The notes under the pieces were generated by a model. That model ran no database searches. It saw only the letters and a program-made list of their open reading frames with translations, and had not been told where the DNA came from. The position numbers and the translations under genes are program-made. A DNA stretch of 64,000 nucleotides, taken from assembly GCF_004322775.1 (NCBI RefSeq), contig NZ_CP036403.1:3472001-3536000 (forward strand), read 5' to 3'. Positions 1 to 64,000 of this stretch are shown one piece after another. The stretch comes from Ornithinimicrobium sufpigmenti. Its GTDB lineage: Bacteria; Actinomycetota; Actinomycetes; Actinomycetales; Dermatophilaceae. Every line of letters starts with the position of its first letter. Positions within the stretch are counted from its first letter, which is position 1.

Positions 1-446
1 CGCCCGTCCGAGCAGAGGACCACGACCCGGGCGCCGGGGGTGAGCAGCGGCAGGACGGTCTGCAGGTCACGGCCCACGGTCGTGACCACGTCGGTGGTCT
101 CGGCCGGCCAGCCAAGGCGGGCGCGCGCAAGGGTGTCGCTGGAGACGGCGGGGTGGATCCGGACGGTGTGCGAGCCGAGCAGCTCGAGCAGCGTCGTGCC
201 GACGCCGGAGCGGAGCGGGTCGCCGCTGGCCAGCACGACGACGCTGCCCCGGACGTCCGCGAGCAGGGCGGGCAGCCCCTCCCGAAGGGGGCTCGGCCAG
301 GTGCGGCGGTCCTGACCGTCAAGGGGAGGCACGAGCGCGAGGTGGCGGGCGCCGCCGAGCAGCACGTCAGCACCCCGCACCAGCTCGCGCTGGGGCTCGC
401 CCAGCGCCGCCCAGCCGGCGTCCCCCAGTCCCACGACCTCGATCAC
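1..446 (-). CDS. cobL: Precorrin-6Y C5,15-methyltransferase, N-terminal part (partial)
   Basis: This gene runs off the left edge, so only the first 148 or so codons are seen. It starts with GTG at 446-444. The translation opens with the SAM-methyltransferase signature VVGLGDAGW, followed by GGARHL, an ASGDPL loop and RIHPAVSS, which fits the CbiE half of CobL. CobL methylates C5 and C15 of precorrin-6B and decarboxylates the acetate side chain in B12 synthesis. A hexamer TAGGCT on the minus strand (459-454) lies seven bases before the GTG, so the message may be leaderless. It is divergent from the riboswitch-controlled cobalamin operon. The missing C-terminal part should hold the CbiT domain; that cannot be checked here. 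Confidence 0.88.
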   Translation of the reverse strand, partial: MIEVVGLGDAGWAALGEPQRELVRGADVLLGGARHLALVPPLDGQDRRTWPSPLREGLPALLADVRGSVVVLASGDPLRSGVGTTLLELLGSHTVRIHPAVSSDTLARARLGWPAETTDVVTTVGRDLQTVLPLLTPGARVVVLCSDG

Positions 447-569
447 GGTCCCGAGCCTAGACGCACGCGGGCCCTGTCCCGGCGGCGGCCGTCGCGGGGG
501 TGTCGGCGTGCGCAGGTCGGCTCCGCGGCGTCGACGGCGCGCCCGGGGTGGGTCCGTGGACCGTCCCGT

Positions 570-700
570 GGTGTGGCATGCTAGCGCCGACGCAGGGCGT
601 GGAATTCGGTGAGAGTCCGGAGCGGTCCCGCCACTGTGATCCGGGTCTGACCTCGCGCCGGGCGCCGGAAGCCAGAGCTTCGCTCCTGCGTCCCTGGTGC
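570..700 (+). promoter_or_regulatory. Cobalamin (AdoCbl) riboswitch
   Basis: The leader contains the conserved cobalamin riboswitch blocks in the right order: the GGAATTCGGTGAGAGTCC block at 601-618, GCGGTCCCGCCACTGTGAT at 622-640, and a B12-box-like GCCGGAAGCCAGAGC at 664-678. It sits just upstream of the chelatase gene that opens the plus-strand cob operon. By family precedent, adenosylcobalamin binding lowers expression of the genes downstream. The outer limits are approximate. Open frames running through this leader are not coding. Confidence 0.93.
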
Positions 701-754
701 CGGCCCCGGCCCCGGAGAGACTCGACGCGAGCGCGGATACTCGCAGGAGGCCCG

Positions 755-2842
755 ATGGTCATCCCGTCCTACCCCTTCACCGCCGTCGTCGGTGCCCAGG
801 AGCTGTCCACCGCCCTGCTCGTGGCAGCGGTCTCCCCCGAGATCGGTGGCGTGCTGGTCCGTGGCGAGAAGGGCACCGCCAAGTCCACCATCGTGCGGGC
901 CCTCACCCGGGTCCTGCCCGCCCAGGAGGTCGTCGCCGGCTGCCGCTTCGGCTGCGACCCCGCGCAACCCGATAGCTGCCCCGACGGGCCCCACGGGACC
1001 GCCCCGCCCGTCAGCCGCCCCGCCCGGCTGGTGGAGCTGCCGGTCGGCGCCACCGAGGACCGCGTCGTCGGGTCCCTGGACCTGCGTCGCGCGCTAGGCG
1101 AGGGCCGCGCGGACTACCAGCCGGGGCTGCTGGCCGAGGCGCACCGCGGCATCCTCTACGTCGACGAGGTCAACCTTCTCCACGACCACCTCGTCGACGT
1201 CCTGCTGGACGCCGCGGCGATGGGGCGCAACACCGTCGAGCGTGACGGTATCTCGATGAGCCACCCCGCGAGGTTCACCCTCGTGGGCACGATGAACCCC
1301 GAGGAGGGGGAGCTGCGCCCGCAGCTGCTCGACCGCTTCGGGCTCACTGTCGAGGTTCGCGCCAGCCGCGACCCCGACGAGCGGACCGAGGTCGTCCGCC
1401 GCCGGCTCGCCTTCGACGCCGACCCCTCCGGCTTCGCGGCCCGGTGGGCCGGAGCCGAGGCGGCGCTCACCGCCCGCTTGACGCAAGCGCGCGAGCTGGC
1501 AGCACGAGTCTGTCTGGGTGACCGCGCGTTGCGGGCGATCTCCCGGGTGTGCGCCGGCTTCGACGTCGATGGTCTGCGTGCCGACATCGTCACAGCCCGT
1601 GCCGCCGTCGCTCACGCCGCCCTCCACGAGCGCGAGGAGGTCACCCGCGCCGACGTGCGCGCCGCCGCGCTCCTGGCGCTCCCCCACCGCCGGCGCCGGT
1701 CCCCCTTCGACGAGCCCGGCCTGGACGAGGAGCTGCTCGACCGGCTGCTCGATGAGGAGCTGCCGGAAGACGACGGCCCGGTGGGGCCCGAGGACGACCC
1801 GGACGATCCGGGGCGCGGCCCCGACGACGGCGACGACGGCCCGGGCGGCGGCGCGGAAGGGACCGCACAGTCGCCGAGGGACGGCGGGCCCGACACGAGC
1901 GTGACGTCGCCGGCCGACGGCCCCGGCACTGCCGAAGACACACCTTCCCAGGGTCCCGGTCTGACCTCGCAGGCGCCGGGCGACGACGCCGGTGATGACG
2001 GCGGCGGCGCACCGCCCCAGGCCGCCGCACCGGTGGGCGTCGCCCCTGCCGGCAGGGCCTACCGGGCCCGCAACCTCGCGGCCAGGGGGCTGGGGCGCGG
2101 GTCCGCGGGGCGGCGCAGCCCCGCGCTGACCACCCGCGGACGCACGGTCGGGGTGCACCCGGCGGGCCGGCCCGCATCCGGTGCGCCGGTGCACCTCCCC
2201 GCCACGCTGCGGGCCGGTGCCCTGCGCGTCGGGCGCGCCGGCCGGGCGACCGTGGAGGCGGAGGACGTGCGCTACGCCGTGACGCGCGGCAAGGAGGCCA
2301 ACCTCGTGCTGCTTGTCGTCGACGCCTCCGGCTCCATGGCGGCGCGACGGCGCATGCAGGAGGTCAAGACCGCGGTGCTCTCTCTGCTCATGGATGCCTA
2401 CCAGCGGCGCGACCGTGTGGGGCTGGTGACCTTCCGCGGCACCGGCGCCGAGCTCGTCGTGCCCCCGACCTCCTCGGTCGAGGTCGCGGCCGCGCGCCTG
2501 CACGAGGTGGGCCACGGCGGCCGCACCCCGCTCGCCGAGGGTCTCGTCCTGGCGCACCGCGTCATGGCCCGGGAGCGGATCCGCGACCGGCACCAGCGCG
2601 CCCTCGTCGTCCTCGTCACCGACGGCCGCGCAACCGCTGGCCAGGACGCGCTCGCGCGGGCACGGCAGGTCGCGGACCGCTGGCCCGGCACCCACACCGT
2701 CCTCGTCGACTGCGAGACCGGCCCGGTGCGCCTGGGGCTGGCCGCCGACATCGCGCGACGGATGGGCGCCGAGCACCTTCCGCTGGAGCAGGTCGCCGCC
2801 GGCTCCATCGTCGACATCGTCACCGACCGAAAGGCCGCCTGA
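755..2842 (+). CDS. Mg/Co-chelatase I/D-type subunit (AAA+ plus VWA)
   Basis: A 695-residue protein combining the ATPase (ChlI/BchI-like) and integrin-I (ChlD/BchD-like) parts of a metal chelatase. Walker A GEKGTAKST lies at residues 37-45 and Walker B is within ILYVDEVNLL. An acidic, proline-rich linker spans about residues 340-440, and the C-terminal VWA domain has the MIDAS motif DASGSM starting at residue 523. In cobalamin producers such proteins drive the CobN-type cobaltochelatase, which inserts cobalt into hydrogenobyrinate diamide; that role is inferred from the neighbouring cob genes and the riboswitch. ATG 755 is chosen because GCAGGAGG ends five bases upstream and earlier in-frame starts fall inside the riboswitch. 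The stop overlaps cobO (TGATG). Confidence 0.92.
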   Translation: MVIPSYPFTAVVGAQELSTALLVAAVSPEIGGVLVRGEKGTAKSTIVRALTRVLPAQEVVAGCRFGCDPAQPDSCPDGPHGTAPPVSRPARLVELPVGATEDRVVGSLDLRRALGEGRADYQPGLLAEAHRGILYVDEVNLLHDHLVDVLLDAAAMGRNTVERDGISMSHPARFTLVGTMNPEEGELRPQLLDRFGLTVEVRASRDPDERTEVVRRRLAFDADPSGFAARWAGAEAALTARLTQARELAARVCLGDRALRAISRVCAGFDVDGLRADIVTARAAVAHAALHEREEVTRADVRAAALLALPHRRRRSPFDEPGLDEELLDRLLDEELPEDDGPVGPEDDPDDPGRGPDDGDDGPGGGAEGTAQSPRDGGPDTSVTSPADGPGTAEDTPSQGPGLTSQAPGDDAGDDGGGAPPQAAAPVGVAPAGRAYRARNLAARGLGRGSAGRRSPALTTRGRTVGVHPAGRPASGAPVHLPATLRAGALRVGRAGRATVEAEDVRYAVTRGKEANLVLLVVDASGSMAARRRMQEVKTAVLSLLMDAYQRRDRVGLVTFRGTGAELVVPPTSSVEVAAARLHEVGHGGRTPLAEGLVLAHRVMARERIRDRHQRALVVLVTDGRATAGQDALARARQVADRWPGTHTVLVDCETGPVRLGLAADIARRMGAEHLPLEQVAAGSIVDIVTDRKAA

Positions 2843-3456
2843 TGGCACAGGGACAGCCCCCCGTCACCCCCGGCGACGGCCGCACCACGCGGCAGCGCCG
2901 GCACACCCCGCTGCTCGTCGTCCACGCCGGCGAGGGCAAGGGCAAGTCCACCGCCGCCTTCGGCCTGGCCCTGCGGGGGTGGAACCAGGGCTGGTCGATC
3001 GGGGTCTTCCAGTTCGTCAAGTCCGCCAAGTGGCGCATCGGCGAGGAGGCGGCCCTGATGGCCCTCGACCAGGTGCACCGAGACACCGGCCAGGGCGGCC
3101 CGGTGGAGTGGCACAAGATGGGCGCCGGCTGGTCCTGGTCGCGCAAGGCGGGCACCGAGGAGGACCACGCCGCCGATGCCCGTGAGGGGTGGGCCGAGGT
3201 CCGGCGCCGGCTGGCCGCCGAGCAGCACGCGCTCTACGTGCTCGATGAGTTCACCTACCCGCTGAAGTGGGGGTGGATCGACGTCGAGGAAGTGCTGGAG
3301 ACGCTGCGGGACCGGCCGGGATACCAGCATGTCGTCATCACCGGGCGCGACCCCCACCCTGACCTGCTCGCGGCCGCCGACGTCGCGACCGAGATGACGA
3401 AGCTCGCCCACCCCTTCGACCGCGGCCAGAAAGGCCAGAGGGGCATCGAGTGGTAG
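2842..3456 (+). CDS. cobO: Cob(I)yrinic acid a,c-diamide adenosyltransferase
   Basis: This 204-residue CobO/BtuR-type enzyme transfers the adenosyl group of ATP to reduced cobalt in corrinoids. The N-terminal P-loop EGKGKSTAAFGLALRGWNQG, the FQFVKSAKW segment and the late LDEFTYPLKWGW and ITGRDPHP motifs are typical, and length is normal for the family. The start overlaps the previous stop (TGATG), and its own stop overlaps the GTG of the next gene, so the genes are probably translationally coupled. It belongs to the riboswitch-controlled cobalamin operon. Confidence 0.95.
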   Translation: MAQGQPPVTPGDGRTTRQRRHTPLLVVHAGEGKGKSTAAFGLALRGWNQGWSIGVFQFVKSAKWRIGEEAALMALDQVHRDTGQGGPVEWHKMGAGWSWSRKAGTEEDHAADAREGWAEVRRRLAAEQHALYVLDEFTYPLKWGWIDVEEVLETLRDRPGYQHVVITGRDPHPDLLAAADVATEMTKLAHPFDRGQKGQRGIEW

Positions 3457-6041
3457 CGGCAGCCCCCGCCACACCTCCCGTCGAGCTGCCCAGGGTGGTG
3501 GTCGCCGCCCCGGCCTCGGGGCAGGGCAAGACGACCGTGTCGGTCGGGCTGATGGCGGCCCTCACCGCGCGCGGGCTCACCGTCGCCCCCGGCAAGGTCG
3601 GACCGGACTACATCGACCCTGGCTACCACGCGCTCGCCACCGGCCGCCCCGGCCGCAATCTCGACCCGTGGCTCGTGGGCGCCGAGCGGGTGCCGGGGCT
3701 GCTGGTCCACGCAGCGCGCACGCCGACGGTCGCCGACCTCACCGTGGTGGAGGGGGTCATGGGCCTCTTCGACGGGCGCAACGGGACCGACGGCGAGTCC
3801 TCCACCGCCCACGTCGCCCGGCTCCTGGGGGCACCGGTCGTGCTCGTCGTCGACGCGGGCCACGCCTCGGGGACGGTCGCCGCAACCGTCCACGGCCTGC
3901 GGACCTTCGACCCCCGCGTGCAGGTCGCCGGGGTCGTCCTCAACCGCACCGGCTCGCCGGGGCACGCGGCGGAGGTCACCCGCTGGGTCGAGCGGCTGGG
4001 TCTGCCCGTGCTCGGCGCGTTGCCGCGTGACGCCGCCATCAGCGCCCCCTCCCGGCACCTGGGGCTCGTCCCCGCCGCCGAGCGCGCGGACGCCGCGGCC
4101 GCGCTGGAGCGGCTCGCGGAGCGGACGGCCCGTCACGTCGACCTCGACGCCGTCCTCGACGTCGCCCGCTCGGCTCCCCCGCTGGACGCCGAGCCGTGGT
4201 CGCCGGAGGCCGGCTCGGTCGCCGGCCGGGGTGGCCGCCGCCCGGTCGTCGCCGTCGCCGGAGGGCGCGCCTTCACGTTCCGGTATGCCGAGACCGAGGA
4301 GCTCCTGCGCGCGGCAGGGTGCGACGTCCTCACCCTCGACCCCGCCGTCGACCGGGCGCTGCCGGCCGGCGTCGCCGGGCTCTACCTCGGCGGGGGCTTC
4401 CCGGAGGTGCACGCCGCCGCGCTGTCGACCAACACGGGCCTGCTCGGCGACGTGCGCGACGCGGTGGCGGCCGGCCTGCCGACGGTCGCCGAGTGCGCCG
4501 GCCTGCTCTACCTGACCGAGTCGGTCGACGGCCACCCGTTCGCCGGGGTCGTGCCGGCCACGGCGGCGATGGCGCCGCGGCTCACGCTGGGTTACGCGGG
4601 CGTCCGCACCGCCGCAGACTCCGTGCTCGGCCCGGCCGGCACGACCGCGACCGGCCACGAGTTCCACCGCACGGTCACCGACCCGGCGTCCGGCCAGCAG
4701 TCGGGCGGCCGTGGAGCGGGGGCCGCCTGGACGTCCGAGCGCGGGCCCTCAGGCTTCGCCCTTGACCCCGCGGGCACCGGCCGGGCCACCGTGCACGCGG
4801 CCTACCTGCACACCCACTGGGCCGGGCAGCCACATCTGGCGCGCAGCTTCACGCAGGCTGTCGCCGAACACGACCGCGCCGGGCTCGCCGACCGCGTCCT
4901 GCTCCCGCGCCCCTGCTCCGCCCCCACCGCAGTCGCGGAGGCAGGTGTCGCGGAGGCCCGCACCCCGGTCATCTCGAAGGCCATCGACGACCCCGACCTG
5001 ACGCACCACGGCGACCGGGAGACCGCCCCCGACCTGGTGGACCTCGCCGTCAACGTCCGCCTGCCCGAGCCGCCCGCCTGGCTGGCAACGGTCGTCGCCA
5101 GCACCAGCCGGCAGCTCGCGGCCTACCCCGACCCGGCCCACGCCCGCGCCGCCCTCGCGCGCCGGCACGGCGTGGCGGAGGACATGGTGCTGCCGACGGC
5201 GGGCGCCGCCGAGGCCTTCACGCTGCTCGCCCGGGCCGGCCTCTGCGCTCGGGCGCTCGTCGTGCACCCGCAGTTCACCGAGCCCGAGGCGGCCGTGCGC
5301 CGGGCCGGGCTGGACGTGGAGCGGCACCTGCTCGACCCAGGCGAGGGCTTCTGTCTCGACCCCCAGGCCGTGGGACCGGCCGACCTGGTCCTCATCGGCA
5401 ATCCGACCAACCCCACGGGCGTGCTGCACCCCGTGCAGACGCTGCGCGACCTCCACGCACGTACTGGTGGGGTGCTCGTCGTCGACGAGGCCTTCCTTGA
5501 CGAGGTGGTCGACGGCGAGCGTCAGAGCCTGATCGCGCCCTCCATGCCGGGGGTGCTCGTCCTGCGCAGCCTGACGAAGACCTGGGGCCTGGCGGGCCTG
5601 CGGGTCGGCTATGTCGTCGGGGACCCCGCCCTCGTCGCGCGGCTCGCGGCGCAGCAGCCGCCGTGGTCGGTGAGCACCCCCGCACTCGCCGCGATGGTCG
5701 CGACGGCCGCGCCCTCCGCGTTGGCCGAGGCCGGGCGGATGGCCCTCGAGCTCGAGCAGTGGCGCCACCACCTTGACGCCGGGCTCCGGGCGCTGGGCGT
5801 CGAGGTCGTGCCCTCCGAGGCACCGTTCCTGCTCGCCCGCGTCGGGCGCGGTGTCCGCGAGGCCCTCCGGGCTTGGGGGTATGCCGTGCGCCGCGGCGAC
5901 ACCTTTCCCGGCCTGGACGCCACGTGGGTACGGATCGCCGTGCGGGACCCCCTGACCATCGATGGCATGCTGCGTGAGCTGCGCGCGGTGCTGACCGGCC
6001 GGGCGCTGACGCCCGCCCGAGACATTCCACAGGAGGACTAG
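3450..6041 (+). CDS. cobB: CobB-CobC fusion: cobyrinate a,c-diamide synthase plus PLP aminotransferase-like domain
   Basis: An 863-residue two-domain protein. Residues 15-470 are CobB: P-loop ASGQGKTT near 22-29, KVGPDYIDPGYH, EGVMGLFDG, then a glutamine amidotransferase domain with GLYLGGGFPE, the nucleophile in ECAG (Cys349) and HTHW near the end. It would amidate carboxylates a and c of (hydrogeno)cobyrinic acid using ATP and glutamine. After a linker of about 50 residues comes a fold-type I PLP domain (about 520-855) with VVDEAFLDE and SLTKTWGLAG (Schiff-base Lys710), resembling CobC/CobD threonine-phosphate decarboxylases that supply aminopropanol phosphate. The fusion is read in one frame without interruption. 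GTG start at 3450 overlaps the cobO stop. Confidence 0.9.
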   Translation: MVAAAPATPPVELPRVVVAAPASGQGKTTVSVGLMAALTARGLTVAPGKVGPDYIDPGYHALATGRPGRNLDPWLVGAERVPGLLVHAARTPTVADLTVVEGVMGLFDGRNGTDGESSTAHVARLLGAPVVLVVDAGHASGTVAATVHGLRTFDPRVQVAGVVLNRTGSPGHAAEVTRWVERLGLPVLGALPRDAAISAPSRHLGLVPAAERADAAAALERLAERTARHVDLDAVLDVARSAPPLDAEPWSPEAGSVAGRGGRRPVVAVAGGRAFTFRYAETEELLRAAGCDVLTLDPAVDRALPAGVAGLYLGGGFPEVHAAALSTNTGLLGDVRDAVAAGLPTVAECAGLLYLTESVDGHPFAGVVPATAAMAPRLTLGYAGVRTAADSVLGPAGTTATGHEFHRTVTDPASGQQSGGRGAGAAWTSERGPSGFALDPAGTGRATVHAAYLHTHWAGQPHLARSFTQAVAEHDRAGLADRVLLPRPCSAPTAVAEAGVAEARTPVISKAIDDPDLTHHGDRETAPDLVDLAVNVRLPEPPAWLATVVASTSRQLAAYPDPAHARAALARRHGVAEDMVLPTAGAAEAFTLLARAGLCARALVVHPQFTEPEAAVRRAGLDVERHLLDPGEGFCLDPQAVGPADLVLIGNPTNPTGVLHPVQTLRDLHARTGGVLVVDEAFLDEVVDGERQSLIAPSMPGVLVLRSLTKTWGLAGLRVGYVVGDPALVARLAAQQPPWSVSTPALAAMVATAAPSALAEAGRMALELEQWRHHLDAGLRALGVEVVPSEAPFLLARVGRGVREALRAWGYAVRRGDTFPGLDATWVRIAVRDPLTIDGMLRELRAVLTGRALTPARDIPQED

Positions 6042-7111
6042 TGGAGATCGAACCGACCTCGGGGTGGACCCTGCCCGGCCGGCCCGAGTCAGCGCTGGTC
6101 ACTCGGCCCGGTCCCCGGGCCAGCGAGACGGTGCACGCACTGCTCGACCGCGGCCTGCGGGTTACCGTGGCCACCAGCTCTCCCGACGCGCGCCTCCGCG
6201 ACCTGGCGGGGCGGGGCCTGGTGGCCTTGACGGAGCCCGGCGTCAGCGACCTTGAGGACTTCGATGTCGTGATCCGGGACACCGCACACCTGCGCGGCGG
6301 CGACCCCGGCGCCCCTGCCCGAGGCGACGCCCGGCCAGGCCGGCGGCGCGGCGAGGTTGTCCTCGTCGGCGGCGGGCCCGGTCCCCTCGGTCTGCTGACG
6401 CTCGCCGGGGCTGAGGCGCTGCGCGCCGCGGACGTCGTCGTCTACGACCGGCTGGCGCCGCTGGCGGCCCTCGACCTCGCTCCCTCCGGCGCCGAACGGA
6501 TACCGGTCGGCAAGATCCCGCGCGGGGAGTTCACTCCGCAGGAGCAGATCAACGCGATCCTGGTGAACCGTGCCCAGCAAGGCGCCACCGTGGTGCGGCT
6601 GAAGGGCGGGGACAGCTTCGTCTTCGGCCGCGGGGGCGAGGAGTGGCTCGCGTGTACCAGCGCCGGGATTCCAGTCCGGGTTGTCCCCGGGGTGACCTCG
6701 GCGGTCGCCGTACCTGGCCTGGCGGGCCTGCCCGTGACGCACCGCGCGGTCACGCCCGGCTTCGTCGTCGTTTCCGGTCACGTCGGTCCGGACGACCCCC
6801 GCAACCAGGTGGACTGGGCAGTCCTGGCCGGGGCCGGCCTGACGATCGTTGTGCTCATGGGCGTGGCGACGCTGCCCGCGATCGCGGAGCGGCTCGTCAC
6901 CTGCGGGTTGCCCGGCGACACGCCCGCCGCCGTCGTCGCCGACGGCGGCCTGCCCTCCCAGCGCCGGGTGATCGCGCCGTTGGGACAGGTTGCCCAGGCC
7001 GCCCAGCAGGCGGGGCTCGGGGCGCCGGCGGTGGCCATCATCGGCGCCACCGTCGCGGCGTTGACTCCGGCTGAGCCGGACGGACTGCAGATGAGCCCGA
7101 TGCCGGACTAG
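6041..7111 (+). CDS. cobA: Uroporphyrinogen-III C-methyltransferase with degenerate N-terminal domain
   Basis: A 356-residue protein. Residues about 100-345 form a SUMT/CobA methyltransferase: VVLVGGGPGPLGLLT, ADVVVYDRL, LKGGDSFVFGRGGEE and VVPGVTSA are the standard SAM-binding and active-site motifs. It makes precorrin-2, the entry to B12 and sirohaem. The first 90 residues resemble a worn Rossmann-type precorrin-2 dehydrogenase/CysG domain (DRGLRVTVATSS, VVIRDTA) but lack a glycine-rich nucleotide loop, so dehydrogenase activity is doubtful. GTG start 6041 shares its G with the preceding TAG stop. It is the last gene of the riboswitch operon. Confidence 0.9.
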   Translation: MEIEPTSGWTLPGRPESALVTRPGPRASETVHALLDRGLRVTVATSSPDARLRDLAGRGLVALTEPGVSDLEDFDVVIRDTAHLRGGDPGAPARGDARPGRRRGEVVLVGGGPGPLGLLTLAGAEALRAADVVVYDRLAPLAALDLAPSGAERIPVGKIPRGEFTPQEQINAILVNRAQQGATVVRLKGGDSFVFGRGGEEWLACTSAGIPVRVVPGVTSAVAVPGLAGLPVTHRAVTPGFVVVSGHVGPDDPRNQVDWAVLAGAGLTIVVLMGVATLPAIAERLVTCGLPGDTPAAVVADGGLPSQRRVIAPLGQVAQAAQQAGLGAPAVAIIGATVAALTPAEPDGLQMSPMPD

Positions 7112-7140
7112 CCTGGTCCCGGGTTGCGGGGTGAGTGCAT

Positions 7141-7275
7141 ATGACGGAAAAGTCACCCCAGCCCTGTGAACTGCACTGGCACATGCCGCCCGTCCTAGTG
7201 TGTCCGCTCTGTGCGCGAACACCCAGACCCAGCGAGACGGCTATGTCTGACCCCCCGCACGGCCTGCGAGCCTGA
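7141..7275 (+). CDS. Possible small zinc-ribbon-like protein
   Basis: A 44-codon frame starting ATG 7141, preceded by GGGGTGAG about five bases upstream. Its start carries CELHWHMPPVLVCPLC, a Cys/His pattern (C-x2-H ... C-x2-C) that could bind a metal ion. No family is recognised. It overlaps a longer unrecognised frame that begins GTG 7211. Codon use is less GC-biased than in the cob operon, consistent with accessory DNA. It may be a real small gene or chance. Confidence 0.3.
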   Translation: MTEKSPQPCELHWHMPPVLVCPLCARTPRPSETAMSDPPHGLRA

Positions 7276-7933
7276 CTTCACCCCTGCCCCCGTGCTGTCG
7301 CGCGCGTCACTCGATGCGATTGCCCAGTGCGAAGACGCCCATCCAGACGCTGACCGCGCCCAGTGCGTCGTTGCTGCCTTCGAGCCAGGTCGCGGCCTAA
7401 CCGTCCACGGCGATCGCAGAACGCTCTCCGACGGCCGTGGCGCCGTTGCGGTCGACGCAGACGGCGGTGTGCTCATTGATGCCGAGTGAGGCTATCGATG
7501 GGTCGGCGTGGACAGCGCCGTAAAGACGCCCCCGAGACAGGGGGGATATCCACGCACGCCGAAGGCCATACCGACGCCACTCCCCTGACGTGCGGACATC
7601 ACGACTCCGCGAGAGCCGGTCGACATTCAGCCGGCCCCTTGCTCGGCGCGCGTGACATCACTGTCATGCCGCTTGTGGTGCGGCGCGCTCGTGCGGAGGG
7701 CACCGACGTCGAGTGCGCCGCAGACTTCCCCGGCCACGTTCGGCTGAGCCTGGCCCGGCTTGCCTCACGGTAGCCGCCTGTACGACTGACCGGCTTCCCG
7801 TGTCCGTTCTGCCGCGGCCTCGCGCGCCGCGCCCGGTATGTCATCTCGTGGGGCATGCGGACGTCCTCCCCTAGCTAGGCAACCGTTCTGGGGGTCCAGC
7901 CGGTTGAATGGGGTATGGAGCAGGGAGGCCCCG
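7276..7933. other. Stretch with no recognisable gene
   Basis: About 650 bp between the cobalamin operon and the sigma-factor gene. Two plus-strand open frames (7211-7489, 92 codons; 7486-7773, 95 codons, overlapping start/stop) are long enough to be genes, but neither has a clear ribosome-binding site, a recognised motif or strong third-position GC bias. They could be remnants of a decayed locus. No hairpin terminator or tRNA is evident. Confidence 0.3.
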
Positions 7934-8458
7934 ATGCGTGAGCCGGAGGGATTTCGGGAGTTCGTGGTGGGCCGTTCCCCGGCGCTGCTGCGGACCGCCT
8001 GGATGCTGACCGGTGACGCTGCCGCGGCTGAGGACCTGCTGCAGACTGCCCTGGCCCGCACCTGGCCGCACTGGGGGCGGGTCAGCCTCGGTCATCCTGA
8101 GGCGTACGTGCGCACCGTGATGGTCCGGACCAACGCGAGCTGGCGGGCACGCTTGTGGACCCGGGAGCAGCCCACGGACCTGGCCATGGAGCGTGCTGGC
8201 ATACCTACTGGCGGGTATGCCGTGCATGACCCGAGCGGGGCTGTCACCGATCGGGTGGTCCTGGTCGAGGCGCTGGCCCGGCTGCCGGTGCGGCAGCGGC
8301 AGGCGGTGGTGCTGCGCTACTTCGACGACCTGTCCGTGGCGACCGTGGCCGAGATCATGGGCAGCTCGACGGGGACGGTCAAGAGCCAGACCGCCAAGGG
8401 GCTGGCGCGGCTGCGCGAGCTCATCGACACCAAGCCCCTGGTGAAGGAGGACCTGTGA
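7934..8458 (+). CDS. ECF RNA polymerase sigma factor (SigE-like family)
   Basis: A 174-residue sigma-70 family protein with region 2 (residues about 10-75, AWMLTGDAAAAEDLLQTAL) and region 4 (RLPVRQRQAVVLRYFDDLSV then SSTGTVKSQTAKGLARL, the helix-turn-helix that reads the -35 box). ATG 7934 is used because GGGAGG lies six bases upstream; the frame stays open further upstream but without a ribosome site. Its stop overlaps the GTG of the next gene, which encodes a membrane protein likely to act as its anti-sigma factor. The size and motifs fit the actinobacterial SigE-type ECF group. Confidence 0.9.
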   Translation: MREPEGFREFVVGRSPALLRTAWMLTGDAAAAEDLLQTALARTWPHWGRVSLGHPEAYVRTVMVRTNASWRARLWTREQPTDLAMERAGIPTGGYAVHDPSGAVTDRVVLVEALARLPVRQRQAVVLRYFDDLSVATVAEIMGSSTGTVKSQTAKGLARLRELIDTKPLVKEDL

Positions 8459-9357
8459 ACGACACCGACCGTCTCATCGACCGGCTGCGGGACCTGCCGC
8501 CCGACCTGCCCGATCCGCTCGACCGGTTCGAGGTCATCGGTGAGCGGGTGCGCCGGCGCAGGCGTCGCCATACGGCCGTGGCGATGGGTGGCACGCTCGC
8601 GGTCGCGGCGCTGGCCCTCGCCGTGCCCCTGGGCGCCCAGCTGCTGCCGCAGTCAGCCCAGGTCGGACCCGGCGGCGGTGCCGACCAGAGCACCACCGGG
8701 CCAGTCACCAACGACGCGGACCTGCTGCCCGGCAGGACCCGTGTCACCCACCTCAGCGAGCCCATCACCCGGACCGAGACCGGCACCGCCACCGTGGAGC
8801 TGGGCAGCAGGCCCCAAGGCGCCACCGGGGTGGGGCTGGTGATCGACTGCCTGAGCGCCGGAGAGTTCACCTACCCCGACGGCGCCGGCATGATCTGCGA
8901 CACCGGGGCCGAGCCCAGCGACCTGGAGGACTTCCCGTCTATGGCCTACGTCGTTGACCTGGCCGCGGGGATGGATGAGGTGGAGATCAGGGCGACCGAG
9001 GGCGCTACCTGGCGGCTCACCGCGGCCTATGTGAGCACTGAGGTCACGCAGTGGGGCGTCAACGCCAAGGGCCAGACCTTCGGGGTGGAGAACGCAAACG
9101 GTTCCCCTGACCTCGTCGCGGTCGTGGCCACCAACGGGCAGCTGGGCTACGCGTATGTCTCCGACATGAACGCCGCAGGCGGTCCAGCACCCACCTCCCC
9201 CGAGGATGCCCTGATCCAACAGCAGGAACGTCTCGGCAAGACGCTCAGCGTCAACGTCTACGAATCCGACGGCGAGACCGTGATCGGCGAGTTCGTGATC
9301 GGCAGCAGCCGCCCAACCGATGGTGACGACACCGCCACCGTCACCTGGATCCCCTGA
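8455..9357 (+). CDS. Membrane-anchored protein, likely sigma-factor partner
   Basis: A 300-residue protein. It begins with a short cytoplasmic part (residues 1-40) ending in an RRRRRR run, then one transmembrane helix (about 43-63), then an extracytoplasmic domain rich in Asp, Thr and Gly with no recognised family. Start GTG 8455 overlaps the sigma-factor stop, the usual layout of an ECF sigma factor and its cognate membrane regulator. There is no clear zinc anti-sigma HxxxCxxC motif, so the anti-sigma role rests on context alone. Confidence 0.7.
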   Translation: MNDTDRLIDRLRDLPPDLPDPLDRFEVIGERVRRRRRRHTAVAMGGTLAVAALALAVPLGAQLLPQSAQVGPGGGADQSTTGPVTNDADLLPGRTRVTHLSEPITRTETGTATVELGSRPQGATGVGLVIDCLSAGEFTYPDGAGMICDTGAEPSDLEDFPSMAYVVDLAAGMDEVEIRATEGATWRLTAAYVSTEVTQWGVNAKGQTFGVENANGSPDLVAVVATNGQLGYAYVSDMNAAGGPAPTSPEDALIQQQERLGKTLSVNVYESDGETVIGEFVIGSSRPTDGDDTATVTWIP

Positions 9358-9493
9358 AAGCGACAGACGCCAGACCATCCTGTACGATGCCGCAGATCGC
9401 TCGGACCTTGGAATCGTGATCGCGGAGCAGTCGACCGCCCCCTTTCACCGGGACGTCACGGGACGGCTCCTCGGCCCGCGGGGCTAGGACAGT

Positions 9494-9739
9494 TCAGGCG
9501 GTATCGAGATAGTTCGAGAGCGCTTCGCGGACGACGGCGTCGGGCGACTGCCCATCTTTAGCGGCTCGCTCGTCGATGGCGTCCAGCAGGTCCTCGGGAA
9601 CCAGCTGAACCCGGTGGAAGTGCGGATTCAGCTCGGACGTGCGGGCCGTCAGTTCGTAGCCGGCCTCCGCCTCCTCGACCAGGTCGGTGACCTGCGCATC
9701 CGTGAGGCCAGGCACGCTATCAGTGATCTCGTAGCTCAT
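9494..9739 (-). CDS. Antitoxin-like ribbon-helix-helix protein
   Basis: An 81-residue acidic protein whose C-terminal half (VPEDLLDAIDERAAKDGQSP followed by DAVVREALSNYL) looks like a ribbon-helix-helix DNA-binding segment of CopG/BrnA-type antitoxins. The start ATG 9739 overlaps the toxin stop (ATGA) and AAAGGAGG lies upstream. In toxin-first pairs such as BrnT-BrnA, the second gene neutralises the toxin and represses the operon; this role is inferred. A decayed second copy lies at 11895-12134. Confidence 0.72.
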   Translation of the reverse strand: MSYEITDSVPGLTDAQVTDLVEEAEAGYELTARTSELNPHFHRVQLVPEDLLDAIDERAAKDGQSPDAVVREALSNYLDTA

Positions 9740-9978
9740 GCGCGCCCTCCTTTCGGGTAGTACCGCTTGCGCAACTTCATCGCGTGGATGACAACCTCCG
9801 CACCATCATCCCCCGCGACCGTGACGATCTCCAGTGGTCTGGCCGCTGCGTCCACACCCACATAGAGCCACCTGTCCGGGTCTTCACCGACCTGTGTGCG
9901 TTGCCACGCCGTGGCGACGGCGTGCGCGATGTCCGACGGCGTGCATCCGTGCTTCAACGCCGAACGGAGGATCCTCAC
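9736..9978 (-). CDS. BrnT-like toxin
   Basis: An 80-residue protein read from GTG 9978 (RILRSALKHGCTPSDIAHAV at the start). It contains GEDPDRWLYVGVD and LEIVTV, and ends VIHAMKLRKRYYP, the pattern of small BrnT-like toxins that act as RNases in related systems. The frame is open upstream to 10068, so the start is uncertain; GTG 9978 matches the family length best. Its stop overlaps the antitoxin start, so the pair is a two-gene operon with the toxin first. Confidence 0.7.
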   Translation of the reverse strand: MRILRSALKHGCTPSDIAHAVATAWQRTQVGEDPDRWLYVGVDAAARPLEIVTVAGDDGAEVVIHAMKLRKRYYPKGGRA

Positions 9979-10227
9979 GAGATGAGTCTGGCAGGAGCCA
10001 CCGACACGGACGCACGCGCCCAGCGGCAGCCCGGATCCTGCACGCTTCCACTCTCGGCGCCTCAACAAGGCCGTAACTAGCCGCGAGTCTCAAGCGCCAT
10101 GGGGTCGCTGGCGTAGGCCGTCAGTAGGCCGTCACAGGTTCAGAACATCGTGTTCCTGCTGCGCTGGATAGCGACGTTTGTGCAGGTCAGCGCCCTGCAG
10201 GTGGTGGCCACTCACCCCCTGGACGCC

Positions 10228-10271
10228 CTTTTAATCCGTAGGTTGTGGGTTCGAGTCCCACGGGGCCCACC
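10228..10271 (+). other. tRNA-Lys(TTT) 3'-half: integration-site remnant
   Basis: These 44 bases equal the 3' half of a tRNA-Lys: the anticodon loop CTTTTAATC, variable loop, T arm GTGGG-TTCGAGT-CCCAC, and the acceptor 3' strand followed by CC. The 5' half is absent and the preceding sequence cannot form the D arm or the anticodon stem. Site-specific integrases commonly use tRNA 3' ends as att sites, and a broken integrase gene starts next to it. It is best read as attL or attR of an old element. Confidence 0.85.
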
Positions 10272-10638
10272 GTGATGGTGTTGCTGGTCACACGTGTCTT
10301 GACGCACCTTCCGCGTCGTGGGGGCCGACCGCTGGGCCGCGAGGGGTGAGACGAACTCCTGGATCCGCGGCACCGTCAGCCGGTCGACCGGCACGTGCCC
10401 GACAGTAGGGCTGAGGTGCGGTGCGCCAGTGCTGGCGGTAACCCTGGATCGTTCGGGACGCCACCGTGCCGGTCAGGTTGGCGAAGTAGCGCTCGGCCAC
10501 CTCGGAGACGGACACCCGGCTCGAGGAGACGACGCACCCCCGCCTGGCCCGGGCGCGTTCGTGCTCGAAGTCCAGCGCCTCCCGCCTCGTGATAAAGGTG
10601 CGGCTCCGCTCACGCCGCCCAGCTCGATCGGAAGGCAT
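10272..10638 (-). pseudogene. Tyrosine integrase remnant
   Basis: On the minus strand the translation runs through RSRTFITRREALDFEHERA and SVSEVAERYFANLTGTVASR, then TIQGYRQHWRT, and after a frameshift continues as VPVDRLTVPRIQEFVSPLA before ending at the tRNA-Lys fragment. This is the arm-binding and N-terminal core of a phage/ICE tyrosine recombinase (SAM-like domain). The catalytic domain with the R-H-R-Y residues is missing. The reading frame is broken near 10390-10430, so the gene is dead. Its position against a tRNA 3' half is typical of an integrated element's end. Confidence 0.75.
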
Positions 10639-10663
10639 CGTCCCTGGGTCCCTTACGGAGCGA

Positions 10664-10984
10664 TCACGGCTCCCCCAGCAACGGCACGTCGAGGTCGTAC
10701 GCCAGCACGATGGCTCTTGCCAGGTGGCGCTCCTGCTCGGGCGTGAGGAAGCCCAGCGTCCGGCCCAGGAGGTCGGCGGGGATGGTCAGGACGTTGTCGA
10801 TCGAGACAGCACTGTTGTGGTCCAGCCCGTTGGCACGTCCTACCGGCACTTCGCTGGACAGCCCCTTGACCGTCGACGTGATGGGAGCCACGGTCACCTT
10901 GGTCATCACGGCGCGGGCAGTGTCGCGGGTGAGCACCAGGACGGGGCGGGTCTTGTCCAGCCGCGCCAGGCAGATCTCGCGCAA
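10664..10984 (-). CDS. mazF: MazF/PemK-family endoribonuclease toxin
   Basis: About 106 residues. The sequence LDKTRPVLVLTRD, then VTVAPITSTVKGLSSEVPVG and LDHNSAVSIDNVLTIP is characteristic of MazF-type toxins, which cut mRNA at short motifs. The probable start is TTG 10984, just after the antitoxin stop; another TTG at 11020 would add 12 residues overlapping the antitoxin. It is the second gene of a mazEF pair inside the accessory region. Confidence 0.88.
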   Translation of the reverse strand: MREICLARLDKTRPVLVLTRDTARAVMTKVTVAPITSTVKGLSSEVPVGRANGLDHNSAVSIDNVLTIPADLLGRTLGFLTPEQERHLARAIVLAYDLDVPLLGEP

Positions 10985-10986
10985 GG

Positions 10987-11220
10987 TCAGTCGTCCAGTG
11001 TCGCGTGGGCTACGGACCAAGTGACGAGCTCGTCGAGGTCATCGGCCGTGCCCTTCTTCTTCAGGGTCTGGGCGTCCTGCTGAGCGGCTTGCAGGCGCAT
11101 CTCACGCTCTAGGGCCGCGGCCACCAGCGCCGCTCGGCTGGGAGCCTTGCCACTGGCCACGCTCCGGTCCAGAAAGCGAACCATCTCATCAGGGAGCCGT
11201 ACCGCGATCTGTGTCGTCAC
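10987..11220 (-). CDS. mazE: MazE-like antitoxin (ribbon-helix-helix)
   Basis: A 77-residue protein starting GTG 11220: TTQIAVRLPDEMVRFLDRSV, then PSRAALVAAALEREMRLQ, a ribbon-helix-helix DNA-binding domain, and an acidic C-terminal tail (DDLDELVTWS) that would bind the toxin. It directly precedes the mazF gene and likely autoregulates the pair. The open frame extends upstream to 11319 but the family begins at the RHH strand, supporting GTG 11220. Confidence 0.85.
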   Translation of the reverse strand: MTTQIAVRLPDEMVRFLDRSVASGKAPSRAALVAAALEREMRLQAAQQDAQTLKKKGTADDLDELVTWSVAHATLDD

Positions 11221-11264
11221 CCCATCAGCATACCATCTAGCATCCCACAACGGGATGCACGACT

Positions 11265-11684
11265 TTGTCGCGGGCGCGCGAGCATATCGCGCCCCCCGCC
11301 ACCGCTTACCTTGCGGCATACCCGCCCGGTGTTGGAGCCACCAACTTGAGCGATGCCCAGCGAGAGGTGGACGATACCGTCGCCGAAGAGTTCGGGTCGC
11401 TTCCGCATGACCTCACCCGGGTCGCCACCCTCCAGGGTCGGCCCGTGGGGGCGATCCTGGTGGTCGACAAGTCGATATGGGATCCAGAGCTGGATGGGCC
11501 CTTCATCATCGACCTCTTCGTCCATCCCGACGCACAAGGGATGGGCGTCGGTCAAGCCCTGCTCGACGAAGCGGTCCACGCCTGCGCCGCGGCCGGGGAC
11601 CCCACCCTTTCACTGCGCTTCGGCGACGGTACCTCGCCTGCAGCCCACGCCCTCTACACCCGAGCAGGGTTCGAGCAGCGCTGA
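11265..11684 (+). CDS. GNAT acetyltransferase, short or 5'-truncated
   Basis: A 139-residue frame with a clear GNAT core: IIDLFVHPDAQGMGVGQALL is the acetyl-CoA binding loop (Q/RxxGxG/A as QGMGVG), and it ends HALYTRAGFEQR. The N-terminal strand and helix usual in GNAT proteins are weak, the TTG start at 11265 lacks a ribosome site, and the mazE promoter lies immediately to the left. It may start internally, or have lost its 5' end when the surrounding element rearranged. Substrate unknown. Confidence 0.6.
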   Translation: MSRAREHIAPPATAYLAAYPPGVGATNLSDAQREVDDTVAEEFGSLPHDLTRVATLQGRPVGAILVVDKSIWDPELDGPFIIDLFVHPDAQGMGVGQALLDEAVHACAAAGDPTLSLRFGDGTSPAAHALYTRAGFEQR

Positions 11685-11715
11685 CAGCGACGCCCCTGCT
11701 CTGCGCGGGCTCGGT

Positions 11716-11751
11716 TCCTCTAGTGCCGTCGTGTCCTCTAGTGCCATCGTG
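11716..11751 (+). repeat. 18-bp tandem duplication
   Basis: Two adjacent 18-bp copies, TCCTCTAGTGCCGTCGTG and TCCTCTAGTGCCATCGTG, differ at one base. They lie just after the GNAT gene at the edge of repeat copy B. Function unknown; it may be a replication-slippage or junction mark. Confidence 0.8.
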
Positions 11752-11894
11752 CAAGCGACCCGCACGCGACGCCCGCTTCTGCCGCGGATCGCTCGCCACC
11801 TTGGATGGCGTGGATATCTGCGGAGCAGTCGACCGCCCCCTTTCATCGGGACGTCACGGAACTCCTCGGCCCGGGGCTAGGAGTAGTTCAGGCG

Positions 11895-12134
11895 CTATCG
11901 AGATAGTTCGAGAGCGCCCTCGCGGACGACGGCGTCGGGCGACTGCCCATCCTTGGCGGCTCGCTCGTCGATGGCGTCCAGCACGTCCTCGGGAACCAGC
12001 TGAACCCGGTGGGAGTGCGGATTCTGCTCGGACGCGCGGGCCGTCAGTTCGCAGCCAGCCTCCGCCTCTTGGACCAGGTCGGTGACCCGCGCATCCGTAA
12101 GGGCGGGCACGCTATCAATGATCTCGTCACTCAT
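11895..12134 (-). CDS. Orphan antitoxin copy with frameshifted tail
   Basis: A 79-residue frame starting ATG 12134 with the same AAGGAGGG ribosome site as copy A. It keeps the ribbon-helix-helix segment VQLVPEDVLDAIDERAAKDG, but one extra base near 11916 changes the end from ALSNYLDTA to GALELSR. Because the partner toxin is deleted, this is an orphan antitoxin. It could still bind DNA or neutralise the copy A toxin, or simply be a pseudogene. Confidence 0.6.
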   Translation of the reverse strand: MSDEIIDSVPALTDARVTDLVQEAEAGCELTARASEQNPHSHRVQLVPEDVLDAIDERAAKDGQSPDAVVREGALELSR

Positions 12135-12209
12135 GCGCGCCCTCCTTACGGGTAGCGCGATGTCCGCCGGCGTGCATCCGTGCATCAACGCCGAACGGAG
12201 GATCCTCAC
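12135..12209 (-). pseudogene. Toxin remnant with internal deletion
   Basis: Only the first codons of the BrnT-like toxin remain (GTG 12209, RILRSALMHGCTPADIAL), then the sequence jumps at GACATCGCGC/TACCCG to the bases just before the antitoxin start. The central and C-terminal toxin sequence is missing, which would inactivate it. In the surviving frame it reads straight into the antitoxin gene. Confidence 0.75.
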
Positions 12210-12461
12210 GAGATGAGTCCGGCAGGAGCCACCGACACGAACGCACGCGCCCATGACAGCCCGGATCCTGTACGCTTCCGCTCTCGGGGCCTTCGAGAGG
12301 CCGTCACTAGCCGCGCGGATCCAAGCGCCACGGTCGCTGGCGTGAGCCTTCAGTAGACCGTCGCAGGTTCAGACATCGTGTTCCTGCTGCGCTTACGGAT
12401 CTGTCGCTGAAGCGCTCCGTGACTGGCTCGGCTTCACGGTCTGACGAGTGACGAAGACCGG

Positions 12462-12596
12462 TCAGGCCTGGAGGTTCCTGTCGGGAGCCTGCTCCGCGGT
12501 GCTCGCGTCATCCTGGGCCGCGTCAGCGCCCTGCTCCTCCTCGGCCTCGGGCTCAGCGTTGGCGGGGTTGTAGGGGTCGTTCGGGGACTCGCTCAT
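12462..12596 (-). CDS. Small acidic protein, hypothetical
   Basis: A 44-residue frame from ATG 12596 to TGA 12462: it begins MSESPNDPYNPANAEPE and is dominated by Glu, Asp, Ala and Gln, with no predicted fold. Third codon positions are strongly GC-biased, as in real genes here. No clear ribosome site is seen. Such short, disordered acidic proteins are common in actinobacteria; the function is unknown. Confidence 0.45.
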   Translation of the reverse strand: MSESPNDPYNPANAEPEAEEEQGADAAQDDASTAEQAPDRNLQA

Positions 12597-12870
12597 GGGG
12601 ACCGCCTGGATTCGGGTTGCCGGCGTTGGAGTCACTGCCGGTACTCGTCAGGCTATGGCTTGACCATCCCCCCGGCAACCGATCGCATCGCCAGATTGGC
12701 GGTCCCCGCCGAGTCTCGAACGACCTGGCGGCGCACCTCCGCGCGACGGGGCGACCCGTCGGGCCTGAACTGGTCCACGACCTCTACTCGGCGTTGGACC
12801 ACCACCTGGTCCGAGAGCGCGACGAGGTGCGGCTGCGGGCTGTGTCGGCCGCACCGGGCAGACTGCCTCT
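12597..12870. other. Intergenic stretch with a possible coding remnant
   Basis: A plus-strand frame around 12700-12870 reads VSNDLAAHLRATGRPVGPEL and VHDLYSALDHHLVRERDEVR, which looks protein-like. It has no good start or ribosome site and it runs into the next gene in another frame. It may be the tail of a gene that lost its 5' end. The region ends with the CAGACT hexamer (12859-12864) preceding the ATG of the next gene. Confidence 0.3.
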
Positions 12871-13908
12871 ATGGCTGCAGACCCCCAGACCCAGAGCACC
12901 CGCATCGTCCTCGCCTCCCGCCCGGAGGGTGTCCCGTCCTCCGAGAACTTCGGCACCGAGGTGGTCGACCTGCCCGAGATCTCCGACGGGCAGGCGCTGC
13001 TGAGGACCGTCTACCTCTCCCTCGACCCCTACATGCGGGGGCGGATGAGCACCGCTCCGTCCTACGCCGCGCACCTGGAGCTGGGCGACGTGATCGTGGG
13101 TGGGACCGTCGGGCAGGTCGTCGCGTCGCGCCACCCTGACCTCGCCGAGGGTGACTACGTCCTCGCGGGCGCCGGGTGGCAGTCGCACGCCGTCGTCGAC
13201 GGCGCGCACGTGCGCCGGCTGGACCCTTCCGCAGCCCCTTTGTCGACCGCGCTGGGTGTGCTGGGGATGCCGGGCTTCACCGCATACTCCGGCCTGCTGA
13301 AGATCGGCCGGCCCCAGCCCGGGGAGACCGTCGTGGTCGCCGCGGCGACCGGCCCCGTGGGGTCGGCGGTCGGCCAGATCGCCCGGCTCAAGGGAGCGCG
13401 GGCCGTGGGCATCGCCGGCGGGCCGCAGAAGTGCCAGGCCTTGCTGGAGGAGTTCGGCTTCGACGCGGCCATCGACCACCGCGACCCCGACTTCGCGAGC
13501 AAGCTCGCCGACGCCGTCCCCGACGGGATCGACGTCTACTTCGAGAACGTGGCGGGGCACGTCGCCGACGCCGTGCTGCCCCTGCTCAACCTCTACGCCC
13601 GGATCCCGGTCTGCGGGCTGGTGGCTCAGTACAACGGGGCGGACCTCGACGGCCGAGACCGGCTGCCCGGCTTCCTCTCCCAGATCCTGTCCAAGAGCCT
13701 CACCATCCGCGGTTTCATCCAGTCCGAGTTCGTCCCGGAGATGTATGAGGACTTCCTCACCGACGCGACGGGCTGGGTCCAGGACGGGACGCTGCGCTAT
13801 CGCGAGGACATCGTGGACGGTCTGGAGAACGCCCCGGAGGCCTTCGCCGGCATGCTCCAGGGCAAGAATTTCGGCAAGCTTCTCGTCCGGGTCACCCCGG
13901 AGCGCTGA
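12871..13908 (+). CDS. NADP-dependent medium-chain oxidoreductase (CurA/PTGR-like)
   Basis: A 345-residue zinc-independent MDR enzyme: SLDPYMRGRMS near the start, GMPGFTAYSGLLKIG and the NADP-binding AATGPVGSAVGQIARLKGA, then a C-terminal FLSQILSKSLTIRGFIQSEF. Members reduce activated double bonds (curcumin, prostaglandin or other enones) with NADPH. Exact substrate cannot be read. ATG 12871 is preceded by CAGACT and a six-base spacer rather than a ribosome site, suggesting a leaderless message. Confidence 0.9.
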   Translation: MAADPQTQSTRIVLASRPEGVPSSENFGTEVVDLPEISDGQALLRTVYLSLDPYMRGRMSTAPSYAAHLELGDVIVGGTVGQVVASRHPDLAEGDYVLAGAGWQSHAVVDGAHVRRLDPSAAPLSTALGVLGMPGFTAYSGLLKIGRPQPGETVVVAAATGPVGSAVGQIARLKGARAVGIAGGPQKCQALLEEFGFDAAIDHRDPDFASKLADAVPDGIDVYFENVAGHVADAVLPLLNLYARIPVCGLVAQYNGADLDGRDRLPGFLSQILSKSLTIRGFIQSEFVPEMYEDFLTDATGWVQDGTLRYREDIVDGLENAPEAFAGMLQGKNFGKLLVRVTPER

Positions 13909-13987
13909 GCGCCGCGCCCACCGGGCCGCCCAGGAGGCGCCCGGTGGGCCTCGGACATAGCGTGACGCCAGACGACAGGAGACTCCG

Positions 13988-15022
13988 ATGCACCTCCCGC
14001 AGCCTCGCGGCCCGAGCTCGACCGCGGTGGTCGAGCACCTGCGCCAGCCGTCCCCCGGGAGCGACGCACAGCTGCGGACGGTCGGCCTGGAGCGCTCGCC
14101 GGGGATCACGAACGACGAGGACCGGCTGCTCGCGCTCTGGGTGCTGCAGGGGCTGAACTACCACGGCTACTCGGGCGTCGACCCCGAGATCGAGTGGGAC
14201 CTGGCGGTGGTCCAGGCACGCACCCAGCTGGAGGCCGAGCTCGAGGAGGAGCTGCTCGCCGCCTTCACCCCCGTCGTGGAGGAGCTGCTGCCGGAGGCAC
14301 GCCGCGACCTGACCGGGACGCTGTTCTCCCTGCCCGACCGGGTGGCCGCCTCCGCCCCGTCCATGTCGGCCTGGGCGCGCTCCTCGATGACGGCGGAGCA
14401 GTGGCGGGAGATGCTGGTGCTCCGGTCCGCCTCCCAGCTCAAGGAGGCCGACCCGCATACCTTCGCCGTGCCGCGGATCCCCGGCCGCGCCAAGGTCGCC
14501 CTGATGGAGATCCAGTTCGACGAGTACGGCAGCGGCGACCCTTCCGCGCTGCACTCAGAGCTGTTCGCCCAGGCCATGACGGCCGTGGGCCTGGACCATT
14601 CCTACGGCGGGTATGCCGACACCTGGCCCGCTCCGGTGCTTCTGTCGAACGTCACGTTGGGCTGGTTTGCCGGTCGCAGTCGCTGGGCGCCGGCCGTCGT
14701 CGGTCACCTGACCATGGTGGAGATGACCAGCTCGCTGCCGTCCAAGTTCTACGTCGCCGGGGCCCGCAGGCTGGGGCTGCCCGAGGAGGCCTGGCGCTAC
14801 TTCGACGAGCACGTGGAGGCCGATGCCGCCCACGAGCAGGTCGCCGTGCGCGACGTGTGCGGGGCACTGGTCGCGGACGATCCTGACACCCTGCCCACCC
14901 TCCTCGTGGGCGCGGTGGCCGGGCTGCACGTCGAGGGCTTGGTCGCGGAGCTCGTCATGGGCGCGTGGGAGCAGGGGCGCTCGGCCCTCCGCATACCGCT
15001 GCATCCCTGGGTGGCCGCATGA
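13988..15022 (+). CDS. Iron-containing redox enzyme (haem-oxygenase-like fold)
   Basis: A 344-residue protein matching the family of haem-oxygenase-like diiron/iron redox proteins: EIQFDEYGSGDPSALHSELF carries the Glu and His ligand spacing, and the helix with YFDEHVEADAAHEQ the second set. Such proteins oxidise or cleave small substrates using a di-metal site; no substrate is predicted. ATG 13988 follows CAGGAG. The stop overlaps the next start (ATGA), so it is coupled to the CDGSH iron-sulphur protein, which may donate electrons. Confidence 0.82.
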   Translation: MHLPQPRGPSSTAVVEHLRQPSPGSDAQLRTVGLERSPGITNDEDRLLALWVLQGLNYHGYSGVDPEIEWDLAVVQARTQLEAELEEELLAAFTPVVEELLPEARRDLTGTLFSLPDRVAASAPSMSAWARSSMTAEQWREMLVLRSASQLKEADPHTFAVPRIPGRAKVALMEIQFDEYGSGDPSALHSELFAQAMTAVGLDHSYGGYADTWPAPVLLSNVTLGWFAGRSRWAPAVVGHLTMVEMTSSLPSKFYVAGARRLGLPEEAWRYFDEHVEADAAHEQVAVRDVCGALVADDPDTLPTLLVGAVAGLHVEGLVAELVMGAWEQGRSALRIPLHPWVAA

Positions 15023-15258
15023 GAGGCGACCGCGTGCCCGTGGCCACCCCGCTGCCCACCGAACTGCTCCGCCTCACCGAGTGCGAGGACGGCCCGGTGC
15101 TGGTGCGTGGCGCGCGCGTGGTGGTCGACGCCCAGGGTGTGACCCATCCCGTCACCCGCCCCGTCGTCGCCCTGTGCCGGTGCGGGGCCAGTCAGCGGCT
15201 CCCCTGGTGCGACGGCGTACACAAGCGCCTCGGCAAGCGGGAGACGTCTACCGGCTGA
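15019..15258 (+). CDS. CDGSH iron-sulphur domain protein
   Basis: A 79-residue protein with one CDGSH motif, CRCGASQRLPWCDGVH, which gives the three Cys and one His that hold a [2Fe-2S] cluster. CDGSH proteins transfer electrons or clusters. The ATG at 15019 overlaps the stop of the iron redox enzyme upstream, so the two are likely made together and may work as a pair. Confidence 0.9.
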   Translation: MRGDRVPVATPLPTELLRLTECEDGPVLVRGARVVVDAQGVTHPVTRPVVALCRCGASQRLPWCDGVHKRLGKRETSTG

Positions 15259-15286
15259 CGAGGGCCCGCTGCACTACATTCGGGCC

Positions 15287-15784
15287 ATGACCGATGTCGG
15301 CGGCGGGACGGCGTGGACAGAAGACCTCCGCAGGCGACTGGATGAGCTTCTGGACGAGCACCGCTCCATGCTGGAGCACAGTCTCGACGGGCTGACCGAG
15401 GAGGAGGCCCGACGACGCCTGGTGCCTTCGCGGACGACACTGCTGGGCCTGGTCAAGCACGTCACCTACGTCGAGCAGGTCTGGTTCAACCAGGCGCTGA
15501 CCGGCCGCAGCCTGCAGGAGGTCGGGGCACCGTCCACCCCGGACCGATCCTTCATCCTGCACCTTGCCGACACCATCGACAGCGTGCGCGACGCCTACGC
15601 CGCCGCGTGCGCCGACTCACGGCTGCTGGTCCGGGACCTCAGCCTGGAGCACGAGGTGACCGGCCGGGGACGCCGGGCGGTCTGGGCGATCTATGCGCAC
15701 ATGCTGCGGGAGCTCGCCCAGCACTGCGGACACGCCGACATCTTGCGCGAGCAGGTTCTGTCGGCCCGCGAGGACAGGAGCTGA
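15287..15784 (+). CDS. DinB-family protein (DUF664)
   Basis: A 165-residue four-helix protein. GLVKHVTYVEQVWFNQALTG supplies the first metal His and ELAQHCGHADILREQ the last two, which is the DUF664/DinB arrangement (three His). Many relatives act as thiol-dependent S-transferases using mycothiol or bacillithiol, but most are uncharacterised. ATG 15287 is preceded by TACATT and six bases, consistent with leaderless transcription. Confidence 0.85.
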   Translation: MTDVGGGTAWTEDLRRRLDELLDEHRSMLEHSLDGLTEEEARRRLVPSRTTLLGLVKHVTYVEQVWFNQALTGRSLQEVGAPSTPDRSFILHLADTIDSVRDAYAAACADSRLLVRDLSLEHEVTGRGRRAVWAIYAHMLRELAQHCGHADILREQVLSAREDRS

Positions 15785-15785
15785 C

Positions 15786-16481
15786 ATGCCGCCGTCGAGC
15801 TTCTCCTCCATCCTCCCTGACCGTCCTCGTCCTCGCCCACGCCTGTGGAGCGGCCCGGTCAGGGCTGGGCTTCTCGGCCTGAGCGCTCTCGCCCTGACCG
15901 CGTGCGGTGCGACGTCGCCCGCAGCGGACGTCGACACCCCCACGGTGCAGCCGGAGCAACTGTCGGAGGCAGGTGGCGAGCCGTGCCCCGACGAGCTACC
16001 CATCGGTGACGACCCGTCCAGGCACGGGTTCGGCGTGGAGCATGCTGCGGAGCAGCTGCCCCACCTCCTGGACCCCCAGGAGGCCCGGGTCTGCGGCTAC
16101 GAGACCTACGACCGGGACACCACCTCCAACGGCGGACTCGTCTACGGCTGGCGGCTGATGGGAAAACCCCAGCCCGTCGCGCCGGACGACCTGCCAGCGT
16201 TGCGGTCGGCCCTGGACGGCCTGAGCCTCCTCAGCCCCGACCAGGCCTGCACCGCCGACCTCGGCCCGCGTTGGCTGGTCGTGTACAGCCACGACGGCGA
16301 CCTCACTGGGGTGCTGGTCGACGACTACGGCTGCCGCAACGTCCGCCTCACCGACGATCCGCACTCGACGCCGCCCGGGACGTCGCAGCAGGGCGGGATG
16401 GTCGGCGGCCTGCTGGACGGGGGCACCGCAGTCCTCGACGCGGTCGAGCCATCGACGGCACGAACGAAGGAGGGCTGGTGA
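15786..16481 (+). CDS. Predicted lipoprotein, unknown function
   Basis: A 231-residue protein with an N-terminal hydrophobic segment ending in the lipobox LTACG (Cys near residue 39). The mature part is rich in Asp, Gly and Pro, with cysteine-containing segments such as RVCGYETYD and DDYGCRNV. It would be a membrane-anchored extracytoplasmic protein. ATG 15786 lies one base after the DinB stop, and its own stop overlaps the next GTG, so the three genes probably form one operon. No family is recognised. Confidence 0.75.
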   Translation: MPPSSFSSILPDRPRPRPRLWSGPVRAGLLGLSALALTACGATSPAADVDTPTVQPEQLSEAGGEPCPDELPIGDDPSRHGFGVEHAAEQLPHLLDPQEARVCGYETYDRDTTSNGGLVYGWRLMGKPQPVAPDDLPALRSALDGLSLLSPDQACTADLGPRWLVVYSHDGDLTGVLVDDYGCRNVRLTDDPHSTPPGTSQQGGMVGGLLDGGTAVLDAVEPSTARTKEGW

Positions 16482-16783
16482 TCTGCTGCCAGTTCATCTT
16501 CCGGCCCGGCACCTACGACGACGACTTCCACCGACTCGACGAGCAGATCGACGACTACGCGCGGAGCCTCCCCGGCTTCGAGCGGGTGGAGAAGTGGGTC
16601 TCGCCGGACGGTCGGGATGTCAACGCGATCTACTACTTCGCCGACATGGCTGCGGTCCGTCAGCTCGCGCGCTTCCCGCGACACCTCGAGGCGAAGGAGC
16701 AGGTGGCCCGCTGGTACGACGGGTACCGCATCGTGGTGAGCGAGGTCAGCGCCACCTACGGCGACGGCCGGCTCGAGTCTTGA
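16478..16783 (+). CDS. ABM-like/dimeric alpha-beta barrel protein
   Basis: A 101-residue protein beginning CCQFIFRPGTYDDDF, with LPGFERVEKWVSPDG and AIYYFADMAAVRQLARF. The size and pattern resemble antibiotic-biosynthesis-monooxygenase-like proteins with a dimeric ferredoxin-like fold. GTG 16478 overlaps the lipoprotein stop. Substrate unknown. Confidence 0.7.
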   Translation: MICCQFIFRPGTYDDDFHRLDEQIDDYARSLPGFERVEKWVSPDGRDVNAIYYFADMAAVRQLARFPRHLEAKEQVARWYDGYRIVVSEVSATYGDGRLES

Positions 16784-16879
16784 CGCATCGCTCAGAGCCG
16801 CCGTGCTGCTTTGTGGTCCCGGCGGCGGCATACCGCCTTGTCTGAGAGTATGGAGCGGCGTAGGACGAGGAGGTTTCGC

Positions 16880-18145
16880 GTGAGGAGAGGGGGCACGGTG
16901 GTCAGTGCCGCGATGCGCGAGAGCGACAAGGAGATCCAGGGCTACCGCCTGCTCGACCGCCCCAGCGGCGCAGAGCTGCAGTCGCTGAGCGATCTCGCGG
17001 CCGGCATGTTCGGCGTGCCCTTTGCCGCGATCAACATCCTCACCAGCACCCACGAGTACCAGATCGCCACCACCGGCTTCGCCGGCGCGGTTCTGCCGCG
17101 ACAGGAGTCGATGTGCGCAACTCTTCCCCCCGACGCCGGTGCGGTGGTCGTCGCAGACGCCAGCGCTGACCCGCGCTTCGCCGACAGAGGGGTCATCCGG
17201 AGCGGCCCAGGGGTGCGGTTCTACGCCTCCGCACCCCTGCTCACGCCCACGGGAGTGCCGCTGGGGTGGTTGTGCGTCTTCGACGTCGAGCCCGGGGAGG
17301 CCACCGAGAAGCAGCGCGAGCTGCTCACCTTCGCGGCCGCGCGGGTCACCGACGTGCTGGAGCTGCGTCTGCGCAGCGTGCAGCTGGAGGACTCCCTCTT
17401 GGAGCTGACCCAGGTGCGCGACGAGCTGGCCCGCTCCAACGAGGCGTTGTGGCACTTCGCCAGCCAGGTCAGCCACGACCTGCGCAACCCCCTGATGGGC
17501 GTGCGCGCCAACGCCGAGCTGTTGGCTGGAGAGCCGGCCATCCTCGCGGACCCCGAGCTGTCAGACATCGTCGGGCACATCACCGAGTCCGCGAGGGGGA
17601 TGAGCCGGATGATCCAGGAGGTGCTGGCTCACGCCAAGGAGGGCGGTGCGCGGCCACGCCGCGACTGGGTGGACCTGGGCGAGGTCACCGATCGGGCGCT
17701 GCTCGACCTCAGCCCCTTCATCCGGGAGACGGAGGCCAAGGTGCGGGTCGATGATCTCCCCCGTGTCCCCGGTGACGGTGAGCTGCTCTACTCCGTCTTC
17801 TCCAACGTGCTGACCAACAGCCTGAAGTTCACCCGCGACGGGGTGACCCCCGAGGTGCAGGTCACGGCTACCCAGCAGGGATCTGTCTGGCGGATCTGCG
17901 TGATGGACAACGGCATCGGCGTGCCGGCAGGGCAGGAGAGGTCGATCTTCCTGCCCTATGTGCGCGCCCGCAACAGCGCCGACGCGCCCGCCCGCGCCGG
18001 CTACGGCATCGGCCTGGCCACCGTCCACCGGATCATCACCGCGCACGAAGGCCGGGTCGGTATGGAGCCACGCCAGGAGGGCGGGACCACCGTCTGGTTC
18101 GAGCTGCCCGCGCGCATGCCGGAGGAGAACGCGGCTGCCTCCTGA
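16880..18145 (+). CDS. GAF-domain sensor histidine kinase
   Basis: A 421-residue kinase without membrane segments. A GAF domain lies at about 30-170, followed by a short coiled coil, the dimerisation/phosphoacceptor helix QVSHDLRNPLMG, and a full ATPase domain with the N box SNVLTNSLKF, the DNGIGVPAG box and GYGIGLATVHRI. All residues needed for kinase activity are present. GTG 16880 is chosen for GAGGAGG six bases before it; frames extend upstream. No response regulator is next to it, so it is probably an orphan cytoplasmic sensor. Confidence 0.9.
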   Translation: MRRGGTVVSAAMRESDKEIQGYRLLDRPSGAELQSLSDLAAGMFGVPFAAINILTSTHEYQIATTGFAGAVLPRQESMCATLPPDAGAVVVADASADPRFADRGVIRSGPGVRFYASAPLLTPTGVPLGWLCVFDVEPGEATEKQRELLTFAAARVTDVLELRLRSVQLEDSLLELTQVRDELARSNEALWHFASQVSHDLRNPLMGVRANAELLAGEPAILADPELSDIVGHITESARGMSRMIQEVLAHAKEGGARPRRDWVDLGEVTDRALLDLSPFIRETEAKVRVDDLPRVPGDGELLYSVFSNVLTNSLKFTRDGVTPEVQVTATQQGSVWRICVMDNGIGVPAGQERSIFLPYVRARNSADAPARAGYGIGLATVHRIITAHEGRVGMEPRQEGGTTVWFELPARMPEENAAAS

Positions 18146-18170
18146 CGCCGCGCTTGGGTTACCGGTCAGT

Positions 18171-18188
18171 GTTACTACTGAGTAGAAC
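18171..18188. promoter_or_regulatory. Small inverted repeat upstream of the surface-protein locus
   Basis: GTTACTACTGAGTAGAAC contains CTACT-G-AGTAG flanked by GTT and AAC, a near palindrome about 120 bp before the camelysin-like gene. It could be an operator for the neighbouring response regulator. A possible -35 GGAAC lies at 18236-18240. Both are weak signals. Confidence 0.3.
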
Positions 18189-18306
18189 TGACGAGTAACT
18201 GAGGAGCTGGGGTGGATCTTCTGTTGGAGAACCGTGGAACTACCGGGCGTAGTGTTTGAAACATCAACGGTTCCGCCGTGAGGCACCCCCACCACCAGGA
18301 GTCAGC

Positions 18307-18834
18307 ATGACCAGCACCACCTCCCGCTCGAAGAAGGTTCTTGCCCCCCTCGCCGTCCTGCTCGCGGCCGGCGCGCTGGCCGTCGGTTCGGGTGCGACCT
18401 TCACCTCCGCGTCGAGCAACACCATCGGCTCGGTCACCTCGGGCACGCTGAAGCAGACCAACAGCAAGGACGGCCAGGCCCTCCTCAGCGCGACGGACCT
18501 GAAGCCGGGCAAGGACGTGTCGGGGACCGTGACCCTGACCAACAACGGCACCCTGCCGGCCATCTTCAACCTCACCGCCACGAGCGCCGACAGCACCTTC
18601 CCCCAGAATGACCTGAAGCTGAAGGTCGTCAACGAGGCCAACAGCCAGACCATCTACGACGGCGACTTCAAGGGCATCAAGGACGGGCCGGCCCGCAAGA
18701 TCGGCGACTTCGCCGTCGGCCACTCCGCCACCTTGAAGTTCACCGTGAGCCTGGACAAGGACGCCGGCAACGACGCCCAGGGCAAGACCGCCAACGCGGC
18801 CATCACCTGGGATGCCATCCAGACCGACCACTGA
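18307..18834 (+). CDS. SipW-dependent secreted protein, camelysin/TasA-like
   Basis: A 175-residue secreted protein. The N-terminus (about 1-40) has a hydrophobic segment followed by GATFTSASSNTIGSV, the signature of substrates cut by SipW-type signal peptidases. The mature part resembles the beta-rich TasA/CalY group (GTVTLTNNGTLPAIFNLT), whose members form extracellular fibres or are surface metalloproteases in Bacillus. A matching peptidase gene follows. ATG 18307 follows an ACCAGGAG ribosome site. Mature function (fibre, matrix) is inferred. Confidence 0.82.
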   Translation: MTSTTSRSKKVLAPLAVLLAAGALAVGSGATFTSASSNTIGSVTSGTLKQTNSKDGQALLSATDLKPGKDVSGTVTLTNNGTLPAIFNLTATSADSTFPQNDLKLKVVNEANSQTIYDGDFKGIKDGPARKIGDFAVGHSATLKFTVSLDKDAGNDAQGKTANAAITWDAIQTDH

Positions 18835-18870
18835 CCTATCCCCCAAGGTCATTCCTGAAGGTCCCGTGAC

Positions 18871-18934
18871 CCACCCGGTCCGGTGGCAGGTGCCGCTGCC
18901 GGACCGGGTGGCCAGTCGAGTCGACTGGCCACCC
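18871..18934 (+). promoter_or_regulatory. Two overlapping, mutually exclusive hairpins
   Basis: Hairpin 1 pairs CCACCCGGTCCGG (18871-18883) with CCGGACCGGGTGG (18899-18911). Hairpin 2 pairs GGGTGGCCAGTCGA (18906-18919) with TCGACTGGCCACCC (18921-18934). They share 18906-18911, so only one can form at a time. They lie between the abundant substrate gene and the peptidase gene. Neither has a strong U tract, so an RNA-stability or attenuation role is possible, not proven. Confidence 0.75.
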
Positions 18935-19011
18935 GCACCACCAGGCACCACACCCCCTGAGCAACACCCTGAGAATCCCCGAAGCCCCTGAATTCCGGAA
19001 GGATGACCCCG

Positions 19012-19593
19012 ATGCAGCGGATGAAGCACTGGGCCCGACGCCTCCTCAGCATGGCCGGCAACCTGGGTCTGGTCGCACTCGTCCTCGCCTGCGCCGCATA
19101 CCTTCTGCCCCACGCGCTCGGCTTCGAGCGCTACGTCATCACCGGGGGCTCGATGTCCGGCTCGATCGAGAAGGGCTCGGTCGTGTTCGCCGAGCCCCGC
19201 CCCGTGGAGGACCTCGCGGTCGGTGACGTGATCACCTACCTGCCTCCCGCGGACAGCGGCGTCAGCAACCTGGTCACCCACCGCATCGTCGAGATCACCA
19301 CCGACGAGGCCAGCGAGCTGGTCTTCCTGACCCAGGGCGACGCGAACCCCGACGTCGACCCGTGGACGTTCAGCCTCGTCGACGCCGAGCAGCCGGTCGT
19401 GACCCAGTCCGTGCCGTACGTCGGCTATCTGCTCATCGCCCTGGCCGACCGCGGGGTCCGGATGATCATCATCGGCATCCCCGCGGCCATCATCGCCCTG
19501 CTCGCCCTCGTCGAGCTCGGCCGCAACCTCACCGGTATGTGGCGCGAGCACGAGTCGTCCGACAGCTCCCGTCACGCGGCCACCAGCCGCTGA
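19012..19593 (+). CDS. SipW-like signal peptidase I
   Basis: A 193-residue membrane protease of the archaeal/ER type. A first transmembrane helix (about 15-35) precedes the catalytic serine motif ITGGSMSG (Ser47), then VGDVITYLPP and THRIVEI with the catalytic His, and a second helix near 145-170. This S-H dyad type cleaves alternative signal peptides like those of its neighbours. ATG 19003 is also in frame, but GGAAGG touches it; ATG 19012 has normal spacing. Confidence 0.88.
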   Translation: MQRMKHWARRLLSMAGNLGLVALVLACAAYLLPHALGFERYVITGGSMSGSIEKGSVVFAEPRPVEDLAVGDVITYLPPADSGVSNLVTHRIVEITTDEASELVFLTQGDANPDVDPWTFSLVDAEQPVVTQSVPYVGYLLIALADRGVRMIIIGIPAAIIALLALVELGRNLTGMWREHESSDSSRHAATSR

Positions 19594-19643
19594 CCTCTCA
19601 GTCTCACCCAGCATCGCCAGCAGCACCGACCAAGGAGTATGAC

Positions 19644-21125
19644 GTGACCGACCGGCGTTCCCTCAAGGTCATCGTCTTCGGTGCGCTGGCGATGCTGCTC
19701 GCGTTCACCATGCCCGGCTTCTCCACCGCGACGTTCACCTCGAGCAGCTCCAACACAGCGACCGTCAGCGCCGCCGCCGACTGGGTGGCTCCGAAGGTGT
19801 CTATCGTGGACCTGCCCGCGCAGGCCTCCGGCACCCAGGCCCTGAGGGCCCAGGCCTCCGACGAGTTCGGCACGGGTGTGGCGAGCGTGACGATCGAGAC
19901 CCGGCAGACCGGGGGCACGTGGGCGGCCCTCTGCACGGACACCTCCGCGCCGTACGAGTGCGTCTGGAACACCACCAGCCTGAGCAGTGGGAACTACGAG
20001 GTCCGGGCCCGGGCCACCGACCGCGCCGGTCTCATTGGCACCTCAGAGACCGTGGCCACGAGCGTCGCGAACGGCAGGCTCGTGCTCGACCACCCGGGCC
20101 AGCCCGTCTCCGGCAGCCCCACGTTGACCGCGAGGATGTCCGGCTGGGTCCTGCACACCCTCCGCATCGACTACCGCGAGTCCGGCGGTCGTTGGCAGCC
20201 CCTGTGCGCTGGCGTCACCCGAGAACTCAGCTGCCCCTGGGACACCACACAGCTGAAGGACGGCCAGTACGACCTGCGCGCCAGGGCGATCTGGATTGTC
20301 CCGACCGATGAGCACATCATCTACGACGTCACCGTCGACAACGCCGGCGTCCTCCGCCCCCGCGCGGCCAACATCGGTCCGGAGGCAACCGACCCCGCCG
20401 CCGACTCGGTGGACAAGGGCCAGGTCGGGCCGGACGTCCGGAGGGTCTCGCCCGTCGAGCGCCGACCTGTGGACCCGCCGGTCGAGGACGAGCCGAACGA
20501 TGAGGCTGTCGTCGAGCCTGCCCCGGAGGAGCCGCCGATGCTCCCCGGTGACGACAACGACCAGACCGTCCCGGGCGACGATGAGGACGAGACCATCCCC
20601 GGCGACGAAGAGGACATCGAGGAGCCCGAGCTGCGCGGCGTCGGCCTGACCGCCATCAACGGCGGCACAGCCGGAAGCCTGGACGAGGGTGACGCCTTCG
20701 CGTTCACCTACTCCGGCGCGGTCGACCTCGGCACCGTCCTGCCCGGGTGGTCCGGTGAGGCGACCCCGGTGTCGGTGCGGCTGCGGGACGGCGCCCTGCT
20801 CGGTGCCAGTGCCCAGGACGACACCTTCGACGTCCGCTCCGGCGACCTGCCCGTCGAGGTCGGCCAGGTGCACCTCGGCGCTGACGTCATCGACGTGGAG
20901 CAGCAGATCCTCCTGCCCGCCACGATGACGGCGCAGACGGTCACCGTCGACGGGGCCATCCAGACCACGGTCACCGTGACCCTGGCAGCAGTGAACGACG
21001 AGGACGAGGTCATGCAACCGGCCCCCGCCGCGGTCCTGACCTGGACCCCGTCGGCCGTCGTCACCAGCCTGACCGGCCGCGCCTGTGTGGCCGATCCCGT
21101 CACCCAGACCGAAGGAAGCTTCTGA
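19644..21125 (+). CDS. SipW-dependent surface protein with Ig-like and acidic regions
   Basis: A 493-residue protein. Its signal region carries TATFTSSSSNTATVSA, nearly the same motif as the camelysin-like neighbour, so it is a likely second substrate of the adjacent peptidase. Two repeats about 75 residues long follow (each ends with a Cys-containing segment, YECVWNTT and LSCPWDTT), resembling Ig-like bacterial surface domains. A highly acidic Pro/Asp/Glu linker (about 255-330) leads to a C-terminal beta-rich domain. GTG 19644 follows AAGGAG. No transmembrane anchor is seen; it may bind the fibre. Confidence 0.72.
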   Translation: MTDRRSLKVIVFGALAMLLAFTMPGFSTATFTSSSSNTATVSAAADWVAPKVSIVDLPAQASGTQALRAQASDEFGTGVASVTIETRQTGGTWAALCTDTSAPYECVWNTTSLSSGNYEVRARATDRAGLIGTSETVATSVANGRLVLDHPGQPVSGSPTLTARMSGWVLHTLRIDYRESGGRWQPLCAGVTRELSCPWDTTQLKDGQYDLRARAIWIVPTDEHIIYDVTVDNAGVLRPRAANIGPEATDPAADSVDKGQVGPDVRRVSPVERRPVDPPVEDEPNDEAVVEPAPEEPPMLPGDDNDQTVPGDDEDETIPGDEEDIEEPELRGVGLTAINGGTAGSLDEGDAFAFTYSGAVDLGTVLPGWSGEATPVSVRLRDGALLGASAQDDTFDVRSGDLPVEVGQVHLGADVIDVEQQILLPATMTAQTVTVDGAIQTTVTVTLAAVNDEDEVMQPAPAAVLTWTPSAVVTSLTGRACVADPVTQTEGSF

Positions 21126-21514
21126 TGCGCCGGATCCTGGCCCGCCCTCTCTGGGCAGCGGTCATCGTCACCGCCGTCCTGGGCGGCCTCCTGATCGCCT
21201 ATGCCCTGGACAGCACGTTGACCCCTTACTCCTTGATGAGCGGGTCCGCCGGCGTCGCAGCCGGCCTGGCGGCCATCGTGATGGCCGTCCGGGACCCCTT
21301 CCCGGCGCGACTGGCTGCAGTCCTGCTCTGCGTGACCGGCGCCCTCGCCGCGGTGCTCGCGATGACCGTGGGTGTGCCGGGAGACCTCGCGACCGGGGTC
21401 ACCCTGCGGGGCCTGGCTCTGGTGGCCTGCGGCCTTCTGGTCCCGATGCTGCTGGCGGTCCACGTCACGTCCGGCTCGAGCCGCATCCACGAATCAGGCC
21501 CGTATGCTCGCTGA
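21125..21514 (+). CDS. Small integral membrane protein
   Basis: A 129-residue protein with four predicted membrane helices (about 8-28, 38-55, 62-80, 90-115). No family motif is recognised. Its ATG overlaps the stop of the surface protein upstream and it ends just before the response-regulator gene, so it belongs to the same locus. Confidence 0.7.
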   Translation: MRRILARPLWAAVIVTAVLGGLLIAYALDSTLTPYSLMSGSAGVAAGLAAIVMAVRDPFPARLAAVLLCVTGALAAVLAMTVGVPGDLATGVTLRGLALVACGLLVPMLLAVHVTSGSSRIHESGPYAR

Positions 21515-21515
21515 C

Positions 21516-22226
21516 ATGCCCACCATCGTGGTCGTCGAGGACGATGACAAGATCGCCGCCCCGCTGGTCCGCACCCTGGAGCGAGACGGTTACACCGTCG
21601 TGCGCTTCGCCGAGGGCCTCCCCGCGATAGAGCGGGTGACCAAGCACGACGACGTGGCGCTGCTCATGCTGGACCTCGGTCTGCCGGACATCGACGGCAT
21701 CGACGTGTGCCGCGCCGTCCGTGACGGTGGCTTCGCCGGTGGCATCATCATCCTCACCGCCCGGGACGGGGAGCTGGACCGCGTGGTCGGTCTGGACCAG
21801 GGCGCGGACGACTACCTGGCCAAGCCGTTCGGTCTCGCCGAGCTCCAGGCGCGCACCCGGGCACTGCTGCGTCGTGCTGAGTATCACGACAAGGCGGTGA
21901 CGCCCGGCGCGGCACCCGCGGCCAGGCGCGACAGCAGCTTCGTCGTGGACCAGGACGCCCGTCGCGTCTGGGTCGGGGAGCAGGAGCTGCCGGCCACCCC
22001 GAAGGAGTTCGACGTCCTGGCCCTGCTGGACTCCCGACGCGGGACCGTGCTGACCCGGGACACCCTCATCCACGAGGTGTGGGACGAGAACTGGTTCGGC
22101 TCCACCAAGACCCTTGACACCACCGTGGGGCGCCTACGGCAGAAGCTGGAGGAGGCCGACGCCCCCGTCCAGATCACCACGGTCCGCGGGGTGGGGTTCC
22201 GCCTCGAGGACGTGGAGGATGCGTAA
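21516..22226 (+). CDS. OmpR/PhoB-family response regulator
   Basis: A 236-residue regulator. The receiver has the acidic pocket EDDD (8-11), the phosphorylation site Asp53 (LMLDLGLPD) and Lys in LAKPF. The C-terminal winged helix carries PATPKEFDVLALL and TLDTTVGRLRQKL. TATGCT with a seven-base spacer stands before ATG 21516, so it can be transcribed leaderless from its own promoter within the locus. It pairs with the kinase that follows and probably controls this surface-protein locus. Confidence 0.92.
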   Translation: MPTIVVVEDDDKIAAPLVRTLERDGYTVVRFAEGLPAIERVTKHDDVALLMLDLGLPDIDGIDVCRAVRDGGFAGGIIILTARDGELDRVVGLDQGADDYLAKPFGLAELQARTRALLRRAEYHDKAVTPGAAPAARRDSSFVVDQDARRVWVGEQELPATPKEFDVLALLDSRRGTVLTRDTLIHEVWDENWFGSTKTLDTTVGRLRQKLEEADAPVQITTVRGVGFRLEDVEDA

Positions 22227-23439
22227 CCGGCTGGTCGCCGTCCTCGTCTCACTGGTCGTCGGGATCGTCGCTCTCTACGGCGTCCCGCGGGCCTACCTGC
22301 TGGCCGACCTCGTCGAGGACGGTGAGCGGCAGGAGACCCACCACGCCGCCGACATCGCCGCCATCGCCCTTTCCGAGAGGGTGCGTGTCGGCGAGGAGGT
22401 CACCTCCGACTTCCTCGCGCTCTTCCTGCGGGAGCAGGAGAGCCTGAGCGTCACCGCGCCCGACGGCAGCATCGTCCGGGTGGGCCTTCCGACCGAGACA
22501 GACTCCCCCGAGGACATCGTCGCCACCCGGCCTCTCACCGGTGGGGGCGAGCTCACCGTGCGCCGGTCCGCGGACCTCGTCGACCAGCGGGTCGGTGACG
22601 CCCTGATGCCTCTCGTCCTCATCGGCCTGGCGCTGGTGATCCTGGTGCCGCTGCTCATGCTGGGCCTGGCGGAACGGCTCTCGCGCCCCTTCCGCGAGCT
22701 GGCCGGCGTCGCTGAGCGCATCGGGCAGGGACACTTCGACGAGCCCATCCGGCACCACCGGGTGGCCGAGGCGGAGGCGATCGCCGACGCCCTGCGCCGG
22801 GCGTCAGCCCGGTGGGCCGAGCTGATGCGGCGCGAGCGCGACATCGCCGCCAACGCCTCCCACGAGCTGCGCACGCCGATCAGCGCGCTGCGGGTGGAGA
22901 TCGAGGACCTGGCCTCCTGGCCCCAGACCCCGCCCGACGTCGCCGCCGAGCTGCACAGCTACCTCCCCCAGCTCGACCGGCTCAACGCGGCGGTGCGCGC
23001 CTATCTGGACCACGTCCAGTCCCAGCGACTGACGGACGTCGACACGGTCGACCTCGTCCCGGTCGTGCTGGGGGCGATGCAGAGGTGGGAGGCACCCCCC
23101 GACGGGGACCGCCCCGGCCTGCCATCCGTCCTGGTCGAGGAACCAGAGGGCGCGATGCCGGTGCGCGCGTCGCAGGCCACGGTCGGCCAGATCCTCGACC
23201 ATCTCTTCCGGGACGCGCGCGACCGCGGGACGACGCTGGTCCGCGTCGAGCTGGGGTGCACCGACGCCTTCGGCCGGGTCCGGCTGAGCCTCGAGGGAGA
23301 GGTGACCCCTGCGGGCGAGGAGGCCCGCACCGCGGCGTCCCGGATGGCCCTCGAGGTGGACGGGCGGGTGTCCATCGTCGACGGGCACAGCACCCTGCTC
23401 CTCCCCCGCGCCTCCGGCTCGGAGCCGGCCCGCCCCTGA
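22219..23439 (+). CDS. Membrane histidine kinase with degenerate ATPase domain
   Basis: A 406-residue sensor kinase overlapping the regulator by eight bases. It has a transmembrane helix at about 3-22, an extracytoplasmic sensor, a second helix (about 130-155), a HAMP segment, and a canonical phosphoacceptor helix NASHELRTPISALRVEIEDL. The C-terminal domain should bind ATP but no N box Asn, DxGxG or GxGxG motif can be found; the region reads QILDHLFRDARDRGTT and ends DGRVSIVDGHSTLLL. Kinase activity is therefore uncertain. Confidence 0.88.
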   Translation: MRNRLVAVLVSLVVGIVALYGVPRAYLLADLVEDGERQETHHAADIAAIALSERVRVGEEVTSDFLALFLREQESLSVTAPDGSIVRVGLPTETDSPEDIVATRPLTGGGELTVRRSADLVDQRVGDALMPLVLIGLALVILVPLLMLGLAERLSRPFRELAGVAERIGQGHFDEPIRHHRVAEAEAIADALRRASARWAELMRRERDIAANASHELRTPISALRVEIEDLASWPQTPPDVAAELHSYLPQLDRLNAAVRAYLDHVQSQRLTDVDTVDLVPVVLGAMQRWEAPPDGDRPGLPSVLVEEPEGAMPVRASQATVGQILDHLFRDARDRGTTLVRVELGCTDAFGRVRLSLEGEVTPAGEEARTAASRMALEVDGRVSIVDGHSTLLLPRASGSEPARP

Positions 23440-23461
23440 CCTCGTTGGGGCCCGGTCGGCT

Positions 23462-23923
23462 TCAGTCGCCGGTGCGCTCGACCACTCGCCCCAGGAAGGT
23501 ATGGAGCGCGTCGAGCTCCTGCTCCGTCGCTCCGTCGAAGAACACTCGTCGCACCGCTGCCAGGTGACCCGGTGCTGCAGCGGCCAGGTCGGCCCTCCCC
23601 TGCACGGTGATGTTCACGAACGCCCCCCGACCGTCAGAGTCGCACTCCTCCTTGGCGATGAGGCCCCGACCCACCATCCGGCGCAGGTGGTGGGACAGGC
23701 GGGAGCGCTCCCAGTGCATGGTGTCGGCCAGCACGGAGATCCGCAGGCGCCCGCCCTCCGCCTCGACCAGGTGGACCAGCGTCTCGTAGTCCTGCATGGA
23801 CAGCTCGCTGTCCTCCTTCAGGGCACGGCCCAGCGCGGCGGGGACCTCGGTCTGCGCTCGCAACCAGCGGCGCCAGACCTGCATCTCCCGCTCGGTCAAC
23901 CATGGGGTGCTCGATTCGGACAT
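23462..23923 (-). CDS. MarR-family transcriptional regulator
   Basis: A 153-residue winged-helix protein: LSMQDYETLVHLVEAEGGRL, then LADTMHWERSRLSHHLRRMV (recognition helix) and the wing ECDSDGRGAFVNIT. It is divergent from the YceI gene across about 110 bp and likely represses it, itself, or both. TATGGT with a six-base spacer precedes ATG 23923. Conserved order with yceI supports a regulatory pair. Confidence 0.9.
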   Translation of the reverse strand: MSESSTPWLTEREMQVWRRWLRAQTEVPAALGRALKEDSELSMQDYETLVHLVEAEGGRLRISVLADTMHWERSRLSHHLRRMVGRGLIAKEECDSDGRGAFVNITVQGRADLAAAAPGHLAAVRRVFFDGATEQELDALHTFLGRVVERTGD

Positions 23924-23943
23924 GCGTCAACCATACCATCTGC

Positions 23944-23972
23944 TTGACACGTCACGCATAAGCCTCTACTGT
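23944..23972 (+). promoter_or_regulatory. Promoter of yceI with overlapping operator half-sites
   Basis: TTGACA at 23944-23949 is followed after 17 bp by TACTGT (23967-23972), a good sigma-70-type promoter. TGAC-AC-GTCA (23945-23954) is an inverted repeat over the -35 box and could be a binding site for the divergent MarR protein. The transcript would run into the duplicated ribosome sites of yceI. Confidence 0.65.
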
Positions 23973-24034
23973 AGGTGACATATCAACAACGCACGGATGA
24001 GGGCACGCCCCCACACGCACCACGAGGAGACCGC

Positions 24035-24607
24035 ATGACCACACTGAACGAGGAGACCCGCATGACCACGCTGCACGAGCTCAACGGCACCTACACCATC
24101 GACCCCAGCCACAGCCGCCTCGGCTTCTCCACCCGCCATGCGATGGTGACCAAGGTCCGGGGCTCGTTCAACGAGGTCGAGGGCACGGCCACCACCGGCC
24201 CGAACCTGGAGGGCGCCTCCGTCGAGCTGGTCATCCAGGCCGCCTCGGTCGACACCCGGTCGGAGGACCGCGACGCCCACCTGCGCTCCGGTGACTTCTT
24301 CGACGTGGAGACCTACCCCACCCTGACCTTCCGGTCCACCGAGGTCACCGCGGCCGACGCCGAGACCCTGCGCGTCACCGGCGACCTCACCATCAAGGAC
24401 GTGACACGTCCGGTCACCGTGGACTTCGAGTACGCCGGCGGCGCCACCGACCCGTTCGGCAACCAGCGCGTCGGCTTCGAGGGCTCGGTCGTGGTCAACC
24501 GCAAGGACTTCGGCCTGGTCTGGAACGCCGCCCTGGAGACCGGGGGCGTGCTGGTGTCCGAGAAGGTCACCCTGGAGTTCGAGATCTCGGCGATCAAGAG
24601 CGCCTGA
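24035..24607 (+). CDS. YceI-family lipocalin-like protein
   Basis: A 190-residue YceI protein: YTIDPSHSRLGFSTRHAMVT at the start, SGDFFDVETYPTLTFRST and LTIKDVTRPVTVDFEYAGG in the middle. YceI proteins form a beta barrel that binds polyisoprenoid-type amphiphiles; no signal peptide is visible, so it is probably cytoplasmic. There are two start signals: GAGGAGACCGCATGACCAC and, 27 bases on, GAGGAGACCCGCATGACCAC (ATG 24062), a duplicated initiation site. Both give an active-length protein. Confidence 0.88.
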   Translation: MTTLNEETRMTTLHELNGTYTIDPSHSRLGFSTRHAMVTKVRGSFNEVEGTATTGPNLEGASVELVIQAASVDTRSEDRDAHLRSGDFFDVETYPTLTFRSTEVTAADAETLRVTGDLTIKDVTRPVTVDFEYAGGATDPFGNQRVGFEGSVVVNRKDFGLVWNAALETGGVLVSEKVTLEFEISAIKSA

Positions 24608-24810
24608 CCCTCGGATCAGCACTGACCCCGGCGGCCGTGATGGCCCCGACCGGTCGCCTGCGACCCTGACGCCCCCGCCGACCCCGCGGCGGGGGCGTCC
24701 GCATGCCCTGCCGCTCCCGCGACCCGGCTGCCGTGACACCAGGAGGACGTCGGGGCACCGGCGGCGCCGTCGTGTCGCGGTCGCTCCCCCTCCGCGGCCA
24801 CACTGGAGGC

Positions 24811-25116
24811 ATGTCGGGCGTGTCGTGGGGCCAGCCACTGGCGACGCTGCTCTCCCGCCGCATTCCCGTGCGGGGGCTCGAGCCCGGGCCGGTGACCGGG
24901 GTGGGGCGGATGCGGTGGGGCGACGGCACGGTCATGCTCGTCACGGCCGCCCGGCCCGGGGAGCTGAGCCGGATCCTGCGCACCCTGGCCAGCCGGCGAT
25001 CTTTGACCCTGGCCACCTACGAGCTCGGCGAGGACGGCCCGCTGCTCACCCTGCGCGGCGCGACCGGGCGCGAGCCGGTTCGGGTCATCGTGGTCGGCCG
25101 GGATCAGCCGGACTGA
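24811..25116 (+). CDS. Hypothetical protein
   Basis: A 101-residue protein of unknown family, mixed alpha/beta by composition, with several Gly-Glu-Arg rich loops and no membrane segment. ATG 24811 has CACACT followed by a six-base spacer in front, so it may be leaderless. Its 3' end overlaps the convergent pabAB gene by 32 bp. Confidence 0.5.
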   Translation: MSGVSWGQPLATLLSRRIPVRGLEPGPVTGVGRMRWGDGTVMLVTAARPGELSRILRTLASRRSLTLATYELGEDGPLLTLRGATGREPVRVIVVGRDQPD

Positions 25117-27313
25117 CTCCCGCCGCAGCGACTGGGCGGTGCGGCGGCCGGGTGCGTGTCGGGGCGGCGAGCGCCTGGTCGGCCAGCGCCAGGTCCAGAG
25201 CCCGCAGCACCGACTGCGCCTTGGTGACCGTCTCCGCATACTCCTCGGCCGGGTCCGAGAGCGCCGTCACCGCACCGCCCACCCCGAAGGTGACCTGCCC
25301 GTCGGCCCAGGTGGCGGTGCGGATGACGATCGAGGTGTCCATCGTCCCGTCGAGGCCGACCCAGCCGATGGCTCCGGAGTAGATCCCGCGCGCCGTCCCC
25401 TCGAGCTCGTCGAGGATCTCCATCGTCCGCACCTTCGGTGCCCCGGTCATCGAGCCGCCCGGGAAGCACGCGCGCAGCACGTCGGTCGGCCCCATGCCGT
25501 CGGCCAGCCGTCCCCGCACGGTGGACACCAGCTGGTGCACCGTCGCGTAGGTCTCCACCGCGAAGATCTCCGGGACCTCCACGCTGCCCGAGCGGCAGAC
25601 CCGGTGCAGGTCGTTGCGGAGCAGGTCGACGATCATCAGGTTCTCGGCCCGGTCCTTCTGCGCGGTGCGCAGGTCTTCGGCCAGGCGTGCATCCTCCTCG
25701 GGGGTCGCGCCGCGCGGGCGGGTGCCCTTGATCGGCCGGGCCTCGACCACGCCGTCCCGGACCGAGACGAACCGCTCCGGCGAGCCGCTGAGCACGCTGA
25801 CCCCCGGCGCGCGCAGCCACGCCCCGTGCGGCACCGGGGACACCTCGCGCAGGGCTCGGTAGAGCTGCGCCTCCCCCACCCCGCTGCCCCGCACGGTGTA
25901 GGCCGTGGTCACGCACACCTCGTAGGACTCCCCGCGCCCGATCTGCTCCTGCGCCTCCCGCACCAGGCCCAGGTATGCCGTCTCCTCCTCTCGCCGGACC
26001 ACCCGCCAAGGGCGGCCCTCGGCCACCTCCGGAGGGGGAGTCTCGAACGGACGCCTGTCTGGCTCGTCGCGCAGGTGCCGGGCCTCGGCCTCGTCGTGCA
26101 CGGCCGCCGCCACCGCCTCCCCCACGCCCTCAGCCCACTGCCGCTGGGTGGCGGCGACGTCGGGCGTCTCGAGCCACACGGCATACACCGCGCCGGTGGA
26201 GTGGTCCACGACCACGCCGCGGTCGGCGAAGATGAGCCACGCATCTGGCCACGGCGAGCGGTGCGCCGCCGATCCGCCCGTCTCGGCCTTGAGCTCGTAC
26301 CCCCACCAGCCGACGAGACCCGGCCGCCAGGCGAACGGCAGCCCCAGCCCGGCCACCCGCTCGCGCTCCGTCCCGTCCAGCTGCCACCGTCCGAGCAGCT
26401 CGTCCATCCGGTCCAGGAGCGGCGGACCCTCCCCGACCCGGTGCTCGAGCTCGAAGGAGAACGGGCCGCGGGAGTCGACGAGCACCGACCACCCGGACCC
26501 GTCGGAGGCGTCCAGCCAGGCCGACGTCGGGGCGTCCCGGAGCAGCTCCTCCTGCAGGGTCCACACGTCCACCGGTCCGGTCCAGCGGCCTACCCCGATC
26601 GTGGCGGCCACCCGCTCCTGCCCTTCTGCCCCCGCCGCCCTCGGCACCGCCGGGGCCAGGGCGTCCCCCACCGCGACCGGGCCGGTGTCGACCGCCCCGC
26701 CGACCCCCGCCGCAGCACCGCGCTGAGCCAGGACCCCCGCCAGCCTCAGGAAGTTGGCCACGATCGTCTCGCCGTGCTCGGAGAGCACCGACTCGGGATG
26801 GAACTGCACGCCCCAGACCGGACGGTCCGGGTCCTCCAGGCCCATCACCGAACCGTCGTCGGTGGCCCGCGCGGTCACCCGCAGCCGCGAGACCAGCGGC
26901 TCGGAGACGTCCAGGGAGTGGTAGCGCACGACGTCCAGCGGCGAGGGGACACCGGCGAAGATCCCGCTGCCGTCGTGCTCGACCGGGCTGACGATCCCGT
27001 GCCGCGGCACCTCCATCTGCAGGACCCGCTCCCCCGCCAGGTGTGCCAGCCCCTGGTGCCCCAGGCAGACCCCGAGCACCGGCACGTCCTGCTGGCGCAG
27101 CGCCAGCTCCGACAGCCCCATGTCGGCCGTGACCTGGGGGCGCCCCGGCCCCGGCCCGACGACGATGGCTGCGAACGAGCGCAGCTCGGCCTCGTCCACC
27201 TCGCGGTCGTGCCGCCAGACCACCGGGGCTCGGCCCAGCACGCGGTGCAGCAGGTCGGCGATGTTGTACGTGAAGCTGTCGACGTTGTCGACCAGCAGGA
27301 CCTCACCGGGCAA
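25085..27313 (-). CDS. pabAB: Aminodeoxychorismate synthase, fused amidotransferase and synthase
   Basis: A 742-residue fusion. The N-terminal class I glutamine amidotransferase (residues 1-195) contains GPGPGRP, the nucleophile in GVCLGHQG (Cys83) and QFHPESV. Residues about 230-720 form the chorismate-binding synthase, with VSGSPERFVS-like LSGSPERFVSVRDG, IKGTRPRG, ENLMIVDLLRNDL and CFPGGSMTGAPK. It makes 4-amino-4-deoxychorismate for folate or for a p-aminobenzoate-derived metabolite. TTG 27313 start lies four bases past the pirin stop; the two genes form an operon on the minus strand. Confidence 0.9.
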   Translation of the reverse strand: MPGEVLLVDNVDSFTYNIADLLHRVLGRAPVVWRHDREVDEAELRSFAAIVVGPGPGRPQVTADMGLSELALRQQDVPVLGVCLGHQGLAHLAGERVLQMEVPRHGIVSPVEHDGSGIFAGVPSPLDVVRYHSLDVSEPLVSRLRVTARATDDGSVMGLEDPDRPVWGVQFHPESVLSEHGETIVANFLRLAGVLAQRGAAAGVGGAVDTGPVAVGDALAPAVPRAAGAEGQERVAATIGVGRWTGPVDVWTLQEELLRDAPTSAWLDASDGSGWSVLVDSRGPFSFELEHRVGEGPPLLDRMDELLGRWQLDGTERERVAGLGLPFAWRPGLVGWWGYELKAETGGSAAHRSPWPDAWLIFADRGVVVDHSTGAVYAVWLETPDVAATQRQWAEGVGEAVAAAVHDEAEARHLRDEPDRRPFETPPPEVAEGRPWRVVRREEETAYLGLVREAQEQIGRGESYEVCVTTAYTVRGSGVGEAQLYRALREVSPVPHGAWLRAPGVSVLSGSPERFVSVRDGVVEARPIKGTRPRGATPEEDARLAEDLRTAQKDRAENLMIVDLLRNDLHRVCRSGSVEVPEIFAVETYATVHQLVSTVRGRLADGMGPTDVLRACFPGGSMTGAPKVRTMEILDELEGTARGIYSGAIGWVGLDGTMDTSIVIRTATWADGQVTFGVGGAVTALSDPAEEYAETVTKAQSVLRALDLALADQALAAPTRTRPPHRPVAAAGVSPADPGRPR

Positions 27314-27316
27314 GGC

Positions 27317-28306
27317 TCACCCGCGGGGCCGCAGCCGGACGCGCGGCAGCGTCGGCGCCGGCAGCCACTCGCCGCCGGGGTAGTCGAACGCCCCGAACCG
27401 ACCGTCGGGGTCCTGCCCCCGCTCGGCGTTCCACCGCTCGCGCGCCTGCACGACCTCCTCGTGGGAGCGACCGATGAAGTTCCACCACATGACGATCTGC
27501 TCCTCGAAGGGCGTGCCGCCGATGAGGATGACCCGGGCGCCCTCCGGCCCGGCCAGCAGCTCCAGGGTGCCCGGACCGGGCGGGTGGTGGGAGAGCTGGT
27601 GCGGCTGCAGGGGCGTGCCCGACGCGTGCACCTGGCCCTGGTCCAGCAGCACGCCGTGCTCGAAGGCCGGATCGACCCCCAGGTATGCCGTGGCCCCGGG
27701 CTCCAGCACCAGCTCGGCACCGAGCAGGGGTGAGTAGGTCGGCACCGGCGAGCTGAGCTCGGTGCCACCGACGGCCACCGTGCCCAGGAAGACGCTGGCG
27801 CGCACGCCGTCCGCCGCGTGGGGCTCGGGCTCGAAGTGCTGGAAGTGCGCCGGCACGTCGGCGTGCTCGGCCGGCAGGACTGTCCACAGCTGGACGCCGT
27901 GCAGGATCCCGGGCGCGCCCTCCTCGCGCACGGAGACCTCGGAGTGGCAGATGCCGTGCCCGGCGGTCATCAGGTTGAGCTCGCCGGGGACGACGTGCGC
28001 GCGGACCCCCGTCGAGTCACGGTGCTCGACCGTGCCGGTGAAGAGCCAGGAGACGGTCTGCAGCGAGGTGTGCGGGTGCGGCGGCACCACCATCCCGCCG
28101 GTCTCGGCGATCTCGTCCGGGCCGTAGTGGTCCAGGAAGCACCAGGCCCCGATGGTGGTGCGGCCGCGCGCGGGCAGGCTGCGGCGCACGGTCATCGCCC
28201 GGGGACCGCCGAGCGGGACCTCCCGCGGCTCGATCACGGTCGTGCCGTGCCCTTGTGCCTCGTCGCCGCACTCGACCGCGACCGGGTGCGGGTCAAGGTT
28301 GGTCAT
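27317..28306 (-). CDS. Pirin-family protein
   Basis: A 329-residue cupin with two barrels. The N-terminal metal-binding set is PPHPHTSLQTVSWLF, followed by GELNLMTAGHGICHSE, i.e. the His/His/His/Glu ligands of pirins. Some pirins act as quercetin 2,3-dioxygenases or redox sensors. GAGACT and a six-base spacer precede ATG 28306. It is divergent from the NDH-2 gene. Confidence 0.92.
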   Translation of the reverse strand: MTNLDPHPVAVECGDEAQGHGTTVIEPREVPLGGPRAMTVRRSLPARGRTTIGAWCFLDHYGPDEIAETGGMVVPPHPHTSLQTVSWLFTGTVEHRDSTGVRAHVVPGELNLMTAGHGICHSEVSVREEGAPGILHGVQLWTVLPAEHADVPAHFQHFEPEPHAADGVRASVFLGTVAVGGTELSSPVPTYSPLLGAELVLEPGATAYLGVDPAFEHGVLLDQGQVHASGTPLQPHQLSHHPPGPGTLELLAGPEGARVILIGGTPFEEQIVMWWNFIGRSHEEVVQARERWNAERGQDPDGRFGAFDYPGGEWLPAPTLPRVRLRPRG

Positions 28307-28360
28307 GCGGCCAGTCTCACACGGGAAACACCAGCGCCGCCGATGGTGTTGACTCCTGAT

Positions 28361-29752
28361 ATGAGTGCCAGCCCCGCACCCGCCACCCCGACCTCCCCCC
28401 TCCCGCACCGGGTCCTCATCATCGGCTCCGGCTTCGGCGGCCTGTTCGCCGCCAAGTCGCTGAAGGACCCTGCCGTGTCGGTGACCCTGGTCGCCCGGAC
28501 CGGCCACCACCTCTTCCAGCCGCTGCTCTACCAGGTGGCGACCGGCATCCTCTCCGAGGGTGTCATCGCCCCGCCGACGCGAGACGTCCTCGCCTCCCAG
28601 GACAACGCCCGGGTGCTGCTGGGTGACGTGCAGCAGATCAACCTCGCGGAGCGCACGCTCACCGCCACCACCGCGGGCCGCGAGATGGTCTACGACTACG
28701 ACAGCCTGATCGTGGCCGCCGGGGCCAACCAGTCGTACTTCGGCAACGACCTCTTCGCCGAGTACGCCCCCGGCATGAAGACCATCGACGACGCCCTGGA
28801 GCTGCGCGGCCGGATCTACGGCGCCTTCGAGCTGGCCGAGCTCGCTGCGGCGGCAGGGCGGCAGGAGGAGGTGCGCCGCCTGATGACCTTCGTCGTCGTC
28901 GGTGCCGGGCCTACCGGGGTGGAGATGGCGGGCCAGCTCGTCGAGCTGTCGAAGCGGACCCTGCGCAAGGAGTTCCGGCACATCGACCCGGGGCAGGCCC
29001 GGATCGTGCTCGTGGACGCCGCGGACGCGGTCCTCGGCAGCTTCGGCAGCGGCCTGGCCGAGAAGACCGAGCGCGACCTGACCCGTCTTGGCGTCGAGGT
29101 CATGCTGGGTCGGATGGTGGTCGACGTCGACGAGTCCTGCGTCACCGTGGAGGGCAAGGACGGGCAGCGCACGCAGATCGAGGCCCGGACCAAGGTGTGG
29201 GCCGCGGGCGTGCAGGGCAACCCGCTGGGCCGGCAGCTGGCCGAGCAGTCCGAGGCCGAGCTGGACCGGGCCGGCCGCGTCGTGGTGCAGCCGGACCTCA
29301 CCGTCCCCGGCCATCCCGAGGTGTTCGTCGTCGGAGACCTGGCCGCCATGGACGGCGTCCCGGGAGTGGCGCAGGGCGCGATCCAGGGTGCCCGGCACGC
29401 TGCGGACCAGATCCTGCGCCGCCTGCGGGGCGAGTCGACCGGGCAGCCGTTCGTCTACCGCGACAAGGGCTCGATGGCCACCATCTCCCGCTTCCGCGCG
29501 GTGATGAAGCGCGGCAACCTGGAGCTCACCGGCTATCCCGCCTGGGTGGCCTGGCTCGCGGTGCACCTGTTCTACATCATCGGCTTCAAGAGCCAGCTGA
29601 CCACGCTGATGCACTGGGCGGTGAGCTTCCTCGGCCGCGACCGTGCCGAGCGCACGGTGACCGAGCAGCAGGTGCTGGCCCGCCTGGCGCTGGAGTACCT
29701 CGGCGAGGACTTCCGGGACCTCAGGAGGTCTGAGCGCCGCGACGAGGAGTGA
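28361..29752 (+). CDS. ndh: Type II NADH dehydrogenase
   Basis: A 463-residue flavoprotein with two Rossmann motifs: IIGSGFGGLFAAKSL near the start (FAD) and VVVGAGPTGVEMAGQLVEL near 180-200 (NADH). GDLAAMDG and the AQGAIQGARHAA segment are typical of NDH-2, and the C-terminal hydrophobic part (YPAWVAWLAVHLFYIIGF) would attach it to the membrane. It oxidises NADH and reduces quinone without pumping protons. ATG 28361 selected. Its end overlaps the convergent GNAT gene by 32 bp. Confidence 0.95.
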   Translation: MSASPAPATPTSPLPHRVLIIGSGFGGLFAAKSLKDPAVSVTLVARTGHHLFQPLLYQVATGILSEGVIAPPTRDVLASQDNARVLLGDVQQINLAERTLTATTAGREMVYDYDSLIVAAGANQSYFGNDLFAEYAPGMKTIDDALELRGRIYGAFELAELAAAAGRQEEVRRLMTFVVVGAGPTGVEMAGQLVELSKRTLRKEFRHIDPGQARIVLVDAADAVLGSFGSGLAEKTERDLTRLGVEVMLGRMVVDVDESCVTVEGKDGQRTQIEARTKVWAAGVQGNPLGRQLAEQSEAELDRAGRVVVQPDLTVPGHPEVFVVGDLAAMDGVPGVAQGAIQGARHAADQILRRLRGESTGQPFVYRDKGSMATISRFRAVMKRGNLELTGYPAWVAWLAVHLFYIIGFKSQLTTLMHWAVSFLGRDRAERTVTEQQVLARLALEYLGEDFRDLRRSERRDEE

Positions 29753-30227
29753 GCTCCGGGCGCACCATGGGCAGGTGGGGTATGCCGTCCTCCAGGTAGT
29801 CCTTCCCGGCCCGGCGGAAGCCGAACCGCTCGTACCACCGCTCCAGGTAGGCCTGTGCCCCGATGTGCACCGCGTGGCCGCCGATCCGGTCCAGGCCGGC
29901 CTGGACCAGGGTGCTGGCGTAGCCGTGCCCGCGGTGGTCACGACGGGTGGCGACCCGGCCCAGGTGGTGGACGCCCTGGGCGTCCACCAGGGTGCGCACG
30001 GTGGCCACCGGGACCCCGTCGGCCTCGATCCACAGGTGCTCGGTCGTGGCTTCGGTGTCCACGCCGTCCAGCTCGGGGTAGGCGCAGTCCTGCTCCACGA
30101 CGAAGACGTCGACCCGCAGCCGGAGCAGGCCGTAGAGGGTGAGCGGGTCGAGATCGACCAGGCGGGCAGCCCGGACCTGCGGCCCTAAGGTGTCGCCGGC
30201 GCGGGCTGAGGCGGGTGGGATCGGCAT
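29721..30227 (-). CDS. ElaA-like GNAT acetyltransferase
   Basis: A 168-residue protein with the ElaA pattern: LYGLLRLRVDVFVVEQDCAY at the start, LWIEADGVPVATVRTLVD, GRVATRRDHRGHGYASTLVQ (acetyl-CoA loop) and the final YLERWYERFGF. Substrate unknown. Its 3' end overlaps the ndh gene antisense. Its start lies only 12 bp from the divergent PHP gene, so promoters must overlap. Confidence 0.85.
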   Translation of the reverse strand: MPIPPASARAGDTLGPQVRAARLVDLDPLTLYGLLRLRVDVFVVEQDCAYPELDGVDTEATTEHLWIEADGVPVATVRTLVDAQGVHHLGRVATRRDHRGHGYASTLVQAGLDRIGGHAVHIGAQAYLERWYERFGFRRAGKDYLEDGIPHLPMVRPELTPRRGAQTS

Positions 30228-30239
30228 ACCCTCGAGCCT

Positions 30240-31295
30240 ATGAGCCAGGTCCTCGAGCCCGTCGACGCGCTGCGCCGCATCGCCTTCCTGCTGGAGCGCA
30301 GCCGGGCGGAGTCCCGGCGCGTGGAGGCCTACCGCAAGGCGGCGCGGACGATCCTGCCGCTGGGCGAGGACGAGGTGCGGCGGCGGGTGCAGGACGGCAC
30401 CCTGCGCGAGCTGCCGGGGATCGGCAGCTCGACCTCCGCCGTCATCGAGCAGGCGGTCGCGGGGCAGGTCCCCGACAAGCTGCGGGACCTGGAGGCCGAG
30501 GCGACCGGGCCCCTCGTCGAGGGCGGGGAGTCGATGCGTGCCCTGCTGCGGGGAGACCTGCACACCCACTCGGACTGGTCCGACGGCGGCTCCCCCATCG
30601 AGGAGATGGTCGCGACGGCCATGGAACTGGGTCACGAGTACCTGGCGCTGACCGACCACTCGCGGGGGCTGCGGGTCGCGAACGGCCTGTCCGCCGACCG
30701 GCTGCGGCGCCAGCTCAAGGTGGTCGAGGCGGTGAACGCCCAGGTCGCCCCTGGCTTCACCCTGCTCGCGGCGATCGAGGTCGACATCCTCGACGACGGC
30801 ACCCTGGACCAGGAGCCGGACCTGCTTGCGGCACTGGACATCCGGGTGTCCTCGGTGCACTCCAAGCTGAGGATGGAGCCGGCCGCGATGACCCACCGGA
30901 TGATCGCCGCCGCGCGTGACCCGCTCACCTCGGTGCTCGGCCACTGCACCGGTCGCCGGGTCATGCCGCGGCGCGGCGACAAGGGCGAGCGCACCGGCGG
31001 GCGGATGCGGCCACCGAGCGAGTTCGACGCCCGCGCGGTCTTCGAGGCGTGTGCGGAGACGGGGACCGCGGTGGAGATCAACTCCCGCCCCGAGCGGCAG
31101 GACCCGCCCGGCGAGCTGCTGGACCTGGCCATCGAGATCGGCTGCCTGTTCGCGATCAGCACCGACGCCCACGCCCCCGGGCAGCTCGACTTCCTCGACC
31201 TCGGCTGCGAGCGCGCCGTCCGGCACGGCGTCCCCCCGGAGCGCGTGGTCAACACCTGGCCGGTCGAGAAGCTCAAGGCCTGGGCCCGCCCGTGA
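30240..31295 (+). CDS. PHP-domain phosphoesterase with helix-hairpin-helix start
   Basis: A 351-residue protein. The first 100 residues contain a helix-hairpin-helix of the DNA polymerase X type (ELPGIGSSTSAVIEQ), but the polymerase palm is missing. Residues about 100-340 form a PHP metal-dependent phosphoesterase: DLHTHSDWSDGG, LTDHSRG, EVDILDDG, GHCTGR and ISTDAHAPG. It may remove 3'-phosphates or act on nucleotides. TACCCT and a seven-base spacer precede ATG 30240. Confidence 0.88.
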   Translation: MSQVLEPVDALRRIAFLLERSRAESRRVEAYRKAARTILPLGEDEVRRRVQDGTLRELPGIGSSTSAVIEQAVAGQVPDKLRDLEAEATGPLVEGGESMRALLRGDLHTHSDWSDGGSPIEEMVATAMELGHEYLALTDHSRGLRVANGLSADRLRRQLKVVEAVNAQVAPGFTLLAAIEVDILDDGTLDQEPDLLAALDIRVSSVHSKLRMEPAAMTHRMIAAARDPLTSVLGHCTGRRVMPRRGDKGERTGGRMRPPSEFDARAVFEACAETGTAVEINSRPERQDPPGELLDLAIEIGCLFAISTDAHAPGQLDFLDLGCERAVRHGVPPERVVNTWPVEKLKAWARP

Positions 31296-31399
31296 CCTGT
31301 CGCGAGCAGCCCGGAACCGCGTCGTGCAAGGCTCGCCGACGGCGGATTTGGGTCCCGCCGATCCATCACGTATGCTCACTCACTGTCCTCAACGGATAG

Positions 31400-31472
31400 G
31401 CCCCCATCGTCTAGTGGCCTAGGACCCCGCCCTTTCACGGCGGTAGCACGGGTTCGAATCCCGTTGGGGGTG
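31400..31472 (+). tRNA. tRNA-Glu (TTC)
   Basis: A full cloverleaf: acceptor GCCCCCA/TGGGGGT, anticodon loop CTTTCAC (anticodon TTC), T arm ACGGG-TTCGAAT-CCCGT. CCA is not encoded. First of three tightly spaced tRNA genes. Confidence 0.97.
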
Positions 31473-31493
31473 CACAGGTCTTGTCCTGTACAA

Positions 31494-31567
31494 GGCCCCG
31501 TAGCGCAGTTGGTTAGCGCGCCGCCCTGTCACGGCGGAGGTCGCGGGTTCGAGTCCCGTCGGGGTCG
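31494..31567 (+). tRNA. tRNA-Asp (GTC)
   Basis: Acceptor GGCCCCG/CGGGGTC, anticodon loop CTGTCAC (anticodon GTC), T arm GCGGG-TTCGAGT-CCCGT. CCA not encoded. Second gene of the cluster. Confidence 0.97.
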
Positions 31568-31625
31568 CAGAGGATGCGGGCGTGGCACCGGTCGACAGAC
31601 CGGAGCCACGCCGCAGCGTTCTCCC

Positions 31626-31699
31626 GGCCAGGTAGCTCAGTTGGTACGAGCGTCCGACTGAAAATCGGAAGGTCGGCGGTTCGACCCCGCCCCTGGCCA
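31626..31699 (+). tRNA. tRNA-Phe (GAA)
   Basis: Acceptor GGCCAGG/CCTGGCC, anticodon loop CTGAAAA (anticodon GAA), T arm GGCGG-TTCGACC-CCGCC. CCA not encoded. Third gene of the cluster; a hairpin terminator follows. Confidence 0.97.
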
Positions 31700-31706
31700 C
31701 AGCGAT

Positions 31707-31740
31707 AAGCCGCGGGGCCGCCCTCATACCCCCGCGGCTT
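31707..31740 (+). terminator. Terminator after the tRNA cluster
   Basis: AAGCCGCGGGG (31707-31717) pairs perfectly with CCCCGCGGCTT (31730-31740), giving an 11-bp stem with a 12-base loop, only eight bases after tRNA-Phe. It ends in TT and TTCG, typical for high-GC genomes. Confidence 0.8.
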
Positions 31741-31883
31741 TCGCGTGTCCGGGGTACGCCGCGGCCCACCAGCGCTGATGAGCACCCTGCGCAACCGCGG
31801 CACCCGCGTGGCAGCATGACCCTGATGACCACGCTGACCAGCCCCTCTCCGGCCGGCCCTGGTACGCCACCGCCGCGGGCCGC

Positions 31884-32372
31884 ATGAGCCGCAGCGAGCA
31901 GCGGGTCGGCGCGATCAAGTCGCTGGCCACCCACCACCGCACCCTGCAGCACGGGATGAACGTCTGGCCGCCGTTCCTCTTCTCCGGCATCCGCGTCCAG
32001 CGGATGAGCGCCGACTTCCGGCACGTGCGGGTGCGGCTGCGCAGGCTGCCGGCGACGACGAACTATGTGGGCACGCTCTTCGGCGGGTCGATGTTCGCGA
32101 TGACCGACCCGTTCTGGATGCTGATGATCCTGCGCAACCTGGGGCCCGGCTACGTGGTGTGGGACAAGGCCGCCGAGATCGAGTTCGTCGCGCCGGGCCG
32201 CTCGTCGGTGACCGCGACCTTCGACCTGACCGAGGACGTCCTGGACGAGCTGCGCGAGGCGGCCGCGGACGGGCAGAAGGTGCTGCGCTGGTTCGAGAAC
32301 GACATCGTGGCCGACGACGGCACCGTGGTCGCCCGGTCGCGCAAGCAGATCTACGTGCGCCGCAAGCGCTGA
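31884..32372 (+). CDS. DUF4442/YiiD-type hot-dog thioesterase-like protein
   Basis: A 162-residue protein with hot-dog fold features: RLRRLPATTNYVGTLFGGSM and AMTDPFWMLMILRNLG (central helix), then DKAAEIEFVAPGRSSVTATF. Proteins of this family resemble acyl-CoA thioesterases but the substrate is not known. ATG 31884 is used; it overlaps the stop of a tiny upstream frame (31816-31887) that may couple translation. Confidence 0.82.
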   Translation: MSRSEQRVGAIKSLATHHRTLQHGMNVWPPFLFSGIRVQRMSADFRHVRVRLRRLPATTNYVGTLFGGSMFAMTDPFWMLMILRNLGPGYVVWDKAAEIEFVAPGRSSVTATFDLTEDVLDELREAAADGQKVLRWFENDIVADDGTVVARSRKQIYVRRKR

Positions 32373-32389
32373 GCGGGCACCCTGGGGGT

Positions 32390-33031
32390 ATGTGGTGGCG
32401 CCGCGGACCCGGCCGCGCCGGTCGTGAGGGGACCGGCGGGGAGGCTGACGGCCGGCTGCGGGAAGCCTTCGCTGCCGTCCCCCGGACGGGGTTCCTGCGC
32501 GAGCCGGACCGGGCCCAGGCCGGCATGGACGGGCCCCTGTCCATCGGGCACGGGCAGACCAACTCCCAGCCACGCACGGTGGCCGACATGCTCCGTCTGC
32601 TCGACGTGCAGCCGGGCCACCGGGTGCTCGACGTCGGCGCCGGCTCGGGATGGACGACGGCCCTGCTGGCCACGCTGGTCGGCCCGCGGGGCTACGTGCT
32701 GGGGCTGGAGGTGGTGCCGGAGCTCGCGGCCTGGGGGGCGGACAACCTGCGCGCCTGGGCGCAGGGGCGGTCGGGCGTGGGGCAGGCGAGCGTCGAGCTG
32801 GCCGATCCTGCCGAGCTGGGCCGCGCAGAGGCCGGCCCGTGGGACCGGATCCTCGTGTCCGCCATGGCCCGGACGCTGCCGGAGGAGCTCGTCGACCAGC
32901 TGACCGATGACGGCCGCATGGTGTGCCCGGTCGACGGGCAGATGATCCTGGTGCAGCGGGAGGGGTCAGGGCGAAGCCTCACCAGCCACGGCGCCTACCG
33001 TTTCGTCCCGCTGCGCACGCCCGAAGGTTAG
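32390..33031 (+). CDS. pcm: Protein-L-isoaspartate O-methyltransferase-like protein
   Basis: A 213-residue SAM-dependent methyltransferase. GPLSIGHGQTNSQPRTVADM is the hallmark substrate loop and VLDVGAGSGWTTALLA the SAM site. The family repairs isoaspartyl residues in aged proteins. It starts at ATG 32390 after CACCCT and a six-base spacer. Repair activity is inferred from the family. Confidence 0.85.
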   Translation: MWWRRGPGRAGREGTGGEADGRLREAFAAVPRTGFLREPDRAQAGMDGPLSIGHGQTNSQPRTVADMLRLLDVQPGHRVLDVGAGSGWTTALLATLVGPRGYVLGLEVVPELAAWGADNLRAWAQGRSGVGQASVELADPAELGRAEAGPWDRILVSAMARTLPEELVDQLTDDGRMVCPVDGQMILVQREGSGRSLTSHGAYRFVPLRTPEG

Positions 33032-33080
33032 GACAGGGCGCGCCCGGACGGAGCACGCCAGCCCCGTGCGTCCGTCCGTG

Positions 33081-34988
33081 TCAGGGATGGGGCAGGACCG
33101 GCGCGAGCGCGTGCCGCAGCAGGTCGTGCAGGGTGATCATCCCGTCGCGCGAGAGCACGGACTCCGCGTGCCCCTGGATGGTCGCCAGGCCCGGCCCGCG
33201 CAGAGCGACGACGGACTGGTCGCGCACCGCCATCTCCAGCTCGTGCCCGGCGACGACGGGCGCGCTCCCGTCCCCGGGCGGGAGCGCGACGAAGGTGTTG
33301 TAGAAGCCGATCAGCCGCACGTCTCCCCACAGGTCGACGGGCAGCTGCACACCCTGGTGCGGGCTGGGCAGCTTGGCGACCTCCAGCCCCACTAGCGTGC
33401 TCAGGACCTGATGGGACAGGCAGACCGCCAGCAGCGGCTGACCTGTCGCCAGCCGGGCCTGCAGCAGCTCGCGCAGTCGAGCGACGCGCGGGTCCGTCAG
33501 GTCGGTGGGGTCACCGGGGCCCGGCCCGAAGAGCACCAGGTCCCAGCCCTCCTGGGTGACGTCCTCCGCGCTGACCTGCTCCCAGCGCCTCACCTGCGCC
33601 GCCATCCCCAGGTGCCGCAGCATGTGGGCGAGCATCTGGGTCCACGCATCCTCCGCGTCGACGACGAGCACCCGGCGACCGAGCAGGAGCGGGTCAGGAC
33701 GGGAGTCCTGAGGGGCCAGCCAGAAGGGGGCCAGCGTCTCGTTGCGGGCCGCGAGGGCCTCGGCGACGCCGGGTAGGCCGGCCAGGTCCACGGCATGCCC
33801 CAGGTTGCGGCGTGGCCGCAGCCCCAGAGCCGCCAGGACCCCGCGCGCCTTGGCCGAGGTCTCGGCGCACTCGGCGACCGGGTCGCTGTGGCGCACCAGG
33901 GTGGCGCCGGCGCTGACGGTCACCGTGCCGGCTCCGTCGACGTGAGCGGTCCGGATGAGGATCGGCGCGTCCAGCCGTTCCCCGCCGTCCTCGTCCAGGT
34001 CGAGCAGGGCCAGCACCCCGGAGTAGTAGCCGCGCCCGGTGGGCTCGTGGCGGCGGATCACCGTGCACGCGTTCTCCATCGGTGAACCGGTGACGGTCGG
34101 CGCGAACATGGTGTGCCGCAACACATCTCGCACGTCACGGTCGCTGCGGCCGTCCAGCAGGTACTCGGTGTGCGTCAGGTGGGCCATCTGCTTGAGGTAG
34201 GGACCGGTGATCCGCCCGCCCTCAGAGCAGACCTCCGCCATCATCTTCATCTCCTCGTCGACCACCATGAAGAGCTCCTCGGTCTCCTTGGTGTCGGCCA
34301 CGAAGGCCGAGAACGAGGCGCTCAGGCGGGCTCCGTCAGGGTCGCCCTCGGGGTCGTGCTCGGGGTGGCGGAAGGTGCCGGAGATCGGGTTCATGGACAC
34401 CCGCCCGTCACGGACGCTCACGTGCCGCTCGGGGGTGGCTCCGACGAGGCTGTGGCCGGGGGTGTGCACCGCGAAGGTCCAGTAGGCCCCGCGCTCGTCG
34501 AGCAGCAGGGTCCGCAACCAGGTGAGCACCGCGATGGCAGGGTCGGTCTCGGTGTGCGCCACCACGTCCCGGCGGATGACGAAGTTGGCTCCCTCGCCCT
34601 CGCCGATCTCGCCCTCGACCACCCGCGCGACGGTCGCCGCATAGTCCTCGTCGGAGACGCTGAACCTCTCCCCCGTGACCTCGACCGTCTCCGTCGGCAG
34701 CGCCGCGACCAGGTCCTCGACGCGCACCCGCCCGGTCAGCGTGGGGCGCAGCACCCGCAGAGGCGCACCGTCGTCGTGCACGTCGAAGCCCCGCTCGGCG
34801 ATCTGACGGTAGGGCACCATCGCCAGCACCGGCGCCTCACCGGTCGGACGAGGTATGTCGTGCAGCCGCGCCAGATCCTCCACCTCGCCCACGAGGACCT
34901 CGGCGTCATCCTCCCCCTCGCGCCACAGGATGGCCCAGGACTGGCCAGAGGGGTCGGTGAGCAGCTGGTCCAGGGCACGGCGCGGCAT
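33081..34988 (-). CDS. PhzE/TrpEG-like chorismate amidotransferase fusion
   Basis: A 635-residue protein with domain order opposite to pabAB: a chorismate-binding synthase (about 90-420; SLVGATPERHVSVRDG, NPISGTFR, DEEMKMMAEVCSEGGRITGP, TVTGSPMENACTVI) then a C-terminal glutamine amidotransferase (about 440-630; FGPGPGDP, LLAVCLSHQVL, IQGHAES). Length and order match PhzE, which makes 2-amino-2-deoxyisochorismate for phenazines and related compounds, or fused anthranilate synthases. No other phz or trp genes lie nearby. GAGACT and a seven-base spacer precede ATG 34988. Confidence 0.85.
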   Translation of the reverse strand: MPRRALDQLLTDPSGQSWAILWREGEDDAEVLVGEVEDLARLHDIPRPTGEAPVLAMVPYRQIAERGFDVHDDGAPLRVLRPTLTGRVRVEDLVAALPTETVEVTGERFSVSDEDYAATVARVVEGEIGEGEGANFVIRRDVVAHTETDPAIAVLTWLRTLLLDERGAYWTFAVHTPGHSLVGATPERHVSVRDGRVSMNPISGTFRHPEHDPEGDPDGARLSASFSAFVADTKETEELFMVVDEEMKMMAEVCSEGGRITGPYLKQMAHLTHTEYLLDGRSDRDVRDVLRHTMFAPTVTGSPMENACTVIRRHEPTGRGYYSGVLALLDLDEDGGERLDAPILIRTAHVDGAGTVTVSAGATLVRHSDPVAECAETSAKARGVLAALGLRPRRNLGHAVDLAGLPGVAEALAARNETLAPFWLAPQDSRPDPLLLGRRVLVVDAEDAWTQMLAHMLRHLGMAAQVRRWEQVSAEDVTQEGWDLVLFGPGPGDPTDLTDPRVARLRELLQARLATGQPLLAVCLSHQVLSTLVGLEVAKLPSPHQGVQLPVDLWGDVRLIGFYNTFVALPPGDGSAPVVAGHELEMAVRDQSVVALRGPGLATIQGHAESVLSRDGMITLHDLLRHALAPVLPHP

Positions 34989-35070
34989 GGGGCCCAGTCT
35001 CCCATCTGCGGTCGACGTGCCCAGCACGTTCGTCTTGACTCGTTCCAGTCCGTGCGAAATATGAGGGCCC

Positions 35071-35512
<442 letters not shown>

Positions 35513-35515
<3 letters not shown>

Positions 35516-35565
35516 GCCGCCCGGTCCCAGGACACCCAGAGGGATCCTGGCGACCGGACGGCCCC
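35513..35565 (-). terminator. Terminator of the ilv operon
   Basis: GGGGCCG-CCCGGTC..AGGA pairs with TCCT..GACCGG..CGGCCCC across 35513-35565, a long GC-rich stem with small bulges, about 35 bp beyond the ilvD stop. It probably also blocks reading from the other side. Confidence 0.7.
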
Positions 35566-35599
35566 GTCGTCGGTGCCGCGGCAGGAGCGCCGCCGAGCC

Positions 35600-38390
<2,791 letters not shown>

Positions 38391-38430
38391 TCAGTTCTCC
38401 TTGAGTGAAATGGGGGTTGGGGCCAGGGTG

Positions 38431-38488
38431 GCGTGTTCGGTCGGGCCGTTGGGCGTGTTCGGTCGGGCCGTTGGGCGTGTTCTGTGGG
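38431..38488. repeat. 22-bp tandem repeat between ilvN and ilvC
   Basis: GCGTGTTCGGTCGGGCCGTTGG occurs at 38431-38452 and again at 38453-38474, followed by a partial third unit (GCGTGTTC). The array fills most of the 106-bp gap between ilvN and ilvC, downstream of a shortened ilvN. It could be a slippage product. Confidence 0.88.
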
Positions 38489-38490
38489 GT

Positions 38491-38829
38491 CTAGAAGGCG
38501 GCGGCGGCCATGGCGCCGACGGGGCGGGGGCCGTGGTCGTTGATCTCCCACAGGCGGGCGCGGATGGCGTCCGCCTCGTCCAGCTCCTCGATGTGGATGA
38601 CCTCCACCAGCTTGTCCAGCTGGCTGGTGACCCGGTGCAGCTGCTCGGTGCTGACGTTGACGACGACGGTCATCCGGGAGACCTTGTTGTCCTCCGTCGG
38701 CCCGACGACCAGGTGGTCGATGTTGAAGTTGCGGCGGGCGAACAGGACCGAGACCCGGGCCAGGACGCCGGGGTTGTTCTCGACCAGGACGGACAGGGCG
38801 TGCCTCGTGCGGGTGGCGGTGGTGTTCAT
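38491..38829 (-). CDS. ilvN: Acetolactate synthase small (regulatory) subunit, short form
   Basis: A 112-residue protein consisting of one ACT domain: HALSVLVENNPGVLARVSVL, NIDHLVVGPTEDNKVSRMTV and the VIHIEELDE end of the ACT fold. It binds valine in the heteromeric synthase. The C-terminal domain common in actinobacterial IlvN (about 160-170 residues) is missing and the end is an alanine-rich tail (GAMAAAAF), like E. coli IlvN-type short subunits. ATG 38829 has GAAAGG upstream; an in-frame ATG at 38958, overlapping the ilvB stop, would add 43 residues. Confidence 0.88.
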   Translation of the reverse strand: MNTTATRTRHALSVLVENNPGVLARVSVLFARRNFNIDHLVVGPTEDNKVSRMTVVVNVSTEQLHRVTSQLDKLVEVIHIEELDEADAIRARLWEINDHGPRPVGAMAAAAF

Positions 38830-38954
38830 GGTGCTGCCTTTCGGTGCGGTGCTGCAGTGGCTGGAAGGTGCGGTGGCGGCTGAGGATGGGGGCCGGTATG
38901 CCGTCGCGGGCGTGGGGAGCTCGCCCGCGTCGGTGCGGTAGTCGTGCAGGAGCG

Positions 38955-40799
38955 TCATTCGTCCTCCCCGAAGTCGGGCCGGAGATCGCGCGCGTGCTGG
39001 ATGTCGTCGTTGCTGGTGCCGGCGGCGACCATCGGCCACACCATGGCGTCCTTGCTGACCCGGAAGTCCACGACGACCGGCTGGTCGTCCACGGCCATCG
39101 CCGCCTCGATCGTGCGGTCGACGTCCTCCGGCCGGTCGCAGCGCAGGCCGACGCAGCCGTAGGCCTGGGCCAGCATGGTGAAGTCCGGCACCTGCATCGA
39201 GGGCAGCTGGCTGGCCGAGTAGCGCTCGGAGTAGAACAGCGACTGCCACTGGCGGACCATCCCCAGCGCGGCGTTGTTGATGATGGCGACCTTGATCGGG
39301 ATGCCCTCGACGGCGCAGGTGGCCAGCTCCTGGTTGGTCATCTGGAAGCAGCCGTCGCCGTCGATCGCCCAGACGGTCGCGTCGGGGCGGCCGATCTTCG
39401 CGCCCATGGCGGCGGGCACGGCATACCCCATCGTGCCTAGCCCGCCGGAGTTGAGCCAGCGCCGGGGCTCGTCGTAGCCGATGAACTGGCTGGCCCACAT
39501 CTGGTGCTGGCCGACGCCGGCGGCGAAGATGGTGTCGCTGCCGCCGGTGAGCGCGCCGATCCGCTCGATGACGTACTGCGGCGCCATCGCGCCGTCGGTG
39601 GGTGCGTCGTAGCCCAGGGGGTAACGGGCCTTCCAGTCCATGCACCGCTGGACCCACGCCTCGTAGTCGGGGGCCGCGCCGGCGGCGGTGCGCAGCGTCC
39701 ACTCGGTGACCAGCGCGGCGATCGTCTCGCGGGCGTCGCCGAGCAGGCCGACGGCCGTGGGGAAGTTCTTGCCGATCTCGGCCGCGTCGATGTCGGCGTG
39801 GATGATCTGCGCGTGCGGGGCGAAGGTGTGCTTGGCACCGGTGACCCGGTCGTCGAAGCGTGCGCCCAGGCTGATGATCAGGTCCGACTTCTGCAGGGTG
39901 GTCACCCCCGAGACCGAGCCGTGCATGCCCGGCATCCCCATGTGCTGGGGGTGGCTGTCCGGGAAGACGCCGCGCGCCATCAGCGTGGTGACGACCGGCA
40001 TCCCGGTGAGCTCGGCCAGCTGGCGCACCTGCGCGGCGGCGTTGGCCCGCAGGCAGCCGCCGCCGACGTAGAGGACCGGGCGGCGGGCGGTCAGCATGAG
40101 CTCGACCGCGTCCCGGACGGCCTCGGGCGCGGCCTGCACCGGGACCCGCAGGCCCGGCAGCGGCAGCTCGCGCAGGGAGTCGTCGGCCAGGGCGGTCAGC
40201 GCGTCCTTGGAGACATCGACCAGGACGGGACCGGGGCGGCCGCTGGCGGCCAGGTGGAAGGCCGAGGCCACGGTGGCGGCGATCTCGTCGGGGCGGGTGA
40301 CCAGGAAGGAGTGCTTGGTGACCGGCATCGAGATCGAGCGGATGTCCGCCTCCTGGAAGGCGTCCGAGCCCATCGCCGTGCTGGCCACGTTGCCGGTGAT
40401 GGCCACCATCGGCACCGAGTCCATGTTGGCGTCCGCCAGCGGGGTGACCAGGTTGGTGGCCCCCGGCCCGGAGGTGGCCATCGCCACCCCCACGCGGCCG
40501 GTGGCGGCGGCATACCCCTGGGCGGCGTGGCCGGCGCCCTGCTCGTGCCGGACCAGGATGTGCCGGATGCCCTCGGCCTGGTAGAGCGCGTCGTAGAGGG
40601 GCAGGACGGCGCCGCCCGGGAGCCCGAAGATGTGCTCCACCCCGACCCGCTGGAGGGTCTCGACGAGGGCCTGGGCCCCGGTCCTCGAGGGTGAGGTGGT
40701 CGCGGGCGGGTGCTCGGACGCCGCACCGGCGGCGGGCGCGCCGCCCGGCGTCGGACTGCCGGGACGAGCCGGCGCCGGCTGCTGGGTGGTGGTGGTCAT
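38955..40799 (-). CDS. ilvB: Acetolactate synthase large (catalytic) subunit
   Basis: A 614-residue ThDP enzyme that condenses two pyruvates, or pyruvate and 2-oxobutyrate. An unusual Pro/Ala-rich start of about 40 residues precedes the catalytic part: [33 protein letters not shown] (the catalytic Glu), [20 protein letters not shown] and the ThDP/Mg site [17 protein letters not shown] ending in IINNAAL. ATG 40799 follows the attenuator. It heads the structural part of the ilv operon. Confidence 0.96.
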
Positions 40800-40844
40800 C
40801 GGGTGGTCTCCTGCCTGGAGAGGGGGTGCTGGGGGTGGTCGGGC

Positions 40845-40881
40845 AACAAAAAACCCCTCGGCCCGGAGGGCAGACGAGGGG
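40845..40881 (-). terminator. ilv attenuator terminator
   Basis: On the minus strand CCCCTCG (40881-40875) pairs with CGAGGGG (40860-40854), the loop being GC-rich, and is followed by TTTTTTG (40853-40847). This is a Rho-independent terminator between the ilvL leader peptide and ilvB, as expected for a transcriptional attenuator. Confidence 0.9.
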
Positions 40882-40903
40882 AGGACGCGCAGCGGCTGTG
40901 GAG

Positions 40904-40954
40904 TCAGGCCGTAGCGCGTCCCGGGCGAATAAGTACGAGGGCAGAAAGGTGCAT
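40904..40954 (-). CDS. ilvL: ilv leader peptide
   Basis: A 16-residue frame, [16 protein letters not shown], starts ATG 40954 and stops at 40904. Half of the first nine residues are Leu, Val or Ile, the amino acids that the operon makes. A terminator follows before ilvB, so ribosome pausing at these codons would prevent it. The ATG lies seven bases past a CAGAGT -10 box, which would make the leader leaderless; a GTGAGG is present but may be part of the promoter spacer. Confidence 0.85.
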
Positions 40955-40961
40955 GTGCCTC

Positions 40962-40990
40962 ACTCTGGGCCAGAAGTGCCGCGGCGTCAA
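40962..40990 (-). promoter_or_regulatory. ilv operon promoter
   Basis: On the minus strand TTGACG (40990-40985), 17-bp spacer, CAGAGT (40967-40962), then seven bases to the ilvL ATG. This is a sigma-70-type promoter whose transcript would begin at or very near the leader-peptide start. Confidence 0.7.
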
Positions 40991-41044
40991 CCCCCTGCAT
41001 GAATATGTGAGCCAACGCACATTCATTCAGTTATCGCTATGACG

Positions 41045-41074
41045 TTGACCTATCAAGACAGATCGTGACATTCT
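41045..41074 (+). promoter_or_regulatory. Promoter of the PadR gene
   Basis: TTGACC (41045-41050), 18-bp spacer, CATTCT (41069-41074), then seven bases to ATG 41082. It is divergent from the ilv promoter, within about 130 bp, and suggests a leaderless message. Confidence 0.6.
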
Positions 41075-41081
41075 GAACGAC

Positions 41082-41945
41082 ATGAACTCTCGACAGCAAG
41101 GACCCGGCGGCTTCGGCGGCTTCGGCTTCGATCCCGACCAGATCTTCGGCCCCCACGGCGTGCTCAACCAGGTCTTCGGCAACCAGGGCGGCGGCGGCTG
41201 GGCAGGCAGCGGCTGGGGCGGCAGCCCCTGGGGGCAGCGCCCGCCGCGTCCTCCGCAGCCCGGTCAGCGCCAGGGGCCGCGCTCGGGTCGGCGGGCCCGC
41301 CGCGGGGACGTGCGCAACGCGATCCTGCACCTGCTGCAGCGCGAGCCGATGAACGGCTACCAGCTCATGCAGGAGATCGCCCAGAGCTCCGGCGGTGCCT
41401 GGCAGCCCAGCTCGGGGGCGATCTATCCGGCGCTGAGCCTGCTGGAGGACGAGGGGCTGGTGGAGCAGCTCGACGTCGACGGCCGCAAGGCCTACCAGCT
41501 CACCGAGGCCGGTCGCCGCGCCGCCGCGGACCTGCCCCGCCAGGCGTGGATGGGCACCGGCGGAGCGGAGCCGGACGATCCGTGGGCAGGCGAGGAGTCG
41601 GGCGCCTGGGCCGGGGATGGTGAACGCGCTCATGACCGGCACAACCGCCACCACACCCACGACCGTCACGGCGGCGGGCGTCGGGAGCGGGGCGCGCAGC
41701 TGTGGAAGGCGCTGGGCAGCGTGGCGATGGCTACCCAGGCCGTCGGCCAGGCCGGCGACCAGCAGCTCTCGCGGGAGGCTGCCGACCTCCTCGACCGCAC
41801 CCGACGCGACCTGTACCGGCTGCTGGCCGAGGCCGAGGTCGCCCGGGATGAGGACGAGCGCGGGTACGGCGCTGACGGCGAGGACGATCTCGACCCCGAC
41901 GTGGACGGCGAGATCACCGACGCCGAGATCGTCGACGAGGACTGA
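41082..41945 (+). CDS. PadR-family transcriptional regulator
   Basis: A 287-residue protein. A glycine-rich start (residues 1-60) leads into the PadR winged helix: [40 protein letters not shown] and [11 protein letters not shown]. The C-terminal half is longer than usual, containing a His/Asp/Arg-rich stretch ([13 protein letters not shown], possible metal binding), a helix and a very acidic end. It starts at ATG 41082 and may control itself and neighbouring genes. A repeat array follows. Confidence 0.88.
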
Positions 41946-41950
41946 GGCGC

Positions 41951-42243
41951 GTGCCCGGGGGGCGGCAGCCCCCCGGGTCGGGAGAACGGCGGGGGGTGCC
42001 CGGGGGCGGCAGCCCCCCGGGTCGGGAGAACGGCGGGGGGTGCCCGGGGGGCGGCAGCCCCCGGGTCGGGAGAACGGCGGGGGGTGCCCGGGGGGCGGCA
42101 GCCCCCGGGTCGGGAGAACGGCGGGGGGTGCCCGGGGGCGGCAGCCCCCGGGTCGGGAGAACGGCGGGGGGTGCCCGGGGGGCGGCAGCCCCCCGGGTCG
42201 GGAGAACGGCGGGGGGTGCCCGGGGGGCGGCAGCCCCCCGGGT
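41951..42243. repeat. Seven-copy, 43-45 bp hairpin repeat array
   Basis: Seven tandem units begin GTGCCCGGGG at 41951, 41996, 42040, 42084, 42128, 42171 and 42216. Each holds a stem CCCGGGGG-GCGGCAG-CCCCCGGG then TCGGGAGAACGGCGGGG; the last lacks the second half. Every unit can form a hairpin on either strand. The array fills the gap between the PadR gene and lpdA. All six frames are open through it, so long translated repeats there are not evidence of a protein. No CRISPR spacers are present. Confidence 0.95.
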
Positions 42244-42261
42244 GACGGCATACTTGCACCC

Positions 42262-43656
<1,395 letters not shown>

Positions 43657-43672
43657 GCCTCGCCGCGCACGG

Positions 43673-45202
43673 GTGGCCGCGTCCTCCAGCATCGGCCGGG
43701 CGGCCCTCCTCGTCGCGGGCCTGACCGGCGTCTCGACCCTCCTCGGCTTCGGCCGCGACATGGTCATCGCCGCGGTCTACGGGGCCGGGGCCGAGCTCGA
43801 CGCCTACTTCGTCGCGCTCGGCCTTGCCAACATCCTTCTCGGGCTGTTCGGCACCTCGCTCACCCGTGCCTCCACCCCGGTCCTGGCCCGCGAGGCCAGG
43901 GACGAGCAGCGGTGCGACGGGCACCGCAGCTTCGACACGGTGCTCACCATCTCGGTGGTGGTCATCGGCGCGCTCAGCGTGGTGCTGGGCCTGGCGGCCG
44001 CCCCCATCGCGCAGGTGCTGGCCCCCGGCCTGGGGCCCGAGGCCAGCGGCACGCTGGTCCTGCTCACCAGGATCGTGCTGGTCACCACGGTGCTGGTCGC
44101 CGCCACGGACCTGCTGGTCTCGCTGGCCCAGGGGCACGGCGTCTTCCGGTGGGGAGCCCTGCAGGGGGTGCCGTTCAACCTCGTGATGATCGCTGCGGCC
44201 GGGTTCTTCGGCCCCCGCTACGGCATCGTCGCGCTGGCCATCGGTTTCGTGGTCGGCTCGCTGGCCCGGCTGGCGCTCCAGGTGTGGGCCGCGACCCGGC
44301 ACCGCTGGCCGCTGCGGCCCCGCTGGGACCTACGCTCCCCCGGCGTGCGCGAGATGGGGGCGCTGCTGCCGCCGCTGGTCGTGGGTCAGGCGGTCCTCAA
44401 CGTCAACACCCTGGTGGACCGGGCGGTCGCCTCGACCGTGGGGGACGGCGCGGTCACGGCGATCTTCCTGGGCTGGCGGCTCGTCAACCTGCCCGAGATG
44501 CTCGTCGTCGCCGCCCTGGTCGCGCCGCTCTACCCCGCCATGGGCGCCGCCGCCCAGGACCCTGCCCGCATGCGACATCTCGTGGGCCGTGGGCTGACGG
44601 TGGGCCTGACCCTGCTCGCTCCCGTGTCGGTGGTGCTGCTCGTCGCCTCCGAGGAGACGGTGGCGCTCGCCTTCGGCCGGGGCGCCTTCGACGCGGAGGC
44701 GGTGCGGCTCACCGCGCTCGCCGTGGTCTGCTTCCTGCCTGGCCTGTTCGCGCTCGCCTGCCGGCAGGTGCTGGTGAGCGCCTGCTACGCCGTGGGGGAC
44801 ACCCGCGGACCGGTGAGGATCGGGGTCGTCGCGATGGTGGTCAACGTCGTCGGCACGCTCGCCCTGGCGCGGGTATGGGGCGTGGCCGGCATCGCGCTGG
44901 CCACGTCCCTGTCGATGGTCGTCGCGGTCCTGCTCATCGCCCGCCTGGCCCACGTACGGCACCGACTGCTGCCGGCCCGGGAGGCCGGCCTGCTGGTGCT
45001 CCGGACCGGAGCGGCCACGCTCGTCGCCGCCGTCGTCACCGGGCTGGCGGTGCGTGGCCTGGCCCTGCCCACGGCGTGGCAGGTGCTCGTCCTGGCCGCG
45101 GTGGTGTCGGCCGGCTCCTACCAGCTGACCCTGGTGGCGCTGCGCGCCCCCGAGCGGCGGATCGCGGGAGAGGTCATCTCCCGGCTGCGCTCGCGGGGGT
45201 GA
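43673..45202 (+). CDS. MurJ/MviN-like lipid flippase
   Basis: A 509-residue integral membrane protein with about 13-14 hydrophobic helices of the MurJ/MviN-type MOP superfamily: LLGFGRDMVIAAVYGAGAEL at the start, RASTPVLAREARDE, VGQAVLNVNTLVDRAVAST in the middle. Real MurJ flips lipid II; this gene sits outside the usual dnaA-trxB region, so a polysaccharide or glycolipid is also possible. GTG 43673 start. The last 85 bp overlap an ATP-grasp gene on the other strand. Confidence 0.8.
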   Translation: MAASSSIGRAALLVAGLTGVSTLLGFGRDMVIAAVYGAGAELDAYFVALGLANILLGLFGTSLTRASTPVLAREARDEQRCDGHRSFDTVLTISVVVIGALSVVLGLAAAPIAQVLAPGLGPEASGTLVLLTRIVLVTTVLVAATDLLVSLAQGHGVFRWGALQGVPFNLVMIAAAGFFGPRYGIVALAIGFVVGSLARLALQVWAATRHRWPLRPRWDLRSPGVREMGALLPPLVVGQAVLNVNTLVDRAVASTVGDGAVTAIFLGWRLVNLPEMLVVAALVAPLYPAMGAAAQDPARMRHLVGRGLTVGLTLLAPVSVVLLVASEETVALAFGRGAFDAEAVRLTALAVVCFLPGLFALACRQVLVSACYAVGDTRGPVRIGVVAMVVNVVGTLALARVWGVAGIALATSLSMVVAVLLIARLAHVRHRLLPAREAGLLVLRTGAATLVAAVVTGLAVRGLALPTAWQVLVLAAVVSAGSYQLTLVALRAPERRIAGEVISRLRSRG

Positions 45203-46368
45203 GACTCCGGCGCGGTGCTGTCACCCCGGTCCGCCCACCGGCCGGCCAGCAGGTGCAGCGCCGGCCGTGGGTCGCCCATCCGGGCCACGCTGTGCCGGGC
45301 GCCGACGCCCCAGCGCACACTGTCCCAGACGTCGTGGACCAGCCCGCCGCGCCGCTCGGCGACCGCGCGGCGCAGGTCCCCCGGCAGCCAGTGGTAGCGC
45401 AGGCCAGCCTGACCGTCTCCCAGCTCGGGGACCGGTGCGCCGATCGCCGAGCGGGCCCACGCGTCGACGAGGCCGGGTCGCGCGCTCTCGCTGAGCGCCA
45501 ACGACCCGAAGAAGCGTCCGTTGACGTCGATGAGGTGGTGCACCGCGTCGTCGTCGATGAGGAACTGCAGCTCGACCAGCCCGGTCCACCCCAGCCTGCG
45601 CAGGAACTCCTCGGAGCGTCCGGCGAGGTCGGGGTCGACGGGCACGGTGCGCGCCCGGGCGGAGGCACCCGTCGGCGTGGGCCACAAGCAGGGCGAGACC
45701 TGCTGCACCCGCCCCAGGAGCCGCCCCTCGTGCATCACCCCGATGAGTGCGCCGAGCCCGCCCTCGATGTGCTCCTGCAGCACCGGCTCGTCACCTTCGT
45801 GCGAGAAGCCCGCCAGGTGCTCGCGCAGACCTTCGCGGGTCCGGCAGATCCGCGTCTCCACCCGGTGTCGACGGCTGCGGTCGGGGACCCAGTGCCACCG
45901 GTTCTTGACCACGACCGGCAGCGGAGTCTCCTCGATGCTCACCGGCTCGGCGGAGGCGGTCCACGGCGCTGCGAGCCCGACGTCGGCGGCCAGCCGTGCC
46001 AGCTCGAGCTTGTCGAGCGCCCGGGCGACGACGTCCGGCGGCGGGTGCGCCACCCGGACGGGCAGCCTGTCCTGCAGGTAGGAGGTGGCCGCCATCCAGT
46101 CGTCCCCCGAGCCGAACACCACGTCATACCCGCCCAGCCGGTGCGCCTGCTCCACGGCGGAGACGAAGGCGTCCTTGTCCTCGGTCGGCCGGGGCACGAC
46201 ATGGACCGTGCCCACGGCGCGCGAGGCGCCAAGCAGGCCACCGTCCGCACGCGGCGAACCGGCGTCGACGCGCCAGCCGGCGGCCCGCAGCGCTCGGGCG
46301 GCGGTGAGAGCGCCGCGGTCCCGCACGTGCGCCAGGACCAGCACAGATCCAGGGCAGGTGCGGTCCAT
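45118..46368 (-). CDS. ATP-grasp ligase-like protein
   Basis: A 416-residue protein with an ATP-grasp core: VVFGSGDDWMAATSYLQDRL, LPVVVKNRWHW (ATP-binding Lys), VLQEHIEGGLGALIGVMHEG, then LVELQFLIDDDAVHHLIDVN and GRFFGSLAL with acidic Mg ligands. It probably couples ATP use to carboxylate-amine ligation; substrate unknown. It runs antisense into the 3' end of the MurJ-like gene for 85 bp, so its last 28 codons are shared DNA; the natural end may be earlier. Confidence 0.8.
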   Translation of the reverse strand: MDRTCPGSVLVLAHVRDRGALTAARALRAAGWRVDAGSPRADGGLLGASRAVGTVHVVPRPTEDKDAFVSAVEQAHRLGGYDVVFGSGDDWMAATSYLQDRLPVRVAHPPPDVVARALDKLELARLAADVGLAAPWTASAEPVSIEETPLPVVVKNRWHWVPDRSRRHRVETRICRTREGLREHLAGFSHEGDEPVLQEHIEGGLGALIGVMHEGRLLGRVQQVSPCLWPTPTGASARARTVPVDPDLAGRSEEFLRRLGWTGLVELQFLIDDDAVHHLIDVNGRFFGSLALSESARPGLVDAWARSAIGAPVPELGDGQAGLRYHWLPGDLRRAVAERRGGLVHDVWDSVRWGVGARHSVARMGDPRPALHLLAGRWADRGDSTAPESHPRERSREMTSPAIRRSGARSATRVSW

Positions 46369-46442
46369 ACCGGCACGATATAGATGGCACTGGCCAGGGG
46401 AAGGAGGCTCGCCGGACGACGTCGGATGGCAGGCGCGGCGCG

Positions 46443-46460
46443 GCGGGGGGTATCCCCCCG
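46443..46460. other. Short GC hairpin upstream of the PspC gene
   Basis: GGCGGGGGGTATCCCCCCGG is a near-perfect palindrome between the ATP-grasp and PspC genes, a small hairpin or a binding site. Confidence 0.4.
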
Positions 46461-46518
46461 GATGTTCCGGTGGTGCACCGGCTGCTCTGGGCGGGCGGAT
46501 CAGGACAGGCTGAGGGGT

Positions 46519-47103
46519 ATGAACGAGCACCTCACCTCCTCCTCCCCTCTCGACCTCGGCCCCACGCCCGGCAGCGCCCCTGACGGCGGCCCTCCGCCCC
46601 TGCCGGGTCCGGTCCTGACCGGACCGATGACCGGCCACCGCCCGACCGGTGACGGCCCGGAGGACGCCAGCCCGGCCGGCGACGGCGCGACCGGCTTCCA
46701 CCGACTGTTCGCCATCCTGCGGCGCTCCCCGGTGCGCCGGGACGGCACCCGGGGCGTGCTCGGCGGCCTGTGCGCCGGCATCGCCCGGTCCACCGGCCTC
46801 TCGGTCGTCGCGGTCCGGGTGATCGCGGTGGCCGCAGCCTTCCTGCCGGGCACCGTCGTCGGTGCCTACCTGCTCGCCTGGGCGCTGCTGCCGGACGAGG
46901 ACGGCGGCATCCACGCCGAACGGGCGCTGTGCGACGGCCGCCCGCGGTCGTTGGTGATCCTCGGCCTGGGCGCGATCGCGCTGCTCGGCGTGCTCAGCTG
47001 GGTGCTCAACACCTGGCCGCTGCTGGTCGCCGCCGGCCTGGTGGCCCTGGTGCTGTTCCACCAGCTGGGCGGCTCCCAGGGGCGGCGCCACCCCAGCGCC
47101 TGA
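46519..47103 (+). CDS. PspC-domain membrane protein
   Basis: A 194-residue protein. An extended Pro/Gly-rich start (about 1-60) leads to a PspC domain, GTRGVLGGLCAGIARSTGLS then LLAWALLPDEDG, with two to three membrane helices after it. PspC domains sense envelope stress in enterobacteria and act in two-component-like systems in actinobacteria. CAGGCT with a seven-base spacer precedes ATG 46519. Confidence 0.85.
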   Translation: MNEHLTSSSPLDLGPTPGSAPDGGPPPLPGPVLTGPMTGHRPTGDGPEDASPAGDGATGFHRLFAILRRSPVRRDGTRGVLGGLCAGIARSTGLSVVAVRVIAVAAAFLPGTVVGAYLLAWALLPDEDGGIHAERALCDGRPRSLVILGLGAIALLGVLSWVLNTWPLLVAAGLVALVLFHQLGGSQGRRHPSA

Positions 47104-47112
47104 CCGCTGCAC

Positions 47113-47151
47113 CCTGAGGCCCCGGGGGGAGGCAGTCCCCGGGGCCTCAGG
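47113..47151 (+). terminator. Terminator after the PspC gene
   Basis: CCTGAGGCCCCGGGG pairs with CCCCGGGGCCTCAGG (47137-47151), a perfect 15-bp stem with a short loop. It lies ten bases after the stop and between convergent genes, so it may serve both. Confidence 0.85.
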
Positions 47152-47197
47152 CTGCGTGACCACTCAAGCTCCGGGGCCGCTCACCCTCCGTGGCCGC

Positions 47198-47635
47198 TCA
47201 GGTCGCGGGCCCTCGGGACGGGCTCACGGACGCCGGCTCGACCCTCGACAGCTGACGAGCGGCCGTCAGGGCCAGGATCCCGCCGAAGGCGCTCATGACC
47301 AGGCCCGGCCCGGGCATCCACCCCTCGGTCCCGACCAACCCGAGCAGCTGCACCACCTGCCACACCGGCAGGGCCAGACCCACGACCCCCGCGATGACGC
47401 CCTGGACGACCGCAGCCATCCGCAGACGTGGAGGCAGGATTCCACCGGCGACGGCGAGCAGCGCGAAGTAGAAGACCCACAGGCCAGGGGCCACCCCCAG
47501 GACCAGGGTCCGTGACAGCCCGACGGCACCGCTGACAGTGCCCAGCTCGGTGTAGAGCCAGGGCAGCCAGCCGCCGAGCGCCATGAGGGCCCCAGCGCCC
47601 AGGAGCCGCATCCGTCCGGGGGGTCGCCGTCGCAT
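47198..47635 (-). CDS. Hypothetical integral membrane protein
   Basis: A 145-residue protein with four predicted helices (about 10-30, 40-65, 72-95, 108-130), no recognised family. TAGGGT with a seven-base spacer precedes ATG 47635; a GTG at 47644 is also in frame. It is convergent with the PspC gene. Confidence 0.65.
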   Translation of the reverse strand: MRRRPPGRMRLLGAGALMALGGWLPWLYTELGTVSGAVGLSRTLVLGVAPGLWVFYFALLAVAGGILPPRLRMAAVVQGVIAGVVGLALPVWQVVQLLGLVGTEGWMPGPGLVMSAFGGILALTAARQLSRVEPASVSPSRGPAT

Positions 47636-47829
47636 GGACCGCACCCTAACGCGCCGCAGGCGGCAGGAATGCGGCCGTACCGTTCACCGCACCGCCCTAC
47701 CGTTCGGCGTGTCGGACCCGCCGTTCGGCGCGGCTGCGGAGGGTCACCCTTGACCGGGTGCTGAGCGGCTCGGTTGTGTGGCCAAGCGCGGCACCCGCCG
47801 CCCATCCGCACCCCGAGCAAGGAGGCTCG

Positions 47830-48111
47830 ATGCTCGACGTCGAACAACGACAACGGTACTGGAAACGCAATCTGCGGCTGATGGGCATACTTCTGGTCAT
47901 CTGGGCCCTGGTGTCCTTCGGCGCCGGGATCATCTTCGTGGAACCGCTCAACAACATCTCCCTCTTCGGGATCCCGCTCGGCTTCTGGTTCGCCCAGCAG
48001 GGTTCGATCATCACCTTCCTCATCCTGATCGCGATCTACGTCTGGCGGATGGACAAGCTCGACGCCGAGTTCGGCATCACCGAGTACGAGCAGGAGGTGC
48101 ATCACGGATGA
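47830..48111 (+). CDS. Sodium/substrate symporter small subunit (DUF4212)
   Basis: A 93-residue membrane protein with two helices and the motif YWKRNLRLMGILLVIWALVS at the start, then FGIPLGFWFAQQGSIITFLI and WRMDKLDAEFGI. DUF4212 proteins are small partners of VC2705-type sodium/solute symporters. AAGGAGG stands before ATG 47830. The end overlaps the large subunit (ATGA). Confidence 0.9.
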   Translation: MLDVEQRQRYWKRNLRLMGILLVIWALVSFGAGIIFVEPLNNISLFGIPLGFWFAQQGSIITFLILIAIYVWRMDKLDAEFGITEYEQEVHHG

Positions 48112-49874
48112 CCAGCACGCAGCTGTGGACCCTGATCTTCGTCGTCCTCACCTTCTCCTTCTACATCTGGATCGCCTACCGCAGCCGGGTCTCCGACACG
48201 GCTGGCTTCTACGTCGCGGGCGGTGGCATCCCCGCTCCCGCCAACGGCGCGGCGATCGCGGCGGACTGGATGAGCGCGGCGTCGTTCATCTCGATGGCCG
48301 GCATCATCGCCTTCTCCCAGAACGGCTACGCCGGCTCGGTCTTCCTCATGGGCTGGACCGGTGGCTACGTGCTGCTGGCCATGCTCCTGGCGCCCTACCT
48401 GCGCAAGTTCGGTAAGTACACGGTCCCCGAGTTCGTCGGGGACCGTTACAACGAGACGGCGCGCCTGGTCGCCGTCATCTGCGCCCTGGTCGTCTCCTTC
48501 GTCTACGTCGCCGGCCAGATGTCCGGTGTCGGCGTGGTCTTCCAGCGCTTCCTGGGCGTGGACGCGACCTGGGGCGTGATCATCGGGATGGCGATCGTCT
48601 TCACCTACGCCGTGCTCGGCGGGATGAAGGGCATCACCTGGACCCAGGCGGCGCAGTACACCGTGCTGATCATCGCCTACCTGATCCCGGCGGTCGCGAT
48701 CTCGCTGCAGCTGGCCGGCAACCCGCTGCCGCAGATCGGCTTCGGCGCGATCCTGGACGACCTGGACGGGCTGCAGCGGGACCTGGGCATCGAGGCCTAC
48801 ACCGAGGCCTTCACCCAGACCTCGATGCTGAACATGATCCTCATCACGGCCGCGCTGATGTTCGGCACCGCCGGGCTGCCCCACGTCATCGTCCGGTTCT
48901 ACACCGCCCGGTCGGTGCGGGCGGCGCGCTACTCGGCGCTGTGGGCGCTGTTCTTCATCGCCCTGCTCTACACCGTGGCCCCGGCGGTCGGCGCCTTCAG
49001 CAAGTACAACGTGCTGAACACCATCCCCGGCACCGCCGTGGACGAGACACCTGCCTGGTTCGACAGCTGGATGGAGGTCGGCCTCATCGAGGTCAACGAC
49101 CTCAACGCCAACGGCATCATCGACGTCGCCGGCATCGGGCTCGGACCCGGCACCGAGCTGATCATCAACAACGACATCGTGGTGCTCGCGACGCCGGAGA
49201 TCGCCGGCCTGCCGGCCCCGATCGTGGGCCTCGTCGCCGCGGGTGGCCTGGCGGCTGCCCTGTCGACGGCCTCGGGTCTGCTGCTGGTCATCTCCAGCTC
49301 CGTGGCCAACGACATCTACTACAAGCGGATCAACCCGCAGGCCACCGAGGCCCGCCAGCTCCTGGTCGGCCGGCTCGCGATGGCCGCGGCCATCCTCGTC
49401 GCGGGCTACCTGGGCATCAACCCGCCCGGGTTCGTGGCGGAGGTGGTCGCCTTGGCCTTCGGGCTGGCGGCGTCGAGCTTCTTCCCGATCCTCTTCCTGG
49501 GGATCTTCTGGAAGAAGGCGACCGCCATCGGAGCGGCGTGCGGGATGACGGTCGGCATCGTCTTCACGCTGGGCTACCAGCTGTGGACCCTGCCCACCTT
49601 CTTCGGCAACGACCCGATCTTCGACATCCCGGCCACCGGTGTCGGGACGATCGGCATGATCCTGAACCTGCTGACCATCCTCATCGTCAGCCAGTTCACG
49701 CCGAAGCCGAGCGAGCTGATGCAGCAGGTCGTCGAGGACGTCCGCTACCCCGGCCGCTCCGAGCTGGTCGTCGCCCACGCCGAGGGTCAGCTGGACGACC
49801 TGTCCACGGGTACCTCGGAGACGGGCGGTGCGCACGCGGCGCGGCCCGACCGCGACACGGGACCGGAGCACTGA
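48108..49874 (+). CDS. Sodium:solute symporter large subunit
   Basis: A 588-residue transporter of the solute:sodium symporter family, 13 or so helices: FYVAGGGIPAPANGAAIAAD, WMSAASFISMAGIIAFSQNG, KYTVPEFVGDRYNETARLVA and LGGMKGITWTQAAQYTVLII are characteristic, including the sodium-binding residues. It belongs to the group with a DUF4212 small subunit, often transporting acetate or pyruvate-like acids; the actual substrate cannot be read. ATG 48108 overlaps the small-subunit stop. Confidence 0.92.
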   Translation: MTSTQLWTLIFVVLTFSFYIWIAYRSRVSDTAGFYVAGGGIPAPANGAAIAADWMSAASFISMAGIIAFSQNGYAGSVFLMGWTGGYVLLAMLLAPYLRKFGKYTVPEFVGDRYNETARLVAVICALVVSFVYVAGQMSGVGVVFQRFLGVDATWGVIIGMAIVFTYAVLGGMKGITWTQAAQYTVLIIAYLIPAVAISLQLAGNPLPQIGFGAILDDLDGLQRDLGIEAYTEAFTQTSMLNMILITAALMFGTAGLPHVIVRFYTARSVRAARYSALWALFFIALLYTVAPAVGAFSKYNVLNTIPGTAVDETPAWFDSWMEVGLIEVNDLNANGIIDVAGIGLGPGTELIINNDIVVLATPEIAGLPAPIVGLVAAGGLAAALSTASGLLLVISSSVANDIYYKRINPQATEARQLLVGRLAMAAAILVAGYLGINPPGFVAEVVALAFGLAASSFFPILFLGIFWKKATAIGAACGMTVGIVFTLGYQLWTLPTFFGNDPIFDIPATGVGTIGMILNLLTILIVSQFTPKPSELMQQVVEDVRYPGRSELVVAHAEGQLDDLSTGTSETGGAHAARPDRDTGPEH

Positions 49875-49917
49875 CCCGCCCCACCCGCTGACCGCACAAC
49901 ACCGACGGCACACCACA

Positions 49918-49952
49918 GAGGAGCCGGTCCCCACCTCCGGGGGCCGGCTCCT
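49918..49952 (+). terminator. Terminator after the symporter genes
   Basis: GAGGAGCCGGTCCCC pairs with GGGGGCCGGCTCCTC, a stem of about 13 bp with a small bulge, 44 bases past the stop. Confidence 0.75.
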
Positions 49953-50052
49953 CCGCGTCATGCGGGCGCGCTCACCCGTCTGCCTGGCGCGAGGACGGAA
50001 CCTTGCCCGCACCGCCGGCGTCCTACCCCCATCGATCTCGCGGCAGGAGCGG

Positions 50053-52071
50053 ATGATGGCGCAGCACACCCGGTCACGCAGGCCCCTGGCCCTCCCCCTC
50101 GCCCTGGTGGCACCGCTGGTCGCCGGCGTCGCTGTCGCGGCGTGCACCCCGGCCGACCTCGTCGCCCCACCGGCAGCGGGGGCTGCTGTGCAGCTGGAGG
50201 ACTTCGGGTCCTGCGAGGAGCTGCTGGACTACTTTCAGCAGCACGCCCTGGCGCAGGTGGGGCCCTGGGGGCTCGGCTCTCACTATGGCTGGGGCGGCAG
50301 CGGACCGTGGCCGGTGGATGACGCCATGCTCGACGCGGGCGTCGCAGGGGAGGCGGGCGACGCCGGCAGTGAGGCCGCGGCGGTGAGTGATGCGGGAGCG
50401 GGGGGTGACTACTCCGGCACCAACAACCAGAGCGAGGGGGTCGAGGAGCCCGATCTGGTGCAGACCGACGGCGAGATCATCGTCACCGTCAGCGCGGGCC
50501 GGCTCGTCGTCGTGGACGCCGCGAGCGCTACCCGGGTGGGAGCGGTCGAGCTGCCCCACCGGCGCGAGGGGCACAGCGAGCTGCTGCTGGACCGGGAGAC
50601 GGGTCGGGCCCTGGTCCTGACGACCGAGTGGACCGAGTGGGGCGGTGACGGGGCCGCCGTCGACGGTGCGACGACCTGGCCCGCCTTCCCCCCGCAACGG
50701 ACCGTGCTCACCCTGGTCGACGTGACGGACCCGGCGGCCCCCTCCGTCCTCGGCGGTATGCGGCTCGAGGGCGGCTACCGCTCGGCCCGGATGCACGACG
50801 GGACCGCCCGCGTGGTCATGGTGACCGAGCCGCCCGGGCTGAGCTTCGTCCAGCCCCGCGACGGCAGCCTGACCGCCGAGGAGGAAGCCACGGCCTCCAA
50901 CCGGCGCATCATCGAGGAGTCGACCCTGGACGCCTGGCTTCCGCACCTGCAGGTCCTCACGGGCAGTGGCGGTGGAGGGACCGGCAGCGCAGCGACCGAG
51001 CTGGCCGTGCCGTGCACGGACGTCGCGCGGCCGCCGGAGTTCTCCGGCCTGTCCACCGTGTCCGTGCTGACCCTGGACCTCTCGGGTGAGCCCCGGCCGA
51101 CCTCCGCCACCGGCCTCGTGGCCACCGGCTCGACCGTGTACGCCTCGGCGGACCGCCTCCTCGTCGCGACCTCGGCCTGGGACGCGCGGCCGGTCGAGGC
51201 CATGACTGGCGCGGACGTCCGGATGGAACAGCCGAGCACGGCGCTGCACGCCTTCGAGCTGGGACCGGACGGCCGCACGGACTACCTGGCCTCGGGCCGG
51301 GTGACGGGACAGCTGCGCAACCAGTTCGCGCTCGACGAGACCGACGGAGTCATCCGGGTGGCGACCACCCTGGAGGCCACCCAGGAGGCGCCCTCGAGCA
51401 GCTCGCTCGTGATGCTTGCGGAGCAGGGGCGCGAGCTGGTGCAGACCGGCCGGGTGGACGACCTTGGCCCCACCGAACGGATCAAGGCCGTCCGCTACCT
51501 CTCTCCCGACCTGGCGGCGGTCGTGACCTTCCGCGAGACCGACCCGCTCTACCTGGTCGACACCTCCGACCCCACAGCCCCGGTGGTGGCCGGCGAGCTG
51601 AAGATCCCGGGCTACTCGACCTACCTGCACCCGGCCGGCGACGGACGTCTGCTGGGCCTGGGACAGGACGCCACGGAGGACGGCCGCACCACCGGGCTGC
51701 AGCTGTCGGTCTTCGACGTCTCCAACCCCGGCGACCCCGTCCGGGTCTCGCAGGTGATGTGGCCGGACTACTACTCCGGGGCGGAGTACGACCACCGAGC
51801 CTTCCGCCACTGGACGGCGACCGGGCAGGTGTTCCTCCCCGTCGAGGTGTGGTCCGAGCACAACAGCTGGACCGGGGTGACCAGCGCGAGACTCATCGGC
51901 GACCAGGTGCACAAGGGGCCGGAGCTGCGGGTGGGCGGCTCCGACGCCACCGGCTGGGAGTACGCCTCCCGCACGCTCGTCATCGACGGCCTCCTGTGGG
52001 TGCTGACGGACTCGACCCTGCGGGCAGTGGACCTCACCACCCTGGAGGAGCACGCCACGGTCCGGCTCTGA
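50053..52071 (+). CDS. Beta-propeller lipoprotein
   Basis: A 672-residue secreted protein. The N-terminal signal ends with the lipobox VAAC (Cys near residue 30), so it is anchored to the membrane. The mature part carries NNQSEGVEEPDLVQTDGEII, the typical start of the PF09826-like beta-propeller domain family, with repeated WxD/VVxxT blades, such as YSTYLHPAGDGRLLGLGQDA. Ligand unknown. ATG 50053 (or 50056) follows GGAGCGG. Confidence 0.82.
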   Translation: MMAQHTRSRRPLALPLALVAPLVAGVAVAACTPADLVAPPAAGAAVQLEDFGSCEELLDYFQQHALAQVGPWGLGSHYGWGGSGPWPVDDAMLDAGVAGEAGDAGSEAAAVSDAGAGGDYSGTNNQSEGVEEPDLVQTDGEIIVTVSAGRLVVVDAASATRVGAVELPHRREGHSELLLDRETGRALVLTTEWTEWGGDGAAVDGATTWPAFPPQRTVLTLVDVTDPAAPSVLGGMRLEGGYRSARMHDGTARVVMVTEPPGLSFVQPRDGSLTAEEEATASNRRIIEESTLDAWLPHLQVLTGSGGGGTGSAATELAVPCTDVARPPEFSGLSTVSVLTLDLSGEPRPTSATGLVATGSTVYASADRLLVATSAWDARPVEAMTGADVRMEQPSTALHAFELGPDGRTDYLASGRVTGQLRNQFALDETDGVIRVATTLEATQEAPSSSSLVMLAEQGRELVQTGRVDDLGPTERIKAVRYLSPDLAAVVTFRETDPLYLVDTSDPTAPVVAGELKIPGYSTYLHPAGDGRLLGLGQDATEDGRTTGLQLSVFDVSNPGDPVRVSQVMWPDYYSGAEYDHRAFRHWTATGQVFLPVEVWSEHNSWTGVTSARLIGDQVHKGPELRVGGSDATGWEYASRTLVIDGLLWVLTDSTLRAVDLTTLEEHATVRL

Positions 52072-52435
52072 CCGAATATTTGTCGGGGTCCCCCCAGTCC
52101 GGGGCAATATCCCGACAGGAGGGCAGAACCCGGACGATCCTTCAGAGCCGTCCTTGCTACCCGAAGATCATGCAATGAACAGCGCCTATAGTCCCCTCTC
52201 AACGAATTGACTTCGCTCATGCACCTGGGTTAGACATAGGCCATGCCGATCCCCCCGCGTCGCCGAATGCGTCGCTGCTGAGTCCTGACCTCGCAGCCTG
52301 ACGCACCGACGCGCACCGTGCCCACCGGCACGGCATACCGGCTCCGCGCCCTGGCGGGACTCAGCAGAGTGACCTTCACGCCACCCTGCCCCACCCTTCC
52401 CGAGAGTCCCCCTCCCAGAGCACCCAGGAGCACCC
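52072..52435 (+). promoter_or_regulatory. Leader of the methionine operon
   Basis: A 364-bp non-coding gap. TGTCGGG and CCCGACA (about 52081-52119) may form the terminator of the propeller gene. A promoter is likely at TTGACT (52207-52212), 18-bp spacer, TAGACA (52231-52236), leaving a 200-base leader before metY. No standard SAM or other riboswitch core is recognised, but the leader is long enough to hold an unknown regulatory element. Confidence 0.5.
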
Positions 52436-53776
52436 ATGTCCAGCTACAGCTACAGCGACTTCACGACCCGCCAGATCCACGCCGGCCAGACCCCCGACTC
52501 GCAGACCGGGTCGCGCGCGCTGCCGATCTACCAGACCACCTCCTACGTCTTCGACGACGCCGACCAGGCCGCCAACCGGTTCTCGCTGGCCGAGCTCGGG
52601 CCGATCTACACCCGGATCACCAACCCGACCCAGGAGGTCGTGGAGAACCGGCTGGCCGACCTGGAGGGCGGAGTCGGAGCGCTGCTGACCGCATCTGGCT
52701 CCTCCGCGATCACCCTGGCGATCCTCAACCTCGCCGGCGCCGGGGACCACATCGTCTCCTCGCCCAGCCTCTACGGCGGCACGCAGAACCTGTTCGCCCA
52801 CACCCTGCCCAAGCTGGGCATCGAGGTGAGCTTCGTGCAGGACCCGACGGACCCGGAGTCCTGGCGCGCGGCGTCGCGGCCCAACACCAAGGCCTTCTTC
52901 GGCGAGACCGTCTCCAACCCCAGCGGTGAGGTGCTGGACGTGCGGGCCGTGGCCGACGTCGCGCACGAGGAAGGGGTGCCGCTCGTCGTGGACAGCACGA
53001 TCGCGACCCCCTACCTCTCCCGGCCGATCGAGCACGGTGCGGACGTCGTGGTCCACTCGGCCACGAAGTACCTCGGCGGTCACGGCACCTCGATCGCGGG
53101 CGCCATCATCGACAGCGGCAACTTCGACTACGGCGTGGGGGACAAGTTCCCCGGCTTCACCACCCCCGACCCGTCCTACAACGGGCTCGTCTACGCCGAG
53201 ACGCTCGGCAAGGACGGCATCTTCGGCGCCAACCTGTCCTACATCCTCAAGGCCCGGGTGCAGCTGCTGCGCGACATCGGCCCGGCGATCTCCCCGTTCA
53301 ATGCCTTCCTCATCGCCCAGGGCATCGAGACGCTGTCGCTGCGCCTGGACCGGCACGTGCAGAACGCGCAGCAGGTGGCGCAGTGGCTGACCGGGCACGA
53401 GCAGGTCGAGCACGTGGTCTACGCCGGGCTCCCTGAGCACCCCTCCTACGACCTGGCCCAGAAGTACCTGCCCAAGGGCCCCGGCGCGGTCCTGGCCTTC
53501 GAGATCAAGGGTGGCGTGGACGCCGGCAAGGCGTTCGTCTCCGCGCTCCAGCTGCACAGCAACGTCGCCAACATCGGCGACGTCCGCTCCCTGGTGATCC
53601 ACCCCGCCTCGACGACCCACAGCCAGCTGAACGAGGAGGCGCTGCGCGCCGCCGGCGTCACCCCCGGGCTGGTCCGCCTGGCCGTCGGCATCGAGGGCAT
53701 CGAGGACATCCTGGCCGACCTGGAGATCGGCTTCGCGGCCGCGGCGGAGGTCACCGGGGACGCCAAGGCAGCCTGA
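52436..53776 (+). CDS. metY: O-acetylhomoserine sulfhydrylase
   Basis: A 446-residue PLP enzyme of the Cys/Met metabolism family: LPIYQTTSYVFDDADQAANR, SASSGSSAI-like TASGSSAITLAILNLAGAGD, VVDSTIATPYLSRPIEHGAD and the Schiff-base lysine in VHSATKYLGGHG (Lys211). It makes homocysteine from O-acetylhomoserine and sulphide. ATG 52436 follows CAGGAG. Its stop overlaps the metX start (TGATG), so the two form an operon. Confidence 0.95.
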   Translation: MSSYSYSDFTTRQIHAGQTPDSQTGSRALPIYQTTSYVFDDADQAANRFSLAELGPIYTRITNPTQEVVENRLADLEGGVGALLTASGSSAITLAILNLAGAGDHIVSSPSLYGGTQNLFAHTLPKLGIEVSFVQDPTDPESWRAASRPNTKAFFGETVSNPSGEVLDVRAVADVAHEEGVPLVVDSTIATPYLSRPIEHGADVVVHSATKYLGGHGTSIAGAIIDSGNFDYGVGDKFPGFTTPDPSYNGLVYAETLGKDGIFGANLSYILKARVQLLRDIGPAISPFNAFLIAQGIETLSLRLDRHVQNAQQVAQWLTGHEQVEHVVYAGLPEHPSYDLAQKYLPKGPGAVLAFEIKGGVDAGKAFVSALQLHSNVANIGDVRSLVIHPASTTHSQLNEEALRAAGVTPGLVRLAVGIEGIEDILADLEIGFAAAAEVTGDAKAA

Positions 53777-54999
53777 TGACCGCCTCCCGCCGCCGCACCC
53801 ACCCCGTCGGTGACCTGCAGCTGGACTCCGGGCAGACCCTCGAGGGCGTCCGGGTCAGCTACCGGACCTGGGGACGGCTCAACGAGGCCGGGGACAACGC
53901 GGTGCTGGTCCTGCACGCGCTCACCGGCGACAGCCTCGTCGTCGGCGAGCGCGGGCCGGACCAGCCCACTCCCGGCTGGTGGCCCGGGCTGATCGGGCCC
54001 GGCGCGCCGCTGGACACGGACGAGTGGTTCGTCGTCGCGCCGGACGTGCTCGGCGGCTGCCGCGGCACGACCGGACCGTCCTCGCCCGCACCGGACGGCC
54101 GCCCCTACGGCAGCACCTTCCCCCGGATCACGGTCCGCGACCAGGTGCGGGCCGAGGCGCTGCTGGCCGACGCCCTGGGCATCCGCTCCTTCGCCCTGGT
54201 CGTGGGCGGATCGGTCGGGGGTATGCGGTCCCTGGAGTGGGCGGTGAGCTACCCGGGCCGCGTCCGGCGGTGCGTCGCGCTCGCCGCGGGCGCCCGGGCC
54301 ACCGCCGACCAGATCGCCTGGTCGGTGCCGCAGCTGCACGCGATCCGGCTCGACCCGGCCTTCCACGGCGGCGACTACTACCCCGGCCCCGGCCCCCGCG
54401 CCGGGCTGGAGATCGCCCGGCAGATCGCCCACACCACCTACCGGTCGGCGCCGGAGCTCGAGCTGCGCTTCGGACACTCCGCGCAGGAGGGGGAGGACCC
54501 GCTGCGCGGCGGCCGGTATGCCGTGCAGTCCTACCTGGAGCACCACGGCAAGAAGCTGGTGCGCCGGTTCGACGCCAACTCCTACCTGGTGCTGACCGAG
54601 GCGATGGTCTCCCACGACATCGGGCGCGGGCGGGGCGGCGTGGAGGCGGCGCTGCGCCGGATCACCGCCGAGCTCACGGTCGGCGTGGTGTCCAGCGACC
54701 GGCTGTTCACCCCCGGCGACGGTGAGGTCGTGGCCACGGCCCCCGCCTGCCGGGAGCTGGCCGTCATCGACTCCCCCTACGGCCACGACGCCTTCCTCAT
54801 CGAGACCGAGCAGGTCTTCGGGATCATCCGCCGTGCCCTGACCAGCGCGCCGGTGCCGGCGTCCCCCCGGCCGCCCGGTGAGTATGCCTTGCCTGCGCAC
54901 CTCGTCCAGCGGGAGGAGCCTGCGGTGAGCGGGACGCGAGCGGCGGCGCTCGGTGCCCTACGTGCGGCACCGGCCATGGTCGGCCCCAGCCTCTGGTAG
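53776..54999 (+). CDS. metX: Homoserine O-acetyltransferase
   Basis: A 407-residue alpha/beta hydrolase-fold enzyme. The nucleophile motif GGSVGGMRSLEWA (Ser146), PDVLGGCRGTTGPSS and the late His in SPYGHDAF form the expected catalytic triad with an Asp (SDRLFTPGD). It acetylates homoserine with acetyl-CoA, producing the substrate of the upstream metY. Start ATG 53776 overlaps the metY stop. A large palindrome follows. Confidence 0.95.
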   Translation: MTASRRRTHPVGDLQLDSGQTLEGVRVSYRTWGRLNEAGDNAVLVLHALTGDSLVVGERGPDQPTPGWWPGLIGPGAPLDTDEWFVVAPDVLGGCRGTTGPSSPAPDGRPYGSTFPRITVRDQVRAEALLADALGIRSFALVVGGSVGGMRSLEWAVSYPGRVRRCVALAAGARATADQIAWSVPQLHAIRLDPAFHGGDYYPGPGPRAGLEIARQIAHTTYRSAPELELRFGHSAQEGEDPLRGGRYAVQSYLEHHGKKLVRRFDANSYLVLTEAMVSHDIGRGRGGVEAALRRITAELTVGVVSSDRLFTPGDGEVVATAPACRELAVIDSPYGHDAFLIETEQVFGIIRRALTSAPVPASPRPPGEYALPAHLVQREEPAVSGTRAAALGALRAAPAMVGPSLW

Positions 55000-55015
55000 G
55001 AGAGGCGCATACGCC

Positions 55016-55079
55016 TGTGCGCAAACGGTGTGTCACCTCGGTTGCTCGAACGACCGTGGTGACACACCGTTCTCGCACA
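55016..55079. repeat. 22-bp near-perfect inverted repeat
   Basis: Arms 55016-55037 and 55058-55079 match at 20 of 22 positions; the inner 14 bp (AACGGTGTGTCACC and its complement) are perfect. The 20-base loop is itself partly symmetric. It lies after metX and could act as a terminator, but its length and symmetry also suit a REP or MITE-like element or a protein-binding palindrome. Confidence 0.85.
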
Positions 55080-55167
55080 AGCGTGGGGCAGCCGCCGGGA
55101 ACCTTCCGGGCGGGTGACGCGTCCACCACGTAGGATCGATGGACGAGACGGGGAAAGGAGTGCCTCC

Positions 55168-55665
55168 ATGGAGTGGTTGCGCGACTCGCAATGGCTGTGG
55201 TGGGTCGGGGCCGCCCTGGCCTTCGGCATCGTCGAGATGAACACCCTCGACCTCATCTTCCTCATGCTCGCCCTCGGAGCCCTGGTTGCGGCGATCGCAG
55301 CCGGCGCCGGGATCCCGCTGATCCTGCAGGTGCTCCTCTTCGGCCTCTCGGCCGGCCTGTTCGTCTTCGCCCTGCGCCCGGTGGCGCTGAAGTACCTGCG
55401 CCTGGAGGGCAAGGGCGACCCCACCCTCGGGATCGAGGGCAACATCGGGCTGACCGCCACGGTGGTCGAGGAGGTCACCGACCGGTCCGGCCTGATCAAG
55501 CTGCGCGGGGAGAACTGGACCTCCCGCGCCGAGCTGGAGGGGACGCACTACGCGCCCGGTGAGCTGGTGACCGTGGTGAAGATCGATGGCGCCACCGCCG
55601 TGGTCACCGCAGCACCCCCCGAGGACAAGCCCTTCGACGCACCTCCGGCCCCTCCCCACGACTGA
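55168..55665 (+). CDS. nfeD: NfeD-family membrane protein
   Basis: A 165-residue protein: three hydrophobic helices in residues about 5-75, then a small OB-fold beta domain (EGNIGLTATVVEEVTDRSGL, LVTVVKIDGATAVVTA). Short NfeD proteins work with SPFH/stomatin partners on membrane domains. ATG 55168 has GAAAGGAG upstream. The next gene is such an SPFH protein. Confidence 0.92.
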   Translation: MEWLRDSQWLWWVGAALAFGIVEMNTLDLIFLMLALGALVAAIAAGAGIPLILQVLLFGLSAGLFVFALRPVALKYLRLEGKGDPTLGIEGNIGLTATVVEEVTDRSGLIKLRGENWTSRAELEGTHYAPGELVTVVKIDGATAVVTAAPPEDKPFDAPPAPPHD

Positions 55666-55690
55666 ACGTCATACAAGGAGAACACGCAGT

Positions 55691-57013
55691 ATGGAACCAA
55701 CCACCGTGATCGTCTGGGCGGTCGTCGCCCTCTTAGTGCTGTTCGTCGTCGTGGCGATCGCCCGGGCGATCCGCATCGTCCCGCAGGCGACTGCCGTCAT
55801 CGTGGAGCGGCTGGGTAAGTACGACCGCACCCTCGACGCCGGCCTGCACTTCCTCGTCCCCTTCGTCGACCGTCCCCGCTCGGTGGTCGACCTGCGCGAG
55901 CAGGTCGTCAGCTTCCCGCCGCAGCCGGTGATCACCAGCGACAACCTGGTCGTCTCGATCGACACCGTCATCTACTTCCAGCCGACCGACCCCAAGGCGG
56001 CGACCTACGAGATCGCCAACTACATCCAGGGCATCGAGCAGCTGACCGTCACCACGCTGCGCAACGTCATCGGCTCCCTGGACCTGGAGCAGACGCTGAC
56101 CAGCCGCGACATGATCAACGGCCAGCTGCGTGGGGTCCTCGACGAGGCCACCGGCCGCTGGGGCATCCGCGTCAACCGCGTCGAGCTGAAGGCCATCGAC
56201 CCGCCGGCCTCCGTGCAGGACTCGATGGAGAAGCAGATGCGCGCCGAGCGTGACCGCCGCGCGACGATCCTGAACGCCGAGGGTGTCAAGCAGAGCCAGA
56301 TCCTCACCGCCGAGGGTGAGAAGCAGGCCCAGATCCTGCGCGCCGAGGGCACCGCCCAGTCGGCGATCCTGGAGTCCCAGGGTGAGGCCCGTGCGATCCT
56401 GCAGGTCTTCGACGCCATCCACAAGGGCAACCCGGACAGCAAGCTGCTGGCCTACCAGTACCTGCAGATGCTGCCCGAGATCGCCAAGGGCGACTCCAAC
56501 CAGATGTGGGTCGTGCCCACCGAGCTCACCGCCGCACTCTCCGGCATCGGGAACGCGCTGGGTGGCGGGAGCGGCTCCGGCAGCGGCGCCAACCTGGACG
56601 GCCCGTCGGCCGGTCTGCGCGCGGACTCCGGCTACTCCGGCCTGGACGACCTGGACACCCCTATGCTCGAGGACCCCAAGGAGGCGCTGCGCCGCGCCCG
56701 CGAGGAGGCCGACCACGCCTCCCGTGACGCGGAGGGTGCCACCAAGCAGCGCTCCGGCAAGGAGGCCGAGGCCGCCGTGGCCGAGGCAGCCCGCAAGGCC
56801 AAGGCCGCGCAGCAGCAGCGAGCCGAGGCCGACCAGGACCAGGCCCGCGAGCTGGGGCAGATGCCGCAGCAGGAGCAGGTCGTCCCCGACCTGCCCGAGC
56901 AGGGTCAGTCCGAGGCGGCGCCGCCCCAGACCGCGCACCGCGACCAGCCGGGCGCGACCTCGTGGGAGCGTCCCGCGGGCGAGCGCAAGCCCTGGGACCA
57001 GAGCCAGGGCTGA
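55691..57013 (+). CDS. SPFH/stomatin-family protein
   Basis: A 440-residue protein with an N-terminal membrane anchor (about 5-27), then an SPFH domain: VPQATAVIVERLGKYDRTLD, FLVPFVDRPRSVVDLREQVV and RNVIGSLDLEQTLTSRDMIN, followed by a helix with repeated AEGxKQ/AEGEKQ heptads, and a long disordered Gln/Glu/Ala-rich tail (residues 300-440). Flotillin- and stomatin-like proteins form oligomeric cages in the membrane. It is coupled with nfeD as a conserved pair. Confidence 0.93.
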   Translation: MEPTTVIVWAVVALLVLFVVVAIARAIRIVPQATAVIVERLGKYDRTLDAGLHFLVPFVDRPRSVVDLREQVVSFPPQPVITSDNLVVSIDTVIYFQPTDPKAATYEIANYIQGIEQLTVTTLRNVIGSLDLEQTLTSRDMINGQLRGVLDEATGRWGIRVNRVELKAIDPPASVQDSMEKQMRAERDRRATILNAEGVKQSQILTAEGEKQAQILRAEGTAQSAILESQGEARAILQVFDAIHKGNPDSKLLAYQYLQMLPEIAKGDSNQMWVVPTELTAALSGIGNALGGGSGSGSGANLDGPSAGLRADSGYSGLDDLDTPMLEDPKEALRRAREEADHASRDAEGATKQRSGKEAEAAVAEAARKAKAAQQQRAEADQDQARELGQMPQQEQVVPDLPEQGQSEAAPPQTAHRDQPGATSWERPAGERKPWDQSQG

Positions 57014-57037
57014 CCCCACCCGCACAGCATCACCCCT

Positions 57038-57073
57038 GACGGGGCCGTGACCTGCACAGGTCGCGGCCCCGTC
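57038..57073 (+). terminator. Terminator after the SPFH gene
   Basis: GACGGGGCCG-T-GACCTG pairs with CAGGTC-G-CGGCCCCGTC, a 16-bp stem with one bulge and a short loop. Confidence 0.85.
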
Positions 57074-57176
57074 CGTGTCCCCCGGAGCTCAGCGGCGCCG
57101 GGCAGGGACGTGCCAGGGGGACGCCGCATACCCCCCTCGGTTGTGCGGCACCGCGCCCCACGTCAGAGTGGGGGGT

Positions 57177-58859
57177 ATGCGGATCACCGACACCAGCGAC
57201 CTGTGGTGGAAGAGCGCCGTCGTCTACTGCCTCGACATCGAGACCTTCCTGGACGCCAACGGCGACGGGATCGGGGACATCGAGGGCCTGGCGCAGCGCA
57301 TCGACTACCTGGCCGAGCTCGGGATCAGCTGCCTGTGGCTGATGCCCTTCTTCCCCAGCCCGGACCGGGACGACGGCTACGACATCAAGGACTACCTGGG
57401 CGTCGACGAACGCCTCGGTGACCTGGGCCGGGTCGTGGAGCTGCTCCGGCTGGCGCACGACCGGGGCATCCGGGTCGTGGCCGACCTGGTCGTCAACCAC
57501 ACCAGCGACCAGCACCCGTGGTTCAAGGCCTCCCGGCGCGAGGCCGACCCGGCGAAGAACCCCTACCGCGACTACTACATCTGGCGCTCCGAGGAGCCGG
57601 GCGACACCTCCGACCAGGTGGTCTTCCCCGACAAGGAGGACTCGATCTGGACCAAGGACGAGGGGACCGGCGAGTGGTACCTGCACCACTTCTACCGCCA
57701 TCAGCCGGACCTCAACCTGGACAATCCCAGGGTCGTCGACGAGCTGCTGCGCGCCGTCGGTTTCTGGCTCGAGCTGGGCTTCGACGGCTTCCGCGTCGAC
57801 GGCGTGCCCTTCTTCGGACAGCAGGGGGGCAAGGAGGGCCCGGACCAGGTGGTCGACCCGCACGCCTTCACCCGCAAGCTGCGCGGCTTTCTCAACCGCC
57901 GCAAGGGTGACGCGGTGCTGCTCGGGGAGGTCAACCTGCCGTACGAGGAGCAGCTCGCCTTCTTCGGCGGCGCGTCGGCCGACGAGCTGCACATGCAGTT
58001 CGACTTCATCGGGATGCAGGCGACCTACCTGTCGCTGGCCCGGGCCGATGCCCGGCCGCTGGTCACGGCCCTGCAGGAGCGCCCGACGCTGCACCACTCC
58101 AACCAGTGGGCCACCTTCCTGCGCAACCACGACGAGCTGACCCTGGACAAGCTCTCCGACGAGGAGCTCCAGGAGGTCTTCGCCGCCTTCGGCCCGGAGG
58201 AGGAGATGCAGGTCTACGGGCGCGGCCTGAAACGTCGCCTGCCGCCGATGCTCCAGGGCGACCCGCGCCGGGTCCGGATGGCCTACTCGCTCCTGTTCTC
58301 GCTGCCGGGCACGCCGACCCTCTACTTCGGCGAGGAGATCGGGATGGGCGAGGACCTCGATGCCGAGGGCCGGATGGCGGTCCGCACCCCGATGCAGTGG
58401 AGTGCCACCAAGAACGGCGGCTTCTCCTCCGCTCCCCCGTCCCGGTTGGTCCAACGCGTCGTGCCGGACGGCTTCGGTCCCGAGCACGTCAACGTCAAGG
58501 ACCAGCTGCACGACCCCGACTCGCTGCTGTCCTGGATGCGCCGGCTGATCGAGATCCGGCGGGCCTGCCCCGAGCTGGGTTGGGGTGAGCTGTCCATCCT
58601 CGAGCACGACGCCGGGCACGGGGTGCTCGCCCACCGGCTCTCGCTCGACGAGAGCGCCGTCGTGGCGCTGCACAACCTGCACCCGGACCCGGTCACGGTG
58701 ACCGTGCCGGTAGAGGGCTTCGGTGCCGAGCCACGGGTCGTGGACCTGTTGACCCACGAGGTCGTCGACGCCGAGGGTGCCCGCGCCCGGTCCTCGCTGG
58801 AGGGCTACGGGCTGCGCTGGCTCCGCGTCCGGGCCGCCGGTGACCTGGCTGTGCCGTGA
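57177..58859 (+). CDS. GH13 family alpha-glucan enzyme (TreS-like)
   Basis: A 560-residue glycoside hydrolase: DANGDGIGDIEGLAQRIDYL and WLMPFFPSPDRDDGYDIKDY at the start, VADLVVNHTSDQHPWF (region I), GFDGFRVDGVPFF (catalytic Asp), VLLGEVNLPY (acid/base Glu) and FLRNHDEL (third Asp). RTPMQWSATKNGGFSSA resembles trehalose synthase, which converts maltose to trehalose, but other GH13 activities are possible. CAGAGT with a seven-base spacer precedes ATG 57177. The LLM flavoprotein gene follows. Confidence 0.88.
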   Translation: MRITDTSDLWWKSAVVYCLDIETFLDANGDGIGDIEGLAQRIDYLAELGISCLWLMPFFPSPDRDDGYDIKDYLGVDERLGDLGRVVELLRLAHDRGIRVVADLVVNHTSDQHPWFKASRREADPAKNPYRDYYIWRSEEPGDTSDQVVFPDKEDSIWTKDEGTGEWYLHHFYRHQPDLNLDNPRVVDELLRAVGFWLELGFDGFRVDGVPFFGQQGGKEGPDQVVDPHAFTRKLRGFLNRRKGDAVLLGEVNLPYEEQLAFFGGASADELHMQFDFIGMQATYLSLARADARPLVTALQERPTLHHSNQWATFLRNHDELTLDKLSDEELQEVFAAFGPEEEMQVYGRGLKRRLPPMLQGDPRRVRMAYSLLFSLPGTPTLYFGEEIGMGEDLDAEGRMAVRTPMQWSATKNGGFSSAPPSRLVQRVVPDGFGPEHVNVKDQLHDPDSLLSWMRRLIEIRRACPELGWGELSILEHDAGHGVLAHRLSLDESAVVALHNLHPDPVTVTVPVEGFGAEPRVVDLLTHEVVDAEGARARSSLEGYGLRWLRVRAAGDLAVP

Positions 58860-58984
58860 GCGACCCCTCCTGGTCGACAGATCTTGCACCCCAGGCCCGC
58901 GTCACCCCACATCCCGGACCACGCGTACTCCGCACCTGTCCCGCATAACCCGCACCCCATACCCCGAATGAACAGGAGCGTGAC

Positions 58985-59965
58985 ATGACCCGGATCGGCT
59001 TCCACGCCTCGCACGAGCAGATCTCGCCCCGCCAGCTGCTCGCCGACGTCCAGCACGCGGAGCGCGCCGGCTTCCAGATGGCCATGTGCTCCGATCACCT
59101 CGCCCCGTGGAGCGAGCGGCAGGGACACTCCGGCTACACCTGGTCCTGGCTCGGTGCGGCCCTGGCCACCACCGACCTGGAGCTGGGGTGCGTCAGCGCC
59201 CCGGGGCAGCGCTACCACCCGGTGGTGCACGCCCAGCGGATCGCCACCCTGGGTCAGATGTTCCCCGGCCGGTTCTGGGTGGCGCTGGGCAGCGGGCAGA
59301 ACATGAACGAGCACGTCACCGGCGACCTCTGGCCACGCAAGGAGGTGCGCAGTCAGCGACTGGACGAGTGCGTCGACGTGATCCGGCGGCTGCTGGCCGG
59401 GGAGACCGTCTCCCACGACGGCCTCGTCCGCGTGCACGAGGCCCAGATCTGGGAACGCGCCGACCCCGTGCCCCCGCTGCTCGCCCCGGCGATCACGGTC
59501 GAGTCCGCCAGCCGCGTCGCCGCCTGGGCCGAGGGGTTGATCACCCTCAACCAGCCGATCGAGGTGCTGCGCGACCTGCTCGCCGCCTACCGCGACGCCG
59601 GCGGCACCGGGCCGGCCGCCCTCCAGGTGCACCTGTCCTGGGCACGGACCGAGGAGGAGGCCGAGCGGATCGCCCACGACCAGTGGCGCAGCAACGTCTT
59701 CGACGAGCCCGTCGACTCCGACACCGCCCAGCCGGCCGCCTTCGACATCATGTCCGAGCACGTCGGCACCGGTGCGGTGCGCGAGGCCGTCAGGGTCTCG
59801 GCCGACCTGGCGCAGCACGTCGAGTGGCTGCAGGAGTATGCCGAGCTGGGCTTCGACGACCTCTACCTGCACTTCGTGGGTCAGGAGCAGGAGGAGTTCA
59901 TCGACGTCTTCGCCGAGCACGTGCTCCCGCAGGTCCTGCCGGGGTCGGGCGCAGGGGCCGGCTGA
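58985..59965 (+). CDS. LLM-class flavin oxidoreductase
   Basis: A 326-residue luciferase-like monooxygenase-family protein: FHASHEQISPRQLLADVQHA, MCSDHLAPWSERQGHSGYTW, ALGSGQNMNEHVTG and RSQRLDECVDVIRRLLAGE. The pattern resembles TIGR03885-type members that bind FMN rather than F420. AACAGGAGCG precedes ATG 58985. It lies downstream of the GH13 gene, a pairing that suggests a joint function in sugar metabolism, though the reaction is unknown. Confidence 0.85.
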   Translation: MTRIGFHASHEQISPRQLLADVQHAERAGFQMAMCSDHLAPWSERQGHSGYTWSWLGAALATTDLELGCVSAPGQRYHPVVHAQRIATLGQMFPGRFWVALGSGQNMNEHVTGDLWPRKEVRSQRLDECVDVIRRLLAGETVSHDGLVRVHEAQIWERADPVPPLLAPAITVESASRVAAWAEGLITLNQPIEVLRDLLAAYRDAGGTGPAALQVHLSWARTEEEAERIAHDQWRSNVFDEPVDSDTAQPAAFDIMSEHVGTGAVREAVRVSADLAQHVEWLQEYAELGFDDLYLHFVGQEQEEFIDVFAEHVLPQVLPGSGAGAG

Positions 59966-60011
59966 GGGCACTGGCGCTGGACTCGTCGTCTGCTGCGGGG
60001 TCTGCACTCGT

Positions 60012-60069
60012 CGAATGCTGCGGCTGTGCATGCCAGAACCGGCGATGGCGGGCATGCCCGCAGCATTCG
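60012..60069. terminator. Bidirectional terminator-like hairpin
   Basis: CGAATGCTGCGG (60012-60023) pairs with CCGCAGCATTCG (60058-60069); inside, GCATGCC and GGCATGC can extend the structure. It lies between the convergent LLM and DinB-like genes, so it may end both transcripts. Confidence 0.7.
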
Positions 60070-60091
60070 GTGACCGGAGACGGCCAGGGTG

Positions 60092-60703
60092 TCAGCGGCC
60101 CCAGCGCGGGTCGCGACCGGTGAGGGCCACCACCTCGTCGAGCGGCTCGGTGTTGCCCTCCGGCACCGGCACCGCGCGGCCGAAGATGCCCGGCCAGCCC
60201 TCTCCGCCCTCCAGCCGGGGACGCTCGTAGTCCAGCGCCTCCTGCACCGCCGCCGGGGCGGGGTCGTAGGGCAGGCCGGCGCCCCGCGCGAGGTCCCAGC
60301 CGTGCACGACGAGGTCCACGACCATCTGCTGGGCGTACTCGTGCCGGGTCACCGGCCCGAAGGACATCTGGATCTGCACCGTCTCGTCATCCACCTGCGC
60401 CCACGCCAGCAGCGAGCGCGTGATGGCGTCCTCCCACGCCGCGGGCGGGTCGGAGCCCAGGACGTCCCCGTCGTAGTCGTCCCCGACCTCGGCCAAGGTC
60501 TCGCCAGCCAGGAGCCGGGGGACCCAGAGGTGCTCGGCGGTCAGGTGGTTGAGCAGGGTGCGCAGGTCCCAGTCCGCGCACGGTGTCGGGCGACGCCATA
60601 CCGGATCACCAGCGTCGGACGGCAGCAGCCGCACCACGTCGCTCACCCCGGCAGCCGCCGCGCCCAGCACCTGCCGGGCCATCGACGAGGTCAGATCGGC
60701 CAT
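60092..60703 (-). CDS. TIGR03086/maleylpyruvate-isomerase-type metal-binding protein
   Basis: A 203-residue DinB-like four-helix protein: RPTPCADWDLRTLLNHLTAE gives the first His, FGPVTRHEYAQQMVVDLVVH the others (VVHGWDLARG). The family probably uses mycothiol as cofactor for isomerase or transferase reactions. CAGGGT with a seven-base spacer precedes ATG 60703. Confidence 0.88.
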   Translation of the reverse strand: MADLTSSMARQVLGAAAAGVSDVVRLLPSDAGDPVWRRPTPCADWDLRTLLNHLTAEHLWVPRLLAGETLAEVGDDYDGDVLGSDPPAAWEDAITRSLLAWAQVDDETVQIQMSFGPVTRHEYAQQMVVDLVVHGWDLARGAGLPYDPAPAAVQEALDYERPRLEGGEGWPGIFGRAVPVPEGNTEPLDEVVALTGRDPRWGR

Positions 60704-60834
60704 GCCTGCCACCCTGCCACGGGAGCGCGGGACGGGGCTACCTGTGCTGCAGCGCCCGGGACCTCCGAGGAGCTGCTGGGTCCCCCCCGCCGCAGGCCGC
60801 TGAGGCCCCGAGGACGAGACCGGCGGCCGGCCCG

Positions 60835-61485
60835 TCAGCCGGGCTGGCCGGGCGGCAGATCCACCCAGCGGGTGCCGACCCGCTCCACGGACCCCGCTCC
60901 GGACGTCAGCCGGGCGACCTCGCCGCGCACCTGGTCGACCCGCTCGGCCGGGACCCCGACCTGGAGGACGACGTCCCCGGCACCCCACCGCACGTCGAGG
61001 ACCTGGACGTCCTGGGCCCGCAGGTCGTGCTCCAGCCGACCGGTCAGGTCCGGTGTCGTCTGCACCTGCAGCACCTGCAGCTGCTGGCGCACGAGGATCG
61101 TGGCCCGGTCCACCGCCTCCCGGACCGCGCCGCCGTAGGCCCGGACCAGCCCACCCGTGCCGAGCAGCGTGCCGCCGAACCAGCGGGTCACCACGGCGAC
61201 CACGTCGGTCAGCCCGGCGCCGGTGAGCACCTCGAGCATCGGCATACCGGCGGTGCCGTCCGGCTCACCGTCGTCGTTGCTGCGCACGGTCGCCCCTCCC
61301 GGCCCCAGGACGAACGCCGAGCAGTGGTGGCGAGCGTCCCAGTGCGTGCTCCGTGCCTCCTCGACCACCGCACGCGCAGCCGTCTCGTCGTCCACCCGCC
61401 GCAGCCAGCACTCGAAGACCGATCGCTTCTCCTCCAGGCTGACCACGACCGGCGCCGCCACCGTGCGCAGGGTCGTCGGCTCCAC
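60835..61485 (-). CDS. YigZ/IMPACT-family protein
   Basis: A 216-residue protein with the IMPACT N-terminal fold: DARHHCSAFVLGPGGATVRS, SNDDGEPDGTAGMPMLEVLT and VVTRWFGGTLLGTGGLVRAY; a ferredoxin-like domain (UPF0029) follows. YigZ relatives interact with ribosome/translation factors, role uncertain. GTG 61485 is preceded by TACCCT and a six-base spacer, in line with leaderless initiation, and is divergent from the CopC gene. Confidence 0.9.
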   Translation of the reverse strand: MEPTTLRTVAAPVVVSLEEKRSVFECWLRRVDDETAARAVVEEARSTHWDARHHCSAFVLGPGGATVRSNDDGEPDGTAGMPMLEVLTGAGLTDVVAVVTRWFGGTLLGTGGLVRAYGGAVREAVDRATILVRQQLQVLQVQTTPDLTGRLEHDLRAQDVQVLDVRWGAGDVVLQVGVPAERVDQVRGEVARLTSGAGSVERVGTRWVDLPPGQPG

Positions 61486-61491
61486 CCCCGC

Positions 61492-61520
61492 AGGGTATGC
61501 CGTCCCTCTGCTCCTAGACT
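61492..61520. promoter_or_regulatory. Divergent -10 boxes between yigZ and copC
   Basis: TACCCT on the minus strand (61497-61492) lies six bases before GTG 61485, and TAGACT on the plus strand (61515-61520) lies seven bases before ATG 61528. Both look like -10 boxes for leaderless messages, placed back to back in a 42-bp gap. Confidence 0.6.
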
Positions 61521-61527
61521 GGCAGGC

Positions 61528-62202
61528 ATGGTCCGCCTGCTGAAGTCCATCGTCGTCGGTCTTCTCGCCGCCCTGGTGGTGCTGCTCCCCGGAGGGGTCG
61601 CGCTGGCCCATGACGAGCTGCTCTCCACCGACCCGGAGGACGGGGCCACGGTCCAGGAGGCACCCGAGGAGCTGGTCCTGACCTTCAGCGGGCAGATCGC
61701 ACAGGTGGGTGCACAGCTGCAGATCACCGATGCCGACGGCACCGACGTCGCGGACGGCGACCCCGTGGTCGAGGGGACCGATCTGGTCCAGGCGCTGTCC
61801 GACGTCGGCTCCGGTGACTACGAGGTGATCTGGCGGGTGACCAGCTCCGACGGCCACCCGATCTCCGGCACCTTCGGCTTCACCGTCGAGGCGGCGGAGG
61901 AGACCGAGGAGCCGGCCGAGGGCACGACGGACCCGGCCACGGACGAGGCCACGGAGGACGCGACCGACGAGACCACGGACGGCGCAGCGGTCGAAGCCAC
62001 TCCGGACGCCACGGACGAGGCCACCGACGAGGTCACTGAAGACCCCACCGAGGACGCCACGGAGGTGGCGACCGACGACGCCGGCACTGTCGTCGCCGAG
62101 GACGACAACGGGATGCCCGCGTGGGTCTGGGTCGTGGTCGGCGTGGCCGTGCTGGCCCTCGTGGCGCTGCTGGCGCGTACCTGGAGCCGCGGCCGCAACT
62201 GA
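61528..62202 (+). CDS. CopC-domain copper-binding membrane protein
   Basis: A 224-residue protein with a signal peptide ending near GVALAHDELLSTDP; the mature N-terminal His and the DGHPISG histidine are the copper ligands of CopC. The beta-sandwich domain (residues about 28-125) is followed by an acidic Thr/Glu/Asp/Ala repeat region (about 125-190) and a C-terminal transmembrane helix, so it is anchored to the membrane. It likely binds copper outside the cell. ATG 61528. Confidence 0.9.
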   Translation: MVRLLKSIVVGLLAALVVLLPGGVALAHDELLSTDPEDGATVQEAPEELVLTFSGQIAQVGAQLQITDADGTDVADGDPVVEGTDLVQALSDVGSGDYEVIWRVTSSDGHPISGTFGFTVEAAEETEEPAEGTTDPATDEATEDATDETTDGAAVEATPDATDEATDEVTEDPTEDATEVATDDAGTVVAEDDNGMPAWVWVVVGVAVLALVALLARTWSRGRN

Positions 62203-62263
62203 CTGCGCCCCCCTTGTCGCCTGATGCGGGGTCGAGCCCGCGCACCCCTAGGGCCGATTCCGG

Positions 62264-62281
62264 ATGAGAGCCACGTCTCAT
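62264..62281. promoter_or_regulatory. Inverted repeat upstream of the DUF3073 gene
   Basis: ATGAGAGCCACGTCTCAT has ATGAGA and TCTCAT arms, 104 bp before the DUF3073 start. Nearby TAGCCT (62283-62288) could be a -10 box. Possible operator; weak evidence. Confidence 0.35.
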
Positions 62282-62384
62282 GTAGCCTAGGGCTCACGCA
62301 GATCACACACCCCGGGACGGCTCCGCGACCTGAGTTCCTCAGCCAGCGATGCCGAACCCGCAGACGACACAAGGGGGTCACGCC

Positions 62385-62627
62385 ATGGGGCGCGGCCGAG
62401 CCAAGGCAAAGCAGATCAAGGTCGCTCGGAAGTTGAAGTACTCAACTCCGGAGACCGACCTCACCGCACTCGAGCGCGAGCTTCGCGCGTCGCGAGGAGA
62501 GTCCAGCGAGAGCTACTCCTCCTCCGTCGAGGACGACACCGACGAGGACGACGACACGTACGCGTCCTATGACGCCGGTGACGACCAGGACGACTACGGG
62601 TCCTGGACCGGCAACGGCCACCGCTGA
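62385..62627 (+). CDS. DUF3073 protein
   Basis: An 80-residue protein: MGRGRAKAKQIKVARKLKYS is the conserved basic start of DUF3073, followed by a long acidic and Ser/Tyr-rich tail. DUF3073 is a small actinobacterial family of unknown function, usually near purM, as here. ATG 62385 follows AGGGGG. Confidence 0.9.
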   Translation: MGRGRAKAKQIKVARKLKYSTPETDLTALERELRASRGESSESYSSSVEDDTDEDDDTYASYDAGDDQDDYGSWTGNGHR

Positions 62628-62687
62628 GGTCCGTGGACGGTCGGGCCGTCCTGCGTGACGAGGACCACCTGACCCGGACGGAGAACG

Positions 62688-63209
62688 ATGGCGCGAGCTC
62701 GCCATGAGGCCTCGTGGACCCACGCGGAGGCAACGGTCAAGGGCAGCACCCAGGGCAACCGCCCCTGGGTGCTGATCCTGTGCGTGGCGCTCATCGTGGG
62801 TCTGGCGACCCTGGGCTACTCCCGGTTCTGGAACCTGCAGACCGTCAGCTACGAGCTGCGCGAGTGCGCCCAGCCACTGACGGACGAGTCCACCTGGGAG
62901 CAGGTCCAGGCCGCCGGGTGCGACCCCGTCGACCCCGGACAGACGAAGCTGTGGGTGACCAACGAGGGTGAGCAGATCGAGCCGGCCACGGTCGAGGGGT
63001 CGACGTTCAGCTTCGACATGATCCCCATCCACTCCCCCGCGCCCGGCCTGCGCGTCGAGCTGGACGGGGCGGCGCAGTCCATCGTCATCGCGGAGCCGGA
63101 GAACCAAAAGATCCGACGGCAGATGAACGGTGACCGGGCAGGCACCTCCTGGAGCGCGAACATCGGCTCCCGCGGCCCGCTGCACTACTGGGTCCTCGTC
63201 ACACCCTGA
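62688..63209 (+). CDS. Single-pass membrane protein, hypothetical
   Basis: A 173-residue protein: a basic start (HEASWTHAEATVKGS), one transmembrane helix (about 27-46, VLILCVALIVGLATLGY) and an extracytoplasmic domain with two Cys (ELRECAQPL, AAGCDPV) that may form a disulphide, followed by a DUF-like beta-rich end. No recognised family. It lies between DUF3073 and purM. Confidence 0.65.
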   Translation: MARARHEASWTHAEATVKGSTQGNRPWVLILCVALIVGLATLGYSRFWNLQTVSYELRECAQPLTDESTWEQVQAAGCDPVDPGQTKLWVTNEGEQIEPATVEGSTFSFDMIPIHSPAPGLRVELDGAAQSIVIAEPENQKIRRQMNGDRAGTSWSANIGSRGPLHYWVLVTP

Positions 63210-63274
63210 CTCGGGCCTCGTGACTGTCCCGACCAGGACACCCGCACCCTCGTCGGCGGACCTGCCCTGAGGCG

Positions 63275-64000
63275 TCAGGAGGCCGGGTAGGACCCGACCA
63301 TCTGCACGGCACCGCCGTCGACGCCCTTGGCCCCCTGGACCACCGGCGCGTCCGGCCGCGCTGCGTCCGGACCGGTCACGGAGCCCACCACCCAGGCCTC
63401 GATCCCGTGCCCGGCCAGCAGCTGGACCGCACGGTCCACGCCCTCGGGGGCGAGCACGGCGACGAAGCCGACCCCCATGTTGAGGGTCTGCTCCAGGTCG
63501 CCCAACGGCACCCGACCCAGCTCCTGCACCAGGCCGAAGACCGCCGGCGGCGTCCACGACCGCTCCACGGTCGCCAGCACGCCGACCGGCAGCACGCGGG
63601 CCAGGTTCGCCGCCAGGCCGCCGCCGGTGACGTGGGAGAGCGCGTGCAGGCCGAGGTCGGCGCGGACCACCTCGAGCAGCGGACGCGTGTAGATCCGGGT
63701 CGGCTCCAGGCACTCCTCCCCGAGGGTCCGCCCCAGCTCCTCGACGTGCCGGTCCCACTCCCAGCCGGCTGCTGCGAAGACCCGCCGCACCAGCGAGTAG
63801 CCGTTGGAGTGCAACCCCGAGGACGCGAGCGCCAGCACCACGTCGCCCTCCCGCACCCGGTGGGGGCCGAGCACCTCGTCCCGCTCCACGACACCGGTCG
63901 CGGCGCCGGCCACGTCATACTCGTCCGGGTCCAGCAGCCCGGGGTGCTCGGCGGTCTCCCCGCCCACGAGCGCGACCCCGGCCAGCTCGCAGCCGCGGGC
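63275..64000 (-). CDS. purM: Phosphoribosylformylglycinamidine cyclo-ligase (partial)
   Basis: The gene continues past the right edge; 242 codons of its C-terminal part are seen. GGETAEHPGLL, YDVAGAATGVVER, ALASSGLHSNGYSLVRRVF and HVTGGGLAANLARVLP are conserved AIR synthetase motifs, and MVGSYPAS is the end. It closes the imidazole ring in purine synthesis using ATP. DUF3073 upstream matches common actinobacterial gene order. Confidence 0.95.
   Translation of the reverse strand, partial: ARGCELAGVALVGGETAEHPGLLDPDEYDVAGAATGVVERDEVLGPHRVREGDVVLALASSGLHSNGYSLVRRVFAAAGWEWDRHVEELGRTLGEECLEPTRIYTRPLLEVVRADLGLHALSHVTGGGLAANLARVLPVGVLATVERSWTPPAVFGLVQELGRVPLGDLEQTLNMGVGFVAVLAPEGVDRAVQLLAGHGIEAWVVGSVTGPDAARPDAPVVQGAKGVDGGAVQMVGSYPAS

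Follow-up and report, generated by a model that had tools for sequence, protein, structure and literature searches.

In Bacillus subtilis, the tapA-sipW-tasA operon encodes a dedicated Ser-His peptidase, two substrates with a common N-terminal segment and a subunit with the TasA fold; according to the excerpted text on this system, the N-terminal segment of TasA becomes a donor strand, and the N-terminus of TapA is similar (PMC9674648). An aromatic residue at P2' is described as hindering LepB and occurs in SipW-processed TasA (PMC10269814). The TasA-CalY-CapP system of Bacillus cereus likewise comprises SipW-processed matrix filament proteins and an accessory starter, whereas a motif-bearing Ig-like partner and a linked kinase, both present in the locus analyzed here, are not described in the excerpted account of that system (PMC13082335). 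The bundling pilus of Pyrobaculum and the Sulfolobus thread are archaeal, and the sequence match to these is limited to AbpX (E=0.057). The present locus shares the listed features of the B. subtilis operon but differs from it in that an Ig-like protein replaces TapA, a regulator and a sensor are included in the operon, the subunit is smaller, and the gene order is different. In the open-licence literature, we found reviews and work on Bacillus, but no paper on an actinobacterial TasA-like fibre with its own regulator.

The locus lies in the window (the whole stretch of 64,000 nucleotides that was analyzed), which belongs to a 4.17-Mb single-contig genome with one copy of the fibre gene. It consists of six genes on the + strand, 18307-23439, and a GAF-kinase gene just upstream. 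The six genes of the original prediction were all found in the order given there, on the + strand and at or near the predicted coordinates, but the true start of the locus is further upstream, at the GAF-kinase gene, which is conserved alongside the other genes in several relatives. The features are as follows.

16913-18145, + strand: soluble GAF domain histidine kinase (HATPase_c 75 bits, HisKA 44 bits), adjoining the operon in relatives
18212-18238, + strand: putative regulator boxes GTGGA (18212-18216), TTGGA (18224-18228) and GTGGA (18234-18238), from the sequence and the spacing in 55 upstream regions
18250-18256, + strand: TAGTGTT, probable -10 element, 15 nt after the last TGGA, from the sequence and the upstream-region comparison
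18307-18834, + strand: TasA/camelysin-type fibre subunit, 175 aa including the signal segment (TasA profile match, fold, relatives)
19003-19593, + strand: ER/archaeal-type signal peptidase of the Ser-His type (TIGR02228, SEC11A profile match, conserved residues)
19644-21125, + strand: second exported protein with Big_7/Ig-like domains, an acidic linker and a C-terminal domain, GTG start (Big_7, model, motif)
21125-21514, + strand: small hydrophobic protein, weakly conserved (open reading frame; HMM matches in part of the loci)
21516-22226, + strand: OmpR-type response regulator (Response_reg and Trans_reg_C)
22219-23439, + strand: membrane sensor with HAMP, HisKA (SHELRTP) and a degenerate ATPase region (no HATPase_c match, boxes absent)

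An imperfect inverted repeat (CAGTGTTACT ... AGTAACTG) is present at 18168-18202 of the window, between the GAF-kinase gene and the regulator boxes. A PHROGs search with three of the proteins yielded no match.

We propose that this locus encodes a TasA-type extracellular fibre under the control of a split sensor, with the GAF-kinase supplying phosphate, a reading to which we assign a probability of about 0.55. What can be read from the sequence is the gene content, the protein families, the shared motif, the promoter spacing, the loss of the ATPase boxes and the co-occurrence with the GAF-kinase. The predicted steps of cleavage, polymerization, capping, binding of the regulator to the boxes and phosphate transfer would proceed as follows. 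The subunit and the Ig-like protein would be exported by the Sec route, and the neighboring Ser-His peptidase would cut both just before the aromatic residue, A|TF, which places the aromatic at P2'. The freed N-terminal segment of the subunit would then serve as the donor strand completing the next subunit, and the Ig-like protein, which apparently lacks the TasA fold, could fill one end of the fibre and thereby start, cap or anchor it, in the manner suggested for TapA. Transcription of tasA would be turned on by the OmpR-type regulator via direct GTGGA repeats. Given the loss of the ATP-binding domain from the membrane sensor, phosphate would have to come from the soluble GAF-kinase, whose most likely target is the His of the sensor; the sensor would then pass on or remove the phosphate.

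Homologous loci were gathered via an alignment of the peptidase, and the best 80 of 111 were kept. Many relatives carry the locus, which rules out a single-genome oddity, and the motif is conserved among them, contrary to the absence that the original prediction had named as its refutation. A scan of named genomes with the Ig-like protein as the query detected no relative. The peptidase gene is located between those of the two secreted proteins, as predicted, and its product scores 72.4 bits with the TIGR02228 model of ER/archaeal-type signal peptidase I, above the cut-off of 51.85, and matches human SEC11A in a profile comparison (E=3.6e-5); the Ser, His and Asp residues are kept in 66 of the 67 copies. 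With the Bacillus SipW equivalog model NF046067, the peptidase reaches 60.6 bits of the 190 required, so that by sequence it is a peptidase that works like SipW although it is not the SipW equivalog. The other refutation named in the original prediction, processing by a general signal peptidase, is not borne out as far as the sequence goes, in view of the aromatic residue at the putative P2' position, but such a peptidase is encoded in the same genome (135 bits) and might act on the two substrates.

Both exported proteins carry the predicted shared motif directly after the hydrophobic segment, as ATFTSASSNT and ATFTSSSSNT. A loose rule (a triplet of a small, an arbitrary and an aromatic residue soon after the hydrophobic segment), which may also catch a triplet other than the cleavage site, is satisfied by 71 of the 73 TasA-like and 55 of the 57 Ig-like copies, 126 of 130 in all. 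A stricter form of the motif is found in 123 of the 130 substrate copies compared to 30 of the 170 remaining ORFs of these loci with a signal-peptide-like start; of these 30, some look SipW-linked and some are membrane proteins. An aromatic residue at P2' after the first AxA occurs in 18 of the 170. Being frequent in the substrate copies and rarer in the other ORFs, the motif is shared beyond chance. By analogy with the Bacillus proteins, it might represent both the cleavage site and the donor strand.

The fibre subunit matches solved TasA in both sequence profile and fold. In the fold comparison, the best match was TasA in its fibre form, followed by a donor-strand archaeal pilus and then by Fim pilins, near 7.4. 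The protein stays below the cut-offs of family models: Pfam PF12389, which is precomputed on most relatives among the matches listed, gives 20.2 bits against a cut-off of 22.5, NF046066, the equivalog model for the biofilm matrix protein TasA, gives 12.7 bits against 450 required, and an M73 search of the own genome detected no match although the subunit gene is TasA-like. That the two exported proteins form a soluble or wall-bound pair with a beta fold that does not polymerize, so that no fibre is built, appears highly improbable: a fold by itself does not show function, and the Pfam family is named after a metallo-endopeptidase, but the structural ranking given above, headed by a fibre form, and the donor-like N-terminus retained in both substrates argue against it. 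Among the matches listed, the fibre protein has its closest named relative in Ornithinimicrobium pratense, with 72% identity, and 13 of the 120 relatives listed already bear the name 'TasA family protein'. In this respect, the locus is less novel than the original prediction had assumed.

Additional copies of tasA were observed in some loci, at 7298-7840 and 14577-15119 of L070, the second one behind the GAF-kinase, and as three copies in a row in L260 (G637). In L112-L114, L117 and L120-L126, which stem mainly from Thermoleophilia and related MAGs, one or frequently several TasA-like genes lie beside such a peptidase; no regulator or membrane histidine kinase (HK) was found over the threshold in these loci, apart from a weak match to a regulator on the - strand in L126.

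For the second substrate, the structure prediction suggested at the outset shows the anticipated Ig-like domains, a disordered stretch at residues 209-288, and a C-terminal domain of unassigned fold; the structure searches covered mainly the Ig domains of this protein. The protein consists of 493 aa here and mostly of ~600 aa in relatives, and is shorter in Ornithinimicrobium and Serinicoccus. A TapA-like role calls for a donor-like N-terminus without an acceptor fold; the motif is common to both substrates, and Ig-like domains are seen in the model. By analogy, the Ig-like protein may be a fibre starter, cap or anchor.

Regulators of the OmpR/PhoB type typically have boxes arranged head to tail, one every 11 bp. 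Upstream of tasA, GTGGA occurs 112 times in 55 regions against 18.5 expected, and pairs spaced by 11, 22 and 33 bp were found 24, 12 and 16 times, respectively, compared to at most one each in any of 200 shuffles; the outer two GTGGA boxes of the window are 22 bp apart. In 19 of the 55 regions (29 of which contain a -10-like match), TGGA precedes that match by exactly 15 nt. Microbacterium-type loci show this pattern weakly or not at all. The spacing is as expected for an OmpR-type regulator, and the regulator of the locus, whose phospho-accepting Asp is kept in 52 of 53 loci (with a gap in one), would be the protein that binds. A search of the own genome for the box and -10 combination with at most one mismatch yielded 27 places against 128 for the reversed control, that is, no genome-wide enrichment. 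Two places match exactly. One is the tasA promoter; at the other (L199), the ORFs reveal no link. A sigma-70 scan produced no match.

The original reading of the locus as a SipW/ER-type peptidase with two substrates bearing its signature, a fibre-type subunit and a private regulator is supported, but the kinase of its own that was attributed to it is not a complete one. HAMP and HisKA were recognized in the membrane HK, but HATPase_c has no match in it at an E-value of 1 or 0.001, and the ATPase boxes are absent. We compared 53 loci, namely, those with regulator, peptidase and TasA over the threshold, second copies per genome being excluded. A complete set of ATPase boxes is present in 27 of the 33 loci without and in 0 of the 20 with an in-locus GAF-kinase (Fisher 1.1e-9, descent ignored). 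The latter 20 include 14 with a degenerate HK, 2 with an HK cut off right after the DHp (Knoellia locipacati and K. flava) and 4 without an HK, one of which (L119) contains only a truncated GAF-kinase. Among the relatives, the ATPase can be seen at several stages, from complete through degenerate and truncated behind the DHp to lost. The six loci that are incomplete despite the lack of an in-locus GAF-kinase are L075 (partial), L090, L095, L097, L103 and L106.

A whole-genome search, covering 58 of 59 genomes, located a GAF-kinase outside the locus for two of these exceptions, L090 and L103, and for the divergent L128; none was found in the genomes of L095, L097 and L127, where the HKs are incomplete, or of L106, for which neither an HK nor a GAF-kinase was matched. 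In L073 and G608, a complete HK coexists with a GAF-kinase elsewhere in the genome. L071 and L078, for which there was no genome search, are included in the in-locus but not the in-genome counts. The rule for the ATPase boxes was adjusted after the data had been seen: the first patterns were poor, with false G2 matches in L072 and L103, too-strict patterns gave complete boxes in 19 of 28 loci whose genomes lack a GAF-kinase and in 0 of 23 whose genomes encode one, and the final, position-limited rule gave 24 of 28 and 1 of 23. Two checks are available. Pfam HATPase_c is matched in 3 of the 19 HKs from genomes with a GAF-kinase versus 25 of the 27 from those without. Among 22 further Nocardioides genomes, 17 encode an HK, which is incomplete in 5 of the 6 with a GAF-kinase above 400 bits and in 0 of the 11 without (Fisher 0.001, or 0.005 if L261 is taken as incomplete; this HK fails the strict N-box pattern but was scored complete, so that strictly 10 of 11 are). 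An HK is lacking in L258 and L262, where the regulator is present, and in L273-L275, where the regulator is missing too. In three further cases with an in-locus GAF-kinase (G681, G778 and G638), the HK is incomplete in all.

The residue following the phospho-His (H+1) changes in parallel. Among complete HKs, 27 of 27 have Q at this position, and among incomplete HKs from genomes with a GAF-kinase, 18 of 18 have an acid, E or D (for L070 and L084, the residue was assigned by eye). Of the remaining three incomplete HKs, L095 has E, L097 has A and L075 has Q. In the further genomes, it is Q in 12 of 12 complete HKs and, in the 5 incomplete ones, E in 4 and V in 1. For the HisKA proteins covered in the excerpted source, the acid beside the His is needed for kinase but not phosphatase activity, and in CrdS an E-to-Q change abolished kinase activity (PMC3510030). 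The acid retained in sensors without an ATPase thus suggests that their His is phosphorylated by another protein, and the obvious candidate donor is the GAF-kinase, whose HisKA and ATPase domains are complete in 19 of 19. A separate observation is that these complete HKs, for example, that at 11610-12947 of L083, have HQ in place of the usual HE/HD and, by the CrdS rule, would be poor kinases.

An alternative is that the GAF-kinase has replaced the sensor, phosphorylating the regulator directly through its own His, in which case the membrane protein would be only a phosphatase or a disappearing leftover. We consider this unlikely, given that the acid, which is dispensable for phosphatase activity in the tested proteins, is kept in all 18, and that the DHp is under constraint (dN/dS 0.04-0.40 in seven pairs). 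Nevertheless, the sensors keep the phosphatase residue T (or S), and the pseudo-ATPase, for which dN/dS ranges from 0.18 to 0.93 over five pairs (the window paired with its nearest relative gives 0.26, and two complete pairs give 0.31-0.34), evolves freely in the pair at 0.93. Replacement would also account for the Serinicoccus-type loci L064, L143 and L147, with a GAF-kinase and a regulator but no HK, and for three genomes without the fibre genes (G136, G158 and G159), where the GAF-kinase still adjoins the regulator.

In these last three, which belong to the same genus (L295, L296 and L297), the fibre genes have been deleted, and the stretch remaining in L295 contains GTGGA boxes 22 and 11 bp apart and an apparent peptidase tail. 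Among the loci without a membrane HK, we observed a soluble GAF-kinase cut off after the DHp in Nocardioides L119 (10755-11693), a partial GAF-kinase match in L262 (G652), and a short DHp-like protein after the regulator in Nocardioides L106 (8952-9743).

The pairing could also be an accident of descent, if one HK lineage lost its ATPase early and by chance near a common GAF-kinase with another job. In the HK tree (46 of 53 rows), 17 of the incomplete HKs form one clade (support 93/92), and a test on independent pairs, with 4 pairs on supported branches, of which 1.6 agree, 0 oppose and the rest are the same, has too few pairs to be significant. Moreover, GAF-kinases above ~400 bits are common: of 215 Nocardioides genomes, 90 encode one, as do 27 of 186 genomes of the own family, including 7 of one genus with one TasA match, so that genome-wide presence is weak evidence and a GAF-kinase elsewhere is weakened as the reason for the exceptions in Terrabacter and Intrasporangium. 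Such hitch-hiking nevertheless seems quite improbable: the pairing holds whether the GAF-kinase is upstream of tasA or behind the HK, the incomplete HKs are scattered over several clades in the tree of regulator, peptidase and TasA (6 changes for the boxes and 6 for the in-locus GAF-kinase), and the distances among GAF-kinases are correlated with those among HKs even when the peptidase distances are taken into account (partial r 0.65, 13 loci). The association goes back to a small number of independent events in evolution, and the simplest account is that two kinase modules, HQ with an ATPase, and HE without one plus the GAF-kinase, were exchanged between operons.

Returning to the split sensor, we tentatively suggest, at somewhat less than even odds, a new sensor design in which the ATPase of a complete soluble GAF-kinase also serves a membrane HisKA protein that has lost its own, with H+1 changed to match (Q in complete HKs, E/D here), so that inside and outside signals must meet before the fibre is built. 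The phospho-His of the GAF-kinase itself counts against the split-sensor reading: of the two parts of a strict split kinase, the phospho-His protein without an ATPase is found here, but the partner is not free of a phospho-His (SHDL in 19 of 19 GAF-kinases). If the reading is correct, actinobacteria would have a fibre of the TasA-like kind, controlled by a dedicated regulator and a promoter code that can be read, and the sensors make up a natural series of ATPase-less forms with complete control relatives, both types occurring even within Knoellia, that is, a testbed for one kinase taking over the catalytic half of another.

Compared with the known systems, and with relatives already going by 'TasA family protein', the fibre part varies a theme that is known, and the sensor arrangement is the new part. 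In Mycobacterium tuberculosis HK1-HK2-TcrA, kinase functions are divided over two proteins, and, unlike the locus described here, that system is not known to include fibre genes. HK1, HK2 and TcrA are named in a table of an excerpted source (PMC8965865). In CheA3/CheA4 of Rhodobacter sphaeroides, as here, a phospho-His protein without an ATPase is served by the ATPase of another protein, according to the excerpted text (PMC3591291), but the putative donor here is a complete kinase with its own His, and the proteins are of the HisKA and OmpR type rather than of the CheA type.
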